Shown here: positions 1-64,000 of the stretch, piece by piece
How positions within the stretch are numbered: the first letter of the stretch is position 1
Layout: each line of letters begins with the position of its first letter
Source of the DNA: Gemmatimonadaceae bacterium
GTDB lineage: Bacteria; Gemmatimonadota; Gemmatimonadetes; Gemmatimonadales; Gemmatimonadaceae
Length of the DNA: 64,000 bases
Direction: 5' to 3'
Assembly (NCBI GenBank): GCA_035606695.1
Contig: DATNEW010000036.1
Span: forward strand, 62,001 to 126,000
The notes under the pieces: model-generated
Database searches by the model: none
What the model was told of the DNA's origin: nothing
What the model saw: only the letters and a program-made list of their open reading frames with translations
Translations under genes and position numbers: made by a program

Positions 1-32
1 ACCCGGTTTCGCATACGCTTCAGGCGACGAAA

Positions 33-79
33 AGGCCCTCGCAGGGGCGCGTTGCAGCGCGTCCCTGCGAGAAGGGCCT
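33..79 (-). terminator. Hairpin between rplL and the gene beyond the left edge
   Basis: A long inverted repeat: positions 33-51 pair with 58-79 around a six-base loop, with a three-base bulge at 71-73 and one G-U pair. Read on the minus strand it lies downstream of rplL, where rpoB is normally the next gene. The following minus-strand bases (TTTCGTCG) are only weakly T-rich. It could be a partial terminator (attenuator) or an RNA processing site that lowers rpoBC output relative to the ribosomal proteins. The fold is read directly; the role is inferred. Confidence 0.5.
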
Positions 80-159
80 CAAGACAGCTCTGATTTGAAG
101 GAACTCTAAAGATCGTGTCACTTATGCGCGGTTGGCTGAAGTGAAGTTGCCCAAGCCTC

Positions 160-238
160 GTCATCCTGAGGGGCGAAGCCCCGAAGGACCCCTGTCCCGG
201 CGGAGGACCAAGAGGTCCTTCGCTTCGCTCAGGATGAC
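160..238. repeat. Interspersed palindromic repeat, copy 1
   Basis: The arms GTCATCCTGAG and CTCAGGATGAC are perfect 11-base complements. The pairing extends inward through GCGAAG and GAAGGACC against GGTCCTTCG, so nearly the whole element can fold. It begins 12 bases past the rplL stop codon. Related elements occur at 2483-2574, 8966-8992, 16626-16651 and 50282-50372. Confidence 0.8.
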
Positions 239-250
239 AATTTTTCGGCG

Positions 251-643
251 TTACTTCACTTCCACCGTCGCGCCCTGCTCTTCCAGCTTGGTCTTGACGC
301 TCGCCGCCTCGTCCTTCGACACGCCCGTCTTCACCGTCTGCGGCGCGCCGTCGACCAGGTCCTTGGCTTCCTTCAGGCCCAGGCCGGTCAGCTCGCGCAC
401 GACCTTGATGACCTGGATCTTCTTGCCACCCGCATCCTTCAGCACCACGTCGAACTCGGTCTTCTCTTCGACCGCCGCCGGCGCAGCCGCGCCGCCGCCG
501 CCCGCCGCCGCGCCGCCCACCGGGGCCGCCGCGATCGTGACGTTGAACTTGCTCTTGAACGCTTCGATCAGCTCGGCGAGCTCGAAGACGGACATGTTGC
601 CGATCGCGTCGAGAATCTCGTCCTTGCTCATGGTCGTAGCCAT
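251..643 (-). CDS. rplL: 50S ribosomal protein L7/L12
   Basis: Ribosomal stalk protein that recruits translation factors; it acts as dimers bound to L10. The 130-residue product has the normal three parts: an N-terminal dimerisation helix (residues about 5-35), an Ala/Gly/Pro-rich hinge (about 40-57), and the C-terminal globular domain with conserved TEFDVVL and [15 protein letters not shown] segments. The length is slightly over the usual 120-128 because the hinge is long. It is the last visible gene of the rpmG-secE-nusG-rplKAJL run. An AGGAG ribosome-binding site precedes the ATG. Confidence 0.98.
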
Positions 644-707
644 TGTGTCAATCTCCTCAAGTTTTTTAAAAGTCGGTCAAACGATGGATCGGTCAGGTAC
701 TGCTACT

Positions 708-724
708 GTCGGTCGCTGACCGAC
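708..724 (-). promoter_or_regulatory. Hairpin in the rplJ-rplL gap
   Basis: GTCGGTC and GACCGAC form a perfect 7-bp stem with a 3-base loop, just past the rplJ stop codon. A second GTCGGTC copy at 672-678 could compete for the same partner strand, so two alternative folds are possible in the 83-base gap before rplL. This may help set the extra L12 synthesis needed for four copies per ribosome. The structure is visible; the role is inferred. Confidence 0.45.
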
Positions 725-726
725 TT

Positions 727-1278
727 TCACGCCGCGGATTCACCCGCAACGCTGCCGCCTCCGGCGGAATCTTGTTTTGAAACGCGGAGCGCTTCGACCA
801 CCCCCGCGAAGTTCGACAACACGCTGTTCATATAGGTCGCGAACATCGCCATCGGCGCCTGCATGCTCGCCCCCAGCTCGCTGAGCATCTGCTCGCGCGA
901 CGGCATGGACGCGAGCTTCGTCACCTGGGCCTTGTCGATCTGCTTGCCCTCGAACACGCCGCCCTTCACCTCGGGCTTCGCGTCGTTCGCCTTGGCGAAA
1001 TCCGTGATGATCTTCGCCGCGGCCACGGGATCATTCGTGACGACCAGACCCGTGGGCCCGCGCAGCTTCTGCCCGACGAGACCGCTCTCGTTCACGGCGC
1101 GCAGCGCGAGGGTGTTCTTGATGACCACGTACTCCACCTTCGCCTTCCGGAGCGTGCGACGAAGTTCCGTCATGCGCTTCACGTTCAGCCCGGTGAAATC
1201 CGTGTAATAGAGCGCCGTGGCGCCCTGAATCTTCTCTTTCAGCTCCGTGACGAGCTGCTCTTTTTCGTTGCGCTTCAT
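727..1278 (-). CDS. rplJ: 50S ribosomal protein L10
   Basis: L10 anchors the L7/L12 dimers to the 23S rRNA GTPase centre. The 183-residue product shows the typical N-terminal half (GATALYYTDFTGLNVKRM, then VIKNTLALRA) and a C-terminal helical tail for L12 binding, ending in a Gly/Ser/Ala-rich stretch. Only 3 bases separate it from the rplA stop. There is therefore no room for the long L10 leader that mediates autoregulation in many bacteria, and translation is probably coupled to rplA. Confidence 0.97.
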   Translation of the reverse strand: MKRNEKEQLVTELKEKIQGATALYYTDFTGLNVKRMTELRRTLRKAKVEYVVIKNTLALRAVNESGLVGQKLRGPTGLVVTNDPVAAAKIITDFAKANDAKPEVKGGVFEGKQIDKAQVTKLASMPSREQMLSELGASMQAPMAMFATYMNSVLSNFAGVVEALRVSKQDSAGGGSVAGESAA

Positions 1279-1281
1279 TGA

Positions 1282-1974
1282 TTAGACCCGGTAGAGGGTG
1301 CTGTCGACGGCGACGCCAGGACCCATGGTCGAGGACACCGAGACGTTTCTGACGTAGACACCCTTGGCCGCGGCCGGCTTCGCGCGGACGATCTGATCCA
1401 TGAACGCGGTGAAGTTGGTCTCGAGCGCCTCGACCCCGAACGACACCTTGCCGATCGGCGCGTGGACGTTCCCCGCCTTGTCGACGCGGAACTCGATCTT
1501 GCCCGCCTTCGTTTCACGCACCGCGTTGCCCACGTTGAACGTCACCGTGCCCGCCTTCGGGTTGGGCATGAGACCGCGTGGACCGAGCACCCGTCCCAGC
1601 TGGCCCAACTGGCCCATCTGATCCGGGGTCGCGATGAGGACGTCGAAATCCAGCCAGCCGTCCTTGATCTTCTGAATGAACTCGGCCCCGACGTAGTCAG
1701 CGCCGGCATCCTGCGCTTCTTTCGCCTTGTCGCCGACCGCGATGACGAGCACGCGAACGGACTTCCCTGTACCCGCGGGCAATACGACGGTGCCACGCAC
1801 GACCTGATCGGCGTGGCGCGGATCGACACCCAGGCGTACGGCGACTTCCACCGTCTCGTCGAACTTGGCGTACGCCGCTTTCTTCACGATCTCCAGCGCC
1901 TGACGGGGCTGGTACGTGGAAGCGATGTCGCGGTTCTTCGCGGCGTTGACGTACTGCTTGCCATGGTCGCGCAT
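1282..1974 (-). CDS. rplA: 50S ribosomal protein L1
   Basis: L1 forms the mobile stalk at the ribosomal E site and often represses its own operon. I start it at the ATG at 1974, giving 230 residues, the usual L1 length; a longer upstream reading runs into rplK and lacks L1 similarity. Landmarks are the KRGDIAS-like N-terminus ([12 protein letters not shown]), [13 protein letters not shown] near the middle, and [16 protein letters not shown]. The start overlaps the rplK stop as ATGA, so the two are translationally coupled. Confidence 0.97.
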
Positions 1975-2396
1975 CAGTCCACGACCTCCATGCCCATCGA
2001 GCGCGCGGCGCCGGCGATCATCGCCATGGCCGACTCGATGCTGTCGCAATTGAGGTCCGGCATCTTGAGCTCCGCGATCTTGCGGACCTGCGCGCGCGTG
2101 ACCTTCCCGATCTTGTTGCGGTTCGGTTGTCCCGATCCCTTCTCGATGCCCGCTTCCTTCTTCAGGAGAATGGCCGCGGGCGGCGTCTTCGTGATGAAGG
2201 TGAAGGACTTGTCGGAGTAGATCGTGATCTCGACCGGGAGGATCGTATCCTGGCCCTGCGTCCGAGAATTGAACTCTTTGCAGAACGCCATGATGTTGAT
2301 GCCCTGCGGACCGAGCGCCGTACCGACCGGAGGGGCCGGGTTGGCCTTGCCCGCGGGGATCTGGAGCTTCACGAACCCCGTGACTTTCTTCGCCAT
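1974..2396 (-). CDS. rplK: 50S ribosomal protein L11
   Basis: L11 binds the GTPase-associated region of 23S rRNA and is the classic partner of L1 in one transcription unit. The 140-residue product is full length, with [19 protein letters not shown] near the N-terminus (the proline-rich thiostrepton-region segment) and GTARSMG-like [10 protein letters not shown] at the C-terminus. An AAGGAGTTCT ribosome-binding site precedes the ATG. A 7-bp hairpin (2416-2432) and an interspersed palindrome separate it from nusG. Confidence 0.98.
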
Positions 2397-2415
2397 AGAA
2401 CTCCTTGTGAACTAT

Positions 2416-2432
2416 CCGGTTCAGAGAACCGG
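2416..2432 (-). promoter_or_regulatory. Hairpin in the rplK leader
   Basis: CCGGTTC and GAACCGG form a perfect 7-bp stem with an AGA loop, 19 bases upstream of the rplK start. Stable hairpins in L11-L1 leaders can be the target of L1 autoregulation. No comparison was made with known L1 targets, so the role is only a possibility. Confidence 0.4.
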
Positions 2433-2482
2433 TCGATCTCCCACTGAACCTTTTACGTCAGAGTGGTCGCTGACGGCCCTCT

Positions 2483-2574
2483 GTCATTCCGAGCCGAAGG
2501 CGAGGAATCTTGCGTCCTGGTCTGAGGGATGTCCCTCTACCGTGATGCCAGATCCCTCGCTGCGCTCGGGATGA
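2483..2574. repeat. Interspersed palindromic repeat, copy 2
   Basis: The arms GTCATTCCGAG and CTCGGGATGAC match at 10 of 11 paired positions. The element sits inside the ribosomal operon and ends on the base before the nusG stop codon. If it folds in RNA it could terminate or process the transcript between nusG and rplK. Confidence 0.75.
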
Positions 2575-3123
2575 CTAATACGCCTTCAACTGCAGGTAAT
2601 CCAACTCCACGCTCGTCGGCCGCCCGAACAGCGACACCGACACGCGCACCTTGCCTTTGTCCGCCATCACTTCTTCCACCGTTCCATTGAAATCCGTGAA
2701 CGGCCCTTCCGTGATCGCGACTGCCTGACCGACGAGGAACGGAATCTCCTCCTTCGGCGCTTCCTCTTCCCGCTCGTCGGCAATGCCCAAGAGACGGTTG
2801 ACTTCATCCGGCCGGAGCGGCTGCGGGAATCGCTGGTCGTGTCCGACGAACTTGATGACGCCCTGAATGCCGTTCACGACGTGCGCGGTTTCCTGATTCA
2901 TGTCCATCTCGACCAACACGTAGCCGGGATAGAGCTTCCGCTCGACCGTGACCTTCTTGCCGTTCTTGATCTCGACCACTTCCTGCGTCGGCACGAGCGC
3001 CTGTCGAATCGGACGCTCTTCCGCCGCGCGAGCGTCCGCCTCGATCTTCCGCTGCAAGAGCGAGCGAACCTTGTTCTCGTGCCCGGCCGTCGTTTGGATG
3101 GCGTACCAGCGGTGTTCCGCCAT
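2575..3123 (-). CDS. nusG: Transcription termination/antitermination factor NusG
   Basis: NusG binds RNA polymerase, suppresses pausing and links it to Rho or the ribosome. The 182-residue protein has the NGN domain (WYAIQTTAGHENKVRSLL at the start, then KLYPGYVLVEMDM) and a C-terminal KOW domain (VGQAVAITEGPFTDFNGTV). The length is standard. It follows secE by 3 bases. No large insert is seen between the domains, only an acidic linker. Confidence 0.98.
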   Translation of the reverse strand: MAEHRWYAIQTTAGHENKVRSLLQRKIEADARAAEERPIRQALVPTQEVVEIKNGKKVTVERKLYPGYVLVEMDMNQETAHVVNGIQGVIKFVGHDQRFPQPLRPDEVNRLLGIADEREEEAPKEEIPFLVGQAVAITEGPFTDFNGTVEEVMADKGKVRVSVSLFGRPTSVELDYLQLKAY

Positions 3124-3126
3124 GCG

Positions 3127-3426
3127 CTACCGGCCCGCGAAGAGCGACGGAATCATCTTGACCAGAAGGCCGGTGAGCACGAAGTCCAGAATCGTGATCA
3201 GGAGGCCCAACAGCAGCACGAAGATGATGATGGCGATGGTCGCCGACCGCACCTGCGCCATGTCCGGCCACGTCACCTTCCGCATCTCGGCCATGACGCC
3301 GTGATAGAACGCGACCATTCTGCCGATGAACCCCGGCTCGTTCGCCGAGCCCGTACCGCGGCCGCCGGAACCGCCGGCGCTGCCGCCCGTGCCCGACCCA
3401 GTCGGACGCGCGACCGCTTCCGCCAT
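3127..3426 (-). CDS. secE: Preprotein translocase subunit SecE
   Basis: SecE is the small clamp subunit of the SecYEG channel in the inner membrane. From the ATG at 3426 it has 99 residues: a Gly/Ser-rich tail of about 35 residues, then the amphipathic segment with the signature EMRKVTWPD, and one membrane helix (ATIAIIIFVLLLGLLITILD). The start overlaps the rpmG stop by one base (TAATG), which decides against the longer reading upstream. Confidence 0.95.
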   Translation of the reverse strand: MAEAVARPTGSGTGGSAGGSGGRGTGSANEPGFIGRMVAFYHGVMAEMRKVTWPDMAQVRSATIAIIIFVLLLGLLITILDFVLTGLLVKMIPSLFAGR

Positions 3427-3578
3427 TACTTGGTTTCCTTGTGCGTCTGATGCTTGTTGCAGCGCGGACAGTACTTCTTCCACTCGACGCGCTCGGGATG
3501 CAGGCGCTTGTTCTTCGTGGTGAAGTAATTGCGATTCTTACACTCGCTGCACGCGAGGATGATCTTCTCTCTGGGCAT
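3426..3578 (-). CDS. rpmG: 50S ribosomal protein L33, zinc-ribbon form
   Basis: A 50-residue protein beginning [18 protein letters not shown] and ending HKETK. Two CxxC pairs (C10/C13 and C37/C40) mark the zinc-binding (C+) type of L33. A GGAAGG ribosome-binding site lies just upstream, and the stop overlaps the secE start. rpmG before secE-nusG is the common arrangement in many phyla; the tRNA-Trp often found between them is absent here. Confidence 0.95.
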
Positions 3579-3714
3579 GCTGCCTTCCGAATTGCGGGAC
3601 ACGAAATGGGAAGCGAGACCCGGACGCCGTGCCCGCTTCCCTCTTCCCGCCCGCGTGTTCCCTGATGTCCAAATCTTCGAACGTGCTTCAACCTGCTTGT
3701 TCAGGCTTGCTCAG

Positions 3715-3787
3715 AGCTGACGATCGGGATTGAACCGATGACCTCACCCTTACCAAGGGTGTGCTCTACCAACTGAGCTACGTCAGC
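3715..3787 (-). tRNA. tRNA-Thr (GGT)
   Basis: The minus strand folds as a full cloverleaf: acceptor GCTGACG/CGTCAGC, D arm with AGCTCAGTTGGTAGAGC, anticodon stem CACCC/GGGTG with loop TTGGTAA (anticodon GGT), and T arm with GGTTCAATCCC. Discriminator base is T. CCA is not encoded. It is the last tRNA before rpmG. Confidence 0.96.
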
Positions 3788-3862
3788 ATTCTTGCACAAT
3801 TACCAGTTTACTAAAACCTGCATCCGTGCCGCGACCGATGGTTGCATTGACACAACTCGAAG

Positions 3863-3935
3863 AGCGGGAGACGGGGCTCGAACCCGCGACATCAAGCTTG
3901 GAAGGCTTGCGCTCTACCAGCTGAGCTACTCCCGC
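3863..3935 (-). tRNA. tRNA-Gly (TCC)
   Basis: Cloverleaf on the minus strand: acceptor GCGGGAG/CTCCCGC, D arm AGCTCAGCTGGTAGAGC, anticodon stem CAAGC/GCTTG with loop CTTCCAA (anticodon TCC), and T arm GGGTTCGAGCCCC. Discriminator T, as usual for glycine tRNAs. CCA is not encoded. Confidence 0.96.
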
Positions 3936-4022
3936 ATCGCCTGCGCTCCCACTCCAACTCCACTCACATCCTCCACCAACCGCCCGCTCGCGGGCACCCG
4001 CCCGACGCCATCGCCCTTCGCA

Positions 4023-4107
4023 TGGTGGGGGAAGGATTCGAACCTTCGTAGGGCGTTAACCCGGCAGATTTACAGTCTGCTGCCATTAGCCACTCGGCCA
4101 CCCCACC
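4023..4107 (-). tRNA. tRNA-Tyr (GTA)
   Basis: An 85-base class II tRNA with a long variable arm (CCGGGTTAACGCCCTAC), acceptor GGTGGGG/CCCCACC, anticodon stem GCAGA/TCTGC with loop CTGTAAA (anticodon GTA), and T arm GAAGG/CCTTC. Discriminator A. The long variable arm is normal for bacterial tyrosine tRNAs. Confidence 0.96.
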
Positions 4108-4189
4108 GGATTGTCCTGCGCGACCACCCACTCAACGTCTTCTACGACGCTCCGATAGCGGCGACGAATCACCTTTCCTCAACAAACAG

Positions 4190-4262
4190 AGCTGACGGCG
4201 AGAATCGAACTCGCAACCGCCTGATTACAAATCAGGTGCTCTGCCAATTGAGCTACGTCAGC
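4190..4262 (-). tRNA. tRNA-Thr (TGT)
   Basis: Cloverleaf on the minus strand: acceptor GCTGACG/CGTCAGC, the same as the second threonine tRNA; anticodon stem CCTGA/TCAGG with loop TTTGTAA (anticodon TGT); T arm GCGAGTTCGATTCTCGC. It is first in the cluster, giving the order Thr-Tyr-Gly-Thr known from the E. coli thrU-tyrU-glyT-thrT-tufB operon. Confidence 0.96.
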
Positions 4263-4289
4263 AGACGGCCAATTTTGCGCGAGACTCGT

Positions 4290-4318
4290 AGGATAGCCAG
4301 GCTGGGAAAGCAAGTCAA
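4290..4318 (-). promoter_or_regulatory. Strong sigma-70-type promoter of the tRNA cluster
   Basis: On the minus strand, TTGACT at 4318-4313 and TATCCT at 4295-4290 are separated by exactly 17 bases. The predicted transcript begins around 4283, some 20 bases before tRNA-Thr (TGT). A near-consensus promoter suits stable RNA genes. It may also feed rpmG-secE-nusG downstream. Confidence 0.75.
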
Positions 4319-4355
4319 GACGCGCTCCTACCGTTAGTTACAGAGTTCGCCCGTT

Positions 4356-5771
4356 CTACCGCGCCCGCTTCCATTTGGTCCCCTGCGCCGTATCCTCGAT
4401 CGCAATTCCCCGCGCGGTCAGCTCACCCCGAATCTCGTCCGCCGCCGCAAAATCCCGCCGCTCACGCGCCGCCCTCCGCGCCGCCATCCGCTCCTCCACC
4501 CACGCAACGAGCTCAGGATCCTCGACCATCCGATCCGGCACCAGATCCAACACCGAGTCGATCCGCGCAAACGCTCGCCGCGCCTCATCCAACGCCGCCT
4601 CATCCGTGCCGCGCCTGTCCAGCTCGGCATTCGCATTGTGAATGAAGGTGAACAACCCGGCCAGCGCATTCGGCGCGTTCAAATCATCGAACAACGCCCC
4701 CTCCACCTCCGCCACTGCCGTCCTCGCCGCCTCAGCTAGTGCCGGCGTCCCACCCGATGCGCCCGCCAACCGATCCGCGAAATCACCCACGCGCCGAACC
4801 GCATTGATCGACGCCTCGAGCGCCTCCTCGGACAGATTCAACTCCTTCCGATAGTGCGTGTTGAACACGAAATGCCGCACCGAAGCTGCCGAGATCTGGG
4901 CCTCGCGCATCCCCTTGACCGTGGTGACGTTGCCCAGGCGCTTGGCCATCTTGGTGCCTTCGATCAATAAGAAGGCACCATGGCACCAGAATCGTGAGAA
5001 CGTAGCGCCAGTAGCAGCCTCGGACTGCGCGATTTCGTCTTCATGATGCGGAAAGATGAGATCGATTCCGCCGCAGTGGATGTCCAGCGTCTCGCCCAGC
5101 AGATCGATCGCCATCGCCGAACATTCCAGGTGCCACCCGGGCCGACCCCTGCCCCACGGCGAGTCCCACGCCGCCCCGGTCACCTCATCGTTGGGCGTCG
5201 CGGCTTTCCAGAGCGCAAAGTCCTGCGCGTTTTCCTTCGAGTAGTCATCCTGCGCGACGCGAGCGCCGGTCTTGAGCTCGCGCTTGTCGAGGCGCGACAG
5301 CCGCCCGTACTGCGGAAACCGGTCGATGGCGAAGTACACCGATCGGTCGTCGGCGACGTAGGCGACGCCGCGCTCGATCAGCGTGGCGACCAGCGCGATC
5401 ATCTGCGGGATGTAGTCCGTCGCCTTCGGATAGACCTCCGCGCGCTCGATGCGCAGGTACTCGCGGTCCTGATGAAAAACTTCGGTGACCGGCTCCGTCA
5501 CTTGGCGAATCGTTTTTTTCTGTTCGTGCGCGCGCTTGATGATCTTGTCATCGACGTCCGTCAGGTTCATCACCTGGCGCACCTTCCATCCGCGCAGACG
5601 CAGCGTCCGCCGCAGCAAGTCCGCGAACAAAAACGTGCGAAAGTTGCCGAGGTGGGCGGGGTTGTACACGGTGGGTCCGCAGCTGTAGATGCGTACCGTC
5701 TCGCCGTCCGCGGGCGCGAACGGTTCGATCGAGCGCGTCATCGTGTTGAACAGGCGGAATTCGGCGGGCAT
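4356..5771 (-). CDS. cysS: Cysteine--tRNA ligase
   Basis: Charges tRNA-Cys with cysteine in the cytoplasm. The 471-residue class I synthetase has the zinc ligand Cys31 in SCGPTVYN, the HIGH-type motif HLGN at 40-43, HLECSAMA and HCGGIDLIFPHHEDE in the zinc/active-site region, and a C-terminal helical domain. The second signature is KMAKRLGN, where most CysRS have KMSKS; the two lysine-type positions are kept but both serines are replaced. The length is normal. It is transcribed towards the tRNA cluster from its own promoter region. Confidence 0.97.
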   Translation of the reverse strand: MPAEFRLFNTMTRSIEPFAPADGETVRIYSCGPTVYNPAHLGNFRTFLFADLLRRTLRLRGWKVRQVMNLTDVDDKIIKRAHEQKKTIRQVTEPVTEVFHQDREYLRIERAEVYPKATDYIPQMIALVATLIERGVAYVADDRSVYFAIDRFPQYGRLSRLDKRELKTGARVAQDDYSKENAQDFALWKAATPNDEVTGAAWDSPWGRGRPGWHLECSAMAIDLLGETLDIHCGGIDLIFPHHEDEIAQSEAATGATFSRFWCHGAFLLIEGTKMAKRLGNVTTVKGMREAQISAASVRHFVFNTHYRKELNLSEEALEASINAVRRVGDFADRLAGASGGTPALAEAARTAVAEVEGALFDDLNAPNALAGLFTFIHNANAELDRRGTDEAALDEARRAFARIDSVLDLVPDRMVEDPELVAWVEERMAARRAARERRDFAAADEIRGELTARGIAIEDTAQGTKWKRAR

Positions 5772-5825
5772 GCGTCAGCGCGTTGAGGTGAATTCAACGA
5801 ATGCTAGACGTGTCCCGAAGAGCGG

Positions 5826-6362
5826 TCAACAAATCTGCGCGCGCGCGAAGCCTTCGGCGACGCGCGTCGCGGCGCGGACGTGTGGTCGCAGCACACCGCC
5901 GCGAAGCTCGACCATGCGCGTCGTGACGTCGGCGACGCTGTCCGCCTCGCGAGCGCCGACGACGATTGCATCGCCCGCCGCTCGACGCCCGGCAATCCAC
6001 GTGCGGACGTGGGCGCCGGCGAGGACGTCCGCCGGCAGATCGACGAGATGGACGTGCGCATCGCCCGCCGCTCCGGCGCGAAGCAAGTCGGTGCGCGCGA
6101 CGTGATAGACCGCGCGTCGCGCCGCGAGCGCCCGATCGCGTTCGCCAAACCATTCGATGTCGCCGGCGTCGACTCGCAGCAGGCCGGCGAGGCACAACAT
6201 CAACGTGGACTTGCCCGCGCCCGCGGCACCGATGATGGCGATGGCGTCGCCGCAACGCACGGTGAGATCGATGCCGCGCAGCACGTTTGCCGAGGCGACG
6301 CAATTGCCGTCACCGGCGATGTAGCGTTTGCGTACGCCGCGGACCTCGAGCGCGATCGACAT
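5826..6362 (-). CDS. Degenerate ABC-type ATP-binding protein
   Basis: The first 60 residues look like an ordinary ABC ATPase of the LolD/MacB type (LEVRGVRKRYIAGDG, then Walker A GAAGAGKST). Beyond about residue 75 the family motifs are lost: I see no Q-loop, no LSGGQ signature and no DE-type Walker B aspartate pair, and the protein ends at 178 residues where 220-250 is usual. It still ends with a segment like the D-/H-loop region (VVGAREADSVADV, MVELRGGVLR). It may bind but not turn over nucleotide, or be an eroding gene. No permease partner is adjacent; it follows the AI-2E-type permease. Confidence 0.6.
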   Translation of the reverse strand: MSIALEVRGVRKRYIAGDGNCVASANVLRGIDLTVRCGDAIAIIGAAGAGKSTLMLCLAGLLRVDAGDIEWFGERDRALAARRAVYHVARTDLLRAGAAGDAHVHLVDLPADVLAGAHVRTWIAGRRAAGDAIVVGAREADSVADVTTRMVELRGGVLRPHVRAATRVAEGFARAQIC

Positions 6363-6435
6363 GCGGCAATCTTTCGCGCGGATCGCCGTCGTTCACCATC
6401 ATTTTGTCGCCGACCGGGCTATTGTCGCGCGGGCC

Positions 6436-6494
6436 TCACGCACGTTCACGCACGTTCACGCACGTGCGCGCACGTTCGCGCACGTTCACGCACT
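6436..6494. repeat. 10-bp tandem array (CACGTTCACG)
   Basis: Five full 10-bp units at 6441-6490 plus partial units on both sides: CACGTTCACG twice, CACGTGCGCG, CACGTTCGCG and CACGTTCACG. The array covers the stop codon of the AI-2E-type permease (6486-6488) and the gap to the degenerate ABC gene. There are no spacers, so it is not a CRISPR array. Confidence 0.85.
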
Positions 6495-7688
6495 CCGCCG
6501 CGCCCCCGACCGCTCCGCCGCCGTCACCACATCGAACGACGTCCCCGGCGGCACGATCACACCACCACCGGGTGCCGGCACGCGCAACACCACGGGACGC
6601 TCGCGCGTCGTGCGGCGGAAGCCCTGTCCTTCGTAGATGCGCGTGATCAGAATCCGGCGCACGATCACCATCAGCGCGGCGAGCGTCGGCAGCGCGACGA
6701 TCAGGCCCAGCGGCCCAAGCAACTTTCCAATCACCAGCACCGACATGATCGTCAGCACCGGCGGCAGATCGACCTTCTTCGACATCACGAGCGGCGAAAC
6801 GATGTTGCCCTCGATCAAATGCACCACCACGCCAAGTCCAACAACCAACAGCGCGTGGCCGAGCGGCGTGAAGCCGTAGTAGCCCTTGCCCGTCAGCACG
6901 AACAACGCCGGCAGCGTCGTCGACAACAGCGTGCCGAAGAACGGGACGATCGCCACGAGCCCGGTGAAGATGCCGAACGGCAGCCAGAACGGCACGTTCA
7001 ACAAATACAAACCAAGCGCGGTGATCGCGCCCAGGAAGGTCATCGTCAACAGCTGGCCGACGATGTACGCACGCAGCGCATCGGCGAGATCGGCGAGCAC
7101 GTCGCGCACGAGATCGCGATGGATCGGCGGAAAGAGCGCGATCAGCCACTCGCGATACAACGCGGGATGCAGCGAGAGGTAGATCGCCATCACCATCACC
7201 GCGAAAATGCTGATCGCGGCATCGACGAGCTGGAACACCTTCGTGGGAATCGTCCCGAAGAATCCGCTGAATTGATCGTAGACCGCGTGCACCATCCGAT
7301 GCTCGCCCGGCGGTCCGACAATGTCACGCAGCGCGGGCATGCGGTTCGCCATCCCGTCGATGCCGTTCTCCCACGCCGTCACCTGATCGGGCAGCGCCTG
7401 AATCAGCTTGCGCGTCTGATCGATCACCGGCGGCGCGAGAATCCACCCCAGCAACACCAGCACGCTCAGCGATCCGATGATCGCGAACGCGAGACACGCG
7501 CCCTCGGGCAGGCGCGTGTGCCGTTCGATCAAACCGGCGACCGCGCCCCAGAACAACGAGATGAGGATGCCGAGCATCAGCAGCACAAAAACCTCAGCGA
7601 CCGTCTTGAACAGCCAGATGCCCAGGACTGTCAATACCGTCGCTGCCAGGATGGGGCCGAACTTGAACCGCCCCACCGGAACTACCAT
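6486..7688 (-). CDS. AI-2E family transporter (TqsA/PerM-like permease)
   Basis: A 400-residue polytopic inner-membrane protein of the family that includes autoinducer-2 exporters and sodium/proton antiporters. About eight membrane segments are visible, with a large soluble loop after the third (about residues 90-150), and the conserved C-terminal block VVVHLIEGNIVSPLVMSKKV followed by LGPLGLIVALPTLA. I start it at the ATG at 7688; a TTG overlapping the pspA stop (7709) is the alternative. The much longer upstream frame overlaps pspA and is not real. The substrate is unknown. Confidence 0.88.
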   Translation of the reverse strand: MVVPVGRFKFGPILAATVLTVLGIWLFKTVAEVFVLLMLGILISLFWGAVAGLIERHTRLPEGACLAFAIIGSLSVLVLLGWILAPPVIDQTRKLIQALPDQVTAWENGIDGMANRMPALRDIVGPPGEHRMVHAVYDQFSGFFGTIPTKVFQLVDAAISIFAVMVMAIYLSLHPALYREWLIALFPPIHRDLVRDVLADLADALRAYIVGQLLTMTFLGAITALGLYLLNVPFWLPFGIFTGLVAIVPFFGTLLSTTLPALFVLTGKGYYGFTPLGHALLVVGLGVVVHLIEGNIVSPLVMSKKVDLPPVLTIMSVLVIGKLLGPLGLIVALPTLAALMVIVRRILITRIYEGQGFRRTTRERPVVLRVPAPGGGVIVPPGTSFDVVTAAERSGARRSA

Positions 7689-7705
7689 GCGCGTGCCGTC
7701 AGAGG

Positions 7706-8485
7706 TCAATGGCTTTTCTTCTCGGTGATGTCCTCGATCTCGGCGTGGACTTCCTCTTCGTTGCTTCCCGCGCCGAGCGCTTTCTTCTCGGGTGATCCAG
7801 CAGGGAGCATGCCCATCTTCTGCTTGAGGGCAAGAAGCTGCATGTCGACGGTACCCGCCGCCGCGCCGCGCTCGAGCTGCTTGAAGTCCTGCGCGAGGCG
7901 GTCGCCCGTGAACTCCTCTTCGATTTCGATCGACGCCTTGAGCTGGCGTTCGTTCGTTTCGATACGCTCTTCCATGCGGGCGAATGCGTCGAACGCCGAC
8001 TTCTCCGACATCGACGACATCGTTTCGGCGATGCGCTTCTGCGCCTGCGCGCGACGCTGCCGCGCGACGAGCAGATTCTTCTTGCGCTTGGCTTCTTCGA
8101 TCTTGTCGTTCAGATCGCGGAGCGAGTTCTTGAGCTTCTCCGTTTCCATGCGGTGCTGCTCCCACGTCTGCTCGAGCTGCTGGCCGTGGGTGGAATGCTC
8201 CTGCTGCCGCATGAGGGCTTGCTTGGCGAGATCGTCGCGGCCTTCCTTGATCGCGAGCATCGCCTTGTTCTCCCAATCGGCCGCCTGCTTGAACTCGGCG
8301 TCCGCCTGATCGCGCAATCGCTTCTCGTCGGCGATCGCCGTGGCCACCTGCTGCTTGGCCTTGGCGAGCTGCGAGCGCATGTCGACCAGAATCTGATTCA
8401 ACATTTTCTCCGGGTCTTCAGCCCGGGAGATCATGTCGTTGATGTTCGAGCGCAGCAGCGCCGACAGTCTATCGAAGATGCCCAT
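7706..8485 (-). CDS. pspA: PspA/IM30 family protein
   Basis: Membrane-remodelling coiled-coil protein of the bacterial ESCRT-III superfamily, which protects the inner membrane under stress. The 259 residues are almost entirely helical. They begin with an amphipathic helix (MGIFDRLSALLRSNINDM), then the family hallmark EDPEKMLNQILVDM, and long Gln/Glu/Lys/Arg-rich coiled-coils to about residue 195. A C-terminal acidic tail (about 235-259) is an extension beyond the core. It starts 4 bases after the YbjN-like gene and precedes the AI-2E-type permease. Confidence 0.93.
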   Translation of the reverse strand: MGIFDRLSALLRSNINDMISRAEDPEKMLNQILVDMRSQLAKAKQQVATAIADEKRLRDQADAEFKQAADWENKAMLAIKEGRDDLAKQALMRQQEHSTHGQQLEQTWEQHRMETEKLKNSLRDLNDKIEEAKRKKNLLVARQRRAQAQKRIAETMSSMSEKSAFDAFARMEERIETNERQLKASIEIEEEFTGDRLAQDFKQLERGAAAGTVDMQLLALKQKMGMLPAGSPEKKALGAGSNEEEVHAEIEDITEKKSH

Positions 8486-8488
8486 GGA

Positions 8489-8893
8489 TTAGTGTGCCTC
8501 GCGGTACGAGCCGAGTTCACGCAGATGCGACGCCAGCGCCACGGTGATGCTCTCGTAGGCGGCGAGGAATTCCTCGAAATCGAGGTGCGACAGCTCGAGC
8601 GCCTCGGTCATGACGATGGAATTGTTCTCGATGCCGTAGGAGCCGTGCACCAGATCGGTGGCGTTCAGCTCGAGCAGCCGGCGACTGAGGGTCGCCAGCG
8701 AGTCCGCGTTACTGGGAAGCGTCATCACTTTGACGCGCAGCACCACGACGGGCGGTGAGAAGTGCACGACGACGCTGAAATCCAGCTCGCCGCTCGGCTT
8801 CAATACATAGAGGCCGGGTTCGACTTCCGAGTACGTCGCCCCCTCGCCCTCCAACCGGTCGAGAAAGCGTTCGATGTCTTCCTTGGTCACCAT
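8489..8893 (-). CDS. YbjN-domain/CesT-like chaperone-fold protein
   Basis: A 134-residue acidic soluble protein with the alternating alpha-beta pattern of YbjN and type III secretion chaperone-like domains: helix FLDRLEGEG, strands PGLYVL and FSVVVHFSPPVVVLRVKVM, helices LATLSRRLLELN and FEEFLAAYESI. Its tight coupling to pspA (3-base gap) recalls the YjfI/YjfJ type of PspA neighbours, so a partner or regulator of PspA is plausible. The family call is by pattern and not certain. Confidence 0.65.
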   Translation of the reverse strand: MVTKEDIERFLDRLEGEGATYSEVEPGLYVLKPSGELDFSVVVHFSPPVVVLRVKVMTLPSNADSLATLSRRLLELNATDLVHGSYGIENNSIVMTEALELSHLDFEEFLAAYESITVALASHLRELGSYREAH

Positions 8894-8965
8894 CGCGTGG
8901 TCCTGGCGTGAGATGCTCTAGTTCCTACGATGCAAAGCCGAGAACGTTTCAAGCTGACACTACGT

Positions 8966-8992
8966 GTCGTCCCGAGCGCAGCGAGGGATGAC
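8966..8992. repeat. Interspersed palindromic repeat, short copy 3
   Basis: GTCGTCCC and GGGATGAC flank GAGCGCAGCGA, with one mismatch in the stem. It is a short form of the family seen at 160-238. It lies between the sdaAA stop and the YbjN-like gene, where it could act as a terminator for the uvrA-sda operon. Confidence 0.7.
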
Positions 8993-9043
8993 GGATAAGG
9001 TATGACGCGACAGCGCGTTCGGCGAGACGGCCCGACAGGCGTC

Positions 9044-9925
9044 TCATTCGCTGCGCTTGATCTGCACCAACCGTTCGCGCGCCAATCGTCGTCCCGTCGG
9101 CGTGGCGGCGAGGCCGCCGCCCGCCGTTTCGCGATAGCGCACGTCCATCTCGCGACCGATGTCGCCCATGGTATCGATGACTTCATCGGCCGGAATGGCG
9201 AACGTGATGCCGGCCATCGCCATCTCGATCGCCGCGAGGGCGATCGCCGCGCCCGTCGCATTGCGGAAGACGCACGGCAGCTCCACCAGGCCACCGAGTG
9301 GATCGCAGACGAGGCCCAGCGTTCCCTGCTGGGCGAGCGCCACGGCGTGCATCGCCTGCTCCGGCGAGCCACCCATCATTTCCGTTCCCGCGCCCGCCGC
9401 CATGCCGGCCGCGGCTCCCGTCTCCGCCTGACACCCACCCTCCGCGCCGGACAACGACGCACGCTCGGCGACGACGGCGCCGATCAATCCGGCGGTCGCG
9501 AGCGCGTCGATCAGCTTTTCGTCGTCGAAGTTGTTGGCGTGCGCCAATCCGGTGAGCACCGCGGGCAGCACACCGGCGCCGCCCGCGGTTGGCGCCGCGA
9601 CGATCACTCCCATCGCGGCGTTCACTTCCTGCACGGCGAGCGCCCTCGCAAGAATGTCCCGGAACGGCGTGTTGGCCAGCGGGCCATGGCGCCCGTGCAC
9701 GAGCTTTGCGGCGTCGCCGCCGACCAAACCCGATGCGGATTTCATGTTGCCGGTGAGGCCTTGCTCGACGGCGCCCTTCATCACCGTCAGCGCGCGGCGC
9801 AGCACGTCGCGAATTTCGCCGACGGGGCGGCCCTGATCGTCGGATTCGGTCTCGAGCGCGAGCTGGGAGAGCGAGATGCCGCGCGACGTCGCGTCGCGGA
9901 CGGCCGCCGTGAGAGACTTATACAT
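9044..9925 (-). CDS. sdaAA: L-serine ammonia-lyase, alpha (catalytic) subunit
   Basis: Iron-sulfur enzyme converting L-serine to pyruvate and ammonia. The 293-residue protein shows the family blocks APTAGGAGVLPAVL, SLSGAEGGCQAETG and GLVCDPLGGLVELPC; the cysteines in the last two, with one more, bind the 4Fe-4S cluster. It is the split form, with the beta subunit encoded immediately upstream. The start codon follows the sdaAB stop by 6 A/T bases with no ribosome-binding site, so translation is probably coupled. Confidence 0.96.
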   Translation of the reverse strand: MYKSLTAAVRDATSRGISLSQLALETESDDQGRPVGEIRDVLRRALTVMKGAVEQGLTGNMKSASGLVGGDAAKLVHGRHGPLANTPFRDILARALAVQEVNAAMGVIVAAPTAGGAGVLPAVLTGLAHANNFDDEKLIDALATAGLIGAVVAERASLSGAEGGCQAETGAAAGMAAGAGTEMMGGSPEQAMHAVALAQQGTLGLVCDPLGGLVELPCVFRNATGAAIALAAIEMAMAGITFAIPADEVIDTMGDIGREMDVRYRETAGGGLAATPTGRRLARERLVQIKRSE

Positions 9926-9931
9926 ATTATT

Positions 9932-10600
9932 TTATGCCGAAACTTTATCAAGGCGAAACGCCCATCGCACCCACGGCAGCGCGCGGATGTGGTCGCGCAC
10001 GGTTTCGTCGGGATAGTCGTCCAGCTCGATCACCATGAACGCGTCGCCGCCCTTCTTCTGCCGTGTGAGCCGAAGCGTCGCGATGTTCAATCCGTCCTCG
10101 GCGAGCAGCGACGCGATCTTCGCGATCGACCCGCGCATGTCCTCGGCCACCAGCACGATCGTGTGATAGTTTCCTGATACCTCGACCGGAAACCCATCGA
10201 TCCTGCTCACGAGCACGCGCCCCGCACCGAGCGATGCGCCGGTCATCACCGCCGACCGGTCGGCGCGCTCGACGGTGATGCGCACGCTGTTCGGATGCGC
10301 CTCCTCGTCGAGCGTCGTCTTCTCGAACCGATAATCCAGCCCCTCACGCTCCGCGATCTCGAGGGCCGTGCGAATGCGATCGTCGTCCGGGCGAAAGCCC
10401 ATCAAACCCGCGACGATCGCTTTGTCGGTGCCGTGTCCTTCACCGGTGCGCGCGAACGACCCGTGCAGCTCGATCTTCGCGCGCTCGGGCGTTCCGCCGA
10501 CGAGGCCGCGGGCGAGAAGCCCGATCCGGCACGCGCCTGCGGTGTGTGATGAGCTCGGCCCAACCATGACGGGGCCGATGATGTCGAGGAGGGAGACCAT
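9932..10600 (-). CDS. sdaAB: L-serine ammonia-lyase, beta subunit with ACT domain
   Basis: Partner of the catalytic subunit. The 222 residues carry the beta-domain signature GPVMVGPSSSHTAGACRIG at the N-terminus and HGSFARTGEGHGTDKAIVAG. A C-terminal ACT domain starts at about residue 145 (YHTIVLVAEDMRGSIAKIAS), which usually binds an amino acid for allosteric control. It is encoded 32 bases after uvrA on the same strand and just before sdaAA. Confidence 0.96.
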   Translation of the reverse strand: MVSLLDIIGPVMVGPSSSHTAGACRIGLLARGLVGGTPERAKIELHGSFARTGEGHGTDKAIVAGLMGFRPDDDRIRTALEIAEREGLDYRFEKTTLDEEAHPNSVRITVERADRSAVMTGASLGAGRVLVSRIDGFPVEVSGNYHTIVLVAEDMRGSIAKIASLLAEDGLNIATLRLTRQKKGGDAFMVIELDDYPDETVRDHIRALPWVRWAFRLDKVSA

Positions 10601-10632
10601 TCGTGAAACCTAGACGGTGGTGTCACACGCGT

Positions 10633-13467
10633 TCACCCAGCCTTGCGCTTCTTCTCTCTCGCCAGCAACGGCCTCAGGAATTCACCGGTATACGACGCCT
10701 GTACCGCCGCCACATCCTCCGGCGTCCCCTGCGCGACAATCGTCCCGCCGCGGTTTCCGCCTTCCGGCCCGAGATCGAGGATCCAGTCGGCCGTCTTGAT
10801 CACGTCGAGATTGTGCTCGATGACGAGCACCGTGTTCCCGCGATCGACGAGCCGATGCAGCACGTCGAGCAACACACGAACGTCCTCGAAGTGCAACCCC
10901 GTCGTCGGTTCGTCGAGAATGTAGAACGTCCGTCCGGTGTCGCGTTTAGATAACTCTGATGCCAGCTTCACGCGCTGCGCCTCGCCGCCGGACAGCGTCG
11001 TCGCGCTTTGGCCCAGGTGGATGTAGCCAAGCCCCACGTCGGAAAGCGTTTGCAATTTCTGATGAATGCGCGGCTGATTCTGGAAGAACGCGCACGCGTC
11101 TTCGACCGTCATCTCCAGCACGTCGGCGATCGTCATGCCGCGAAAGCGTACCTCGAGCGTCTCGCGATTGTAGCGCTTGCCTTTGCACACCTCGCAGGGG
11201 ACGTACACGTCCGGCAGGAAGTGCATCTCGATCTTCACGAGACCGTCGCCCTGGCACGACTCGCAGCGGCCGCCCTTCACGTTGAACGAGAAGCGCCCCG
11301 GCCCGTAGCCGCGAATCTTCGCCTCGGGCATCTCGGCGAACAATTCGCGAATCGGCGTAAAGAGGCCGGTGTACGTGGCGGGATTCGACCTCGGCGTACG
11401 CCCGATCGGACTCTGATCGATGTCGATGACCTTGTCGATGTGCTCGAAGCCCGTGATGCGCGTGTGCGCACCCGGAATCACTCGCGCCCGATAGAAATGC
11501 CGCGCGAGCGAGCGATGCAGAATGTCTTCGATCAACGTCGACTTGCCGGAACCCGACACGCCGGTCACCGCCACGAACATGCCGAGCGGAATCTCGACGT
11601 CGAGGTTGCGCAGGTTGTGCTCGCGCGCGCCCTCGATGCGAATCTTCTTGTGCGCATCGACCGGCCGGCGCGCCGGCGGCGTCGCGATCTTCATCTCGCC
11701 GCTCAGAAACTTGCCCGTCACGGAGTTCGGGTTGCGCATGATCTGATCGACGTCGCCCACCGCGATCACTTCGCCCCCGTGCTTCCCCGCGCCGGGGCCC
11801 AAATCAATGATGTGGTTCGCGGCGCGCATGGTCTCTTCGTCGTGCTCGACGACGATCACCGTGTTGCCGAGGTCGCGCAGCTGCTCGAGCGTGGCCAGCA
11901 GGCGCGAGTTGTCACGCTGGTGGAGTCCGATCGACGGCTCGTCGAGGATGTACAACACACCCACCAACCGCGAACCGATCTGCGTCGCCAACCGGATGCG
12001 CTGTGCCTCACCGCCCGACAACGATTCCGCCGATCGGCCGAGTGTGAGGTAGTCGAGTCCGACGTCGACGAGAAAGCGCAGGCGCTCCTTGACTTCCTTG
12101 AGAATTGGACCGGCGATTTCCGGATCGAGCCCCGGCTTCTTGTCGGTGCGCACCGGCACGCGATCAAAGAACGCTAAAGTCTCGGTGACCGGATATTCGA
12201 CGACCTCGCCGATGTTCTTCCCTTCGACCGTGACGGCGAGCGATTCCGGCTTGAGCCGCCTGCCCTCGCACGCCGAGCACGGCACCTCGATCATGTATTC
12301 CTGAAGCTCCATGCGCACGGTATCGGAATCGGATTCCTCGTACCGGCGCTCGATGTTGCGAAGCACGCCTTCCCATTCGATCGAATCTTTGCCTGCCGCC
12401 CTCTTGCCTTTGTCGCCGTGGAGGATGGAGTCGCGCACGCTCTTCGACAGGTCGCCCCACGGCGCGTTCAGATCGAACTTGAGCTGCCGCGCCAACGCCG
12501 GCAGCACGATCTTCCGCAGATACCCGCTCGGCTCACCCCACGGGATGATCACGCCCTCGAGAATCGAGATGCGCGGATCGCCCAGGATGAGCTGCTCGCT
12601 CACGCGGCGCGTGGTGCCAAGGCCGCCGCACTTGGGGCATGCGCCGAAGGGCGAGTTGAACGAGAAGTGTCGCGGCTCGAGCTCGGGCAAGGAGATGCCG
12701 CAGGTCGGACAGCCGTAGCGCTCGGAGAATACCTCGGCGGTCTTCGAATCGGCGTTCCCGACTTCGACGACACCGTCCGCCAGCTTGAGGGCCGTCTCGA
12801 CCGAATCGGTCAACCGCGCGCGATCTTCGTCGCGCACGACGAGACGATCCACGATCACGGAAATCGAATGGTTTTGGCGCTTGTTGAGCTTGGGCGGCGA
12901 CGCGACCTCGATCAGCTCACCGTCGACGTACGCGCGAATGAATCCCTGCCGGCGCACCTGCTCGAACAGATCGCGGAACTCGCCCTTGCGACCTTGCACG
13001 AGCGGCGCGCGCACTTCGATGCGTGTGTCGCGCGGCCACGTCAACACGAGCCCCGCGATCTGCGCCGCGCTCTGTCGCTGCACCGGACGCCCGCAGTTGG
13101 GACAATGCGGCGTACCCGCGCGCGCCCATAGCAGGCGGAGGTAGTCGTAGATCTCGGTGACGGTGCCGACCGTCGAGCGCGGATTGTGGCCCGCCGTCTT
13201 CTGCTCGATGGAAATGGCGGGCGACAGTCCTTCGATCGAATCGACGTCCGGCTTTTCCATCAGCCCAAGGAATTGTCGCGCGTACGCCGACAGCGATTCG
13301 ACGTAGCGGCGCTGTCCTTCGGCGTAAATCGTGTCGAACGCCAACGACGATTTGCCGGAGCCGGACAAGCCCGTGATGACCGTCAGGCGATCGCGTGGGA
13401 TCGTGACGTCGATGTTCCTGAGGTTGTGCTCGCGGGCACCCCGTACGATCAGCGCATCTTCTGCCAT
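10633..13467 (-). CDS. uvrA: UvrABC system protein A
   Basis: DNA-damage recognition ATPase of nucleotide excision repair. The 944-residue protein is full length, with two ABC modules: Walker [15 protein letters not shown] near residue 33 and [13 protein letters not shown] near residue 640, two [18 protein letters not shown] signatures, and two LDEP Walker B motifs ([10 protein letters not shown] and [10 protein letters not shown]). Zinc-finger cysteines appear as CPTCG..CPKCGG and [16 protein letters not shown]. It heads the uvrA-sdaAB-sdaAA run and is divergent from cutA. Confidence 0.98.
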
Positions 13468-13522
13468 AGCCAGGGAAAAGTGCCCATCGGACCGAGCTGA
13501 TACAAGGTCGCTATATTCGGGG

Positions 13523-13858
13523 ATGCCTCATACGGACGCCATCGTCGTGCTGACCACCGTCGCCTCGGACGAGGAGGCGGTGAAATTCGTGCGGACGCTG
13601 CTCGAACGGCGGTTGATCGCCTGCGGGACGCTTCTTCCGGCGGCGCGCTCGCTCTATCGTTGGCAAGGCAAGCTCGCCGACGAGCGCGAAGTGGTTGTCA
13701 TGCTCAAGACCCGCTCGGCGCGCCTCGATTCGTTGCGCGCCGCGTTCGACGAGCTGCATCCATACAAGGTGCCGGAGCTGCTCGCCCTTCCAGTCGAGGC
13801 CGGAACCGAGAAGTACCTGGAGTGGATCAACGGCGAGACGACGCTCGCGCTGACGTAA
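13523..13858 (+). CDS. cutA: Divalent-cation tolerance protein CutA
   Basis: Small trimeric cytoplasmic protein linked to metal tolerance in E. coli; the molecular role is unsettled. The 111 residues fit CutA1: [20 protein letters not shown], then [21 protein letters not shown] and [25 protein letters not shown]. The ATG at 13523 gives the family length; the open frame further upstream overlaps the uvrA promoter region and is not part of the gene. The CTATAT at 13511-13516 could serve as a -10 box for a near-leaderless transcript. Confidence 0.95.
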
Positions 13859-13888
13859 GCAACGCGGTAGCACGGCGGAAGTACGGCG

Positions 13889-13921
13889 GCAGCACAACTG
13901 CAGCACAACTGCAGCACGGCA
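13889..13921. repeat. 11-bp tandem repeat after cutA
   Basis: GCAGCACAACT occurs twice in tandem (13889-13910), followed by the partly matching unit GCAGCACGGCA. Related GGCGGAAGTACGGCGGCA sequence precedes it. It is a short local expansion between cutA and the TPR gene. I see nothing else in this 115-base gap. Confidence 0.75.
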
Positions 13922-13973
13922 GGACCGATTGACGGCAGGTACCTCAACGACAACTCTCGTTTCACGCCGGACC

Positions 13974-14312
13974 ATGACGTCGAAGGACAAACTCGAAGAA
14001 ACCGATGTCGAGGCACTCATCGAGCTCGGCATTTCGCTGTGCCGCCGCGCGCGCTGGCGCGATGCGATCGCTCCGCTCGAGCGCGCCGTCAGCCTCGATC
14101 CCGAGAAAGCGGTCGCGCACTACCAGCTCGGCGAATCGTACAATCAGGTCGACCGGCTGCCCGAGGCGCTTGCTTCATATGAAACGGCGGCGCGACTGCA
14201 GCCTGAGAACTGGCGTGCGATGAACGCCATCGGCCGTGTACTCGATCGCATGAGTCGTCCCGAAGAAGCGACGGCCGCGTATCAACGCGCGCGGGAAGCG
14301 CAACGCCGCTAA
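13974..14312 (+). CDS. TPR-repeat protein, first gene of the transglutaminase/ABC unit
   Basis: A 112-residue protein made of about three tetratricopeptide repeats: RRARWRDAIAPLERAVSLDP, AVAHYQLGESYNQVDRLPEA, NWRAMNAIGRVLDRMSRPEE. Such proteins act as protein-protein scaffolds. No signal peptide is seen from the ATG at 13974; a TTG at 13929 would add 15 residues without an obvious gain. Its stop overlaps the start of the next gene (TAATG), so it belongs to the same transcript. Confidence 0.85.
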   Translation: MTSKDKLEETDVEALIELGISLCRRARWRDAIAPLERAVSLDPEKAVAHYQLGESYNQVDRLPEALASYETAARLQPENWRAMNAIGRVLDRMSRPEEATAAYQRAREAQRR

Positions 14313-15853
14313 TGCACAGGCGCGTGCTGGTCGGGACCGCGATCATCATCGCGTGGCTCGCCGGCATCGCGCTGCTGGTTCATCGCGAGTACTTCCGCCC
14401 GCAAGTCGAACGCCTGGCGGAAGCGGCCATGCGCATTTCTCCCGGCGCGGTCTACTACGGCGTGATGCAGGGCACGAGACAGATCGGCTTCGCCTCGTCG
14501 ACCATCGACACCGCGCAAGCCTCGATCACCGTCAACGACTACTTCGTCGCCGACATTCCCATCGGTGGGAAAGCGCGCCGCGCGACCGCGCGCACCAACG
14601 TGACGCTCTCGCGCGCTCTGCGCCTCAAGAATTTCGATCTTGCGCTGGACACGGAGAGCGGGCCGGTTCGTGCGCGCGGTTTGGTCGAAGGCGACAGCGT
14701 GCTGCTGCTCAACATCTCGTCGGGCAACGATACGGGACGCACGTCGCGCATTCCGATCGACGGCCCAATCCTGCTTCCGACGCTCGTCCCGCTCGCGGTC
14801 GCCCTGGGCGAGAAGCCGAAAGTCGGCAAACACTACACGCTTCCCGTGTTCGATCCCTCGACGATGGCCCCGAAGAACGTCGAGCTCGAGGTGCGCGCCG
14901 AATCGCTGTTCATCGTGAATGACAGCTCGGTGTACGATTCGACCTCCAAGCGTTGGCGCGGCATTCAACCCGATTCGATTCACGCGTGGCAAATCACCTC
15001 GTCGTCGAACGGCGGATTCTCCGGATGGATCGACGAGCAGGGGCGCATCGTGGAGACGACGCAGCTTGGCTTCGCGCTGCGGCGCCTGCCCTACGAAGTC
15101 GCATTCGAGAACTGGCGCGCCGACTCGAATCACACCATGGTGAGTGACGATCGCGACATCCTCGAGACAACGGCGATCGCCGCGAACAAGAAGCTCGATC
15201 GGAACGTCGAATCGTTGACCGCGCGCCTCACGGGAGCCGACCTGTCGGGATTCGACATCAGCGGCCAACGGCAGCGCTTCTCCAACGGAACGCTGACGAT
15301 CACGCAGATTCCGCCGGAAGCCTTCACGTCGAAGTATCTCGTCGGGCAACGGCCGCCCGTCGATTCGAAGTACACGAGCCCCGAGCCGCTCATCCAGAGC
15401 GACGATCCGCAGATTCGCCGGCTCGCGCTTCGCATCGAGGGGCCGCATCGCGACCCGCGGCTCGTTGCCGAACAAATCAACGCGTGGGTATACGACTCGA
15501 TTCGCCCGCGCGTCACCTTCGGCATTCCAAGTGCGCTCGAAGTGCTCGACAAGCGCGTCGGCGATTGCAACGAGCACACCCAACTCTACGTCGCGCTCGC
15601 GCGGGCGATCGGGCTCCCGGCGCGCATTGCCTCGGGCCTCGCCTACGTCGGCGGAAAGTTTTACTACCACGCCTGGCCCGAGGTCTACCTCGGGGACTGG
15701 GTCCCCGTCGACCCAACGTTCGGCCAGTTTCCTGCAGACGCTGCGCACCTGCGGCTCATCGTCGGCGGACTCGGTCGCCAAGCCGAGCTGCTGCGGGTGA
15801 TGGGCAATCTTCAAATCAAAGTGCTGATGGCCAACTCGCGTCCCACGCCCTGA
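14312..15853 (+). CDS. Membrane-anchored transglutaminase-like protein
   Basis: A 513-residue protein with an N-terminal signal anchor (residues about 5-24, VLVGTAIIIAWLAGIALLV), a long extracytoplasmic region, and a C-terminal transglutaminase-like domain. The papain-type triad is visible as Cys419 in VGDCNEHTQL, His453 in FYYHAWPEV and Asp467 in WVPVDPTFGQ. Proteins of this fold act as transglutaminases or, more often in bacteria, as cysteine peptidases. It lies between a TPR gene and an ABC exporter. The substrate is unknown. Confidence 0.88.
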   Translation: MHRRVLVGTAIIIAWLAGIALLVHREYFRPQVERLAEAAMRISPGAVYYGVMQGTRQIGFASSTIDTAQASITVNDYFVADIPIGGKARRATARTNVTLSRALRLKNFDLALDTESGPVRARGLVEGDSVLLLNISSGNDTGRTSRIPIDGPILLPTLVPLAVALGEKPKVGKHYTLPVFDPSTMAPKNVELEVRAESLFIVNDSSVYDSTSKRWRGIQPDSIHAWQITSSSNGGFSGWIDEQGRIVETTQLGFALRRLPYEVAFENWRADSNHTMVSDDRDILETTAIAANKKLDRNVESLTARLTGADLSGFDISGQRQRFSNGTLTITQIPPEAFTSKYLVGQRPPVDSKYTSPEPLIQSDDPQIRRLALRIEGPHRDPRLVAEQINAWVYDSIRPRVTFGIPSALEVLDKRVGDCNEHTQLYVALARAIGLPARIASGLAYVGGKFYYHAWPEVYLGDWVPVDPTFGQFPADAAHLRLIVGGLGRQAELLRVMGNLQIKVLMANSRPTP

Positions 15854-15866
15854 ATACGCCTCGCGC

Positions 15867-16625
15867 ATGATCAAGCTCACGAACCTGACCAAGCGATACG
15901 GCAGCTTCACCGCGGTGAACGGCATCGACCTCGAGGTGCCGCGCGGGGAGCTGTTCGGATTCCTTGGCCCCAATGGCGCGGGCAAGACGACGACGCTGCG
16001 CATGATCGCCGGCATCCTGCGTCCAACGAGCGGCGTGGTCGAGATCGGCGGCATCAACATCGAGCGTGAACCGATCGCGGCGAAGGCGAAGCTCGGCTTC
16101 ATTCCCGATCGGCCGTTCATCTATGAAAAGCTCACGGGCGCCGAGTTCCTGCGCTTCGTGGCGGGCTTATACGATCAGGAAGGTGAGCAGGTCGAGCACC
16201 GCGCGCGCGAGCTGCTGGCACTGTTCGATCTCGAGGAGTGGCGCGACGAGCTGGTCGAGAGCTACAGTCACGGCATGAGACAAAAACTTATCATCTCGAG
16301 CGCGTTCGTGCATCGGCCCGAGGTGATCGTCGTCGACGAGCCGATGGTCGGGCTCGACCCGAAGGCCGCGCGCATTCTGAAGGATCTCTTTAGAGAATAC
16401 ACACGACGCGGCCACACGATCATGATGTCCACGCACACGCTCGAGGTGGCCGAGTCGCTGTGCGATCGCATCGCGATCATACAGGCGGGCGTGATTCGCG
16501 CCCAGGGCACCATGGCCGAGCTGCGCTCGAGCGCCGCGTCCGGCACGGAAGGGCTCGAGCAGATTTTCTTGCGCCTGACGGGCGAGAACGCGGCGCGCGC
16601 GCTGGTCGACGTGCTGGATGCGTAG
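15867..16625 (+). CDS. ABC transporter ATP-binding protein
   Basis: A 252-residue ABC-2-type export ATPase with all motifs: Walker A GPNGAGKTTTLRM, Q-loop region KLGFIPDRPFIYEKLT, signature SYSHGMRQKLIISSA (the LSGGQ position reads YSHGM, as in several DrrA-like exporters), Walker B VIVVDEPMVGLDP, and H-loop MMSTHTLE. It is 13 bases after the transglutaminase-like gene and 39 bases before its likely permease. Confidence 0.94.
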   Translation: MIKLTNLTKRYGSFTAVNGIDLEVPRGELFGFLGPNGAGKTTTLRMIAGILRPTSGVVEIGGINIEREPIAAKAKLGFIPDRPFIYEKLTGAEFLRFVAGLYDQEGEQVEHRARELLALFDLEEWRDELVESYSHGMRQKLIISSAFVHRPEVIVVDEPMVGLDPKAARILKDLFREYTRRGHTIMMSTHTLEVAESLCDRIAIIQAGVIRAQGTMAELRSSAASGTEGLEQIFLRLTGENAARALVDVLDA

Positions 16626-16651
16626 AGATTCCTCGCTGCGATCGGAATGAC
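16626..16651. repeat. Half copy of the interspersed palindrome
   Basis: AGATTCCTCGCTGCGATCGGAATGAC resembles the right half of the palindromes at 2483-2574 and 8966-8992. It directly follows the ATPase stop codon and supplies the most upstream ATG (16647) in the permease frame. A second CGGAATGAC follows at 16661-16669. Confidence 0.6.
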
Positions 16652-16664
16652 GCACATCGCCGGA

Positions 16665-18359
16665 ATGACGGCACTCCCTGACCCGTCCACGCGCCACCTG
16701 CTCGTGCCCAAGTGGCTCACCGCCCGCGCGCGCGCGGCCGGTGGCGGCGAACGCGGTCACGGCGCGCGGATGCTCTTGCTCGCGGTGTTCGGACTCGGCT
16801 TCTGGGCATTCATCTTCGTGATGCTCTATCGCCTGCTGCGCTACTTCAAGGGCGTGCAGGAGATCGGACCGCTGCTCGCCGGCAAGCTGCTCGGGCTCAT
16901 TCTCGTCGGCTTCTTTTCCATTCTGCTGCTCTCGAACATCATCACCGCGCTGTCGAGCTTCTTCCTCGCGCGCGATCTCGATCTGCTCGTTTCGGCGCCG
17001 GTGGATTGGCTCAAGGTATATCTCGCGAAGCTCATCGAAACGCTCGTGAACTCGAGCTGGATGGTCGTGTTGATGGCGGTGCCGATGTTCGCCGCGTACG
17101 GTGTCGTGTACGACGGCGGTGTTCTCTTTCCGCTCATCGTCGTCGCGACGTTTCTGCCGTTTCTGATCGTCCCCGCGGTAATCGGCAGCGCGGTGACGCT
17201 GCTGCTCGTGAACGTGTTCCCGGCACGGCGCACGCGCGACATTCTGAGCGTGATCGCCGTGCTCGCGGCCGGCGGCATCGTGGTGTTGTTCCGGCTCGTG
17301 CGGCCCGAGCGACTCGCGCGTCCAGAAGGATTCCGCTCGCTCGTTGACTTCATCAGTATCCTGCGCGGGCCCACCTCGCCGATGCTGCCGAGCGAGTGGG
17401 TGCAGCGCGCGGTGATGTCCTGGCTCGACGTGAAGACCGACTTGCTGCCGTACTACATGCTCTGGTCGACCGCGGCTGCTTCGTTCGTGCTCGGCGCGGC
17501 GCTGCATCGGTGGCTGTATGCGAAGGGCTTCAGCAAGGCGCAGGAAAGCGCGCAACGCTGGGCGCGCGGCGGTCCGCTCGGCCGCGTGGGGCGGACGCTG
17601 CTCAATCCAGTCGGCATCGTGCGCCGCGAGCTCGTGCTCAAGGAAATTCGCGTCTTCTTCCGCGACACGACGCAGTGGTCGCAGCTCATTCTGCTCGGCG
17701 TGCTGGTGCTGGTGTACGTGTTCAACATCAAGTTTCTGCCGCTGCGCGGCGAAGGGGTCACGTTCTTTCTTGTGAATGTCGTGCCCTTTTTGAATCTCGT
17801 ACTCGCCGGTTTTGTGCTGGCGTCGATCGCGGCGAGGTTCATTTTTCCCGGCGTGAGTCTCGAGGGCCGCACGCTGTGGTTGCTTCGCTCCAGCCCCATG
17901 TCAGTTCGCTCATTGTTATGGGCGAAGTTCTGGGTGGGTACGCTACCGCTCCTGATTCTCGCCCTGGCGATCGTCGGCATCACCGACTATCTGCTGCAGG
18001 TGAGCGACTTCATGTTCGCGGTGTCGGTCTTCTCGATCACGTTCATGACGCTGGCGATCGCGGGCATGGCGCTCGGGTTCGGGACGATGTTCCCGCAGTT
18101 CGAGACCGAGAACGCCGCGCAGATCCCGACGTCGTTCGGCGGCCTGGTGTTCATGATGTCGTCGGTGGCGCTGATCGGCGCCGTGGTGATTCTCGAGGCC
18201 AAGCCGGTGTACGGGTATCTCTCGGCGCAGGCCTTTGGGTCGGATGCCGACCCGATCGAGATGATCATCGGCTTTGGGTTGGCGGCGCTGCTCTGCGCCG
18301 CCGTGACCCTCGTGCCGATCGAGGTGGCGCTCCGGCGGCTGGAGGCGGTCGAACGTTAA
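16665..18359 (+). CDS. ABC transporter permease, large two-module export type
   Basis: A 564-residue polytopic membrane protein, partner of the preceding ATPase. About 12 to 14 hydrophobic segments fall in two groups (about residues 40-215 and 330-545), with the linker RELVLKEIRVFFRDTTQWSQ at the start of the second half, as in putative ABC exporters with two fused ABC-2 halves. I prefer the ATG at 16665; the ATG at 16647 lies within repeat-derived sequence. The cargo is not evident. The TPR and transglutaminase neighbours suggest cell-surface processing. Confidence 0.85.
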   Translation: MTALPDPSTRHLLVPKWLTARARAAGGGERGHGARMLLLAVFGLGFWAFIFVMLYRLLRYFKGVQEIGPLLAGKLLGLILVGFFSILLLSNIITALSSFFLARDLDLLVSAPVDWLKVYLAKLIETLVNSSWMVVLMAVPMFAAYGVVYDGGVLFPLIVVATFLPFLIVPAVIGSAVTLLLVNVFPARRTRDILSVIAVLAAGGIVVLFRLVRPERLARPEGFRSLVDFISILRGPTSPMLPSEWVQRAVMSWLDVKTDLLPYYMLWSTAAASFVLGAALHRWLYAKGFSKAQESAQRWARGGPLGRVGRTLLNPVGIVRRELVLKEIRVFFRDTTQWSQLILLGVLVLVYVFNIKFLPLRGEGVTFFLVNVVPFLNLVLAGFVLASIAARFIFPGVSLEGRTLWLLRSSPMSVRSLLWAKFWVGTLPLLILALAIVGITDYLLQVSDFMFAVSVFSITFMTLAIAGMALGFGTMFPQFETENAAQIPTSFGGLVFMMSSVALIGAVVILEAKPVYGYLSAQAFGSDADPIEMIIGFGLAALLCAAVTLVPIEVALRRLEAVER

Positions 18360-18522
18360 GGTTTGATGACGGCGAAACGCCGGTGTGACGCCGTTTTCGG
18401 AGCCAGGGTCTGTCTTCCCGGATTCCCACAGCGGGTTCGGGAGTCCGCTCGGTTGCGAGTATCGCGTCCTCGGTCGACCAGGACGCTTCGATAGAACCCC
18501 ACCCCTCCGGAGGAAGTCTCAC

Positions 18523-18846
18523 ATGAAGCGTATCGCCCTGTTTGCGGCCGCCGCGATTGTTCTCGCCGGCGCCCAGCTCCACGCCCAGGACACCACCAAG
18601 AAGGCCGCGAAGAAGCCGGCCGCCACGTCGACCAAGTCGGCCGCGAAGACCGCTGACAAGGCCGCGAACAAGGCTTCGGCCGACGCGAAGACGGCGACGA
18701 AGGCCGCCACCGACGCGAAGAAGGAAGCCAAGGTCGCCTCCAACGCCGCCGACAAGGCTGCCGGCGCCACGGCCCCGAAGAAGGCCAGCCACAAGAAGAG
18801 CAGCAAGAAGGCCGCTCCGAAGGATTCGACCAAGAAGGGCAGCTAA
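18523..18846 (+). CDS. Secreted Lys/Ala-rich LEA-like repeat protein
   Basis: A 107-residue protein with a clear signal peptide (MKRIALFAAAAIVLAGAQLHAQ, cleavage expected after the AQ), preceded by a strong CCGGAGGAAG ribosome-binding site. The mature part is almost only A, K, T, S and D, with about one lysine in three residues. An 11-residue periodicity is visible (KTADKAANKAS, ADAKTATKAAT, DAKKEAKVASN, AADKAAGATAP), as in group 3 LEA and histone H1-like tails. It would be disordered or amphipathic-helical and very basic. The function is unknown; desiccation protection or polyanion binding in the envelope are guesses. Confidence 0.75.
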   Translation: MKRIALFAAAAIVLAGAQLHAQDTTKKAAKKPAATSTKSAAKTADKAANKASADAKTATKAATDAKKEAKVASNAADKAAGATAPKKASHKKSSKKAAPKDSTKKGS

Positions 18847-18884
18847 GGCAGTCAAGGCTGCGACGCAGCCGGCCCCGGTCCTCC

Positions 18885-19364
18885 CTACGCCGCGAGCCGG
18901 TTCCCGCAGTTCACGCAGTACCGAGCATCCTGCTCGACGACAGGTGCGCCGCAATCGGCGCACCTGTCGTGTAAGTACCGGCCACAGTCCGAGCAGAAGA
19001 GCGCATCCGACTCGGGACGCGCGCCGTGCACCGGACAGGCGCCGTGCGACTCGCGATACGCCCGCACCGCCTCCTCGATCTCTTCGTCCGAGGGCGCGCC
19101 CGCTACCACCGGCTTGCGACGCATCGCCTCGATCGCCTCGCGCGTGTACCGGCTTTTGAGCTCCGCGTAGTCCGTGTCCGACAACTTGCCCGTCGCGCGA
19201 TCGAACTCGATCTCGCGCAACGCGGCGACCGCGGAATCACCCTCGTTCAGTCGCGGCGTGAATCGCGTCGGCACCGGACGACGCGAGACACCGAAGAACA
19301 CCGGAAAGAGCACGAACGCGAGCGCGCTGACGGCGAGCAGCGTGCCGAGAACGAGCGCGATCAC
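18885..19364 (-). CDS. CcmI-like membrane protein with C-terminal double zinc ribbon
   Basis: A 159-residue protein. The start is the GTG at 19364, overlapping the ccmH stop as GTGA. One membrane helix (about residues 2-25) is followed by the helix ALREIEFDRATGKLSDTDYAELK, a pattern found after the membrane segment in CcmI/CycH and similar ccm-cluster proteins. The C-terminus carries two zinc ribbons: C124-x2-C127 with C135-x2-C138, and C150-x2-C153. Classical CcmI has TPR repeats instead. It may present apocytochrome or act as a metal/redox sensor; this is inference. Confidence 0.7.
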   Translation of the reverse strand: MIALVLGTLLAVSALAFVLFPVFFGVSRRPVPTRFTPRLNEGDSAVAALREIEFDRATGKLSDTDYAELKSRYTREAIEAMRRKPVVAGAPSDEEIEEAVRAYRESHGACPVHGARPESDALFCSDCGRYLHDRCADCGAPVVEQDARYCVNCGNRLAA

Positions 19365-19993
19365 GCGTCGTCGTCGCCGCGGACGGCGGCTTCGAGCCGC
19401 GCCAACTCGTCGGGCGTCGCGTCCACGTCGAGCGCCACCGGGCGCGACTGAGGCGCATGACTCGCCGCGCGCCGGCCCATGCGGCGCAGCAGCATCGCGA
19501 GGATGGAGCCGGCAACGATCACGCCAATCCCCGGCGTGATCCAGGCGAGCAAGTTGAAGCCGGATTTCTTCGGCGCCATCAACGCGCGCTGGCCGTACGT
19601 GTTCACGAACGCGTCGATGATCTCCTGCGCGCCGTAGCCCCCGCGCACGAGCTCCACGATGTCGGCGTGCATCGCCGGCGACACCTGGCACGTGAAGTCG
19701 GTCGTGCGGCAGGTGAAGACGTCGAGCGTGCAGCCGCACTGGCAATGAATGCGATGCTCGAGATCATCTCGTTCATCATCGCTGAGCACGGGCACCGCAT
19801 TCGGCTTTGGCGGGAGACGCACCGACCGCGCGGCGTTCTGATCCATCGCGAACAGGTTGGTCGTGTCCTTCATGACCATCGTGTCGTGGATCATGCCGCG
19901 CTGCGCGGGCGTCTGCGCCGAGACGCCGGCGCCCGCGAAGAGCGCAGCTGCACTTCCCGCGACGCGCTCCAGGAATTGACGTCGCGTGGTCAT
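19361..19993 (-). CDS. ccmH: Cytochrome c maturation protein CcmH, Tat-type signal
   Basis: Thiol-disulfide component of system I cytochrome c maturation that handles apocytochrome cysteines on the outer face of the membrane. The 210-residue protein has a twin-arginine-like signal (TTRRQFLERV followed by AGSAAALFAGAGVSAQ), the CcmH helical domain with CQCGC in place of LRCxxC, further cysteines in FTCRTTDFTC, and the conserved GYGAQEIIDAFVNTYGQRAL. A membrane helix (LLAWITPGIGVIVAGSILAM) follows, then an acidic tail. It starts 5 bases after the ccmF stop. Confidence 0.88.
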   Translation of the reverse strand: MTTRRQFLERVAGSAAALFAGAGVSAQTPAQRGMIHDTMVMKDTTNLFAMDQNAARSVRLPPKPNAVPVLSDDERDDLEHRIHCQCGCTLDVFTCRTTDFTCQVSPAMHADIVELVRGGYGAQEIIDAFVNTYGQRALMAPKKSGFNLLAWITPGIGVIVAGSILAMLLRRMGRRAASHAPQSRPVALDVDATPDELARLEAAVRGDDDA

Positions 19994-19997
19994 GGGG

Positions 19998-22046
19998 TCA
20001 TACGCCGACCGGCATTTCGCTTGCCGCGGTCACGGCGCCGTGAGCCGGCATGACCGCGGCGTACCCTGCCTGCGGACGGCGACGCTCGGCTTGCGGCCAC
20101 ATGACGATCAAGCCGCCGATCATCATCAGGAATCCCGACGTCCACACCCACATCACGAGCGGATTGAACGTGATGCGCATCTCCGCCGTGTTGGCGTCTG
20201 GCACCTGCGTGAGGACGACGTACACGTCCTGCCGCGGCCGCGACTTGAGACCGATCTCGGTGATCTCGTTGAAGAGATCGTTCCCCATCGCATCCTTGTA
20301 CTGGCGCTTCTCGGCGGTGATGAGGCCGACGCGCCGGCCATCGCGGAAGGCGTCGAGCGTCGCGGCCTTCACGGAGCGATCGCGCCGGTCGGAGGTCGAC
20401 ACGCCCTGGCTCACGAACTTCCAGGTGTGGCCGTACGGATCCTTCGTCTGGTACGACTCGCCCGTCCTGATCGTGATGTCCGATTCCTTCTTGAACGCCA
20501 TGCCGGCGAACGCCGCGAACAGCATCACGATGCCGGCGTGGACGATGTACCCGCCATAGCGCCGGCGGTTCCGGCCCACGAGATGTATGAACGCTGTAAT
20601 GAGCGATTCCTCATGAATCGCCTGGCGGGCGCGCATCCCTTTGTAGAATTCCTGCACGATCGTCCCCGCGACGAACCCGCACAGCGTGTACGCCACCAGC
20701 ACGTACCCGTTGCGCATGCCGAGCGCGAAGAGCACCACGCCGACGACGAGGCCGGCGATGGCCGGCGACGCGAACTGCCGTTTGAGGTTCGACACGGACG
20801 CGCGGCGCCACGCGATCAGCGGTCCAACGCCCGTCAGCGCCAGCAACAGCAGCCCGAGCGGCACGTTCACCGTATTGAAGAACGGCGGGCCGACCGTGAT
20901 CTTCTCGTTCTTGACCCACTCCGAGATGATCGGGAACACCGTGCCCCACAGGACGGCGAACGCGATGCCGCACAAGAGCAGGTTGTTGTAGAGGAACGCC
21001 GCCTCGCGACTCACCATGCTCTCGAGCTCGGCCTTCGCCTCGAGGTTCGGCAATCGCGTGGCGACGAGATAGATCGTGACGCCCGTCGAGAGGAAGAAGA
21101 AGAACGCGAACCACGTCCCAACCGGCGACTGCGAGAACGAATGCACGCTCTCGATGACGCCCGAGCGCGTGATGAACGTGCCGAAGATCGAGAGCAGGAA
21201 GCTCACGACCACGAGCACGACGTTCCACTTCCGCAACATCCCGCGCTTTTCCTGAATCATGATCGAATGCAGGAACGCGGTGTTCGTCAGCCACGGCAGG
21301 AACGATGCGTTCTCCACCGGATCCCACGCCCAGTAGCCGCCCCAACCCAACTCGACATACGCCCACCACATGCCGAGCATGATGCCGACCGTGAGGAAGA
21401 ACCACGAGAGCAGCGTCCAGCGCCGCACCACACTCAGCCACTCGGCGTCCAGCCGGCGCGTGAACAGCGCCGCGATCGCGAACGCGAACGGAATCGCCGT
21501 CGCGACGTAGCCCAGATACAGGTTGGGCGGATGGATCGCCATACCTGGATTCTGAAGCTGCGGATTCATTCCATTTCCGTCGAGCGGCGTGAAGTCGAGC
21601 CGCGCGAACGGGTTGGCCTTGAACGCGTCCGTGGCGATGAAGAAGACGAGGATCGCGGCCAGCGTGCCTGTCGCGTACGGAATCAGCTCGCGATTCGACT
21701 TGCGGCTCGTCGCGATGGCGATCGTCGCGTACATCGACAGGATGAGCGCCCAGAAGAGGAGCGAGCCGGCCTGGCCGCTCCAGAACGCCGTGAAGATGTA
21801 CACGCTCGGCATCGTCGAGCTGATCTTGCTCGCGACGTACTCGATCGAAAAATCCTTCGTCAGCAGCGCGGTCCACAGACCGATCGACGCCAGGAGCACC
21901 ATCGCGAACGTCGCGTACAATCCGCGCACGCCGCTTTCCACCAGCTCGTCGCGCCGCAAGCGAGCCCCCGCAAACGACGCCGTCATCGACCAGGCCGCCA
22001 TCAACAACGCGACCCACAGCGACAACTCACCAATGATGACCGTCAC
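19998..22046 (-). CDS. ccmF: Cytochrome c heme lyase subunit CcmF
   Basis: Large membrane component of the system I heme lyase. The 682-residue product has about 15 membrane helices and the heme-handling WWD motif (WGGYWAWDPVENASFLPWL), preceded by MWWAYVELG. The start is a GTG at 22046 that overlaps the ccmE stop (GTGA). The order ccmE-ccmF-ccmH is normal, but ccmA, ccmB, ccmC and the thioredoxin-like ccmG are not adjacent and must lie elsewhere or be replaced. Confidence 0.96.
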   Translation of the reverse strand: MTVIIGELSLWVALLMAAWSMTASFAGARLRRDELVESGVRGLYATFAMVLLASIGLWTALLTKDFSIEYVASKISSTMPSVYIFTAFWSGQAGSLLFWALILSMYATIAIATSRKSNRELIPYATGTLAAILVFFIATDAFKANPFARLDFTPLDGNGMNPQLQNPGMAIHPPNLYLGYVATAIPFAFAIAALFTRRLDAEWLSVVRRWTLLSWFFLTVGIMLGMWWAYVELGWGGYWAWDPVENASFLPWLTNTAFLHSIMIQEKRGMLRKWNVVLVVVSFLLSIFGTFITRSGVIESVHSFSQSPVGTWFAFFFFLSTGVTIYLVATRLPNLEAKAELESMVSREAAFLYNNLLLCGIAFAVLWGTVFPIISEWVKNEKITVGPPFFNTVNVPLGLLLLALTGVGPLIAWRRASVSNLKRQFASPAIAGLVVGVVLFALGMRNGYVLVAYTLCGFVAGTIVQEFYKGMRARQAIHEESLITAFIHLVGRNRRRYGGYIVHAGIVMLFAAFAGMAFKKESDITIRTGESYQTKDPYGHTWKFVSQGVSTSDRRDRSVKAATLDAFRDGRRVGLITAEKRQYKDAMGNDLFNEITEIGLKSRPRQDVYVVLTQVPDANTAEMRITFNPLVMWVWTSGFLMMIGGLIVMWPQAERRRPQAGYAAVMPAHGAVTAASEMPVGV

Positions 22047-22498
22047 GCGCGGCTGCCCGCCTTGTATCCCGGTGTCTGTTTGTACTTGTTGTATTTGTTC
22101 GCGTCCGGCGCGTTTTCATAACGCGAGGCACACTTCGCCAATAGCTCGGTCGCGTGAAAAGTTCCGTCCTGGCCCATGCGGCCGCCGATCACGACGTCCA
22201 CGCTGTCGGCGAACGTGTCGGGCGCGATGCCGCGATACACGACCGGGAACGTATACGCGCCATCCGTCACCTTGAACGCGTACTCCTTTCCACTCGGCGC
22301 CTTCTGAATGGTGCCCGGCACGACGCGCGCGCCGACTTTGACGCCGACGTCGGTGAAGCGGGGGTCCTTCAGCTTGGTCGAGAGCTCGGTCGGCGTGAGA
22401 TAGTACTGCCCGGTCTCGCGGATCGAGCTCGCCATCAGATAGCCGGCGACGCCAACCACCAGCGCACCGCCAAGCAGAAATTTCGATCGTGGCTTCAT
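22043..22498 (-). CDS. ccmE: Cytochrome c maturation heme chaperone CcmE, CXXXY type
   Basis: Carries heme from CcmC to CcmF. The 151-residue protein has an N-terminal anchor (FLLGGALVVGVAGYLMASSI), an OB-fold periplasmic domain (YYLTPTELSTKL, VVPGTIQKAPSGKEYAFKVTDG, FPVVYRGIAPDTFADSVDVVIGGRM), and the heme-binding segment LLAKCASRYE. The usual covalent heme ligand is the histidine of HXXXY; here it is cysteine, giving CXXXY. Such variants are known from Desulfovibrio and some archaea. Confidence 0.94.
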   Translation of the reverse strand: MKPRSKFLLGGALVVGVAGYLMASSIRETGQYYLTPTELSTKLKDPRFTDVGVKVGARVVPGTIQKAPSGKEYAFKVTDGAYTFPVVYRGIAPDTFADSVDVVIGGRMGQDGTFHATELLAKCASRYENAPDANKYNKYKQTPGYKAGSRA

Positions 22499-22586
22499 GT
22501 GAGGCCTCGGTGGGACAGAGCTACAATATAATGTCGCGTGCGCGGGTTCGGGTTCCTGCGGGGGCGTTCGGCCTACTCACTGACGA

Positions 22587-22901
22587 TTAGCGCGTATGCC
22601 CCAACAGCGCACTCGCCGCCACGATCCCGGCCGCGTCCCACGCGAGATCCTTGAGACTCGGATCGCCGCCCGTCTTGCGATCGCGCAGTTCCTTGCCCAC
22701 GCTCACCCCCGCGCTGAGAAATGTCGCGCCCGCCAGCGACGCGCCGTGCGACGCCCCGACGGCGCGCAACGCGCTGAACGACACACTCTGCACGAACGCC
22801 GCGGCGAAGAAGTGCTTCGCCTTGTCGGCCGAGAACCAGCGATCGCCGCCGGGGTGATCGTCCGTTCCGTGCAACGCGAACAACAACAATAATCCTCGCA
22901 T
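22587..22901 (-). CDS. Small YfiM/DUF2279-like membrane protein
   Basis: A 104-residue protein with an N-terminal hydrophobic start (MRGLLLLFALHG), then DRWFSADKAKHFFAAAFVQ, a pattern shared with YfiM-type lipoprotein-like proteins (xDKxxHF), and the block SVGKELRDRKTGGDPSLKDLAWDAAG that matches the same family. Function unknown. The ATG overlaps the stop of the uracil-DNA glycosylase gene as ATGA, so the two are coupled. The 85 bases after it, before ccmE, show no feature. Confidence 0.72.
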   Translation of the reverse strand: MRGLLLLFALHGTDDHPGGDRWFSADKAKHFFAAAFVQSVSFSALRAVGASHGASLAGATFLSAGVSVGKELRDRKTGGDPSLKDLAWDAAGIVAASALLGHTR

Positions 22902-23539
22902 CAGGCTGCCCCTCGTTTGGCGCGGTCGCCGCGCACACCATTGACGGCCAGCTCTCGGCCGATCAAGTCCAGCGCGCGCTCGAGCAGCGCGGGATGATCG
23001 TCCTGGTGAATCCAGCTGCTCGCGCCCGACGGATGCGGCAAGGGGATCGCGAGCGACGTGCCGCCCGCGTGCGAAACCTGGTGCGCTCGCCCGATCAATT
23101 GGTCGAGCGGCAGCTTCGGCAAGAATCGCTCGATCGCCAGGCGGCCAACCGGAATTAGTAACTTTGGGCGAATAATTCGTAGCTCGGCATCCAGCCACAC
23201 GGCGCACGACGCCTGCTCGGCCGGCGATGGCACGCGATCGCCGCGCCCAGCGGGATGCGGTCCCGGATAGCATCGCGTGATCGCCGCGATGTAGATCCGA
23301 CGACGCGCCGTCGCTTCGTCGATGCCGATTCGCTCGAACCAGCGAAACAACGTCTTGCCTGCGCGGCCCGCGAACGGCTTGCCACCCGCGGCTTCGACCT
23401 GCCCCGGCGCCTGTCCGACCAGCATCACCTTCGGCGACGTCGCGCTCGAGACGATCGGCACCACGTTCGATTCGTGTCCGCACATGCGACAATCGGCGAG
23501 TGCTCGACAATGCTGCGCGAGCGAAGACTTTACCGACAT
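22901..23539 (-). CDS. Uracil-DNA glycosylase family protein
   Basis: Removes uracil (or related damage) from DNA. From the ATG at 23539 it has 212 residues with motif A VGQAPGQVEAAGGKPFAG, the active-site segment ITRCYPGPHPAGRGDRVP, and motif B PLPHPSGASSW. Cysteines CRALADCRMCG near the N-terminus and RCYP may hold an iron-sulfur cluster, as in the family 4/5 enzymes. The exact subfamily is not settled by eye. The gene starts 1 base after the glpK stop. Confidence 0.85.
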   Translation of the reverse strand: MSVKSSLAQHCRALADCRMCGHESNVVPIVSSATSPKVMLVGQAPGQVEAAGGKPFAGRAGKTLFRWFERIGIDEATARRRIYIAAITRCYPGPHPAGRGDRVPSPAEQASCAVWLDAELRIIRPKLLIPVGRLAIERFLPKLPLDQLIGRAHQVSHAGGTSLAIPLPHPSGASSWIHQDDHPALLERALDLIGRELAVNGVRGDRAKRGAA

Positions 23540-23540
23540 G

Positions 23541-25028
23541 CTACCGCTCCTCGGCCCCGCGATCGCGCGCCCACGACACCGCCGCACGGGCGGCGCGGCG
23601 CCAGCCCGTCGTGAGTCGCTCGGCATCCGCGCGACTCATCGCCGGTGTGAACGTCGTGAAGCGGCGCGTCGCGAGAAACTCCGACGCATCGCGCCACACG
23701 CCGGCCGAAAGCCCGGCGAGTCCCGCGGCGCCGAGCGCCGTCGTCTCGACCATATCCGGCCGCTCGACCGGCACGCCGAGCAAATCGGCCTGGAACTGCA
23801 TCAGCCATTCATTGGTCGTCGCGCCGCCGTCGACGCGCAGTCGCTCGAACTTCGTTCCGCTCGCGTCCGCCATGCTCACCAGCACTTCAGCCGTTCCATA
23901 CGCCATCGCCTCGAGTGTCGCGCGCGCGAGATGCGCACGACCCGTTCCGCGCGTGATGCCCACGATCGTGCCGCGCGCGTTCGGCTCCCAGTACGGTGCG
24001 CCGAGTCCGGTGAGGGCGGGGACGAAGTAGACGCCGCCGTTCGACTCCACCGATCGCGCCAGCGCGTCCGTCTCGGCGGCTGTCTCGATGAGCCCGAGTC
24101 CGTCGCGCAGCCACTGCACCGCCGCGCCGGCGATGAAGATCGCCGCCTCGAGCGCGTACACAGGGTTTCCGCGCTCATCGCACGCGATCGTCGTCAGCAA
24201 ACCCGGCGCGCCCACCGGACGCTCCGTTCCCGCATTGAGCAGCAGAAATGCCCCGGTGCCGTAGGTGTTCTTGCTCGCACCGCGCGTCCAACAGCCTTGG
24301 CCGAACAACGCCGATTGCTGATCGCCGGCAACTCCGCGTATCGGCGCTTCGATACCGAGTGCGTCGCGCGCCGTCTCGCCGAAGTCGCCGCTCGACGCGC
24401 GCACCTCGGGCAGCATTTCCATCGGCACGCCGAACAGCTCACACAACTCGGCGCTCCACGCCTTCGTGTTGACGTCGTAGAGCATCGTGCGCGACGCGTT
24501 CGTGTGATCGGTCGCGTGCACCGCGCCGCCGGTGAGCCGCCAGATCAGCCATGAGTCGATCGTGCCCGCGGCGAGCTCGCGTGGACGATAGCGCTCGAGC
24601 AGCCGATGCTCGCGCAGGAGCCACTCGAGTTTCGTCGCCGAGAAGTAGGGATCGGGAAGCAGACCGGTGCGCGCGTGAATCCACTCGGTGCGCGGCGCGA
24701 GCTCGGCGCACCGCGCCGTGGTGCGCCGATCCTGCCACACGATCGCGCGATGTACGGGCTGCCCCGTCGTGCGCTCCCACACGACGACGGTCTCGCGTTG
24801 GTTCGTAACGCCGATTGCTTCGGGCTTTGCGTTCGCGGCGCGCATCGCGTCGGCCGCCGACCGCTTCACGCACTCCACAATCTCGAGCGCGTCGTGCTCG
24901 ACGCGATCGGGCTCGGGAAAATACTGCGGCACCTCGCGATAGCCGCGGCCGGCAACGTGGCCGTCGGCGCCGATCATCAGGCAGGTGACGCCGGTCGTGC
25001 CGGCGTCGATCGCCAGAACGTACTTCAT
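23541..25028 (-). CDS. glpK: Glycerol kinase
   Basis: Phosphorylates glycerol to sn-glycerol 3-phosphate. The 495-residue FGGY-family protein has the N-terminal phosphate loop AIDAGTTGVTCLMIG, VGVTNQRET-like AIGVTNQRETVVVWE, the substrate segment AIVWQDRRT, AGDQQSALFGQGC, and the C-terminal signature GLGAPYWEPNARGTIVGITRGT. The N-terminal loop reads DAGTTGVT rather than the usual DQGTTSSR, so another polyol cannot be excluded. No glycerol facilitator or glpD is adjacent; the neighbours are mtnA and a DNA glycosylase. Confidence 0.9.
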   Translation of the reverse strand: MKYVLAIDAGTTGVTCLMIGADGHVAGRGYREVPQYFPEPDRVEHDALEIVECVKRSAADAMRAANAKPEAIGVTNQRETVVVWERTTGQPVHRAIVWQDRRTTARCAELAPRTEWIHARTGLLPDPYFSATKLEWLLREHRLLERYRPRELAAGTIDSWLIWRLTGGAVHATDHTNASRTMLYDVNTKAWSAELCELFGVPMEMLPEVRASSGDFGETARDALGIEAPIRGVAGDQQSALFGQGCWTRGASKNTYGTGAFLLLNAGTERPVGAPGLLTTIACDERGNPVYALEAAIFIAGAAVQWLRDGLGLIETAAETDALARSVESNGGVYFVPALTGLGAPYWEPNARGTIVGITRGTGRAHLARATLEAMAYGTAEVLVSMADASGTKFERLRVDGGATTNEWLMQFQADLLGVPVERPDMVETTALGAAGLAGLSAGVWRDASEFLATRRFTTFTPAMSRADAERLTTGWRRAARAAVSWARDRGAEER

Positions 25029-26047
25029 GCGAACGAGTACGGCGGCTTGTGCACGCCGCGATCGCTCACGATCGCCGTGATGAGCGCCGCCGGCGTCACG
25101 TCGAAGGCCGGGTTGTAGATCGCGACGTCGTTCGGCGCGGTGAGCGATCCGAAGCCGCAGCGCACCTCGTCGGGCTTCCGCTGCTCGATGAGAATTTCCT
25201 CACCGCTCCGCGTCTCGGAATCGAACGTGCTCGTGGGCGCGGCGACGTAGAACGGAATGCCGTGATGTTTGGCCGCGATCGCGACGCCGTACGTGCCGAT
25301 CTTGTTCGCCGCATCGCCATTCGCCGCGATGCGATCCGCGCCGACGATGCACAGGTCGACTTCGTGCTCCGCCATGAGCGACGCCGCGGCGCCGTCGACG
25401 AGCACGGTGACGGGAATGCCGGCGCGCTTGAGCTCCCACGCCGTGAGACGACTGCCTTGCAGCAACGGCCGCGTTTCGTCCGCGAACACTTCGACATGTT
25501 TGCCCTGCTCGACCGCGACGTAGATCGCGGCGAGCGCGGTGCCCATCCCACCCGTCGCGAGCGCGCCGGCGTTGCAGTGCGTGAGCACGCGCGCGCCGTC
25601 GGGAATGAGCGTGGCGCCGTGTTCACCGATCTTGCGGCACATCGCGCGATCTTCGTCGAGAATACGCGTCGCTTCGTCGTGCAGAGCGTCGGCCACGTCG
25701 CGCGCTTGGGCATGCGCGCGCTGCGCCGTCTTCAACATGCGATCGACCGCCCACGCGAGATTCACCGCCGTCGGACGCGCCGCGCGAATGCGTGCGTGCG
25801 CTTGCCGGAGATGAATCATCAACTCGTCGACGCACCGTTCGCCGCCGTCCACGGCGAGCGTCATGCCCATGGCACCGGCAATGCCGATCGCCGGCGCGCC
25901 GCGCACGGCAAGCGTCAGGATCGCGTCATGGACCTCTTCGACGCTGCGCAGATCGCGATACACTTCGCGGCCCGGAAGCTCGCGCTGATCGAGAATCCGC
26001 ACGCCCTGTCCGTCGCTCGACCAGGCGACCGGTTGGATGACGTCCAT
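25025..26047 (-). CDS. mtnA: S-methyl-5-thioribose-1-phosphate isomerase
   Basis: Methionine salvage enzyme that isomerises methylthioribose-1-phosphate to methylthioribulose-1-phosphate. The 340-residue protein has the eIF2B-like fold motifs RGAPAIGIAGAMGM, THCNAGALATGGMGTAL (catalytic cysteine) and CIVGADRIAANGDAANKIGT (catalytic aspartate), and ends with the usual PAFDVTPAALITAIVSDRGV. Its stop overlaps the glpK start as ATGA. No other methionine-salvage gene is nearby. Confidence 0.96.
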   Translation of the reverse strand: MDVIQPVAWSSDGQGVRILDQRELPGREVYRDLRSVEEVHDAILTLAVRGAPAIGIAGAMGMTLAVDGGERCVDELMIHLRQAHARIRAARPTAVNLAWAVDRMLKTAQRAHAQARDVADALHDEATRILDEDRAMCRKIGEHGATLIPDGARVLTHCNAGALATGGMGTALAAIYVAVEQGKHVEVFADETRPLLQGSRLTAWELKRAGIPVTVLVDGAAASLMAEHEVDLCIVGADRIAANGDAANKIGTYGVAIAAKHHGIPFYVAAPTSTFDSETRSGEEILIEQRKPDEVRCGFGSLTAPNDVAIYNPAFDVTPAALITAIVSDRGVHKPPYSFA

Positions 26048-26059
26048 GAATGAAACGTA

Positions 26060-27085
26060 CTAAACGTCGGCGCGCGGCGCCTTGCGTCGCTCCGGAAAAT
26101 GCTTGTCGAGGAAGGCGATGAGCGCGCGCTCCTCGGGCGAATGCGCCTGGCCGAGGTTGGCCGCCGTACGACGCGCTCGAGGGAGCGGGATCGTCTCGCC
26201 ATCGTCGAGATAGCGCGCCACCACCATCGGATGCACGTACGACTTCCGGCAGATCGTCGGCGTGTTGCCGAGCTCCGACGACACGAGGCGCATCGCGAGC
26301 GCGACGTTGCGCTTCGCTTCCGTCTCCGAGCGCGCCGGTCCGAGCTCGGCGAGCACGGTTGCCGCGCGCAGCGTGCCGCCCCATGTGCGAAAATCCTTCG
26401 CGCTGTATCCGCCGACGCGACGCTGCAGATACTCGTTGACGTCGCGCGCGGTGATCACGTGCCACTTCCCGTCCTCGCGATAGCGAAACAGCGCCGCCCC
26501 GGGGGTCTTCAGCTGCCGCGCGACGAGGCGCACGAGCTCGCGATCGTGCACGAACTGACGCTGCTTGATGCTGCCCTTGCCGCGATACTCGAAGCACGCC
26601 GTGCCGCCCAGGAGATCGACGTGCGACTTGCGCAGCGTCGTGATGCCGAACGTGCCGTTCTCCTTCGCGTATCGCTCGCCGCCGATTCGGCAGAACGTTT
26701 CGCTGATGATGCGCAGCACCGTCGCGGCGACCGTGTCTGCATCGAGTGACTGCGCGCGCGCGTTCGGCTTCGCATCTTCACGGAGCGCGCGACGCACCTT
26801 GGGCAAGTCCTTCGCGAGCTGCCGCACGCGATGGTACTTCCGAAGCTCGCGCCGCTCGACCGCGCGATCATTGTAGCGATACTGCTTCCGTCCTCGAGCG
26901 TCGAATCCCCACGCTTGAATCGACGAGCGCGGGGTCGCGGCGATGTGCACGTCTCGCCACGCCGGCGGCACGCGCAGCGCGTCGATGCGCTCGAGCGTGC
27001 GCTTGTCGCGCACCGCCCGGTCGCTCTCATCGACGTACCGAAACCCTGATTTCCTGGTGCCAAGGCGGCGGATCCAACGGGACAT
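26060..27085 (-). CDS. DNA topoisomerase IB (poxvirus type)
   Basis: Relaxes supercoils through a 3'-phosphotyrosyl intermediate. The 341-residue protein has the N-terminal domain (RVPPAWRDVHI, IQAWGFDARGRKQYRY), and the catalytic domain with RIGGERYAKENGTFGI, the KDFRTWGGT segment, and the nucleophilic tyrosine in NTPTICRKSYVHP. I use the ATG at 27085; a TTG at 27103 is possible. Found in scattered bacteria including many soil lineages. It is divergent from the enoyl-CoA hydratase gene. Confidence 0.95.
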   Translation of the reverse strand: MSRWIRRLGTRKSGFRYVDESDRAVRDKRTLERIDALRVPPAWRDVHIAATPRSSIQAWGFDARGRKQYRYNDRAVERRELRKYHRVRQLAKDLPKVRRALREDAKPNARAQSLDADTVAATVLRIISETFCRIGGERYAKENGTFGITTLRKSHVDLLGGTACFEYRGKGSIKQRQFVHDRELVRLVARQLKTPGAALFRYREDGKWHVITARDVNEYLQRRVGGYSAKDFRTWGGTLRAATVLAELGPARSETEAKRNVALAMRLVSSELGNTPTICRKSYVHPMVVARYLDDGETIPLPRARRTAANLGQAHSPEERALIAFLDKHFPERRKAPRADV

Positions 27086-27161
27086 ATCGGTCCCGATTGG
27101 CAAGATCTTTACCGCGGATCAGGCCGCGCGCGCATCCGCCCGAAGCGGTAAATTCTTCCCC

Positions 27162-27938
27162 ATGTACGACACTCTCCTCTATGACGTCGCCGGCCGCATC
27201 GCGACGATCACCGTCAATCGCCCCGACAAGCTCAACGCCCTCAACGATCGCGTCATCGCCGAGTTGGGCGAGGCCATCGACGCCGCGCGCGCCGACGACG
27301 CCGTGGGCGGCATCATTCTCACGGGCGCCGGTCGGGCCTTCGTCGCGGGCGCGGACATTTCGGAGCTCGAGAAGCACAGTGCCATTTCGGCGAAGGCGCT
27401 CGCGCGTCGCGGACAAGATGTGTTCCGCCGCTTCGAGAATTCACCCAAGCCCACCATCGCCGCGGTCAATGGCTTCTCGCTCGGCGGCGGCTGCGAGCTG
27501 GCGATGGCCTGTCACATCCGACTCGCGGCGGATAGCGCGAAGTTCGGGCAGCCCGAAGTGAAGCTCGGCCTCGTCCCGGGCTACGGCGGCACGCAGCGAT
27601 TGGCGCGGCTCATCGGCAAGGGCCGCGCGTTGCAGCTGCTGATGACCGGCGAGATGATCGACGCGCAGGAAGCGTATCGCATCGGCCTCGTGAATCGCGT
27701 CGTGCCCGCGGCCGAGCTTCTCGACGCGGCGAAGAAGATGCTCGAGACGATTCTCGGCAACAGTCCGCTCGCCGTGGCGCACTGCATCGAGCTGGTCGAT
27801 CGTGGCTACGACATCACACTCGATGAAGCACTCGCCTATGAGGCGACGGCGTTCGGGTTGCTCGCCGCGACGGACGACAAGCGCGAAGGGACGCGAGCGT
27901 TTCTCGAGAAGCGGGCCGCCAGCTTCAAGGGCATGTGA
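27162..27938 (+). CDS. Enoyl-CoA hydratase/isomerase family protein
   Basis: A 258-residue crotonase-fold protein, most like 3-hydroxybutyryl-CoA/short-chain enoyl-CoA hydratases. The oxyanion-hole blocks TGAGRAFVAGADISEL and AAVNGFSLGGGCELAMAC are intact, as is the catalytic glutamate region GQPEVKLGLVPGYGGTQRL, with both glutamates in place. Its stop overlaps the recF start (ATGTGA), so a fatty-acid or butyrate pathway gene is translationally coupled to a DNA-repair gene, an unusual pairing. Confidence 0.94.
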   Translation: MYDTLLYDVAGRIATITVNRPDKLNALNDRVIAELGEAIDAARADDAVGGIILTGAGRAFVAGADISELEKHSAISAKALARRGQDVFRRFENSPKPTIAAVNGFSLGGGCELAMACHIRLAADSAKFGQPEVKLGLVPGYGGTQRLARLIGKGRALQLLMTGEMIDAQEAYRIGLVNRVVPAAELLDAAKKMLETILGNSPLAVAHCIELVDRGYDITLDEALAYEATAFGLLAATDDKREGTRAFLEKRAASFKGM

Positions 27939-29080
27939 CCGCGCGGGATACCGCGCGGCTCGTGCGGCTCGACGTTCGCGATTTTAGAAATCTCGAACGC
28001 GTGGAGCTCGAGCCGCCGCCCGAGGGCGTGGTGCTCATCGGAGAGAACGGCCAAGGCAAGACGAATCTGCTCGAGGCCATCTACTACCTGCAGATCCTCC
28101 GCTCGGCGCGCGGTGCGCGCGATCGGGATCTCATTCGGTTCGGTGCCGAGGCGTTTCATTTGCAGGCCGACGTCGAGACAGATTGCGCGCGGCAAGTTGG
28201 CGTGGGCTTCGAACGCGCGGGCAAGCGCAAGCGCGTGCGTCTCGACGGCGCCATTCCCGAGCGCTTGAGCGATGCGCTCGGCGCGCTGCCGTCGGTGATG
28301 TTTTCGCCCGACGACGTCGAGCTCGTCGCGGGATCGCCTAACGTGCGACGGCGATTTCTCGACATCATGCTCGCGCTCACGACGCGCGGCTATTTGCCGG
28401 CGTTGCAGCGCTATCGTGCGGCGCTCGCACGACGCAATGCGGCGCTGCGTGACGCGGTCCGATCAAATAAGACCGGTTCCCAGGTGGCCGCGCACGCGGC
28501 TGTCTGGGAACCGGCGCTGGCGGAGCATGGTGCGGTGATCTGGTCGGCGCGTGCGGCTTGGGTGGAGTCGGTTGCGCGGCGCTTCGAGGCGTTGTGTCGC
28601 GAGATCGGCGAGTCGGCGAACGTGCGCATGGCGTATGAGAGCGCGATCGAGCCGGGACAGGATCCCGTCGCGGCGCTGGCGGGGGCGCTCGAGGCGAAGC
28701 GTGGGATCGATCTCAAGCGCGGCCTCACGCACGCCGGTCCGCATCGCGACGACGTGTGCGTCACACTCGACGGACGCGATCTGCGAACGTTCGGCTCGGC
28801 GGGCCAGCAACGCACCGCCGCGATCGCGCTGCGCATGCTCGAGGCGGCTACGTTCACCGAGCGGCTCGGCCGGCGGCCGGTGTTTCTGCTCGACGATCCG
28901 TTCGCCGAATTGGATGCGCGGCGTGCGACGCGGATTCTCGAGATGCTCACGCGCGAGAGTGGCGATCAGCAGATCATTCTCGCGGTGCCGCGCGAGAGTG
29001 ATATTCCGAGCGAGCTCACCAGTCTGGCGAAGCTGCGTGTCGCAAACGGGAGGGTCGGATGGTTCGAGGGAGTCACGTGA
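27935..29080 (+). CDS. recF: DNA replication and repair protein RecF
   Basis: SMC-like ATPase that helps load RecA at gaps. The 381-residue protein begins at a GTG and has LDVRDFRNLERVELEPP, Walker A GENGQGKTNLLEAIYYL, the signature SAGQQRTAAIALRMLEA and Walker B VFLLDDPFAELDARR. The order recF-dciA-gyrB is that of many bacterial origin regions, but dnaA and dnaN are not upstream here. Confidence 0.96.
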   Translation: MTARDTARLVRLDVRDFRNLERVELEPPPEGVVLIGENGQGKTNLLEAIYYLQILRSARGARDRDLIRFGAEAFHLQADVETDCARQVGVGFERAGKRKRVRLDGAIPERLSDALGALPSVMFSPDDVELVAGSPNVRRRFLDIMLALTTRGYLPALQRYRAALARRNAALRDAVRSNKTGSQVAAHAAVWEPALAEHGAVIWSARAAWVESVARRFEALCREIGESANVRMAYESAIEPGQDPVAALAGALEAKRGIDLKRGLTHAGPHRDDVCVTLDGRDLRTFGSAGQQRTAAIALRMLEAATFTERLGRRPVFLLDDPFAELDARRATRILEMLTRESGDQQIILAVPRESDIPSELTSLAKLRVANGRVGWFEGVT

Positions 29081-29388
29081 CCCAACCGCCCAAGAAAAAG
29101 CGCCCTGAGCCCATCGGCAACATCGTGGCGAGCTGGTTGGGTGAGAGCGGGCTGGCGGATCGCGTCGAGCAGGCGGCGATCATTCCGGACTGGCCGAAGC
29201 TGGTGGGTCCGCAGATCGCGTCGGTGACGACGCCGCAATCGATCAGCGCGAACGGGACGTTGTTCGTGCACGTGACGACGAATGCGTGGATGAACGAGCT
29301 GTCGTTGCTGGAGCCCGAGCTGTTGCGTTCGCTGAACGCGAAAGCCGACCGTGTGCCGATCCGGAAAATTCGGTGGTTACTTGGATGA
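29077..29388 (+). CDS. dciA: DciA-family protein (DUF721)
   Basis: A 103-residue protein from the GTG at 29077, which overlaps the recF stop and has GAGGGAG just upstream; an ATG at 29059 inside recF is the alternative. It has the DUF721/DciA core: IVASWLGESGLADRVEQ, the tryptophan segment IIPDWPKLVGPQIAS, and LFVHVTTNAWMNELSLLEPELL. DciA helps load the replicative helicase in bacteria without DnaC. The position between recF and gyrB is the classic one. Confidence 0.9.
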   Translation: MTQPPKKKRPEPIGNIVASWLGESGLADRVEQAAIIPDWPKLVGPQIASVTTPQSISANGTLFVHVTTNAWMNELSLLEPELLRSLNAKADRVPIRKIRWLLG

Positions 29389-29429
29389 TAAAGCCTTGTA
29401 TGGCAATCGGTTGTCTAGATCACAAAATG

Positions 29430-29458
29430 TTGCATACAGCGTGAGAATTGATTAAATT
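29430..29458 (+). promoter_or_regulatory. Probable gyrB promoter
   Basis: TTGCAT at 29430-29435 and TAAATT at 29453-29458 are separated by 17 bases, in the most A/T-rich stretch of the local sequence. The implied leader is about 77 bases long. gyrB promoters are often sensitive to DNA supercoiling; nothing in the sequence shows this directly. Confidence 0.6.
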
Positions 29459-29538
29459 CCTCGGTCTGCACACAGCGCGATTTTCGGGTTTTCATCGGGC
29501 TGCAAGAAACTGCTTTTCATGGCGCACTTTCTAGGTGA

Positions 29539-31488
<1,950 letters not shown>

Positions 31489-31552
31489 TCGAGCTGCCGG
31501 TGTCGGAGTCATAAGACGTCCGACTGGCGCCGCGAATCGGAAAACTCAGACG

Positions 31553-31579
31553 GAGGCGAGTGTCCATGACACTCGCCTC
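31553..31579. terminator. Bidirectional terminator between gyrB and the flippase
   Basis: GAGGCGAGTGT and ACACTCGCCTC form a perfect 11-bp stem with a CCATG loop, between two convergent genes. On the minus strand the hairpin is followed by CGTCTGAGTTTTCC, and on the plus strand by TTCACG. The stem is strong and the T-tracts weak. The location makes a shared terminator likely. Confidence 0.75.
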
Positions 31580-31580
31580 T

Positions 31581-33137
31581 TCACGTTCGAGACAGTGAGG
31601 GCAGCAGCGCCCGCACGGCTGCCCACTCTCCTCGGCGGAAGAACCCCGTCATGACGAGCGCAACAGGCAGCGCAAACAAGAGCAGCAGCTTGATCCCCAG
31701 TCCTGATGCCGAGAGTGGATCCACGCCGTGCGCAGCGACAAGTCGGTCGGCCACGAAAATCGCCAGCACAACTGAGCCGACGTGTGCAATGCGTCCCCAC
31801 TCGAACGGCACCGGGTAGACGCGGTTCGCGCGCCATGCGCCGAGCGAAGCCATGAGGGCGAATGACGCGGGCGTCGCCCACGCCACGCCGATCATACCCC
31901 AGCGCGACTCCGCCACGATGCAGATGGCGATATTGAGCGCGGCGCCCGCGCCCGCGATCCATGGCAGCTCGCGCGTTGTCCTCTCGATATACAAGCTCGC
32001 GGTCACTACGGCGTACATCCCGCTGAACACGTAGCCGAGGAGAATTACTGGAACGATCGGCAGTCCGACCCAGTACGCAGGCTTGATGTATCGATGCACC
32101 GCCGACACCTGAACGAGCGACGGCAGAAGGAGTGCAACGCCGAGGAACACCGCGGCGCACACGAGCATCAGGGCGGTCAACACGCGCGAGTAAAGCTGCG
32201 GTGCGCCGCGCTGGCCCGCGTGCTGCAGGGAGAAGGGCGTCCATGCGAGCCGGAACATCTGCACGACGAGCAGCATCGCGACTCCAAGCTTGTAGTTGAA
32301 GCTGTAGATGCCAACGACGTCTTTCGACAACATGCCGTACTCGGCACGCGCCGTCGCCTCGGGCAGATAATTGAGCACGATCCGATCGCCGTTCTCGACG
32401 AGCATGACGGCGAGCATGGCGGGCATGATCGGCAGGGCGTACTTCCAGAGCGCTTTCCATGGTGCGCCCCGCAGAAGCGCCGGCCGCGTCAGCCGGCCGA
32501 TCTCGGCCAGGAAGAGCGCGAGCACCGACAGGTTCGCAACGACGTTCGCCAGGAAAATTGCTTGCACACCCCAGTGCAGCCGCCCGATCAGGACGATGTT
32601 GAGCGCCACGCTGATGACGACGAAGAGAAGCCGCAGGATCGCATACCGCCATGAGCGATTCGTCATTCGCAAATGCGCATACGGCACCGCGAGCAGCGCA
32701 TCGGAGTACACGATGGCCATCGTGTATCGAATGGAGGCTGCGTCGAGCCGCGCCGCGCCCGACAACCACGGGGCCGCGAGCAGCACGATCGCCGTGATCG
32801 CGCCGCCGATCACAACGACCATTCCGAACGACATGGTGAACACGCGTTGCCGCTCGCGAAGATCGGCGCGCGATGACGCGCTATTCCGCATGTACGCCAC
32901 GTCCATCCCGAGATACAGCGCGATCGAAACGATGGGGATGTACGAGTAGACGACGCTCTGAACCCCGTTCTGCGCGGGATCGAAATGATGCGCGTAGTAC
33001 GGCTGCAGCAGGTAGCTCAATAACCGGCCGACGATCGAGCTGAGCCCGTATACGAGGGACTCGCGACCGAGCCGCTGCAGCTTCGCGCCGAAACCGCCGC
33101 CGAACGCCGTGTCTCCGGCCGAGCCGCCGCCGTTCAC
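31581..33137 (-). CDS. Polysaccharide flippase-type membrane protein (MATE/MVF superfamily)
   Basis: About 518 residues with 12 to 14 membrane helices, resembling Wzx-type lipid-linked oligosaccharide flippases: VYGLSSIVGRLLSYLLQPYY at the N-terminus, VENGDRIVLNYLPEATARAEY and YSFNYKLGVAMLLVVQMFRLAW in the middle. The frame stays open far upstream through ADOP1, which is only a high-GC artefact. No ATG is available before residue 70 of this reading, so the GTG at 33137 is my best start, with low certainty. No glycosyltransferases are next to it. Confidence 0.82.
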   Translation of the reverse strand: MNGGGSAGDTAFGGGFGAKLQRLGRESLVYGLSSIVGRLLSYLLQPYYAHHFDPAQNGVQSVVYSYIPIVSIALYLGMDVAYMRNSASSRADLRERQRVFTMSFGMVVVIGGAITAIVLLAAPWLSGAARLDAASIRYTMAIVYSDALLAVPYAHLRMTNRSWRYAILRLLFVVISVALNIVLIGRLHWGVQAIFLANVVANLSVLALFLAEIGRLTRPALLRGAPWKALWKYALPIMPAMLAVMLVENGDRIVLNYLPEATARAEYGMLSKDVVGIYSFNYKLGVAMLLVVQMFRLAWTPFSLQHAGQRGAPQLYSRVLTALMLVCAAVFLGVALLLPSLVQVSAVHRYIKPAYWVGLPIVPVILLGYVFSGMYAVVTASLYIERTTRELPWIAGAGAALNIAICIVAESRWGMIGVAWATPASFALMASLGAWRANRVYPVPFEWGRIAHVGSVVLAIFVADRLVAAHGVDPLSASGLGIKLLLLFALPVALVMTGFFRRGEWAAVRALLPSLSRT

Positions 33138-33256
33138 GGCGTCGAAGCGACCCTGCCCGTTGAACTCACCGGCAGATTCTGTGGTGTTTTGGGTGCGGCC
33201 ATACTCGGCTGGGTCTCTCGCTTGATACGCGAAAAATGTATCGCCGTGGTCGCTGT

Positions 33257-35767
33257 TCAGCCTCGCAACGACATCCCCGCGTCGATCCGCATGATCCGTC
33301 TCGCCGGCAGGAACGTCGCCACGACACCCACCACGCCCACGATCGCGAGCGCCGCGACATAGGTCGTCGCATCCAGCGACTTGATCCCGAACAGGAACGA
33401 CGCCACCAGTCGCGACGTTCCGATCGCCACCAGCGCGCCACTCCCCAAGCCGATGGCGACGACCATCGCGCCACGTCCGACCGTCGACCACAGCAGCGTT
33501 CGCTCGTCCGCGCCAAGCACGAGACGCAACCCCAGCTCCTTGCTGCGCTGCGACACCACGAACGCAACGACGCCATACACACCGAGACTCGCCAGCGCGA
33601 GCGCCGTGAGGGCGAAGCCGAGCAGGAGGACCGCGACGACGCGCGTCGCCGACATCTCCGCGCTCACGATCTCGTCGAGCATCCGCACGCTCGACAGCGA
33701 CATCGGCACCGCGCTCGCCTGCGCCGCGCGCGACACGGTCGTCGCGACGGCCGGGCCGCTCATGCTCGTTCGCACCAGGAGCGTCGCGCCGAAGCGGGGC
33801 GATTGCTGATCTTCGGATTGCAGCGTGTACACCGCCGGCGAACGCGCCGCATCGACCGAGCGGAATCGCACGTCGCGCACGACGCCGACGATCGTCATCG
33901 GCCGCGCATTCGGTTGATCGAGCGCCAGCGCCTTGCCGACCGGAGAACGGTCGCCGTACAACTCGCGCGCCATCGTCTCGCCGATCACGGCCACGGGATG
34001 ATCGCCCATCGTGTCGGCATCGACGAACGTGCGTCCGCCGACGAGCGAAATACCAAGCGTTCGGAAGTAGCCGCTCGACACACCGTGCAGCTCGGCCTCG
34101 ATCGGTCGGTCGCCGCCGACGCCACCGATCGAGTGCACGCCGAGCGTATAGAGACACGCGACGTCGAACGGCACGCAACCCGACGTCGCCACTGACGTGA
34201 TGCCGGGCATCGTCGTGAGCTGCGCGATGAAGTCCGCCCGGCGTATGCGCGCGGACGCGGACGTATCGTTCGACGCGACGTGCAGCGTCAACACGCCCTT
34301 TGGCTGAAATCCCAGGTCGACGTGCAGCAGGACGTCGAGACTGCGCAGCATCAAGCCGGCGGAGATCAGCAGCATCGTCGCCAGCGCGATCTGCGCGGCG
34401 ACCAGCAACTGCCGGCCCTTCACCGGCGACGTCGCATGCAGATCGCCCGACGTCGCGATGAGCTCCTTCGCATCGACACGCGCGGCCGCGATCGCCGGAC
34501 CGATGCCGAACAGCAGCGTTGCCGCGATCGTCACGAGCGACGCGAAGACGACGACGCGCATGTTCGGATCGAACGACGCGCCGGCGAGCAAATCCGTGCC
34601 GCGCAGCAGCACCCAGTTTTGTGGGAGGGCGGGCCGAAGTGCCGCGAGCGCTTGCGCGCAGAACGATCCGAGCAGAATTCCGCACGGCAGCGCAACGAAT
34701 CCGAGCAACGCACACTCCGTCAGCACCTGGCGCGCCACTCGCCCGCCCGATGCGCCGAGCGCGAGCCGCACGCCCATCTCGCCGCGGCGCGCGTGGCCGC
34801 GGGCGAGCAGGATCGACGCGATGTTCGCACACACGATCGCCAAGAGACCGATCACCGCCGCGCTCATCAGCGCGAGAATCGGTTTGACGAGCGGATGACG
34901 GCGCGCTTCGGCGAGCGAGACGACGCCAATGCCGCGATCCTGCTTGTCGGCGACGAATCGATTGGTCGCGATCTGATCGATGAGTGGAAGCGCGGCGCGC
35001 AAATACACGCGCTCCCGATCGAGCGTCACGCCCCGACTCGTGCGCGCGATGACAGTTCCCGAAAGACCGGCGAGCTTTTCGGTCCAGCGCGCCGACGGAT
35101 CGATGCGCGACATCATGCGCACCGGCAGCCATGCGTCGGCGCCGATGGTGAAGCCGGTGAAATGCGGCGGCATGACGCCGATGACCGTCACCGGCGAACC
35201 ATCGATCTCGAGTGTCGTGCCGATGACACCCGGACTCGCGCCGAACGCGGTGCGCCATAGACGGTCCGAGATCATCCCGACCGTCGTCGGATGTGTCGCC
35301 GAATCCTCGTCGGCGGCGAACGATCGTCCCAATTTTGGCTCGATCGAGAACGTCGACAACAACGAACGCGTGATCGCTTCCAGACGAATCGGATGATCGT
35401 CCTCATTCGGCAGGCGGACGAGCGCGTCCGACCAATCGGCGAATCCCATGTCGTCGAAGCCCGCGGCGGCTTGCTTCAGCAGCTCGTATCGCGCGAAGGT
35501 CCACGCCACGGTATCCTGTCGCGCGCGCGCCTTCACGCTCACGGTCTGAAACGGCACCACCAGCCGCTCGGCCATGGGAAACGGGAGCGGCCGAAGCAGC
35601 ATCACATCGACCAGCGTGAACACCGCGGCCGCGACGCCGATGCCGAGCGCGATCGACACGACCATGACTGTCGTACCGAGTGGTGTCCGAGTCAGTTGTC
35701 GACGGCCGAATCGCAGATCCTGCGCGGCAGAACTGCCCCAACGGCCCCACATCGACATGAACGCCAT
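33257..35767 (-). CDS. ADOP-type (MacB/FtsX-like) permease 1
   Basis: An 836-residue ABC permease of the ADOP group: two tandem units of an FtsX-type membrane domain and an extracytoplasmic MacB-PCD domain. Visible are GTTVMVVSIALGIGVAAAVF near the N-terminus, RLALGASGGRVARQVLTE at the end of the first FtsX unit, and LGLRLVLGADERTLLWSTV with ATFLPARRIMRIDAGMSLRG in the second. It lacks the soluble N-terminal region seen in the companion permease. No ATPase gene is adjacent. It follows padR-ADOP2 with a 167-base gap. Confidence 0.9.
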   Translation of the reverse strand: MAFMSMWGRWGSSAAQDLRFGRRQLTRTPLGTTVMVVSIALGIGVAAAVFTLVDVMLLRPLPFPMAERLVVPFQTVSVKARARQDTVAWTFARYELLKQAAAGFDDMGFADWSDALVRLPNEDDHPIRLEAITRSLLSTFSIEPKLGRSFAADEDSATHPTTVGMISDRLWRTAFGASPGVIGTTLEIDGSPVTVIGVMPPHFTGFTIGADAWLPVRMMSRIDPSARWTEKLAGLSGTVIARTSRGVTLDRERVYLRAALPLIDQIATNRFVADKQDRGIGVVSLAEARRHPLVKPILALMSAAVIGLLAIVCANIASILLARGHARRGEMGVRLALGASGGRVARQVLTECALLGFVALPCGILLGSFCAQALAALRPALPQNWVLLRGTDLLAGASFDPNMRVVVFASLVTIAATLLFGIGPAIAAARVDAKELIATSGDLHATSPVKGRQLLVAAQIALATMLLISAGLMLRSLDVLLHVDLGFQPKGVLTLHVASNDTSASARIRRADFIAQLTTMPGITSVATSGCVPFDVACLYTLGVHSIGGVGGDRPIEAELHGVSSGYFRTLGISLVGGRTFVDADTMGDHPVAVIGETMARELYGDRSPVGKALALDQPNARPMTIVGVVRDVRFRSVDAARSPAVYTLQSEDQQSPRFGATLLVRTSMSGPAVATTVSRAAQASAVPMSLSSVRMLDEIVSAEMSATRVVAVLLLGFALTALALASLGVYGVVAFVVSQRSKELGLRLVLGADERTLLWSTVGRGAMVVAIGLGSGALVAIGTSRLVASFLFGIKSLDATTYVAALAIVGVVGVVATFLPARRIMRIDAGMSLRG

Positions 35768-35934
35768 CGCGTCCTCAGGTGGCTCGGATGCCGCGTCTCA
35801 ATGAACGATGCGTGCCGCGCCGCCCGGTGACGAAGTGCGTATCGACCAACGCGTTGCGTTGGCGGACGGTGCCCATCGCTGTTCGCTGATGGGATGCACT
35901 GTCCGCAAACGCACACGTCACATCGCCCGTTGCG

Positions 35935-38613
35935 TCAATCCGCGCGCAACGCCTCGAGCGGATCCATCCGCGTTGCCCGCAACGCCGGCACGAACGACGC
36001 CGCGCCGGCGACGCACAGCATGAATGCCGAGACCGCGACATAGGTCATCGTATCCACGGGGGCGATGCCGAACAGCAACGTCGAGGTCAGGCGTCCGAGC
36101 GCCGCCGCGCCGAGCAAGCCGAGCGCGAGTCCGACGACGGCGAGTCCCAGTCCGTGGCGCAACACCATGCGGCGCACGTTCTGCGCGCTCGCGCCAAGCG
36201 CGATGCGAATGCCGATCTCGCGCGCCCGCTGTGTGATCGAATAGGCGAGCACACCGTACGTGCCGACTGCCGCGAGCACCAGCGCGATCACCGCGAATGT
36301 GCCGAGCAGCTCGGCGAGGATCTGCGGTCGTGCGACGGACGCCGCGAAGACTTCGTCCATGCTGCGCATCTGCGCGATCGGCAGCGATGCATCGAGCGAC
36401 GAGACGACTTTCCGAATTCCCGGCGCGAGCGCGGCGACGTCGCGATCCGACCGGACGACGACGTTGAGACTTGCCGGCGCGTACTGGCGAATCGTTGGGC
36501 TCTGCTCGTAGTCGAGATACAACTCGGTGCCGGTCTTCGAGTCGACGCCGCCCTGTTTCACGTCCTTCGCGACGCCGACGATCGTCATCCAGACTGAATC
36601 GCCGCCCGGCCGAATGCGACGCCCGATCGGATTCTGCTTTCCATAAAAGAGGCGCGCCGTGGTCTGGTTGATGATCGCGACGGGCGCCGTCATCGGACCG
36701 TCTTGCGGTCCGAACGCGCGGCCGGCAACCACGGGAATGTGCATCGTCGTGAAATACGACGGCAGCGCGTACTGATAGTAGTCGATGTTCGCCATCGGGC
36801 CGTTCGGCGCGGGCACGTATCCTTCGATGTCCGTGTCGTTCGCGTTGATCGAGCGCTGTGGCGGAAGTCCGCTCATCGCGGTCGTCGCGGCGATGCCGGG
36901 AACGGAACGCAGTTCGCGCGTCAGATTGTCGTAGAACGCGACGCGACGAACGGGATCAGTGTACACCTTGGGCGGCAGCGCGATGCGGAACGTCGTGAGA
37001 TGCGTGCGATCGAAGCCCGCGTCGACGCGCATGAGATTCCAGAAGCTCCGAACGAGCAACCCCGCGCCGACGACCAGCATCACCGCAAGCGCCATCTCCA
37101 GGATGACAAGTCCGCTGCGCACGCGTGCGCGCGCACCGATCGCCGTCGTGCGGCTGCCTGCATCGCGCAGCGTCAGCCCCAGGTTGCCGGCAGTCATCTG
37201 GAGCGCCGGCGCGAGACCGAACACCACCGCCGTCAACAGCGCGAGACCGAGTGTAAAGAGCAGGACTCGCGCGTCGATGGTAACGCCGGCGGCGCGCGGA
37301 ATGCCGGCCGACGCCGCATGAACCAGCGTGCGCAATCCGACGTACGCCAGCGCGGTACCGAGCACGGCGCCGGTGATCGAGAGCACAAAACTCTCGGCGA
37401 GAAACTGCCGCACGAGCCGCCCGCGGCCGGCGCCCAGCGCGGCGCGCACTGCCAGCTCCTTGTGGCGCGTCTCGGCGCGCATGAGCAGGAGGTTCGCGAG
37501 ATTCGCGCACGCGATGAGCAGGACGAACGCAACCGCGGCCTGCAGCGTCCATAGGGCGCGGCCTATGCCTCCGATGGTGTCCGATTGCAGATCGTCGAAG
37601 CGAATGGGGTGGAATTTCGGATCGGGCGTGTGCACGAAACCCGGGCCGCAGCACTGTGCTCCGACCGTGCCGCCGTCGGTGACGTTCCATTGCTTCACCA
37701 TTTGCGTGAGCTCGCCGCGCGCCTGTGTGAGTGAGACGCCGTCCTTGAGTCGTCCGACGAGCAGGAAGTTGTGGCCGCCGCGGTATTGCTTTCGCTGCGC
37801 CGGGTCGAGCGTGAGCGGCGCCCACACCTGCACGCCTTGCTCGTGCACGTCGAAGCCCGGCGGCATGATGCCGACGACCGTGCGCGCCATGCCATCGACT
37901 TGAATCTGCTTGCCGACGATCGGGCGGCCGCCGAACGCGCTCTGCCACACTTCGTGTGAGAGCACGACGACCGGCGCCTGATTCGGGAGCGTTTCCTCAT
38001 TCGTGAATGCGCGTCCCATCGCCGGGTGGACGCCGAGCACGTCGAACATGCTCGACGATGCGATGGCGGCGGTGACGCGCATGGGCGTTGCGTCACCACC
38101 CAGGTTCACCGCGCTCACGACGTACGCGCCGACGGACTGGAACGATCGGTTTCGCTCCTGGAACTCGAGAAACTCGGCCGCATCGAGCGGGAAGTGATCG
38201 AGGCCCATCGACGGGAACTGGCTCGTGATCTGCACCAGCTGCTGCGGCTTCGGGTATGGCAACGGCCGAAGCACGACACCGTTGATGACGCTGAAGATCG
38301 CGGTGTTCGCGCCGATTCCGAGTGCGAGCGTCACGACGCACGCGGTCGCGAATGCGGGCAAGCGCGTGAGGCTCCGGATGGCATAGCGAACGTCGCCGGC
38401 GAACTCGGACGCCCAGTCGCGCGGCCACATGTCGCTCGTCACTTCGCGGATGGTGACGGTATCGCCAAGGTCGCGCCGCGCGTTGCGTTCCGCGTCTTCG
38501 GGCGACTCGCCGCGCGCGATGCCGTCGCGGATTGCCATGCTCATGTGCGTGCGAAGCTCGTCGGTCAATTCGCTTTCGCGAATTGACCGGCGGCGCCAGA
38601 AGCTGTTCGGCAT
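35935..38613 (-). CDS. ADOP-type (MacB/FtsX-like) permease 2
   Basis: An 892-residue ADOP permease with the full architecture: an N-terminal soluble segment (residues 1-75, ELTDELRTHMSMAIRDGIARG, NARRDLGD), DVRYAIRSLTRLPAFATACV, then LTLALGIGANTAIFSVINGV, the first MacB-PCD region, a first FtsX unit ending near RAALGAGRGRLVRQFL, and a second PCD and FtsX unit (EIGIRIALGASAQNVRRMVL, PALRATRMDPLEALRAD). Such PadR-linked permeases are highly expanded in Acidobacteria and Gemmatimonadota. Substrates are unknown. It starts 1 base after padR ends. Confidence 0.92.
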   Translation of the reverse strand: MPNSFWRRRSIRESELTDELRTHMSMAIRDGIARGESPEDAERNARRDLGDTVTIREVTSDMWPRDWASEFAGDVRYAIRSLTRLPAFATACVVTLALGIGANTAIFSVINGVVLRPLPYPKPQQLVQITSQFPSMGLDHFPLDAAEFLEFQERNRSFQSVGAYVVSAVNLGGDATPMRVTAAIASSSMFDVLGVHPAMGRAFTNEETLPNQAPVVVLSHEVWQSAFGGRPIVGKQIQVDGMARTVVGIMPPGFDVHEQGVQVWAPLTLDPAQRKQYRGGHNFLLVGRLKDGVSLTQARGELTQMVKQWNVTDGGTVGAQCCGPGFVHTPDPKFHPIRFDDLQSDTIGGIGRALWTLQAAVAFVLLIACANLANLLLMRAETRHKELAVRAALGAGRGRLVRQFLAESFVLSITGAVLGTALAYVGLRTLVHAASAGIPRAAGVTIDARVLLFTLGLALLTAVVFGLAPALQMTAGNLGLTLRDAGSRTTAIGARARVRSGLVILEMALAVMLVVGAGLLVRSFWNLMRVDAGFDRTHLTTFRIALPPKVYTDPVRRVAFYDNLTRELRSVPGIAATTAMSGLPPQRSINANDTDIEGYVPAPNGPMANIDYYQYALPSYFTTMHIPVVAGRAFGPQDGPMTAPVAIINQTTARLFYGKQNPIGRRIRPGGDSVWMTIVGVAKDVKQGGVDSKTGTELYLDYEQSPTIRQYAPASLNVVVRSDRDVAALAPGIRKVVSSLDASLPIAQMRSMDEVFAASVARPQILAELLGTFAVIALVLAAVGTYGVLAYSITQRAREIGIRIALGASAQNVRRMVLRHGLGLAVVGLALGLLGAAALGRLTSTLLFGIAPVDTMTYVAVSAFMLCVAGAASFVPALRATRMDPLEALRAD

Positions 38614-38614
38614 G

Positions 38615-38983
38615 TCAAACCTCCTCGGGAGCGGGCGGCACGAACAATCCTTCGATGGCCTGTGAGAGCTGCTGCCAGCGCGAGCGCTCGGCGGTGAGCC
38701 GTTTTCGGCCGGCGGGTGTGAGGCGATAAACGCGCACGCGCTGTTTGTTATCGGACTTCTCCCACTCGGCTTTCACGAGCTTCTGTCGTTCGAGCCGATG
38801 CAGCGCGGGATAGAGCGACCCGGCATCGACTTGCAGGACGCCGTTGGAGGTCGCGCGGACGAGCTGTACGAGCCCGTATCCGTGGCGCGGTCCCCAGCGC
38901 AGGGCCTGGAGGATGATGAGATCGAGCGTGCCCTGAAGGAGCTCGATGCGCGCGAGGGCCGGCTTGGGTCGACGATTGGTCAT
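38615..38983 (-). CDS. PadR-family transcriptional regulator
   Basis: A 122-residue winged-helix repressor of the short PadR type: LLQGTLDLIILQALRWGPRHGYGL, then VDAGSLYPALHRLERQKLV (recognition helix region), the wing KSDNKQRVRVYRLTPAGRKRL, and a C-terminal dimerisation helix. I use the ATG at 38983; a TTG at 38998 is the alternative. It is the first gene of padR-ADOP2-ADOP1. Three matching palindromes upstream are its likely autoregulatory operators. Confidence 0.93.
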   Translation of the reverse strand: MTNRRPKPALARIELLQGTLDLIILQALRWGPRHGYGLVQLVRATSNGVLQVDAGSLYPALHRLERQKLVKAEWEKSDNKQRVRVYRLTPAGRKRLTAERSRWQQLSQAIEGLFVPPAPEEV

Positions 38984-39001
38984 AAGCGCCTGGAGCAAGG
39001 G

Positions 39002-39061
39002 TATAGACCGTCTATATCAAGGATATAGCGTGTCTATATGGTAGGCTAGAGACAGTCTATA
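39002..39061. promoter_or_regulatory. Three tandem palindromic operators (TATAGAC-N-GTCTATA)
   Basis: TATAGAC-C-GTCTATA at 39002-39016 is a perfect palindrome. TATAGCG-T-GTCTATA at 39024-39038 and TAGAGAC-A-GTCTATA at 39047-39061 differ from it by one base in one arm. The repeats start 22 and 23 bases apart, about two helix turns, so dimers would bind one face of DNA. They lie between the padR start and the divergent M28 peptidase gene. Binding by this PadR is inferred from position. Confidence 0.8.
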
Positions 39062-39154
39062 TCCTTGGAACCGGCGCCTCGTGATTTCGTTGGCACGCCG
39101 GCCGATCTCGTACATTCTCCTTACAATCGATTGGCGGGGTCGCTATCGTGCGGC

Positions 39155-40744
39155 ATGCGCTCATTCGTCCTCTTCCCCGCTTTCGCCGCCGTGCTGGCCG
39201 TGCCCGCGGCGCGCGCCGCCGCCCAGGACAATCCGACGGGCGATCCGATCGTCCAACGTCTCTACGACGAAGGCATGCACCACTCGCACGCCGCGAGTCT
39301 TGCACAAGTGCTCATGGACTCGATCGGACCGCGACTGACCGGCTCGCCCGCGAACCGCGCCGCGAACGACTGGCTCCTTGCCACCTATCGCGCGTGGGGC
39401 GTGGACGCGAAGAACGAGCAATACGGCACCTGGCGCGACTGGACGCGCGGGCCGAGCGGTCTCGAGCTCGTCGCGCCGCGCGTGCGTGTGCTCGAGGCAA
39501 CGATGCACGCCTGGAGCGCCACGACGCCGGCGGGCGGCGTCACCACCGACGTCGTCATCATTCCGCGCGCATCAGAGATCGTTGATAGCGCCGGCTTCGC
39601 GCGGTGGCTCGCCGGCGCCAGGGGCAAGATCGTGCTGGCGTCGATGCCGCAGCCAAGCTGCCGCCCCGATTCCGACACGCGCTTCTGGGCCGACTCGGCG
39701 ACCTACGCGCACTCGCGCGCGGTGCGCGACAGCGTCGCATCCGACTGGACCGCGCGTTTCACCGCCGCGCACGTCAGCACCCGCAATCTCATGCCCGTGC
39801 TCGAGCGCGCGGGCGTCGCGGCGGTTCTCACGAACTCCTGGTCGCGCGGCTGGGGCGTGGACAAGATCCAATCCGCGCGGTCACGCACCGTACCCTCATT
39901 CGACGTGTCGTGCGAAGACTATTCGCTGCTCGCGCGTCTCGCGGCGAACGGACAGCATCCGCGCGTGCGAGCGGTGGCGCAGGCGACGCTTGCCGCCGCA
40001 GAGTCGCCGGTCTTCAACACCGTGGCGCGCATCACGGGCAGCGACAAGCCGAACGAATACGTCATGCTCTCCGCGCATCTCGACTCGTGGGACGCCGGTA
40101 GCGGTGCGACCGACAATGGTACGGGCACGATCACGATGCTCGAGGCCATGCGCATACTCCACGAGATCTATCCGCACCCCAAGCGCACGATTCTCGTCGG
40201 GCATTGGAGCGGCGAAGAGGAAGGCGACATCGGATCGTCGGCGTTCGCCGCGGACCATCCCGAGATCCTCAAGGGACTCCAGGCACTGTTCAATCAGGAC
40301 AACGGCACCGGCGAGATCGACAGCGTGCAGACGAACGGCTTCGTCGACGGCGCTCCGGCGCTCGCGCGCTGGATGTCGCGCATGCCCGCCGACATGACGC
40401 GCAGCATCGCGCTGATGATGCCCGGTGTCGCGCACAACGAAAGCACCGACAGCGACGCGTTCGACTGCCGCAACGCACCGGGATTCTTTCTCACGTCGTC
40501 CGATTGGTCGTACACCGATTACACCTGGCACACCAACCGCGACACGTACGACAAGATCAATTTCGACAACGTGAAGCGGAACGCCACGCTCGTCGCGCTG
40601 TTCGCGTACGAGGCATCGGAAGATCCGACGTTCCTCTCGCGGACGCGACGTGTGCCGCCAATCGACCCGCGCAGTGGACAGCCGATGCGTGTTCCGCAAT
40701 GCGACGAAGCCCCGCGCAGCTGGGCGGCCACGCAACGGCCGTAA
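39155..40744 (+). CDS. Secreted M28-family metallopeptidase
   Basis: A 529-residue zinc aminopeptidase/carboxypeptidase-like protein with a signal peptide (MRSFVLFPAFAAVLAVPAARAAAQ). A protease-associated-type region lies around residues 100-270. The M28 catalytic domain follows, with metal ligands in VMLSAHLDSWDAGSGATDNG, the catalytic/metal glutamates in GHWSGEEEGDIGS, Asp in FNQDNGTGE, and the last His in YTWHTNRDTYDKI. The upstream frame from 39065 is not needed; the ATG at 39155 gives the signal peptide. It is divergent from padR across the three operators. Confidence 0.93.
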   Translation: MRSFVLFPAFAAVLAVPAARAAAQDNPTGDPIVQRLYDEGMHHSHAASLAQVLMDSIGPRLTGSPANRAANDWLLATYRAWGVDAKNEQYGTWRDWTRGPSGLELVAPRVRVLEATMHAWSATTPAGGVTTDVVIIPRASEIVDSAGFARWLAGARGKIVLASMPQPSCRPDSDTRFWADSATYAHSRAVRDSVASDWTARFTAAHVSTRNLMPVLERAGVAAVLTNSWSRGWGVDKIQSARSRTVPSFDVSCEDYSLLARLAANGQHPRVRAVAQATLAAAESPVFNTVARITGSDKPNEYVMLSAHLDSWDAGSGATDNGTGTITMLEAMRILHEIYPHPKRTILVGHWSGEEEGDIGSSAFAADHPEILKGLQALFNQDNGTGEIDSVQTNGFVDGAPALARWMSRMPADMTRSIALMMPGVAHNESTDSDAFDCRNAPGFFLTSSDWSYTDYTWHTNRDTYDKINFDNVKRNATLVALFAYEASEDPTFLSRTRRVPPIDPRSGQPMRVPQCDEAPRSWAATQRP

Positions 40745-40759
40745 CGAACCACCGTGTCG

Positions 40760-42058
40760 TTAGAGCGGCGCCGTTCCCGACTCCGCCTGCACCGCGGACA
40801 GGATTCCACGCTCGACGTAAATCGGCCGCACGTGCTCGCGCAGCGATCTGATTCGCGTCGCGAGCCACACGCCGGCCGCCGCGCAAACGACGCCGCCGAG
40901 AATGATCGTCGCCGACGCGCCGATGCGGTCGGCGACGACACCGGCCAGCAGACTGCCGATCGGCGCCGAACCCATGAACGCCATGGTATAAAACGCCATC
41001 ACCCGGCCGCGCAAACGCTCTTCGGTGATCGTCTGAAGGATCGTGTTCACCGACGCCATGTTCACCATGAAGCCCGCGCCCACGAACGGCAGGATCACGA
41101 GCGACGCCCACAACGACTGTGAAAGCCCGAAGGCGATGAGCCCAATGCCGAACGTCATCGTCGCGACGATCATCACGCGACCGAGACCGAGCACGCTGGA
41201 CCGGCTCGCGAGATAGAGCGCGCCGGCGACGGCGCCAAGTCCGGACGCGGTCATGAGAAAGCCGAGCGTGTGCGCGCCGCCGTGCAACGTGGTCGACGCG
41301 ATCATCGGCATGAGCACGCTGTACGGCATCCCCATGCAGCTGACGACGGCGAGCAGGATCAACGCCGATCGCACCGGAGGAAATCCGCTGACGTACCGAT
41401 AGCCGTCGCGCAACTCGGACAGCATCCCCGCGCGCGTCGACGCCGGCGCATCGCGTTTGACGCGCATCATCAACAGCGAGATGATCACCGCGACGTACGA
41501 GATCGCGTCGATCAGGAAACACCAGCTTTCGCCCATGGCGGCGATGATCACGCCGCCGATCGACGGACCGATGATGCGACTGCCGTTCACCATCGTCGAG
41601 TTGAGCGCGATGGCGTTCGGCAGGTCCGCGCGATCGTCCACCATGTGCACGACGAACGACTGCCGCGCGGGCGTATCGAAGGCGTTGATCAGGCCCTGCA
41701 CCACCTGCAGCACGAGGATCCACGCCACGTCGATCGCCCCGGTGAACGCGAGAATGGCAAGCGCGAGCGATTGGAGCGCGGACAGCACCTGCGTCCACAC
41801 GAGAATGCGATGCCGGTCCCAGCGATCCACCAACACGCCCGCGAACGGTGCAAGCAGCAGCGTCGGAATCTGGCCGGCGAATCCCACCACGCCGAGCAGC
41901 AGCGCGGAGTGCGTCAGCCGATACACGAGCCAACTCGTCGCCACGCGCGTGATCCACGTGCCGATGAGCGAAACGCTCTGCCCGCTGAAGAACAGACGAA
42001 AATTTCGGTGTGCGAGCGCGCGTCCGAGTCGCGGGCGCGGCGGTTGGTTCGACGGCAT
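40760..42058 (-). CDS. MFS transporter, EntS-like efflux type
   Basis: A 432-residue major facilitator with 12 membrane helices. Characteristic segments are LAHRNFRLFFSGQSVSLIGT at the N-terminus, PFAGVLVDRWDRHRILVW (motif A type), DTPARQSFVVHMV and ALNSTMVNGSRIIGPSIGG, all typical of the MFS_3 group of enterobactin-exporter-like proteins. The ATG at 42058 gives the natural N-terminus; the longer frame runs towards the P450 gene. It follows tetR-P450 with a 41-base gap and could export the P450 product or a toxic substrate. Confidence 0.9.
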   Translation of the reverse strand: MPSNQPPRPRLGRALAHRNFRLFFSGQSVSLIGTWITRVATSWLVYRLTHSALLLGVVGFAGQIPTLLLAPFAGVLVDRWDRHRILVWTQVLSALQSLALAILAFTGAIDVAWILVLQVVQGLINAFDTPARQSFVVHMVDDRADLPNAIALNSTMVNGSRIIGPSIGGVIIAAMGESWCFLIDAISYVAVIISLLMMRVKRDAPASTRAGMLSELRDGYRYVSGFPPVRSALILLAVVSCMGMPYSVLMPMIASTTLHGGAHTLGFLMTASGLGAVAGALYLASRSSVLGLGRVMIVATMTFGIGLIAFGLSQSLWASLVILPFVGAGFMVNMASVNTILQTITEERLRGRVMAFYTMAFMGSAPIGSLLAGVVADRIGASATIILGGVVCAAAGVWLATRIRSLREHVRPIYVERGILSAVQAESGTAPL

Positions 42059-42099
42059 CGGCGGGGTGGACGAGCAATATGGAGACCGCTGGAGGCGCG

Positions 42100-43296
42100 C
42101 TACGCGCGCGCTGCCTCCGACCGCTCGAAACGTAGCTGAAGGCGCTCCGGACCATGCACGTGGAACGCTTCGCGCGGCGTCCAGGGCTCGTCGCCGGCGC
42201 GCTCGAACCGCGTCCATCGCTCGAGCAATAATCCGAGCGCGATTCGCGCCTCGAGCCTCGCCAGCGGGGCCCCGACACAGAAGTGAATGCCGTGCCCGAA
42301 CGCGATGTGCGCATTCGGATGCCGCGTCACATCGAACGACTCGGCCCCGTCGAACCGCCGCGGGTCGCGATTCGCGGCTCCGATCACGAGCAGCACCATC
42401 TGCCCGGCGGGAATCGTGTGATCGCCGACTCGCGCGTCCTTCTTCGCGACGCGAAACATGGTTTGTACCGGCGATCGATATCGCAGCACCTCCTCGATCG
42501 CCGGAGCCAGCAACTCCGGCGCGATACGAAGCAGCGCGAGCTGATCCGGATGTTCGATGAACGACAACACGGCGTTCGCGATCAGATTCGTCGTCGTCTC
42601 GTGCCCGGCCAGCATCAGGAGCTGGAAGAATCCCAGGATTTCGTCATCGGTCAGGCGTTCGCCTTCTTCGTTCGGCTGCACGAGTGCCGTCAGCAGATCG
42701 TTCTCTGGCCGCGAGCGCCGCTCGTCGACGAGGCGGCCGACGTACTCGCGCATCTCCGCGTTCGCGACGGTGACGTCGTGAATCGCCTGCGCGGCGCGCG
42801 GATCGCCGCTGACGGTGTGGCTCAATCGGACGATCGCATCGCTCCACCGGCGAAACGTCGCGTAGTCCGACGGAGGCGCGCCAATCATCTCGGCAACGAC
42901 CATGAGCGGCAGCGGCATCGCGAAATCGCCGATCAACTCGATTTCGCCGGAGTCGGAGTTCGCGTCCGCGCGATCGAGCAGCGAACGCGCCAGCGCATCG
43001 ATGCGCGCTTCCAGCGCCGCCACGGAGCGCGGCGTAAACGCGCGCGCGATCAACGACCGCAGCCGCGTGTGCCTCGGTGGATCCGCGAAGATCAACCACT
43101 GACTCGTCAGCGCCCCGCCGGGCGACGCGGCCGAGCTGAACGTCGCGGCGTCGGCGAGTCCGCGCTTGGTGTCGTCGTAGCCCAGGAGCATCCACAGACC
43201 GGTGCGTGGTTCGCGAAACACCGGCGCCGCGGACCGAAGCTGTGCGTAGAGGGGATACGGATTGCGACGTGCGTCCTCGGAGAAGATGTCGATCAC
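42100..43296 (-). CDS. Cytochrome P450
   Basis: A 398-residue soluble bacterial P450 resembling the CYP107 group. Landmarks are the I-helix oxygen-binding segment MLAGHETTTNLIAN, the ExxR motif in IEEVLRYRSP, and the heme-thiolate loop FGHGIHFCVGAPLARLE with the axial cysteine at about residue 345. The start is a GTG at 43296 overlapping the tetR stop as GTGA. No ferredoxin or reductase gene is adjacent, so electron partners are encoded elsewhere. The substrate is unknown. Confidence 0.95.
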   Translation of the reverse strand: MIDIFSEDARRNPYPLYAQLRSAAPVFREPRTGLWMLLGYDDTKRGLADAATFSSAASPGGALTSQWLIFADPPRHTRLRSLIARAFTPRSVAALEARIDALARSLLDRADANSDSGEIELIGDFAMPLPLMVVAEMIGAPPSDYATFRRWSDAIVRLSHTVSGDPRAAQAIHDVTVANAEMREYVGRLVDERRSRPENDLLTALVQPNEEGERLTDDEILGFFQLLMLAGHETTTNLIANAVLSFIEHPDQLALLRIAPELLAPAIEEVLRYRSPVQTMFRVAKKDARVGDHTIPAGQMVLLVIGAANRDPRRFDGAESFDVTRHPNAHIAFGHGIHFCVGAPLARLEARIALGLLLERWTRFERAGDEPWTPREAFHVHGPERLQLRFERSEAARA

Positions 43297-43886
43297 AACG
43301 CGATACCTCGCAGCACGACGGCGGCGACGCGGCGCGTGAAGCGTTCGTCCACGCGGTCGCCGTCGATGAGAAAACGATAAAGCAGTGGTCCGGCGAAGAG
43401 ATGCGTGGCGAACGCCGCATCGAGTCCGCGGCGCAGCTCGCCGCGCGCGGCGGCGCGCGCGAGGATCTGTCGCATGGCATCGCGCCACGTCGCCACGAAG
43501 CCGTGACGGACCGCGCGAGCAATCGCCTCATTGCGCGCCATCGCCGCGACGAGACCGGACAACAAGTGGCGTGTCGCCGGATCCTCGTACATGATCGAGG
43601 TGGAGCGCAGCAGGCGGCGCACGTCGCCGCCGAGCGTGCCGGTGTCGGGCACGGGAACCTTGCGCATGATTCCGCCTAGCGCCTCGACGACGAGCGGCTC
43701 CTTCGACGCGAACCGCCGATAGAGCGTCGCCTTGCCCACTCCCGCCCGTTCGGCGATCCCCTCCATGGTCACGGCGTCGTAGCCGATGTCGCGAATGAGC
43801 GCGATGGCAGCGGCATGAAGGGCGGTGTCGGCATCCTGGCTGCGCGGCCGTCCGCGCGGCCGATTTACGATACGCTGGCGTGTCAT
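43293..43886 (-). CDS. TetR-family transcriptional regulator
   Basis: A 197-residue repressor with an Arg-rich N-terminus and the helix-turn-helix AVTMEGIAERAGVGKATLYRRFASKE, followed by an all-helical ligand-binding domain. It is the first gene of the tetR-P450-MFS unit and is coupled to the P450. A partly palindromic sequence at 43908-43931 lies 21 bases upstream and is a candidate operator. The inducer is probably a small hydrophobic compound handled by the P450 or the pump. Confidence 0.93.
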   Translation of the reverse strand: MTRQRIVNRPRGRPRSQDADTALHAAAIALIRDIGYDAVTMEGIAERAGVGKATLYRRFASKEPLVVEALGGIMRKVPVPDTGTLGGDVRRLLRSTSIMYEDPATRHLLSGLVAAMARNEAIARAVRHGFVATWRDAMRQILARAAARGELRRGLDAAFATHLFAGPLLYRFLIDGDRVDERFTRRVAAVVLRGIAL

Positions 43887-43907
43887 AATTCAACCTCGCC
43901 CGGTTAA

Positions 43908-43931
43908 TTACGGAACGCAAGTGTCTCGTAA
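43908..43931. promoter_or_regulatory. Candidate TetR operator
   Basis: TTACG and CGTAA flank a partly symmetrical centre (pattern TTACGnnACnCnnGnGTnnCGTAA), 24 bases long, between the divergent tetR gene and the TVP38-type gene. The outer five base pairs are perfect and the inner part is imperfect. The size and position suit a TetR dimer site; no second copy was found. Confidence 0.45.
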
Positions 43932-44020
43932 TAGCGTACTCGACGCTAGCAAGCTCCTTGCATAGGTCGATGGGTCCGATGGAAGCGACCGTGAGCCCCG
44001 CCCGAACCCAAGGAGAGCCG

Positions 44021-44689
44021 ATGCGCCCAAGCGATTGGGCACGGCTCCTCGTGCCGCTCCTCCTCATCGCGGCGTTTCTCGTCGCCGCGTGGAAGCTCGG
44101 CTACTTCAATCTCAAGGATCCATCGAAGCTCACCGCGGCGGCCGACCGCGCACAGAACCTTCCGTGGTTCGGACCCGTGTTCGCGATCGCCTACGGGGTC
44201 GTCGCGGCATTCGCCGCACCGGTCTCACCGCTGGCGTACGGCGCGGGCGCCATGTTCGGTGTCGTACAAGGTACGATCTGGGTGTGGACGGGCTCGATGA
44301 TCGGCGGCACGGCCGGTTACTGGCTCGCGCGCGGCGCGTGGGCCGGCGCCGCGAAGCGCATGCTCGGCCGCTATCAGGAAAAGCTGCAGGATCTCGAGCG
44401 CGGCAATGCGTTTCTCACCGTGCTGCGCGTGCAGTTGCTGCCGATCGTGCCGTTCGGGGTGTTCAACTACGCCGCCGGCGCCACGAAGGTACCGTTTCTT
44501 CCGTATCTCCTTGCCACGGCGATCGGCGTGATCCCGGGAAGCATCGCCGCGGTCTATGTCGGCGATCGCGTGGCGGCGGGATTCCGCGGCGGCGGCAAGA
44601 GTGCGTTTCTCGTCGCGGCCATCGTCATGGCCGCGCTCTTCGCGCTCTCCTTCCTGCCCAATCTGATCAAGAAGCTGCGCGGGCGCTGA
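44021..44689 (+). CDS. TVP38/TMEM64 (DedA-like) membrane protein
   Basis: A 222-residue polytopic membrane protein. The strong AAGGAG ribosome-binding site fixes the ATG at 44021. The SNARE-associated/DedA-like core is visible: FAIAYGVVAAFAAPVSPLAY, GTIWVWTGSMIGGTAGYWLAR, and RVQLLPIVPFGVFNYAAGAT, with the re-entrant-loop prolines and arginines. The family includes lipid flippase/scramblase candidates. The 3' end overlaps the convergent dsbA-like gene by 23 bases. Confidence 0.88.
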   Translation: MRPSDWARLLVPLLLIAAFLVAAWKLGYFNLKDPSKLTAAADRAQNLPWFGPVFAIAYGVVAAFAAPVSPLAYGAGAMFGVVQGTIWVWTGSMIGGTAGYWLARGAWAGAAKRMLGRYQEKLQDLERGNAFLTVLRVQLLPIVPFGVFNYAAGATKVPFLPYLLATAIGVIPGSIAAVYVGDRVAAGFRGGGKSAFLVAAIVMAALFALSFLPNLIKKLRGR

Positions 44690-45329
44690 GTGCCGCGTCG
44701 AGATGACGCGTGAGCATCTGCACCGACGCGCCGATGCGCGGCAGCGGTGAGATGAATCCATCGCTGACCACGAGCAGCGTCGGAAATGACGTCGCGCCGA
44801 GCGCGCGTGCGAGCGCGAAGTCTTCGGTCGCGGCCATGCCGCCTTGCGGGCCGGTCATGAAGGCGCGCACTCTCGCCGCGTCCAGCTGGAGGGTGCGCGC
44901 GACGTCGGCGAACGTGTCCGGGTCAGAGAGGCTACGGCCGTCGATGTAGAACGCGTGCTGCATGGCCGCGGCGATCTCGACGGCGCGCTCGGGCGCCTGC
45001 TCGCGCAACGCCGCGAAGCCCGCGGCGGCGGCCTCTGAGTCGAGCACGAGCGAGCCATCGCGCAGCACCGCGTCGAATCCATCGCCGAATTGCGCGCCGG
45101 TGTACTGCGTCACGCGCGCGTTGGCCTCTCGAATGAAACCCAACGTGCCGATGCGCGGCTTGTTCGCGCCAACGAACAAGCCGCCACTCACCACCCGAAA
45201 CGGCACACGGTGGCGATTGGCTTGCCAGAAGGCCATGAGCGTTTCATCGAAGCCGTAACACCAGCCGCAGTAGCCGTCGAACACGTACACGACTTCAGGC
45301 GACTGCCAATGGAGATCGATCGCCGTCAT
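44667..45329 (-). CDS. DsbA-family thioredoxin-fold protein
   Basis: A 220-residue cytoplasmic protein (no signal peptide) of the DsbA/FrnE type. The active-site motif is Cys21-Gly-Trp-Cys24 in FDGYCGWCYG, and the cis-proline is in GATSFPTLLVV. Helical insert residues about 60-150 match the DsbA alpha domain. It is the last gene of the marR-doxX-VOC-dsbA unit, 9 bases after the VOC gene. A role in thiol redox or quinone/electrophile defence is suggested by context only. Confidence 0.88.
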   Translation of the reverse strand: MTAIDLHWQSPEVVYVFDGYCGWCYGFDETLMAFWQANRHRVPFRVVSGGLFVGANKPRIGTLGFIREANARVTQYTGAQFGDGFDAVLRDGSLVLDSEAAAAGFAALREQAPERAVEIAAAMQHAFYIDGRSLSDPDTFADVARTLQLDAARVRAFMTGPQGGMAATEDFALARALGATSFPTLLVVSDGFISPLPRIGASVQMLTRHLDAALSARAAS

Positions 45330-45338
45330 ACCAGTTCT

Positions 45339-46244
45339 CTAATCGACGCGGCCGGTGACGAGCCGCAGTTGCGTGCCCCATGGATCGCGTACGGCGACAC
45401 CGCTGCTCGGGCGATCGACGAGATGCCCCGCCGCCTCCAGACTCTCGACCGCGCCGTTCACGTCGCTCTCGCCGGGAAGCACCAGCTCCCAGTCGAGCAG
45501 CCGTGCGTCGTCGACCGTCGAGAGCGGCGCGCCGGCCGCCCACGTGTTGGTTCCGAGATGATGGTGGTAGCCGCCCGCCGACATGAACAACGCACCCGGG
45601 TAGCTCCACACCACCTTGTCGAGTCCCAGCGCGCGATGATAGAACGCCTCGGCCTCTTCGATGTTGCGCACGTACAGGTGTACGTGACCGATCGTGGTGC
45701 CGGCCGGCGCGCCCGTCCATTTCTCGCCGTTCGCCGACGCGACGAGGTCGGGCACGTCGAGCGGAATCGTCGTCATGGCCAGCTGGCGATCTTCGGCGCG
45801 CCACGCACTGCGCGGACGATCCGCATACACCTCGATGCCGAGCCCGTCGGGATCCGTGAGATAGACCGCTTCGCTGACGAAGTGGTCCGACATACCGGCG
45901 TACGCGCCGATGTCGCCGAGGTGCGCGACGAAGCGGCCGAGTGCCGCGCGGTCCGGCAGCAGGATGGCGAAATGATACAGGCCGATGTGCCCGCGACGCG
46001 CGACGGGCCGAACACCCTGCTTTTCGTGCAGCTCGACGAGCACGCGGTCGCCTTCCTGAGCACCGAGCATGGCGACGCCGCCGGCGCGATCGATCACGCG
46101 CAAGCCGATGACCGTTTCATAATAGGCGATCGAGCGTTCGAGATCGGCGACTTGCAGCCGAACCCGGCCGATATGTGTGGCGTCGGGCAGCCGGTATCCC
46201 GGCGGCGCAATGCCGTATGGAAGAGCGGATGCAATGGTGGTCAT
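45339..46244 (-). CDS. VOC-family dioxygenase (CatE-like)
   Basis: A 301-residue protein of two vicinal-oxygen-chelate units. The first has ATHIGRVRLQVADLERSIAYY and GHIGLYHFAILLPDRAALG; the second has TTIGHVHLYVRNIEEAEAFYH, the histidine-rich SAGGYHHHLGTNTW and a C-terminal GVAVRDPWGTQLRL. His and Glu/Asp positions suit a metal site like catechol-2,3-dioxygenases of the Bacillus CatE type. It overlaps doxX (ATGA), as catE follows catD in Bacillus subtilis. The true substrate, a catechol or quinol, is inferred. Confidence 0.88.
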   Translation of the reverse strand: MTTIASALPYGIAPPGYRLPDATHIGRVRLQVADLERSIAYYETVIGLRVIDRAGGVAMLGAQEGDRVLVELHEKQGVRPVARRGHIGLYHFAILLPDRAALGRFVAHLGDIGAYAGMSDHFVSEAVYLTDPDGLGIEVYADRPRSAWRAEDRQLAMTTIPLDVPDLVASANGEKWTGAPAGTTIGHVHLYVRNIEEAEAFYHRALGLDKVVWSYPGALFMSAGGYHHHLGTNTWAAGAPLSTVDDARLLDWELVLPGESDVNGAVESLEAAGHLVDRPSSGVAVRDPWGTQLRLVTGRVD

Positions 46245-46663
46245 ACGTGCGTCCTCCGCCGCGCGAGCGACGCGTCGAGCGAATAATCCCCCGCGCCCGC
46301 GATGACGAGCACGGCATACATGCCGAGGAGGGAGAGTGGAAACTCGAAACCCATCGGCGCGAAGAAGCCGTTCTTGAAGTGCACGAACGTGATTGCACCC
46401 AGCATATCGAACGCCAGTCCGAGCGCGGCGAGCCGGGTGAGCAGGCCGATGAGAATCGCGATGGGCGCCAGGACCTCGAGCACACCGATGAACGGGCCCA
46501 TCACGTTCGCGCCGGGAATGCCCATCTTCACGAAGTTCGCGCCGACGTTGCCGAGCCCGAACACGAAGACTTTCTGCAGCCCGTGCACGATCATGATGCC
46601 GCCGGCGACGAGACGCAGGACGAGGAGGCCGAGGTTGACGCGCGGGATGTTGTCGTTGGTCAT
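46241..46663 (-). CDS. DoxX-family membrane protein (CatD-like)
   Basis: A 140-residue four-helix membrane protein: LGLLVLRLVAGGIMIVHGLQK at the N-terminus, GPFIGVLEVLAPIAILIGLL, AALGLAFDMLGAITF, and PLSLLGMYAVLVIAGAG. DoxX proteins are quinone-linked; in Bacillus subtilis the family member CatD is co-transcribed with the CatE dioxygenase. It is the first gene after marR. A copy of the GTGTTATAACAC palindrome lies 46 bases upstream of its start. Confidence 0.92.
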   Translation of the reverse strand: MTNDNIPRVNLGLLVLRLVAGGIMIVHGLQKVFVFGLGNVGANFVKMGIPGANVMGPFIGVLEVLAPIAILIGLLTRLAALGLAFDMLGAITFVHFKNGFFAPMGFEFPLSLLGMYAVLVIAGAGDYSLDASLARRRTHV

Positions 46664-46708
46664 GGGTGGTCGTTCCGGTAGAGGATCACTACGCTGTTAG
46701 GACTACTA

Positions 46709-46720
46709 GTGTTATAACAC
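46709..46720. promoter_or_regulatory. MarR operator copy upstream of doxX
   Basis: A perfect 12-bp palindrome GTGTTATAACAC in the marR-doxX gap. With flanks it reads AGTGTTATAACACCT, the reverse complement of the copy at 47217-47228 over 14 bases (AGGTGTTATAACAC). It probably puts doxX-VOC-dsbA under MarR control separately from marR. Confidence 0.8.
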
Positions 46721-46735
46721 CTATTCGGTCGAACA

Positions 46736-47203
46736 TCAGACACCCTGGCGCGCCAACGTCAGCAGCTCGTTGAGTGCCCGAAGCTGCTTGTTCGTCATGT
46801 GGCCCAAGTGCTGTTTGTGGACTCGAGCGATGGGTTCGTCCAGCGTGCGGAGCAGTGCGTTGCCTCGTGTGGTGATTCGGGTGCCGACCAGCCGTCGGTC
46901 GGTGGTGCTGCGCTCGCGTTCGATGAGCCCGATTTCCTCGAGGCGGTCGAGCAGCCGCGTGACGTCGGGCACCTGAGCAATCAGGCGATCGCGCACTTCG
47001 TTCCGACATAAGCCTTCTTTGCCCGCCCCGCGCAAAATGCGCAGCGCGTTGTATTGCGTGGGCGTGACGCCGTATGGTTTGAGCGCTTCGGCGAACGCGT
47101 GGCCGAGCACGGCCGCGGTGCGCTCAATGTTGAGCTGGGCTTCCTGCTCGAGGCTGGTAAACGGTTTCGTTTGCTTGATTTCGGATCGGAGGCCGGATGA
47201 CAT
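46736..47203 (-). CDS. MarR-family transcriptional regulator
   Basis: A 155-residue winged-helix repressor. The first part QEAQLNIERTAAVLGHAFAE is the dimerisation helix, TPTQYNALRILRG and GLCRNEVRDRLIAQVPDVTRLLDRLE form the DNA-binding helices, and ERSTTDRRLVGTRITTRGNAL is the wing. The ATG at 47203 lies 7 bases from a -10 box, implying a leaderless mRNA. Cysteine is present at about residue 67 (LCRNE) and might sense electrophiles, as in related quinone-responsive regulators; that is inference. Confidence 0.93.
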   Translation of the reverse strand: MSSGLRSEIKQTKPFTSLEQEAQLNIERTAAVLGHAFAEALKPYGVTPTQYNALRILRGAGKEGLCRNEVRDRLIAQVPDVTRLLDRLEEIGLIERERSTTDRRLVGTRITTRGNALLRTLDEPIARVHKQHLGHMTNKQLRALNELLTLARQGV

Positions 47204-47209
47204 GCCCGC

Positions 47210-47238
47210 AAGATAGGTGTTATAACACGCATCGTCAA
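47210..47238 (-). promoter_or_regulatory. marR promoter with embedded operator (leaderless)
   Basis: On the minus strand, TTGACG at 47238-47233 and TATCTT at 47215-47210 are 17 bases apart. The palindrome GTGTTATAACAC (47217-47228) fills the spacer, a typical place for repression. The predicted start site coincides with the marR ATG at 47203, so the transcript should lack a 5' leader. Confidence 0.75.
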
Positions 47239-47239
47239 G

Positions 47240-47428
47240 GACCACGGACGAAGGCGGACGAACTCGGAACGGCACGGAGACGGCGTCAACTGCAAGTGAA
47301 CTGATGTTCTTGGAACAGCCTCGAGTCGCTTCGGCTGGCGAACCATCCCGAAGAAGTTCTCAACAAAGCACTCATCTTCAAACGCCGTCGCCGCGCCTGT
47401 CCGTGTTCGTCCGCCGTTGTCCGTGGTC
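47240..47428. repeat. Large imperfect inverted repeat upstream of marR
   Basis: Arms of about 47 bases at 47240-47286 and 47382-47428 are inverted copies with a few mismatches. Both read GACCACGGACnAnGGCGGAC at the outer end and finish in GACGGCG. The intervening 95 bases are unlike the surrounding genes. The right arm includes two bases of the M3 peptidase stop codon. It looks like a non-coding interspersed element. No gene is seen in the gap. Confidence 0.75.
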
Positions 47429-49490
47429 AGGTCAGCCCTCTCGCCCGCAACAACGGCTCGATCTTCGGCTCTCGTCCCCGAAACTCGCGGTAGAGCTCCG
47501 CCTCGTTGCGCGTGCCGCCGCGAGAGAGGATCGCGCTCCGAAACGCCTCGCCGTTCTCCCGCGTCATGCCCCCGCGCTCCTCGAACCACGCGAACGCATC
47601 GTGATCGAGCACCTCGGCCCAGAGATACGCGTAGTAGCCCGCCTGATATCCCCCGTCCCAGATGTGCGCGAAGTACGTGCTTCGATATCGCGGCGGCACC
47701 TCGCGCATGTCGATCTGAAACCGCCGCAGCGCGTCGGCTTCGAACGCGGCGACGTCGCCGGGGCCATCGCCCGGCGCCAACGTATGCCACGCCATGTCGA
47801 GCAACGCCGCCGACACATACTCGGTGAGGGCGAAGCCCTGATTGAACGTCCGCGACTTCTTGATCTTCTGGACCAGCGCGTCGGGCATCGGGTTTCCCGT
47901 CTCGTGATGCCGCGCGTATCGCGCGAACACCGACGGCTCGAGCGCCCAATGCTCGTTGAACTGCGACGGAAACTCGACGAAGTCGCGCGGCGTGCTCGTT
48001 CCGGAGAGCGTCGGGTACGCCACGTCCGACAACATGCCGTGCAGTGTGTGCCCGAACTCGTGAAACATCGTCGTCACGTCGTCGAAGCCGAGCAGCGCGG
48101 GCTTTCCCGCGGGAGGCTTCGCGAAGTTGCACACGTTGACGACGACCGCCTTGGTGCCGAGCAGGCGCGATTGATCGACGAAGGAATCCATCCACGCGCC
48201 GCCGCTCTTGTTGTCGCGCTGGAAGAAGTCCGCGTAGAAGATCGAGAGCGGCGATCCGTCGGCATCGAACACTTCGAATACGCGCACGTCGGGATGGTAG
48301 ACCGGAAACGCGGTCGTCTCCCTGAATGTCAAGCCGAACAGCTGCGTCGCCGCGAAGAAGACGCCGTCCACGAGCACGCGCTCGAGCTCGAAGTACGGCT
48401 TGATCTGATTCTCATCGATATCATACTCCGCGCGGCGCACCTGCTCGGCATAGTATTGCCAGTCCCACGGCTCGAGCGCGAAGTGGGTCTCCGCTCGCTC
48501 GACCAACGCCTCCATCTTCGCGACTTCCGCCTTGGCTTTGGTCACCGCCGCGGCGCCGATGTCCGTGAGCAGGGCAATCGCGTTGGCCGGCGTCTTGGCC
48601 ATTTGATCCTCGAGGACGTATGCCGCATCGCTGGCGTAGCCGAGCAGCCTGGCCCGTTCCGCGCGCACCTCGGCGAGGCGTTTGATGATCCCGCGCGTGT
48701 CGTGCGTATCACCCTTGTCGGCGCGATGAATGGACGCCTCGAACAATCGCGCACGAACGTCGCGGCGGCGCAGCGACTCCTGCGCCGGCTGCTGCGTGGT
48801 GTTCTGGAGCGGCAACACCCACCGGCCGGGAAGATCCCGTTCCATCGCGGCTTCGGCCGCGGCGGCGATGTCCGCATCGCTCAGTCCATCGAGCTCGTCG
48901 CGATCCGTGATGACGAGCGCTCCCGCTTTGGTCGCGGCCAGCAGACGATTCTGAAATTCGGTGGTGAGGGTCGACTCCTCGAGATTCAGCAAGCGCAGGT
49001 GCGCCTTGTCCGCCTCTGGCAACCGTGCGCCGGCGCGGACGAAATCGGTGTGATAGCGCTCGACGAGGCGGCGCTGCTCGGCGTCCAGGCCGAGGGTGTC
49101 ACGCGAGTCGTACAGGCAGCGCACGCGTGCGAACAGCTTGTCATTCAGATAAATGGCATCGCTGTGCGCCGCGAGATGCGGCGCGGTGCGCGTTTGCACC
49201 GCCTGCAAGGTGTCGTTCGTGTTGGCCGACGTGATCGCACCGAAGACCTTGAGTGCTCGCGTCAGCAGGTCGCCCGACCGCTCGAGCGCCGCGAGGGTGT
49301 TGTCGAACGTCGGCGGCGCCGTGTCATGGACGATGGCGTCGACTTCGCGCAGCTGGCGGCGCATGCCTTCTTCAATCGCGGGCTCGTAATCGCTGTCGCG
49401 AATGCGATCGAAAGGCGGCGCGCCGAACGGCAGCGTGCTTACCGCGGCGAATGGATTGTCGGCGGCAAGGAATTCAGACGTAGCGGTCAC
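47427..49490 (-). CDS. M3-family oligopeptidase (Dcp-like)
   Basis: A 687-residue zinc metallopeptidase of the thimet oligopeptidase/peptidyl-dipeptidase family. The active-site HEFGH sits in VTTMFHEFGHTLHGMLSD, with the third ligand glutamate about 25 residues on in FVEFPSQFNEHWAL. The family's C-terminal block FAHIWDGGYQAGYYAYLWAEV is intact. No signal peptide is seen, so it likely degrades short peptides in the cytoplasm. The length is normal for Dcp. Confidence 0.95.
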   Translation of the reverse strand: MTATSEFLAADNPFAAVSTLPFGAPPFDRIRDSDYEPAIEEGMRRQLREVDAIVHDTAPPTFDNTLAALERSGDLLTRALKVFGAITSANTNDTLQAVQTRTAPHLAAHSDAIYLNDKLFARVRCLYDSRDTLGLDAEQRRLVERYHTDFVRAGARLPEADKAHLRLLNLEESTLTTEFQNRLLAATKAGALVITDRDELDGLSDADIAAAAEAAMERDLPGRWVLPLQNTTQQPAQESLRRRDVRARLFEASIHRADKGDTHDTRGIIKRLAEVRAERARLLGYASDAAYVLEDQMAKTPANAIALLTDIGAAAVTKAKAEVAKMEALVERAETHFALEPWDWQYYAEQVRRAEYDIDENQIKPYFELERVLVDGVFFAATQLFGLTFRETTAFPVYHPDVRVFEVFDADGSPLSIFYADFFQRDNKSGGAWMDSFVDQSRLLGTKAVVVNVCNFAKPPAGKPALLGFDDVTTMFHEFGHTLHGMLSDVAYPTLSGTSTPRDFVEFPSQFNEHWALEPSVFARYARHHETGNPMPDALVQKIKKSRTFNQGFALTEYVSAALLDMAWHTLAPGDGPGDVAAFEADALRRFQIDMREVPPRYRSTYFAHIWDGGYQAGYYAYLWAEVLDHDAFAWFEERGGMTRENGEAFRSAILSRGGTRNEAELYREFRGREPKIEPLLRARGLT

Positions 49491-49499
49491 GTATGCGGG

Positions 49500-49952
49500 T
49501 CAGTCGTTCGGATGCGGCGGAGCGTTCACATCGCCCGCGGCGCCGCCCTTGGCGTCGCCGGGCTCGATCGGGCGGAAACTCAAATCCCACGCCAGCCACA
49601 ACGTTCGAGAGAATGGAAAAAAGATGAAGGGCAGCGCGACGCAGAGGACCACGGCCAGGATCTCGATGGCCGTCCATGGCTGATTCGGCGATGACATGAT
49701 CATCCACACGATCGGAATACCGAGTCCGAGCACCTCGCCGGCGACGAGATTGAACACGTACGCGCCGATCCAGAAATCCGAGCGCTCACCGCGCTCGAGC
49801 GCGAGGCCGCAGCGCGGACAGCGTTCCTGGAGGTGAAGCCAACCGCGCAGAATTCCGCTGCCGCCACACCGGGGGCAGCGCAAGACGATCGCGCGGCCGA
49901 ATTTCGTGGCCACGCTCGACGCCGGCGGCAAGGTTGCCGCCACGTCGTTCAA
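49500..49952 (-). CDS. DUF983-family membrane protein with zinc-ribbon N-terminus
   Basis: About 150 residues. The TTG at 49952 overlaps the stop of the upstream small gene; a GTG at 49943 is the alternative start. Two CxxC pairs (LRCPRCGGSGI and ERCPRCGLAL) precede two to three membrane helices (IGAYVFNLVAGEVLGLGIPIV, IEILAVVLCVALPFIFFPFS), the DUF983 layout. Function unknown; in some bacteria relatives sit near heme-copper oxidase genes. Confidence 0.8.
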   Translation of the reverse strand: MNDVAATLPPASSVATKFGRAIVLRCPRCGGSGILRGWLHLQERCPRCGLALERGERSDFWIGAYVFNLVAGEVLGLGIPIVWMIMSSPNQPWTAIEILAVVLCVALPFIFFPFSRTLWLAWDLSFRPIEPGDAKGGAAGDVNAPPHPND

Positions 49953-50194
49953 ACTCCGCGCGGGCCGCCGCGATTGGCGATGTAGATCAGCTGCTTGCCG
50001 ACGGCGACGTGCACGGCGATCAGCGCCAGGACGACCAACGCCAGGGAGATCCACGTGACGACGGACAACGCCGTCATCATGCCGCCGGTCGCGGTATGCC
50101 GGCTGATCCATGCGACATACAAATAGATCAGGACGAACAGCGCACACGCGCCGTATGCGCCTAGTCCAGCCATGCGGGCCATGTTGGGTGGCAT
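49949..50194 (-). CDS. Small two-helix membrane protein
   Basis: An 81-residue hypothetical protein with two membrane segments (AYGACALFVLIYLYVAWIS and LSVVTWISLALVVLALIAVHV) and a short Gly/Arg-rich tail. It is coupled to the DUF983 gene by a stop/start overlap. I do not recognise the family. The 168 bases upstream hold only the interspersed palindrome at 50282-50372. Confidence 0.7.
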   Translation of the reverse strand: MPPNMARMAGLGAYGACALFVLIYLYVAWISRHTATGGMMTALSVVTWISLALVVLALIAVHVAVGKQLIYIANRGGPRGV

Positions 50195-50281
50195 TGCTTC
50201 CTCGGGACGACGAATGAGACCAGTGAAGTTCGAAAGCTCTTCGGGTCAATTCCTTCACGCAACTGCGCGGCCATTACGCGC

Positions 50282-50372
50282 GTCGTCTTGAGCGCAGCGG
50301 AGCGCTGAATGGCTCCTTCGTCGGGACGGGGGTCCTTCGACTCCGGCGCTGCGCGCCTTCGCTCAGGATGAC
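50282..50372. repeat. Interspersed palindromic repeat, copy 5
   Basis: The ends GTCGTCTTGAG and CTCAGGATGAC match at 9 of 11 paired positions, and the interior shows the GGTCCTTCG block also present at 160-238. The right end overlaps the 3' end of the thymidine phosphorylase gene and supplies its stop codon (50363-50365). Confidence 0.75.
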
Positions 50373-51694
50373 ACTGTCTCCACCCCGTCGATCGTCACGC
50401 GATGCGACACCATCGGCAGCGGCGGCTCGGCCTCGTCGGCGATGACGAACGCCGCGCGCAACGCCTGCCGGCCGCTGCCGATGCCCGCCCGATCGCGCGC
50501 GAAGATCGTGGCCATCGCCTCACCGGCCTCGACCCAATCGCCGGGTCGCGCGGTGACGACGAAGCCGACCGATGGATCGGCGATGTCCTCGACGCGCGTG
50601 CGGCCTCCGCCCATCTCGATGATGCCGCGACCCAGGTGCCTGGGCTCGATGCGCGCGACGAATCCGCGTCGCGGCGCCGCGAAGATCTCGCACTCCGCGG
50701 CCTGCGGAAGAATCGACGGATCATCGACCACCGACGGGTTCCCGCCCTGCGCTTCGATGATTTTCTGAAAATGCTCGGCGGCGCGACCGGTGCCGATCGT
50801 CTTCTCCAGCTCTCGCCGCGCCTGATCGGTGTTTTCCGCCACGCCGGCGAGCACGAGCATCTCGGCGCCGAGCGCGTAGGTCACGGCCATGAGCTCGGGC
50901 GGACCTTCGCCCTTGAGCGCGGCGATGGCCTCTTCGACCTCGAGCGCGTTGCCGCACGCGCGTCCAAGCGGACGGTCCATCGCGGTGACGAGCGCGACGC
51001 ACGGACAGCCATGATCGGCGCCAAGTTTGATCATCACCTCCGCAAGCTCGAGCACCCGGTCGACGTCGGGAATGAGCGCGCCGCTGCCGCGCTTCATGTC
51101 GAGCACGAGACCGGTGAGATCTTCCGCGAGCTTCTTGCTCATGATGCTCGACGCGATGAGCGGAATGGATTCGACCGTCGCGGTTGCATCGCGCAGCGCA
51201 TACATCTTCTTGTCGGCGGGTGCGATCTCGGGCGTCTGGCCGATCATCACACAGCCCAACTCTTCGATCTGCCGCACGGCCTGCGCGAGCGTGAGATCGG
51301 TGCGAAAGCCGGGAATCGACTCGAGCTTGTCGAGCGTTCCGCCTGTGTGGCCGAGCGAACGGCCGGACATCATCGGCACCGCGACGCCGAGCGCGGCGAC
51401 CATCGGCGCGAGCACGAGCGAGACCTTGTCGCCGACGCCGCCGGTGGAATGCTTGTCCACGCGCGGACGGCCCAGGTGCTCGAGCTCCAGGCGATCGCCG
51501 CTCAACAGCATGGCTTCCGTCAGCGCCGCGGTTTCGGCGCGATCGAGCCCGCGAAGAAAACAGGCCATCAGGAGCGCGGCCATCTGATAGTCGGGGACGT
51601 GCCCTTTGGCGTAGGCCAATGCGAGCGCACGCCACTCTCCCGGCTCGATTCTGCCGCCGTCGCGCTTACGTTCGATCAAACGATGTGCGAGCAT
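50363..51694 (-). CDS. Pyrimidine-nucleoside (thymidine) phosphorylase
   Basis: Cleaves thymidine or uridine with phosphate to base and pentose-1-phosphate. The 443-residue protein has the family signature SGRSLGHTGGTLDKLE, the phosphate-binding KHSTGGVGDKVS, the SSIMSKKLAE segment, and the C-terminal domain (RRGFVARIEPRHLGRGIIEMG). The choice between deoA and pdp cannot be made from motifs alone. The last residues and stop codon come from an interspersed repeat. It is divergent from the TPR gene. Confidence 0.95.
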   Translation of the reverse strand: MLAHRLIERKRDGGRIEPGEWRALALAYAKGHVPDYQMAALLMACFLRGLDRAETAALTEAMLLSGDRLELEHLGRPRVDKHSTGGVGDKVSLVLAPMVAALGVAVPMMSGRSLGHTGGTLDKLESIPGFRTDLTLAQAVRQIEELGCVMIGQTPEIAPADKKMYALRDATATVESIPLIASSIMSKKLAEDLTGLVLDMKRGSGALIPDVDRVLELAEVMIKLGADHGCPCVALVTAMDRPLGRACGNALEVEEAIAALKGEGPPELMAVTYALGAEMLVLAGVAENTDQARRELEKTIGTGRAAEHFQKIIEAQGGNPSVVDDPSILPQAAECEIFAAPRRGFVARIEPRHLGRGIIEMGGGRTRVEDIADPSVGFVVTARPGDWVEAGEAMATIFARDRAGIGSGRQALRAAFVIADEAEPPLPMVSHRVTIDGVETVSS

Positions 51695-51747
51695 TTACCG
51701 ATCTGTGGGGTAATTCCAACCACCCAACCCACGTTGTTGGAGCCATC

Positions 51748-52446
51748 ATGAGACTGGGCACTCTCGCCGCCCTTGCGGCGCTGCTTTCCGCGGGCCGCGT
51801 CGCACACGGTCAATCGAGTACTGGAAGTTCTGCCGCCGATACGACGAGCTACGCGTGGCTGATCAAGGCCGCGGGTGATGCGGTGGATCGCGGCGAGTTC
51901 GATCAGAACGCGGACGAGCGCGAAGCCCTGTACAAGAAGGCAGAAGACTACGCGCGGCGCGCGATCGCGGCAAATCCGAACGATGCCGAGGGGCATTTTC
52001 ATCTGGCGCGCGCCATCGGCCGGCGCGCGTTGACGATGGGCAAGCGCGATCAGGTCAAGTTCGCCAAGGTCGTGTATGACGAGGCGAACGCGGCGCTGCG
52101 CGCGCAGCCGAAGCACGCCGGCGCGCTGCACGTGCTCGGCGTGTGGAACGAGCACATCATGCAGTTGAACTGGATCGAGCGCACGACCGCCAAGACGCTG
52201 CTTGGCGGGAAGGTGTTCGGCGAAGCAAGTTGGGACAACGCGCAGCGCGATCTCGAAGAGGCGGTGGCGATCGAGCCCAATCGGATCACGCACCGTCTCG
52301 ATCTCGCCCGCGTGTATGCGGATCGCGATCAGAAGGCCAAGGCCTTCGAGCAGCTCGAGTGGATCGGGCGCGCGCCGGCGACCGATCCCAACGACGCTCA
52401 TTACAAGGACGAGGCTTCCGCTCTGCTGCGTGATTTGAGGCGTTGA
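51748..52446 (+). CDS. Secreted TPR-like protein (RMDN-type)
   Basis: A 232-residue protein with a signal peptide (MRLGTLAALAALLSAGRVAHGQ) and helical repeats: EREALYKKAEDYARRAIAANP, AEGHFHLARAIGRRAL, AGALHVLGVWNEHIMQLNWIER and NAQRDLEEAVAIEPNRITHR. The pattern resembles the tetratricopeptide-like RMDN group, conserved from bacteria to mitochondria-associated proteins. The role is unknown. The ATG has a GGAG-containing ribosome-binding site. Its 3' end overlaps the convergent YtxH-like gene by 46 bases. Confidence 0.82.
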   Translation: MRLGTLAALAALLSAGRVAHGQSSTGSSAADTTSYAWLIKAAGDAVDRGEFDQNADEREALYKKAEDYARRAIAANPNDAEGHFHLARAIGRRALTMGKRDQVKFAKVVYDEANAALRAQPKHAGALHVLGVWNEHIMQLNWIERTTAKTLLGGKVFGEASWDNAQRDLEEAVAIEPNRITHRLDLARVYADRDQKAKAFEQLEWIGRAPATDPNDAHYKDEASALLRDLRR

Positions 52447-52688
52447 CGCTGCCGCGCGCGCTCGTGGCGGTAGTGGCGGAGCTCGTCGCGCAGGTCGTCC
52501 CAGGCGTAGTGGCCGCGGCGGGCGAATCGGCGCGTTGCTCGGCTGAGGGCTCGGCGGGCGTCGGGGCCGGATTGCGGAGTCGCCAGGACGGCAATGCACG
52601 CACCGACGGCCAGGCCGATGGCCAACCCCAATGCTGGGTATATGTTAGGGGCGCGTTGGGGGCGTTGGGCGGGGCCGGCGTAGGACAT
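52401..52688 (-). CDS. YtxH-like small membrane protein
   Basis: A 95-residue protein with one N-terminal membrane helix (PALGLAIGLAVGACIAVLATP), then a basic helical tail (RRALSRATRRFARRG, RDELRHYRHERARQRQRLKS). The helix followed by a TPxSGxxxR motif (TPQSGPDARR) is the YtxH pattern. YtxH proteins are linked to general stress. The tail-to-tail overlap of 46 bases with the TPR gene is visible on both strands. Confidence 0.78.
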   Translation of the reverse strand: MSYAGPAQRPQRAPNIYPALGLAIGLAVGACIAVLATPQSGPDARRALSRATRRFARRGHYAWDDLRDELRHYRHERARQRQRLKSRSRAEASSL

Positions 52689-52922
52689 CGGAATCGTCTC
52701 CGTGGACCGTGGTAAGAAACTTGCGGCGTACTGGCTCGACCACGGTCAGTGTTTGTTGATTGAGGTCGAGCTGGACATCCCAGTCCAACTCTCTGCTTCA
52801 TCGTTCCTGATAGTTCACTGCAGTCGGCACTCGCAGCGCAAGGCACGCCGAGCACCGCGATCACAGCGCCGGGACGAGAGGGTCCAATGATTCAGGCCAC
52901 CGTCGATGGTGTGAGGACACGC
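52689..52922. other. Intergenic region between ytxH-like and receiver genes
   Basis: A 234-base divergent intergenic region. It holds an inverted repeat with arms GACCGTGGT (52705-52713) and ACCACGGTC (52739-52747), and a hairpin at 52768-52791 (GAGCTGGAC against GTCCAACTC, one mismatch, loop ATCCCA). No small gene or clear -35/-10 pair stands out. The repeats may be control sites for one of the two genes. Confidence 0.4.
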
Positions 52923-53318
52923 ATGACCGCGAACGGAAAAACGGTACTTCTCGTCGAAGACAATGAGGACAACCGCATCGTCTATTCCACGATCTTGCGG
53001 CATTTCGGCTATTCGGTCACCGAGGCCCTGAATGGTGAAGAGGGCATCGCGAAGGCACGCACCGAAAAGCCGGATCTCATCCTGATGGATATCTCCATCC
53101 CGGTGATCGACGGTTGGGAGGCGACGCAGGTGCTCAAGCACGATCCACAGACGCGCGACATCCCGATCATCGCGCTGACCGCGCACGCCCTGGCCTCGGA
53201 CCGCGAGAAAGCGATGGAGGTCGGCTGCGACGGGTATCTCGCGAAGCCGTGCGAGCCGAGGGCGGTCGTTGCGGAAGTTCAACGATTCCTCGGAAAGAGT
53301 GATGGAAGCGCCACGTGA
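52923..53318 (+). CDS. Single-domain response regulator (CheY/DivK-like)
   Basis: A 131-residue stand-alone receiver domain. The phosphoacceptor Asp56 lies in LILMDISIPVIDGWEAT. Acidic pair ED lies in LLVEDNEDNR, Thr in IIALTAHALASD, and Lys in GYLAKPCEP. The VEDNEDNR start and KPCEP end are typical of DivK-like regulators that act by binding partner proteins. An ATG at 52923 is used; an earlier ATG at 52887 is possible. Its stop codon lies inside the next gene. Confidence 0.92.
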   Translation: MTANGKTVLLVEDNEDNRIVYSTILRHFGYSVTEALNGEEGIAKARTEKPDLILMDISIPVIDGWEATQVLKHDPQTRDIPIIALTAHALASDREKAMEVGCDGYLAKPCEPRAVVAEVQRFLGKSDGSAT

Positions 53319-54390
53319 TCACGAGCAAGCGCGAATCCTGATCGTCGACGATCACGAAGACAATGTCGAGCTGCTGCGCGCTCGACTGGAATCGTGGGGC
53401 TACGCGACCGAGTCGGCCGCGGATGGCGAGGAAGCGCTCGAGAAGGTGGAGTGTACCGTTCCGGATCTCATTCTGCTCGACGTCATGATGCCGAAGATCG
53501 ACGGCATCGAGGTCGCGCGGCGAGTGAAGGGGAACGTGGCGCTGCCGTTCATTCCGATCATCATGCAGACGGCGCTCGACGCGACCGAGAACAAGGTCGA
53601 GGGGCTCGAGGCCGGCGCGGACGATTACATCACGAAGCCGATCGACTTCGCGGAGCTGAAAGCTCGGCTCAACTCGATGCTGCGCATCAAGCGGCTGCAG
53701 GAAGAGCTGGAGGAGCGCGAGCGCCAGTTGCTCGAGGCGAACGAACGTCTGCGACACATGTCACAGACGGACGCCCTCACGGGGCTCGATAATCGACGGC
53801 ATCTGGAGGAGCGGATCGACGAAATGTTCGAGCTGGCCAAGCGCCTGAACGAACCGTTCTCGATCGTGATGTGCGATCTCGACCGCTTCAAGAGCGTGAA
53901 CGACACCTATGGGCACCAGGCGGGCGACGCGGTGCTCAAGCAGTTTGCCAAGATTCTGCGACACGAAGTGCGCGAGATCGACCGTGCCGGACGCTACGGC
54001 GGCGAGGAGTTCATGCTGCTGTTGCCGGGCACCGTGCTCGACGCGGCGGTGACCTTCGCCGAGCGGGTGCGGAAAAACGTGGAGCAGCATACCTTTACGT
54101 TCGACGGCACCTCGATTCAGCGCACGGCAAGCTTCGGGGTTGCCGCCTGGCCGCATCCGCGCATCTCGCATTGCGATGGGTTGGTGCGTTCGGCCGACGA
54201 TGCGTTGTACGTGGCGAAGGAAACCGGCCGGAACAAGGTCGTTCGATTCGACAGCGACGAATTCAACGAGCACGCGGAAGACGATGGACCAGACCGACCC
54301 CGAAGCGACGTTCCCCCCGTCGGAGGCACCCTCGCATCCCACACCGTCCCAGTCGCAGACGCCGGGATCCGATGGGAGAGCGGAGCGTGA
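53302..54390 (+). CDS. Response regulator with diguanylate cyclase domain (REC-GGEEF)
   Basis: A 362-residue PleD-like c-di-GMP synthase with a receiver domain (Asp60 in LILLDVMMPKIDG, Lys in DDYITKPID), a coiled linker (LQEELEERERQLLEANERL), and a GGDEF domain starting at DALTGLDNRRHLEE. The active site reads GGEEF at 233-237. The product-inhibition site RxxD (REID) lies five residues before it, as in allosterically controlled cyclases. It overlaps the single-domain receiver gene by 17 bases and the GAF gene by up to 107 bases. Confidence 0.95.
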   Translation: MEAPRDHEQARILIVDDHEDNVELLRARLESWGYATESAADGEEALEKVECTVPDLILLDVMMPKIDGIEVARRVKGNVALPFIPIIMQTALDATENKVEGLEAGADDYITKPIDFAELKARLNSMLRIKRLQEELEERERQLLEANERLRHMSQTDALTGLDNRRHLEERIDEMFELAKRLNEPFSIVMCDLDRFKSVNDTYGHQAGDAVLKQFAKILRHEVREIDRAGRYGGEEFMLLLPGTVLDAAVTFAERVRKNVEQHTFTFDGTSIQRTASFGVAAWPHPRISHCDGLVRSADDALYVAKETGRNKVVRFDSDEFNEHAEDDGPDRPRSDVPPVGGTLASHTVPVADAGIRWESGA

Positions 54391-55147
54391 CGACGAAGTA
54401 GCTCGTTTGCGCGCCCGCGTGAACGAGCTGCAGCGCGAGCGCGATCATCTCGTTGCGATCGTCGACATTCTTCAAGAAATATCATCCTCCCTGCACTTCG
54501 TCGACATTTTACAGGCGATTGCACGGAAGCTTGGCGACGCGTTTGGTTTGGATCGCTGCGCGATCTTCCTGTCGGGCGAGCAGAACGAGGTGCGTCTCGT
54601 CGCGAGCTACGAAGATCCGACGATCCGCAATCTCGTCGTCGATCTCAATCGGTATCCCGAGCTCAAGCGCGCGTTCGATTCGGGCGAGACGGTGTTCATT
54701 CCCGACGCCGCGAACGATCCGTCGCTGCGCGGCATCAAGGCGACGCTGGACAGCCGCAACGTGCGGTCGATCGTCGTGGTGCCAATCCAATGGCAAGGCA
54801 ACGTGATCGGCGCGATCTTCCTGCGCACGGAGCGCGACGCCGAGCCGTTCTCGGATTCCGACGTGCGGTTCTGCCAGGTGGTCGCGTCGCTGACGGCCAA
54901 GGCGCTGCGCAATGCGCACCGCTTCGAGGCGCTGCTCCGCGATCAGAAGGACGCCACCGTTGGGCAGCGCCGCGCCGATCTGCAGCGTATCGCGCTGATC
55001 TCGTTCGTGCGGCGGCTGCTCGACCGCTATACGCGCGGCGACGATCACGTCTGGGCGGAGACGTTGTTGCCGAAGGCGTCAGACGAGGAGTTGGAGCGGC
55101 TCGTGACCGTGGCAATGCAAGTGATCGACGAAGAAGCCAAGGGATGA
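54284..55147 (+). CDS. GAF-domain signalling protein
   Basis: A 287-residue protein if it starts at the ATG at 54284. Residues 1-35 are Pro/Ser/Thr-rich, 38-60 a short coiled-coil (VARLRARVNELQRERDHLVAI), and 65-215 a GAF domain (FVDILQAIARKLGDAFGLDRCAIFL, VRSIVVVPIQWQGNVIGAIFL), followed by a helical C-terminal part. There is no kinase or cyclase domain. The start lies 107 bases inside the cyclase gene; GTG or TTG codons just after the cyclase stop (around 54408-54420) are alternatives. It is probably a ligand-sensing partner of the receiver and cyclase. Confidence 0.82.
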   Translation: MDQTDPEATFPPSEAPSHPTPSQSQTPGSDGRAERDDEVARLRARVNELQRERDHLVAIVDILQEISSSLHFVDILQAIARKLGDAFGLDRCAIFLSGEQNEVRLVASYEDPTIRNLVVDLNRYPELKRAFDSGETVFIPDAANDPSLRGIKATLDSRNVRSIVVVPIQWQGNVIGAIFLRTERDAEPFSDSDVRFCQVVASLTAKALRNAHRFEALLRDQKDATVGQRRADLQRIALISFVRRLLDRYTRGDDHVWAETLLPKASDEELERLVTVAMQVIDEEAKG

Positions 55148-57199
<2,052 letters not shown>

Positions 57200-57211
57200 A
57201 GGGAGAGGCCG

Positions 57212-57763
57212 ATGGCGCAATCGATCGACCTGCCGGACAACGGGCTCGTCGCGCTCACGCGACAGTCGCTGATCGCGCTGCGCAGCGCGCTGTTTCGCGA
57301 CGTCGGCCCGAACGCGGCGGCGCTGCTGCAGGAGGCCGGCTACGCGGGCGGTCCCGCATTGTACGATGCCTTCTCGCGCTGGCTCGCCACGCACGGGCTG
57401 CCCGCACCCGACGCCCTGCCCGCGGCGGAATTCGCGCTGCGAGCGACCGAGTTCTTTCGTGAGACCGGGTGGGGCGCGATGGAGATCGGCGCGCTCGATT
57501 CCGTCGCGACGATCGATTCGCCCGATTGGGCCGAGAGTGACCCGGCGTTTCCGCTCGAGTTTCCGGGCTGCTATTACACCGCGGGCGTGATGGCCGACTT
57601 CTTCGGCCGACTGGCCGGCGAGCCGCTCGCCGTCATGGAAGTCGAATGTCGCTCGATGGGCGCGCCGCGCTGCCGGTTCCTCGTGGGAAGCGGCGAGACC
57701 ATGCAGCGCGTGTACGACGCGATGGGTCAGGGTATTCCATACGATCAGGCCGTGCAGGGGTAG
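57212..57763 (+). CDS. V4R-domain protein
   Basis: A 183-residue protein with a C-terminal V4R (4-vinyl-reductase) domain, seen as PGCYYTAGVMADFFGRLAGEP followed by MEVECRSMGAPRCRFLVG. Three conserved cysteines are present. V4R domains bind small hydrocarbons and, in BchJ and transcription factors, act as ligand sensors. The N-terminal half is helical and less conserved. An AAGGGAGAGG ribosome-binding site precedes the ATG. It follows ligA by 12 bases and is last in the plus-strand run. Confidence 0.88.
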   Translation: MAQSIDLPDNGLVALTRQSLIALRSALFRDVGPNAAALLQEAGYAGGPALYDAFSRWLATHGLPAPDALPAAEFALRATEFFRETGWGAMEIGALDSVATIDSPDWAESDPAFPLEFPGCYYTAGVMADFFGRLAGEPLAVMEVECRSMGAPRCRFLVGSGETMQRVYDAMGQGIPYDQAVQG

Positions 57764-57804
57764 CGCACGACGCGATCGAGTCGGTCAGCCAACCGCGCCC
57801 TTCG

Positions 57805-57854
57805 GTGCTCTCAAGTGCTCTCAAGTGCTCTCAAGTGCTCTTGAGTGCTTCTGA
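57805..57854. repeat. 10-bp tandem array (GTGCTCTCAA)
   Basis: Five contiguous 10-bp units: three exact GTGCTCTCAA copies, then GTGCTCTTGA and GTGCTTCTGA. The array encodes the last residues and the stop codon (57831-57833) of the minus-strand phosphoribosyltransferase (C-terminus EALKST). There are no spacers. Confidence 0.88.
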
Positions 57855-58361
57855 ATAGAGGGGGTTCGCCACCAGCTCTCCATCGATGAGCACTTCCCTG
57901 TCCCACGGCAGCACGATGGTGCTTTCCGTGGCCAGCGCATGGAAGTCGGGCACGTAGGGGCCCGTTCGAAACGCGACCGCCGTCTTCACGTCGGCCGCGC
58001 CGGCGTTGACGCAGGCCGCAACGGCCAGACGGAGGGTGTCACCGGTATCGCAGGTCTCGTCGACGACGAGCACCCGCCTGCCGCGCACCGATTGCGGGAC
58101 GGCGCTCAACACGGCCGGCGTCTCGCGCACCGAATCGGCACCGAAACGGCGGCTCACGACCATCGAGTGGAACTCGCGGCCCAGGATCGCCGAGATGACG
58201 GCGCCGGGCACGACTCCCGCAGTGGCGATTCCGATTACGAGCTCAGGATCGTAGGCGCGCGCGACTTTGAGCGCGAGGCCGCGAGACAGCTCGCCGAACA
58301 GCGGCCACTCCACCTCGAAAACACCTTTCGAATGCTCGACATCAGTTCGGCGCGGGCTCAT
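57831..58361 (-). CDS. Phosphoribosyltransferase
   Basis: A 176-residue type I phosphoribosyltransferase fold. The PRPP loop is VLVVDETCDTGDTLRLA, preceded by GIATAGVVPGAVISAILG and HSMVVSRR. The pattern resembles xanthine/hypoxanthine-type enzymes, but the hood region (PWDREVLIDGE) is not decisive for the base, so a nucleobase-salvage role is only likely. The C-terminus is formed by a 10-bp tandem array. A structured 5' leader precedes the ATG. Confidence 0.87.
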   Translation of the reverse strand: MSPRRTDVEHSKGVFEVEWPLFGELSRGLALKVARAYDPELVIGIATAGVVPGAVISAILGREFHSMVVSRRFGADSVRETPAVLSAVPQSVRGRRVLVVDETCDTGDTLRLAVAACVNAGAADVKTAVAFRTGPYVPDFHALATESTIVLPWDREVLIDGELVANPLYSEALKST

Positions 58362-58460
58362 GGTGGTAACCTACGTTGCTCCGATCCCCCGCGGCAGATA
58401 GCTTTGCGTAGCCAAACTCATTCTTCCGGCGAGCCTTGCCAGCAGCCCTGCGTGGCGCCT
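58362..58460 (-). promoter_or_regulatory. Structured leader upstream of the phosphoribosyltransferase gene
   Basis: On the minus strand the sequence before the ATG contains CTACGCAAAGC and, near the start codon, CGTAGGTTACC. CTACG pairs perfectly with CGTAG, enclosing a second helix (CTGCCG with CGGAG, one bulged G). The arrangement GGCAAnn...GGAAGA...CGCAAAGC...GGTTACC recalls the c-di-GMP-I (GEMM) riboswitch core, but the match is partial. It ends directly at the start codon, which would suit translational control. Confidence 0.4.
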
Positions 58461-58522
58461 TGCGAAGCCGGGATCGCGGCGCTGCCGCCCACCTGCATCG
58501 TTCTTCAACACACTCGAGCCGT

Positions 58523-58972
58523 ATGTCCTGGTGGAGTCGCCTGTTAGGCGGAAAATCGGGTGGCGACGTCAAGCCGCAGCGCCTGGATTATCTGAGCGAG
58601 GCGATGGCGCTCGAACGTCAGGGAGACTACGACGCCGCGCTGACGTCGTACCGTCTCGCGCTACGCGATCGCCCGAACGACACGAAAATTCTCCAGAACA
58701 TGGCGATCGCGTTCACGAAGACGAATCGCCCGGAAGAAGCCATTCGCGCGTACAAGCAGGCGCTCGACGTCGGACCACATCTGTCGGGTGCGCACTACGG
58801 GCTCGCGTTCCTCCTCCTCAAGCGCGGCGACCGCGACGGCGCGGCCGAGCATCTTCAGGCGTTCCTCGCCAAGCCGCCCTCGGGCCCCGAGTCGGAACGC
58901 TGGGTTCGGCACGCGGAGGAAACGCTGACGGTGCTGCGGAGCGGCGAAGCGATCGCCGACGAGCCACAATAG
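58523..58972 (+). CDS. TPR-repeat protein preceding parA
   Basis: A 149-residue cytoplasmic protein with about three tetratricopeptide repeats: AMALERQGDYDAALTSYRLAL, TKILQNMAIAFTKTNRPEEAIRAYKQAL, SGAHYGLAFLLLKRGDRDGAAEHLQAFL. The N-terminus MSWWSRLLGGKSGG is short and amphipathic and might touch the membrane. It stops one base before parA starts. The pairing suggests a scaffold working with the ParA ATPase. Confidence 0.85.
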   Translation: MSWWSRLLGGKSGGDVKPQRLDYLSEAMALERQGDYDAALTSYRLALRDRPNDTKILQNMAIAFTKTNRPEEAIRAYKQALDVGPHLSGAHYGLAFLLLKRGDRDGAAEHLQAFLAKPPSGPESERWVRHAEETLTVLRSGEAIADEPQ

Positions 58973-58973
58973 C

Positions 58974-59741
58974 GTGGGCAAGGTCCTCGCGATCGTCAGT
59001 CAGAAGGGCGGCGTCGGCAAGACGACCACCGCGATCAATCTCGCAGCCGCGCTCGCTCGCGCCGGCGCGAAGACGCTGCTGGTCGACGCCGATCCACAGG
59101 GCTCGGTCCGCTTCGGTCTCGGATTGAGCGCGGCGACGACGCGCATCGGCCTGTCGGATTTTCTGGCCGGCACGCACGAGATGCACGAGGTCGTACGCAC
59201 GACGACGCTGCCCTGGCTGCGCGTCGTTTCGGCGGGAAGCGTGAGCGAGAGCGCGACACACGACACCTACCTGCGCAATCTCGCCGAATCACCGCGCACC
59301 GCGGAGCTGTTCGACCGCGCGCGCGAACGCGGCTACACGGTCATCGTCGACACGCCACCGGGATTGGGACCGGTGACGCATCGCGTGCTCGCCTGCAGCC
59401 AGCACGTCCTCGTACCGCTTCAATGCGAGCCGCTCGCGCTCCAGACGACGACGCAGATTCTGCGCGGCATTCGCGCGGCATTGGGGGAGAATCCCGGCCT
59501 GAATCTCGAAGGCATTCTGCTCACGATGGTGGAACCGGGCAGCGCCGCCTCGCAGCGCGTGGCAGCGTATGTGCGGGAACAGCTACCGCGCGGACTGGTA
59601 TTGGACATGGAAGTACCGCGCACCGCGGCGTCGATCGACGCGTTCGCGGCAGGGCAGCCGGTAGTGTTGCGCGCGCCGGACGATCCGGCGGCGCAGGCCT
59701 ATCGCGCGTTGGCCGAGCACCTCGCAGGGAAACTTCAGTGA
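58974..59741 (+). CDS. ParA/MinD-family ATPase without ParB
   Basis: A 255-residue ParA-type ATPase. The deviant Walker A KGGVGKTT (Lys11 as signature lysine), LLVDADPQGSVRFGLG, and the Walker B-like VIVDTPPGLGPVTH are intact, as is LVPLQCEPLALQTT. The start is a GTG. No parB, parS-like site or second partition gene is near, so it is an orphan ParA. These often position protein clusters such as chemoreceptors or secretion systems. Its stop overlaps the next gene's GTG. Confidence 0.92.
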   Translation: MGKVLAIVSQKGGVGKTTTAINLAAALARAGAKTLLVDADPQGSVRFGLGLSAATTRIGLSDFLAGTHEMHEVVRTTTLPWLRVVSAGSVSESATHDTYLRNLAESPRTAELFDRARERGYTVIVDTPPGLGPVTHRVLACSQHVLVPLQCEPLALQTTTQILRGIRAALGENPGLNLEGILLTMVEPGSAASQRVAAYVREQLPRGLVLDMEVPRTAASIDAFAAGQPVVLRAPDDPAAQAYRALAEHLAGKLQ

Positions 59742-60535
59742 ATCGTCGCGCGGTATCGAACCTGGTCGCAGTCGGCTGTCTCGTGGCCATGGCGTGCGTA
59801 GATCTGTCGGCGCCAAAAGGGCCGTCGTCGATCTCGAACTTGCAGCTGCCCGCCACGTTCGTCGTGCGCGGCGACGTCATGCGCGACAGCAACGGAACGC
59901 CCGCACCGCCGACCATCGTCGCGTTCGATCAGAACGGCAATCCGGTCGGCGAGACCGGCGCGACGTTCTTCATCACGGATTCAATTCCACACGCGCATTT
60001 CGTGCAGGGCGTGGTCTTCGGCGACAGCCTCGGCATCGCGCACGTGGTCGGGCAGGTCGGCAATCTGCAAACGCCGGTCTTTGCTCTTCCCGTTACCGTT
60101 GCGCCGACGACGATCGCGAATACACTCACGGCGCAGAATGACACGCTGAAGGCGCCGGTCGGAGCCGACTCTCTTTCCTCGCAGGGCTCTGTCAACGTGC
60201 AGGTCCGCGTCACGGGCGGGGCGAACAAGGACACGACGGTCGATGGCGTGCGCGTGACGTTCACGATCACGAGTTCACCGCCGAGTCGCGCGTCGTCGCC
60301 GGCGGCGTTTCTGCTGGATGATCAGAACAACGTGTCGGGAGTCGATACGACGGCTTCGGGTCTGGCGGCGCGCAAGCTCACCGTCATTTCCAGCTTCATT
60401 GCCGATTCGACGGTGCGCGCCGGCACGCGGTTGGACAGCGTCGTGATCGCCGCGACCGCATCGTATCGCGGTGCGCCGCTCACCGGCTCGCCGCTGCGCA
60501 TCGTCATTCCCGTGAAGGTAAGCTTCGGGTTCTGA
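59738..60535 (+). CDS. Lipoprotein with Ig-like (Big) domain features
   Basis: A 265-residue predicted lipoprotein. The GTG at 59738 overlaps the parA stop; the signal ends in a lipobox LVAMAC with the acylated cysteine at about residue 20. The rest is beta-rich and Thr/Val/Ser/Asp-rich, with repeats typical of bacterial Ig-like domains (GTPAPPTIVAFDQNGNPVGE, GATFFI, TVDGVRVTFTIT). A surface or periplasmic binding role is likely; the ligand is unknown. Its coupling to a cytoplasmic ParA is unusual. Confidence 0.8.
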   Translation: MNRRAVSNLVAVGCLVAMACVDLSAPKGPSSISNLQLPATFVVRGDVMRDSNGTPAPPTIVAFDQNGNPVGETGATFFITDSIPHAHFVQGVVFGDSLGIAHVVGQVGNLQTPVFALPVTVAPTTIANTLTAQNDTLKAPVGADSLSSQGSVNVQVRVTGGANKDTTVDGVRVTFTITSSPPSRASSPAAFLLDDQNNVSGVDTTASGLAARKLTVISSFIADSTVRAGTRLDSVVIAATASYRGAPLTGSPLRIVIPVKVSFGF

Positions 60536-60547
60536 TCCGGAGGACAC

Positions 60548-62392
60548 ATGATCGCCAGCGGCGGACCACGCAATTCCGCGCCGGGCACGCTGAACCAGTT
60601 GTTCTTCCAGGCGGTCGAGAAGTTTGGCAAGCCGAACGCGCTGCAGGTCAAGCGCAACGGCCGCTACGAGCCGATCTCTCATGCCGAGCTGCTGGACCGG
60701 GTGCGTCGCACGGCGTTCGGTCTCGAGGAGCTCGGCGTGCGCGGCGGTGACCGCATCGCGCTGCTGTCGGAGAATCGTCCCGAGTGGGCGATTGCCGATT
60801 ACGCCTGCCTCACGATCGGCGTGACCGATGTGCCGATCTATCCGAACCTGCCGCCCGATCAGATCGCGTACATTTTGCGCGACTGCGGCGCGGTCGCGAT
60901 TTTCGTCTCGAACGAATCGCAGGCGGCAAAGATTCTCGAGATACGCCACGAGTGCGCCGCGCTGCGGCACATCATCACGTTCGCCGCGTCGCCCGAAGGC
61001 GCCGACCTGACGCTCGCGAGCCTCGAGACGTCCGGCGCGAACGTGGACAATGAAGAGCGTCGGCGCGCGCATCGCGCGCGCGCCGACGCGGTGCGGCCGG
61101 ACGACGTGGCCACGATCATCTACACCTCGGGCACGACGGGCGAGCCGAAAGGCGTGATGCTCACGCACGACAACATCTACTCCAACGTCGAGGCGGGGCG
61201 CGCGGCGATTCCGTTCGGCGGCGACGACACGTGCCTGAGCTTCCTGCCGCTGTCGCACATCTTCGAGCGCAACGCGGGCCACTATCTCATGCTGGCCACG
61301 GGCACGAGCATCGCGTACGCCGAGTCGGTGGACACGGTGCCGCTCAACATGACGGAAGTGGGTCCGACGCTGGTGCTGTCGGTTCCTCGGCTCTATGAAA
61401 AGATGTATGCGCGTGTGCTCGAGAACGCGCTGTCGGGCGGCGGCGCCAAGAAGCGCATCTTCTTCTGGGCGCGCGGCGTCGCCGACGCGTGGGCGAACGT
61501 CACGCTCGCCGGCGGGACGCCGCGGGGGTTCCTCGCGCTCAAATACCGCATCGCCCAGAAATTAGTATTCTCTAAATTGCAGGCGCGGACGGGCGGCCGG
61601 CTGCGATACTTCGTGTCCGGCGGCGCACCGCTGGCGCCGGAGATCAACAAGTTCTTCTACGCGGCAGGCCTGGTGATTCTCGAGGGCTATGGCCTCACCG
61701 AGACGTCGCCGGTGATCGCGGTCAACACGCCGGCGGACTTCCGCATCGGCACCGTCGGCAAGGCGGTTGCCGGCGTCGAGATCTCGATCGCCAACGACGG
61801 CGAGATCCTCACGCGCGGACCGCACGTGATGAAAGGCTACTACAACAAGCCGACCGCGACGGCCGAAGCCATCGACGCCGAGGGCTGGTTCCGCACCGGC
61901 GACATCGGCGAGCTGCGCGACGGATTCCTGGCGATCACCGACCGCAAGAAGGACATCATCGTCACCGCGGGCGGCAAGAACATCGCGCCGCAACCGATCG
62001 AGAACAAAGTCAAGACGAACAAGTACGTGAGCCAGGCGGTGATGATCGGCGACAAGCGCAAGTTTCCGGTCATGCTCGTGGTGCCGAACTGGGATTCGCT
62101 CGAGAAATGGGCGAAGACGCACGACATCCTGTGGACCGACCGGGCGCAGCTCCTCGCCATGCCCACCATCCGCGCGAAGATGGAGAAGGAAGTCATGCGC
62201 GAGGTCGCGAACCTCGCGCACTTCGAGATGCCGAAGAAGATCGGTCTCCTGGAGCACGACTTTTCGGTGGAGCGCGGCGAGCTGACACCGACCCTCAAGG
62301 TCAAGCGTCGCGTCGTCGACAAAGCCTACAAACCCCTCATCGACTCACTCTACGAAGCAGGCGCGCCGGAGGCCGAGCCGGTTCACGGCTGA
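60548..62392 (+). CDS. Long-chain acyl-CoA synthetase (AMP-binding)
   Basis: Activates fatty acids to acyl-CoA through an acyl-AMP. The 614-residue protein has the phosphate loop IIYTSGTTGEPKGVMLTHDN, LSFLPLSHIFERNAGH, the adenine-binding YGLTETSPVIAVN, the motif GWFRTGDIGELRDGFLAITDRKKDIIVTAGGKN region, and the C-terminal lysine segment PTLKVKRRVVDKAY. It fits the bacterial ACSBG/FadD15-like group. An AGGAGG-like ribosome-binding site (GGAGGACAC) precedes the ATG. The 3' end overlaps the convergent epimerase gene by 10 bases. Confidence 0.95.
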   Translation: MIASGGPRNSAPGTLNQLFFQAVEKFGKPNALQVKRNGRYEPISHAELLDRVRRTAFGLEELGVRGGDRIALLSENRPEWAIADYACLTIGVTDVPIYPNLPPDQIAYILRDCGAVAIFVSNESQAAKILEIRHECAALRHIITFAASPEGADLTLASLETSGANVDNEERRRAHRARADAVRPDDVATIIYTSGTTGEPKGVMLTHDNIYSNVEAGRAAIPFGGDDTCLSFLPLSHIFERNAGHYLMLATGTSIAYAESVDTVPLNMTEVGPTLVLSVPRLYEKMYARVLENALSGGGAKKRIFFWARGVADAWANVTLAGGTPRGFLALKYRIAQKLVFSKLQARTGGRLRYFVSGGAPLAPEINKFFYAAGLVILEGYGLTETSPVIAVNTPADFRIGTVGKAVAGVEISIANDGEILTRGPHVMKGYYNKPTATAEAIDAEGWFRTGDIGELRDGFLAITDRKKDIIVTAGGKNIAPQPIENKVKTNKYVSQAVMIGDKRKFPVMLVVPNWDSLEKWAKTHDILWTDRAQLLAMPTIRAKMEKEVMREVANLAHFEMPKKIGLLEHDFSVERGELTPTLKVKRRVVDKAYKPLIDSLYEAGAPEAEPVHG

Positions 62393-63303
62393 CGCACGAG
62401 GTCAGCCCAAGCGTCGCGCATGCTCGGCGTCGAAGGACGCCAACCCGTGTCGTCGCGAAATTTGCGATTCGACATGCGCTGCGACCGGGAAAGCAGCGCC
62501 ACGCTCGACCCGCCGAGTACCTCGAACAACTTCGGCATGGGTTTGGGGCGCGCCACGCCAAGCGCCGCGGCGAGCGAGTCGAGCCACTCGGCACGCGTGA
62601 GGGGCTCGTCGTCGGCGATGTTGTAGGTGCCCGACGGTGCAGTGATTGCGGCCACCACCGCGGACGCTGCATCGTCGTGCGAGACGGATGAGACGTACGC
62701 GTCGAGCGCACCGGGCAACGGCGACGTTCCTTTCTTCGCCATCGCGATCATCTCGCGCGTCGTGAACGCATCGGGGCCATAAAAGAATGCGAATCGCAGC
62801 ACGATCCCGCGTCCGCCCGCGCGCGTGAACTCGTTCGCCGCGCGCTCGGCATCCAGCGTCGAACGATTGTAGCGCGCCGGCGCCACCGGCCACGATTCGT
62901 CGATCCATTCGTCGCCACCGTCCGCGTAAATCGGCGCGAACGATTCCTGGATGTAGCAGTCGGCGCCCGTCGCGCGAGCCGCGGCGGCGAGATTGGCGGC
63001 GCCCTCGCGCCGCACACGATCGTTCTCACGCCACGCCCACGGGAACATCATCTTCGTCGTACTCGACGGCATGTGTGTCGCGAGATTGATCACGACGTCG
63101 GGTTTGCCCGCTGCGCGCCGCAACGCAGCCGCATCGAACAGATCCACCACCACCGGCTCGGCGCCGTGTGAGCGCAGGCGATCGGCGCTCTCGGTCGAGC
63201 GCGCGGCCGCTCTCACCTGGTAGCCTGCCGTGACGAGCAGCGGGATCACGCGCCGGCCGACGACGCCCGTGCCGCCGGCGATGAACACGTTCCCGTTCTT
63301 CAC
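62383..63303 (-). CDS. NAD-dependent epimerase/dehydratase family protein
   Basis: A 306-residue extended short-chain dehydrogenase. The GTG at 63303 overlaps the stop of the upstream gene. The nucleotide-binding motif is FIAGGTGVVGRRVIPLL. The active site does not show a clear YxxxK: the Tyr region reads PARYNRSTLDAER, where Tyr is followed four residues later by Thr/Leu, so catalysis may be atypical. The end of the protein, RDDTGWRPSTPSMRDAW, matches NAD-dependent epimerases. The substrate is unknown. Confidence 0.85.
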   Translation of the reverse strand: MKNGNVFIAGGTGVVGRRVIPLLVTAGYQVRAAARSTESADRLRSHGAEPVVVDLFDAAALRRAAGKPDVVINLATHMPSSTTKMMFPWAWRENDRVRREGAANLAAAARATGADCYIQESFAPIYADGGDEWIDESWPVAPARYNRSTLDAERAANEFTRAGGRGIVLRFAFFYGPDAFTTREMIAMAKKGTSPLPGALDAYVSSVSHDDAASAVVAAITAPSGTYNIADDEPLTRAEWLDSLAAALGVARPKPMPKLFEVLGGSSVALLSRSQRMSNRKFRDDTGWRPSTPSMRDAWADLVRQP

Positions 63304-63926
63304 CGCGCGCGCCTCAGCGGCATGATCGGCGCGCTGGTCACGAATTGCGCGTCGAGCTGCGCGACCCACACGTCATTGTCGCGCGCGAGCTCGGTGAAAT
63401 TCGGTGGAACGCTCATCGATGCGGGGGCAAGCATGCGACGGCCCGCGCGAAGACTGGCGACGAGCGAGCCGGCCATTTCGTTCGACGCCGCGGCCATGGC
63501 GACGGCATCGACGGACGCCCGCGCGAGCGGCGCGCGATTCGCGACGACGATCGACACGCCGTCGCCGGTCACGATGTCCGCCGGCGGATTGACGAGCAGG
63601 ATCGGGGCGGGCGTGAGCCCCGGCAGTAACGGTGCATGCGCGCCCCAGTCTCCGTGAAGCACGGCCACCATTTTGGGATCGGTGAGATCGAGCGCGGCGG
63701 CGAGTCGCGTGGCTTCCGCCTCGTTGGGCGCTGCCGACGGCGGGCGCGGTGCATCGTCGTCGAACCAGACGATGCCGTCGCGAATCGGGTACTCGGTCAT
63801 GCAGATCGGACAGCCAAGCGTGCCGTCGACGATGTCGCCGCGTTCGGCGCGGTCGATCGAAGCCACGAGCCACGTCTCATCGTGCGTTCTGGGGCATCGA
63901 AGCATGTCGACGAGCGCAATGAGCAT
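63300..63926 (-). CDS. Trm112-like zinc-ribbon N-terminus with unknown C-terminal domain
   Basis: A 208-residue protein. The first 55 residues carry a Trm112-like ribbon (MLRCPRTHDETW, GTLGCPICMTEYPIRDGIV) with four-cysteine-type spacing, though one ligand is weak (CPRT rather than CPxC). The rest (about 70-205) has a Rossmann-like pattern (GLTPAPILLVNPPADIV, VSIVVANRAPLARASVDAVAMAAA, SLRAGRRMLAPA) recalling a degraded methyltransferase. I do not recognise the family. It is coupled to the epimerase gene. Confidence 0.65.
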   Translation of the reverse strand: MLIALVDMLRCPRTHDETWLVASIDRAERGDIVDGTLGCPICMTEYPIRDGIVWFDDDAPRPPSAAPNEAEATRLAAALDLTDPKMVAVLHGDWGAHAPLLPGLTPAPILLVNPPADIVTGDGVSIVVANRAPLARASVDAVAMAAASNEMAGSLVASLRAGRRMLAPASMSVPPNFTELARDNDVWVAQLDAQFVTSAPIMPLRRAR

Positions 63927-63940
63927 TCTCTAATATTCTG

Positions 63941-64000
63941 TCAGCTGTGGGACAGGCGGAGCTCGTCGATGCTGACGTCGGCCGGCTGCGTCGCCGCGAA
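63941..64000 (-). CDS. C-terminal fragment of a gene continuing beyond the right edge
   Basis: The last 60 bases read on the minus strand as an open frame ending FAATQPADVSIDELRLSHS and a TGA at 63943-63941. The residues are protein-like and precede the Trm112-like gene on the same strand with a 14-base gap. The fragment is too short for a family call, and the frame could be chance. Confidence 0.4.
   Translation of the reverse strand, partial: FAATQPADVSIDELRLSHS

Follow-up and report, generated by a model that had tools for sequence, protein, structure and literature searches.

In Bacillus subtilis the catDE gene pair encodes a DoxX protein together with a two-domain VOC dioxygenase. A similar pair follows a marR gene and precedes a dsbA-like gene in the window analysed here, a stretch of 64,000 nucleotides from a Gemmatimonadaceae genome, and a perfect palindrome, GTGTTATAACAC, is present in front of both marR and doxX. 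The locus raises the question of whether these palindromes are operators of the MarR protein and, if so, against which compounds the genes under its control would act.

Operators and promoter of the marR-doxX locus

The preliminary description had assigned the four genes to the MarR, DoxX, two-unit VOC and DsbA families, and Pfam agreed on all four (Table 1); for DoxX the match to PF07681 scored 73.2 bits against a cut-off of 23.6. The doxX and VOC genes overlap by 4 bases and the gap between the VOC gene and dsbA is 9 bases; dsbA is probably co-transcribed with doxX-VOC.

Table 1. Predicted genes and regulatory elements of the unit, in window coordinates
Feature	Coordinates	Strand	Basis and remarks
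marR, 155 aa predicted repressor	46736..47203	-	Pfam MarR; ATG at 47203
doxX, membrane protein (CatD-like)	46241..46663	-	Pfam DoxX
Two-unit VOC ring-cleavage-type dioxygenase (CatE-like)	45339..46244	-	Pfam Glyoxalase, two units
DsbA-fold CGWC protein, cytosolic DsbM type	44667..45329	-	Pfam DSBA; accessory to this genome
-35 element TTGACG, marR promoter	47233..47238	-	Sequence; same layout at 41 sites, 34 genomes
Operator O1, GTGTTATAACAC, in 17-bp spacer of marR promoter	47217..47228		Exact match, conserved layout
-10 element TATCTT, marR promoter	47210..47215	-	Sequence; ATG 6 nt further
Operator O2, GTGTTATAACAC, upstream of doxX	46709..46720		Exact match; 16-bp shared unit 46709-46724
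Weak operator copy in tandem with O2, AGTCCTAACA, 15 bp downstream	46695..46704	-	3 mismatches to TGTTATAACA

Both copies of the palindrome were recovered with zero mismatches at the positions given for them earlier, in front of marR and doxX. No further match with up to two mismatches was found in the window (0.24 expected), and the whole assembly (5.9 Mb; 5,905,535 bases) contains just two exact copies, both in the marR-doxX locus, with a single one-mismatch site elsewhere. The inverted extension said to be shared by the two operators does exist; its length is 16 bases rather than the 14 originally claimed (ATAGGTGTTATAACAC, 47213-47228 on the plus strand and 46709-46724 on the minus strand). 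The degenerate core TGTNRTNACA showed no enrichment in this assembly (27/23 versus 22/34 for the control); thus, in this genome the full palindrome alone is informative.

On the minus strand the marR promoter reads TTGACG-ATGC-GTGTTATAACAC-C-TATCTT-GCGGGC-ATG, i.e. the whole spacer of a sigma-70-like promoter is filled by operator O1 and its immediate flanks. Since the start codon follows the -10 element so closely, the marR transcript is predicted to be, and probably is, leaderless. For the internal doxX promoter no strong -35/-10 pair was found in the window, and this promoter is weakly defined. The exact framing of the operator by -35 and -10 elements had not been part of the preliminary description.

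Conservation of the promoter-operator layout

Relatives of the regulator were taken from 47 loci of a contig collection and from 59 related genomes, mostly metagenome-assembled. By an automatic rule, TGTTATAACA or close variants were detected in the marR promoter of 48 out of 95 loci; a few of these 48 operator-bearing loci, mainly from Bacteroidetes, were doubtful and were excluded from later counts. The start codon was located 5-9 nt past the -10 element in about 35 of 40 orthologous marR loci.

We also searched 395 Gemmatimonadota genomes blindly for the promoter-operator layout (pattern TTGNCNNNNNNTGTNRTNACANNTANNNT), with the reversed pattern as control. The scan produced 41 sites in 34 genomes, while the reversed control produced none. 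At 39 of the sites the neighbouring genes encode a relative of this MarR or one of its targets: 28 sites precede a marR orthologue, eight precede doxX, VOC or YceI genes but are not immediately followed by marR, and three are flanked by marR on one side and a divergent gene on the other. The other two sites (L104 and L105), upstream of DUF177-type protein/plsX-like housekeeping genes, were attributed to chance. In one genome (G310) there are three sites, one each at marR-doxX-VOC, a lone YceI gene and a lone doxX gene; with sites so scattered, action in trans is likely.

The promoter-embedded operator was observed beside MarR orthologues in Gemmatimonadota, Acidobacteriota and Sumerlaeota, and the operator is also present at the marR-doxX-VOC locus of a Deinococcus plasmid. 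The palindrome, put forward in the preliminary description as the binding site of this MarR, is indeed kept in the neighbourhood of marR and doxX orthologues. Comparison of these loci places the operator inside the promoter of the regulator's own gene, a conserved location which would suit autorepression. In the window the MarR protein very probably silences the operon from the two identical palindromes, and the sites mark a real cross-phylum regulon of a putative MarR autorepressor. In the literature searched, with few subscription journals covered, we found no paper describing this operator or regulon and nothing on a MarR protein associated with DoxX, YceI or pirin; matches to the bare palindrome were unrelated.

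A second operator (at most one mismatch, no more than 150 bases behind marR) was found in 22 of the 40 orthologous loci with flanking sequence; dinucleotide shuffles gave 0.2 expected and a maximum of 2. Around one-quarter of the operator-bearing loci have no clear second operator. In loci with a second site, a third and weaker copy (up to four mismatches allowed) was frequently observed exactly 15 bp further on (21 of 31 loci, with about one expected); for the neighbouring offsets there was one locus at 14 and none at 16. Enrichment of both the second site and its 15-bp copy points to an architecture with one operator on the marR promoter and a tandem pair on the target promoter.

The regulator and its DNA specificity

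By its sequence the regulator is a true, classical MarR protein and not a member of the DUF24 group: MarR (PF01047) matched at 36.6 bits (cut-off 24.6), Pfam gave no match to the HxlR (DUF24) domain, and the alignment revealed no N-terminal Cys. The N-terminal signature of the protein is EIKQTKPF, and the recognition helix starts from PDVTRLLDRL. The closest solved structure to the predicted one (pLDDT 94), by sequence as well as by fold, is PDB 3u2r, a MarR of Planctomyces limnophilus, which, in contrast to the regulator here, has neither the EIKQTKPF motif nor the Cys; MhqR of Staphylococcus aureus was ranked fourth among PDB fold matches to the model. The only Cys is situated just before helix 3, as in 40 of the 48 operator-bearing MarRs; as some members do not have it, this Cys need not be the sensor.

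The MhqR regulon of B. subtilis and S. aureus has a MarR-type repressor of quinone ring-cleavage dioxygenases, as predicted here, and an MhqO/MhqE-type dioxygenase is among the targets of the orthologous regulons; the hydrolase and azoreductase of the MhqR regulon, however, are not in the unit, and identity of the regulator to MhqR is 21%. The MhqR operator, TATCTCGAA-aTCGAaATA at -6 to +12, overlaps the transcription start (PMC6798810), whereas this operator is absent here, with GTGTTATAACAC in the -35/-10 spacer instead. The B. subtilis catDE genes are controlled by YodB and CatR, redox switches of the DUF24 type that have Cys6/Cys7 at the N-terminus (PMC6798810); the gene pair is alike, but the regulator is of a different kind. 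As the operator differs from that of MhqR and the protein is not of DUF24 type, the system described here would belong to neither of these quinone regulons while working like them. The parallel to MarR/DUF24-type regulators drawn in the preliminary description held at most by analogy, given that the Bacillus catDE regulators are of DUF24 type and the one here is a classical MarR whose operator is unlike MhqR's.

With regard to DNA specificity, proteins with Asp before the recognition helix had mostly CGTTATAACG-type operators (with two mixed and one TGTTGCAACA), while proteins with Val/Met and other residues had the TGTTATAACA type with two mixed and none CC; the Deinococcus plasmid locus fits this pairing. 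In a tree of 45 proteins, however, the Val/Met types formed essentially one clade, so that the pairing has changed independently too rarely to be called a code, and a one-residue specificity code was set aside. One could speculate that in several phyla the EIKQTKPF MarR subfamily is in charge of a single electrophile regulon whose operator architecture is fixed (one operator on a leaderless marR; tandem copies 15 bp apart on the target promoter), with ordered derepression and specificity set by the recognition-helix residue (Val/Met for TGTTATAACA, Asp for CGTTATAACG); this comprehensive proposal is tentative, and we regard it as possible rather than probable. The subfamily presents a clean case for comparing single with tandem operators and for a one-residue change in DNA specificity.

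Target genes and the probable inducer

The first genes behind marR encode DoxX in 22 loci and YceI in 20 (some further away); other genes in the orthologous loci encode VOC, pirin, SnoaL-like and MhqO-type proteins, and cupredoxin-like genes are present at one divergent locus. The MhqO-type target, present in three orthologous loci (L017, L094 and L120) and absent from the window, is similar to B. subtilis MhqO (3oaj, 1.6e-48) and to dichlorohydroquinone dioxygenase (4huz, 9e-28). In B. subtilis and S. aureus, ring-cleavage dioxygenases are known members of quinone regulons (PMC6798810). The YceI, pirin and MhqO-type targets thus support an aromatic-electrophile/quinone theme. The VOC enzyme of the window may be comparable to B. 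subtilis CatE; its nearest folds are 1zsw and 3oaj, it has an extradiol-type fold, and H91, E138 and H187, invariant across seven relatives, are a candidate 2-His-1-Glu metal site in a model of moderate confidence. Of the CatD/CatE-like electrophile defence proposed in the preliminary description, the quinone theme gained ground from the targets, but the VOC protein scored far below the cut-off of the catechol 2,3-dioxygenase equivalog (TIGR03211; 43 bits versus 320). Taken by gene content, the target set supports a role of the regulon in defence against quinone/phenol electrophiles.

Given the sites, their promoter framing and conservation, the gene families and the target set, we infer that a MarR dimer probably acts as repressor of marR itself and of the doxX-VOC(-dsbA) operon behind it, and is released by an electrophile. 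The dimer would bind the extended palindrome tAgGTGTTATAACAcCTa; bound to the single operator in the -35/-10 spacer of marR, it would exclude RNA polymerase and thereby set its own level, while the second operator with its weaker copy would control the internal promoter of doxX-VOC-dsbA. Release of the repressor would come from the electrophile, for which a quinone or catechol is the best candidate. DoxX would then act in the membrane, the VOC enzyme would ring-cleave catechol or thiol-quinone adducts, and the cytosolic DsbA-like thiol oxidoreductase may help to clear the compound and to repair thiols. In Firmicutes, CatDE-like quinone defence has been described under DUF24 and MhqR regulators; the present system suggests that other phyla place it under another regulator and operator. 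For an uncharacterised MarR subfamily in several phyla with few genetic tools, the operator, the geometry of the promoter and a list of targets are now defined, which allows prediction of regulons straight from genome sequences.

The same repressor and operators could respond to reactive sulfur or thiol oxidation, with DoxX participating in thiosulfate:quinone oxidoreductase-like chemistry and DsbM restoring thiols. Such a signal would agree with the Cys that most operator-bearing proteins conserve next to their DNA-binding helices, with the resemblance of DoxX to DoxD, with the DsbM-type accessory gene and with the sensing of sulfane sulfur reported for some MarR proteins (PMC11211675). Still, we consider this signal unlikely: the ring-cleavage dioxygenases, pirin and YceI of orthologous regulons suit aromatic electrophiles better, and the targets examined included neither a sulfurtransferase nor a persulfide dioxygenase. 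Somewhat more doubtful is aromatic catabolism, rather than defence, under an HpaR-like switch; among NCBIfam models the regulator matches HpaR best (47 bits, below the cut-off of 121) and the fold of the VOC enzyme would be appropriate, but the unit is without downstream pathway genes (hydrolase, decarboxylase, aldolase) and the regulon is made of scattered single genes. Sensing of a metal, e.g. copper, with DoxX of the HvfX/GIG type, is less probable again. GIG operons containing DoxX respond to gold and copper (PMC5413113), and the cupredoxin-like genes mentioned above would be in line with this; the main target set, however, has no copper protein, the match of DoxX to HvfX (53 bits) is below the cut-off of 80, and the VOC enzymes imply aromatic substrates. 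Finally, short AT-rich palindromes do arise by chance in some sequences, but with a genome-unique pair, control counts of zero and a conserved position with marR, it is extremely improbable that the palindromes here are accidental or serve another regulator.

To the quinone- or catechol-responsive MarR unit that we favour, the DsbA-like gene is, as judged from genome comparison, a private addition of this genome. None of the 117 other family genomes yielded a homologue at E<=1e-10 (one of 118 with its own), and in both relatives of the same genus that possess a marR-doxX-VOC locus the gene is missing next to it. These observations ruled out DsbA as a conserved member of the regulon, contrary to its inclusion in the unit by the preliminary description. 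The protein has a CGWC motif, no signal peptide was seen in its sequence, and it is similar to the cytosolic disulfide reductase DsbM (PDB 5hfi, E=6e-18), with which it has in common the DsbA fold, the CxxC motif and the lack of a signal peptide; by analogy it may act as a reductase, although, unlike DsbM, it resides in a predicted detoxification operon. Its nearest plasmid relative, from Deinococcus deserti, is encoded near a gene for NAD(P)H:quinone oxidoreductase.

Start of the marR transcript

The distance from the -10 box to the marR start codon is only 5-9 nt in several phyla, as seen in the window (47201-47238) and in orthologous loci; because of this short spacing, a leaderless marR mRNA is predicted from sequence as a conserved feature.

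A few Gemmatimonadota have an operator promoter divergent to marR (loci L102, L103 and L149, and G037:C44:229779-229807). In G242 the divergent operator promoter is directed at cupredoxin-like genes.

Sister clade of the regulator

In a sister clade of this MarR (loci L025-L030 and L079), GLPTL replaces GLC and the recognition helix reads P-G/A-I/V-TR. The palindrome TGTTATAACA is absent upstream of marR in these loci, about seven in all; there the -35 box is contained within an alternative palindrome, e.g. TTGACATGTCAA.

Surroundings of the dsbA-like gene and plasmid loci

The VTT-domain gene and the dsbA-like gene of the window are convergent.

Genes at 43293-44689 in the window
Gene	Position	Strand
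TetR-family regulator	43293-43886	minus
VTT-domain membrane protein	43958-44689	plus

Among plasmid-borne homologues, the one nearest to the DsbM-like protein is encoded on Deinococcus deserti plasmid 3 (L132). Its gene adjoins one for an NAD(P)-dependent oxidoreductase, and both a quinone reductase gene, wrbA, and a further MarR gene lie in the vicinity. On a Deinococcus taeanensis plasmid (L133) the gene order is marR-doxX-VOC-doxX-VOC; this cluster carries the putative operators CGTCACAACG and CGTTATCACG, and a further candidate promoter site, TGTTGGAACA, lies ahead of a VOC gene.
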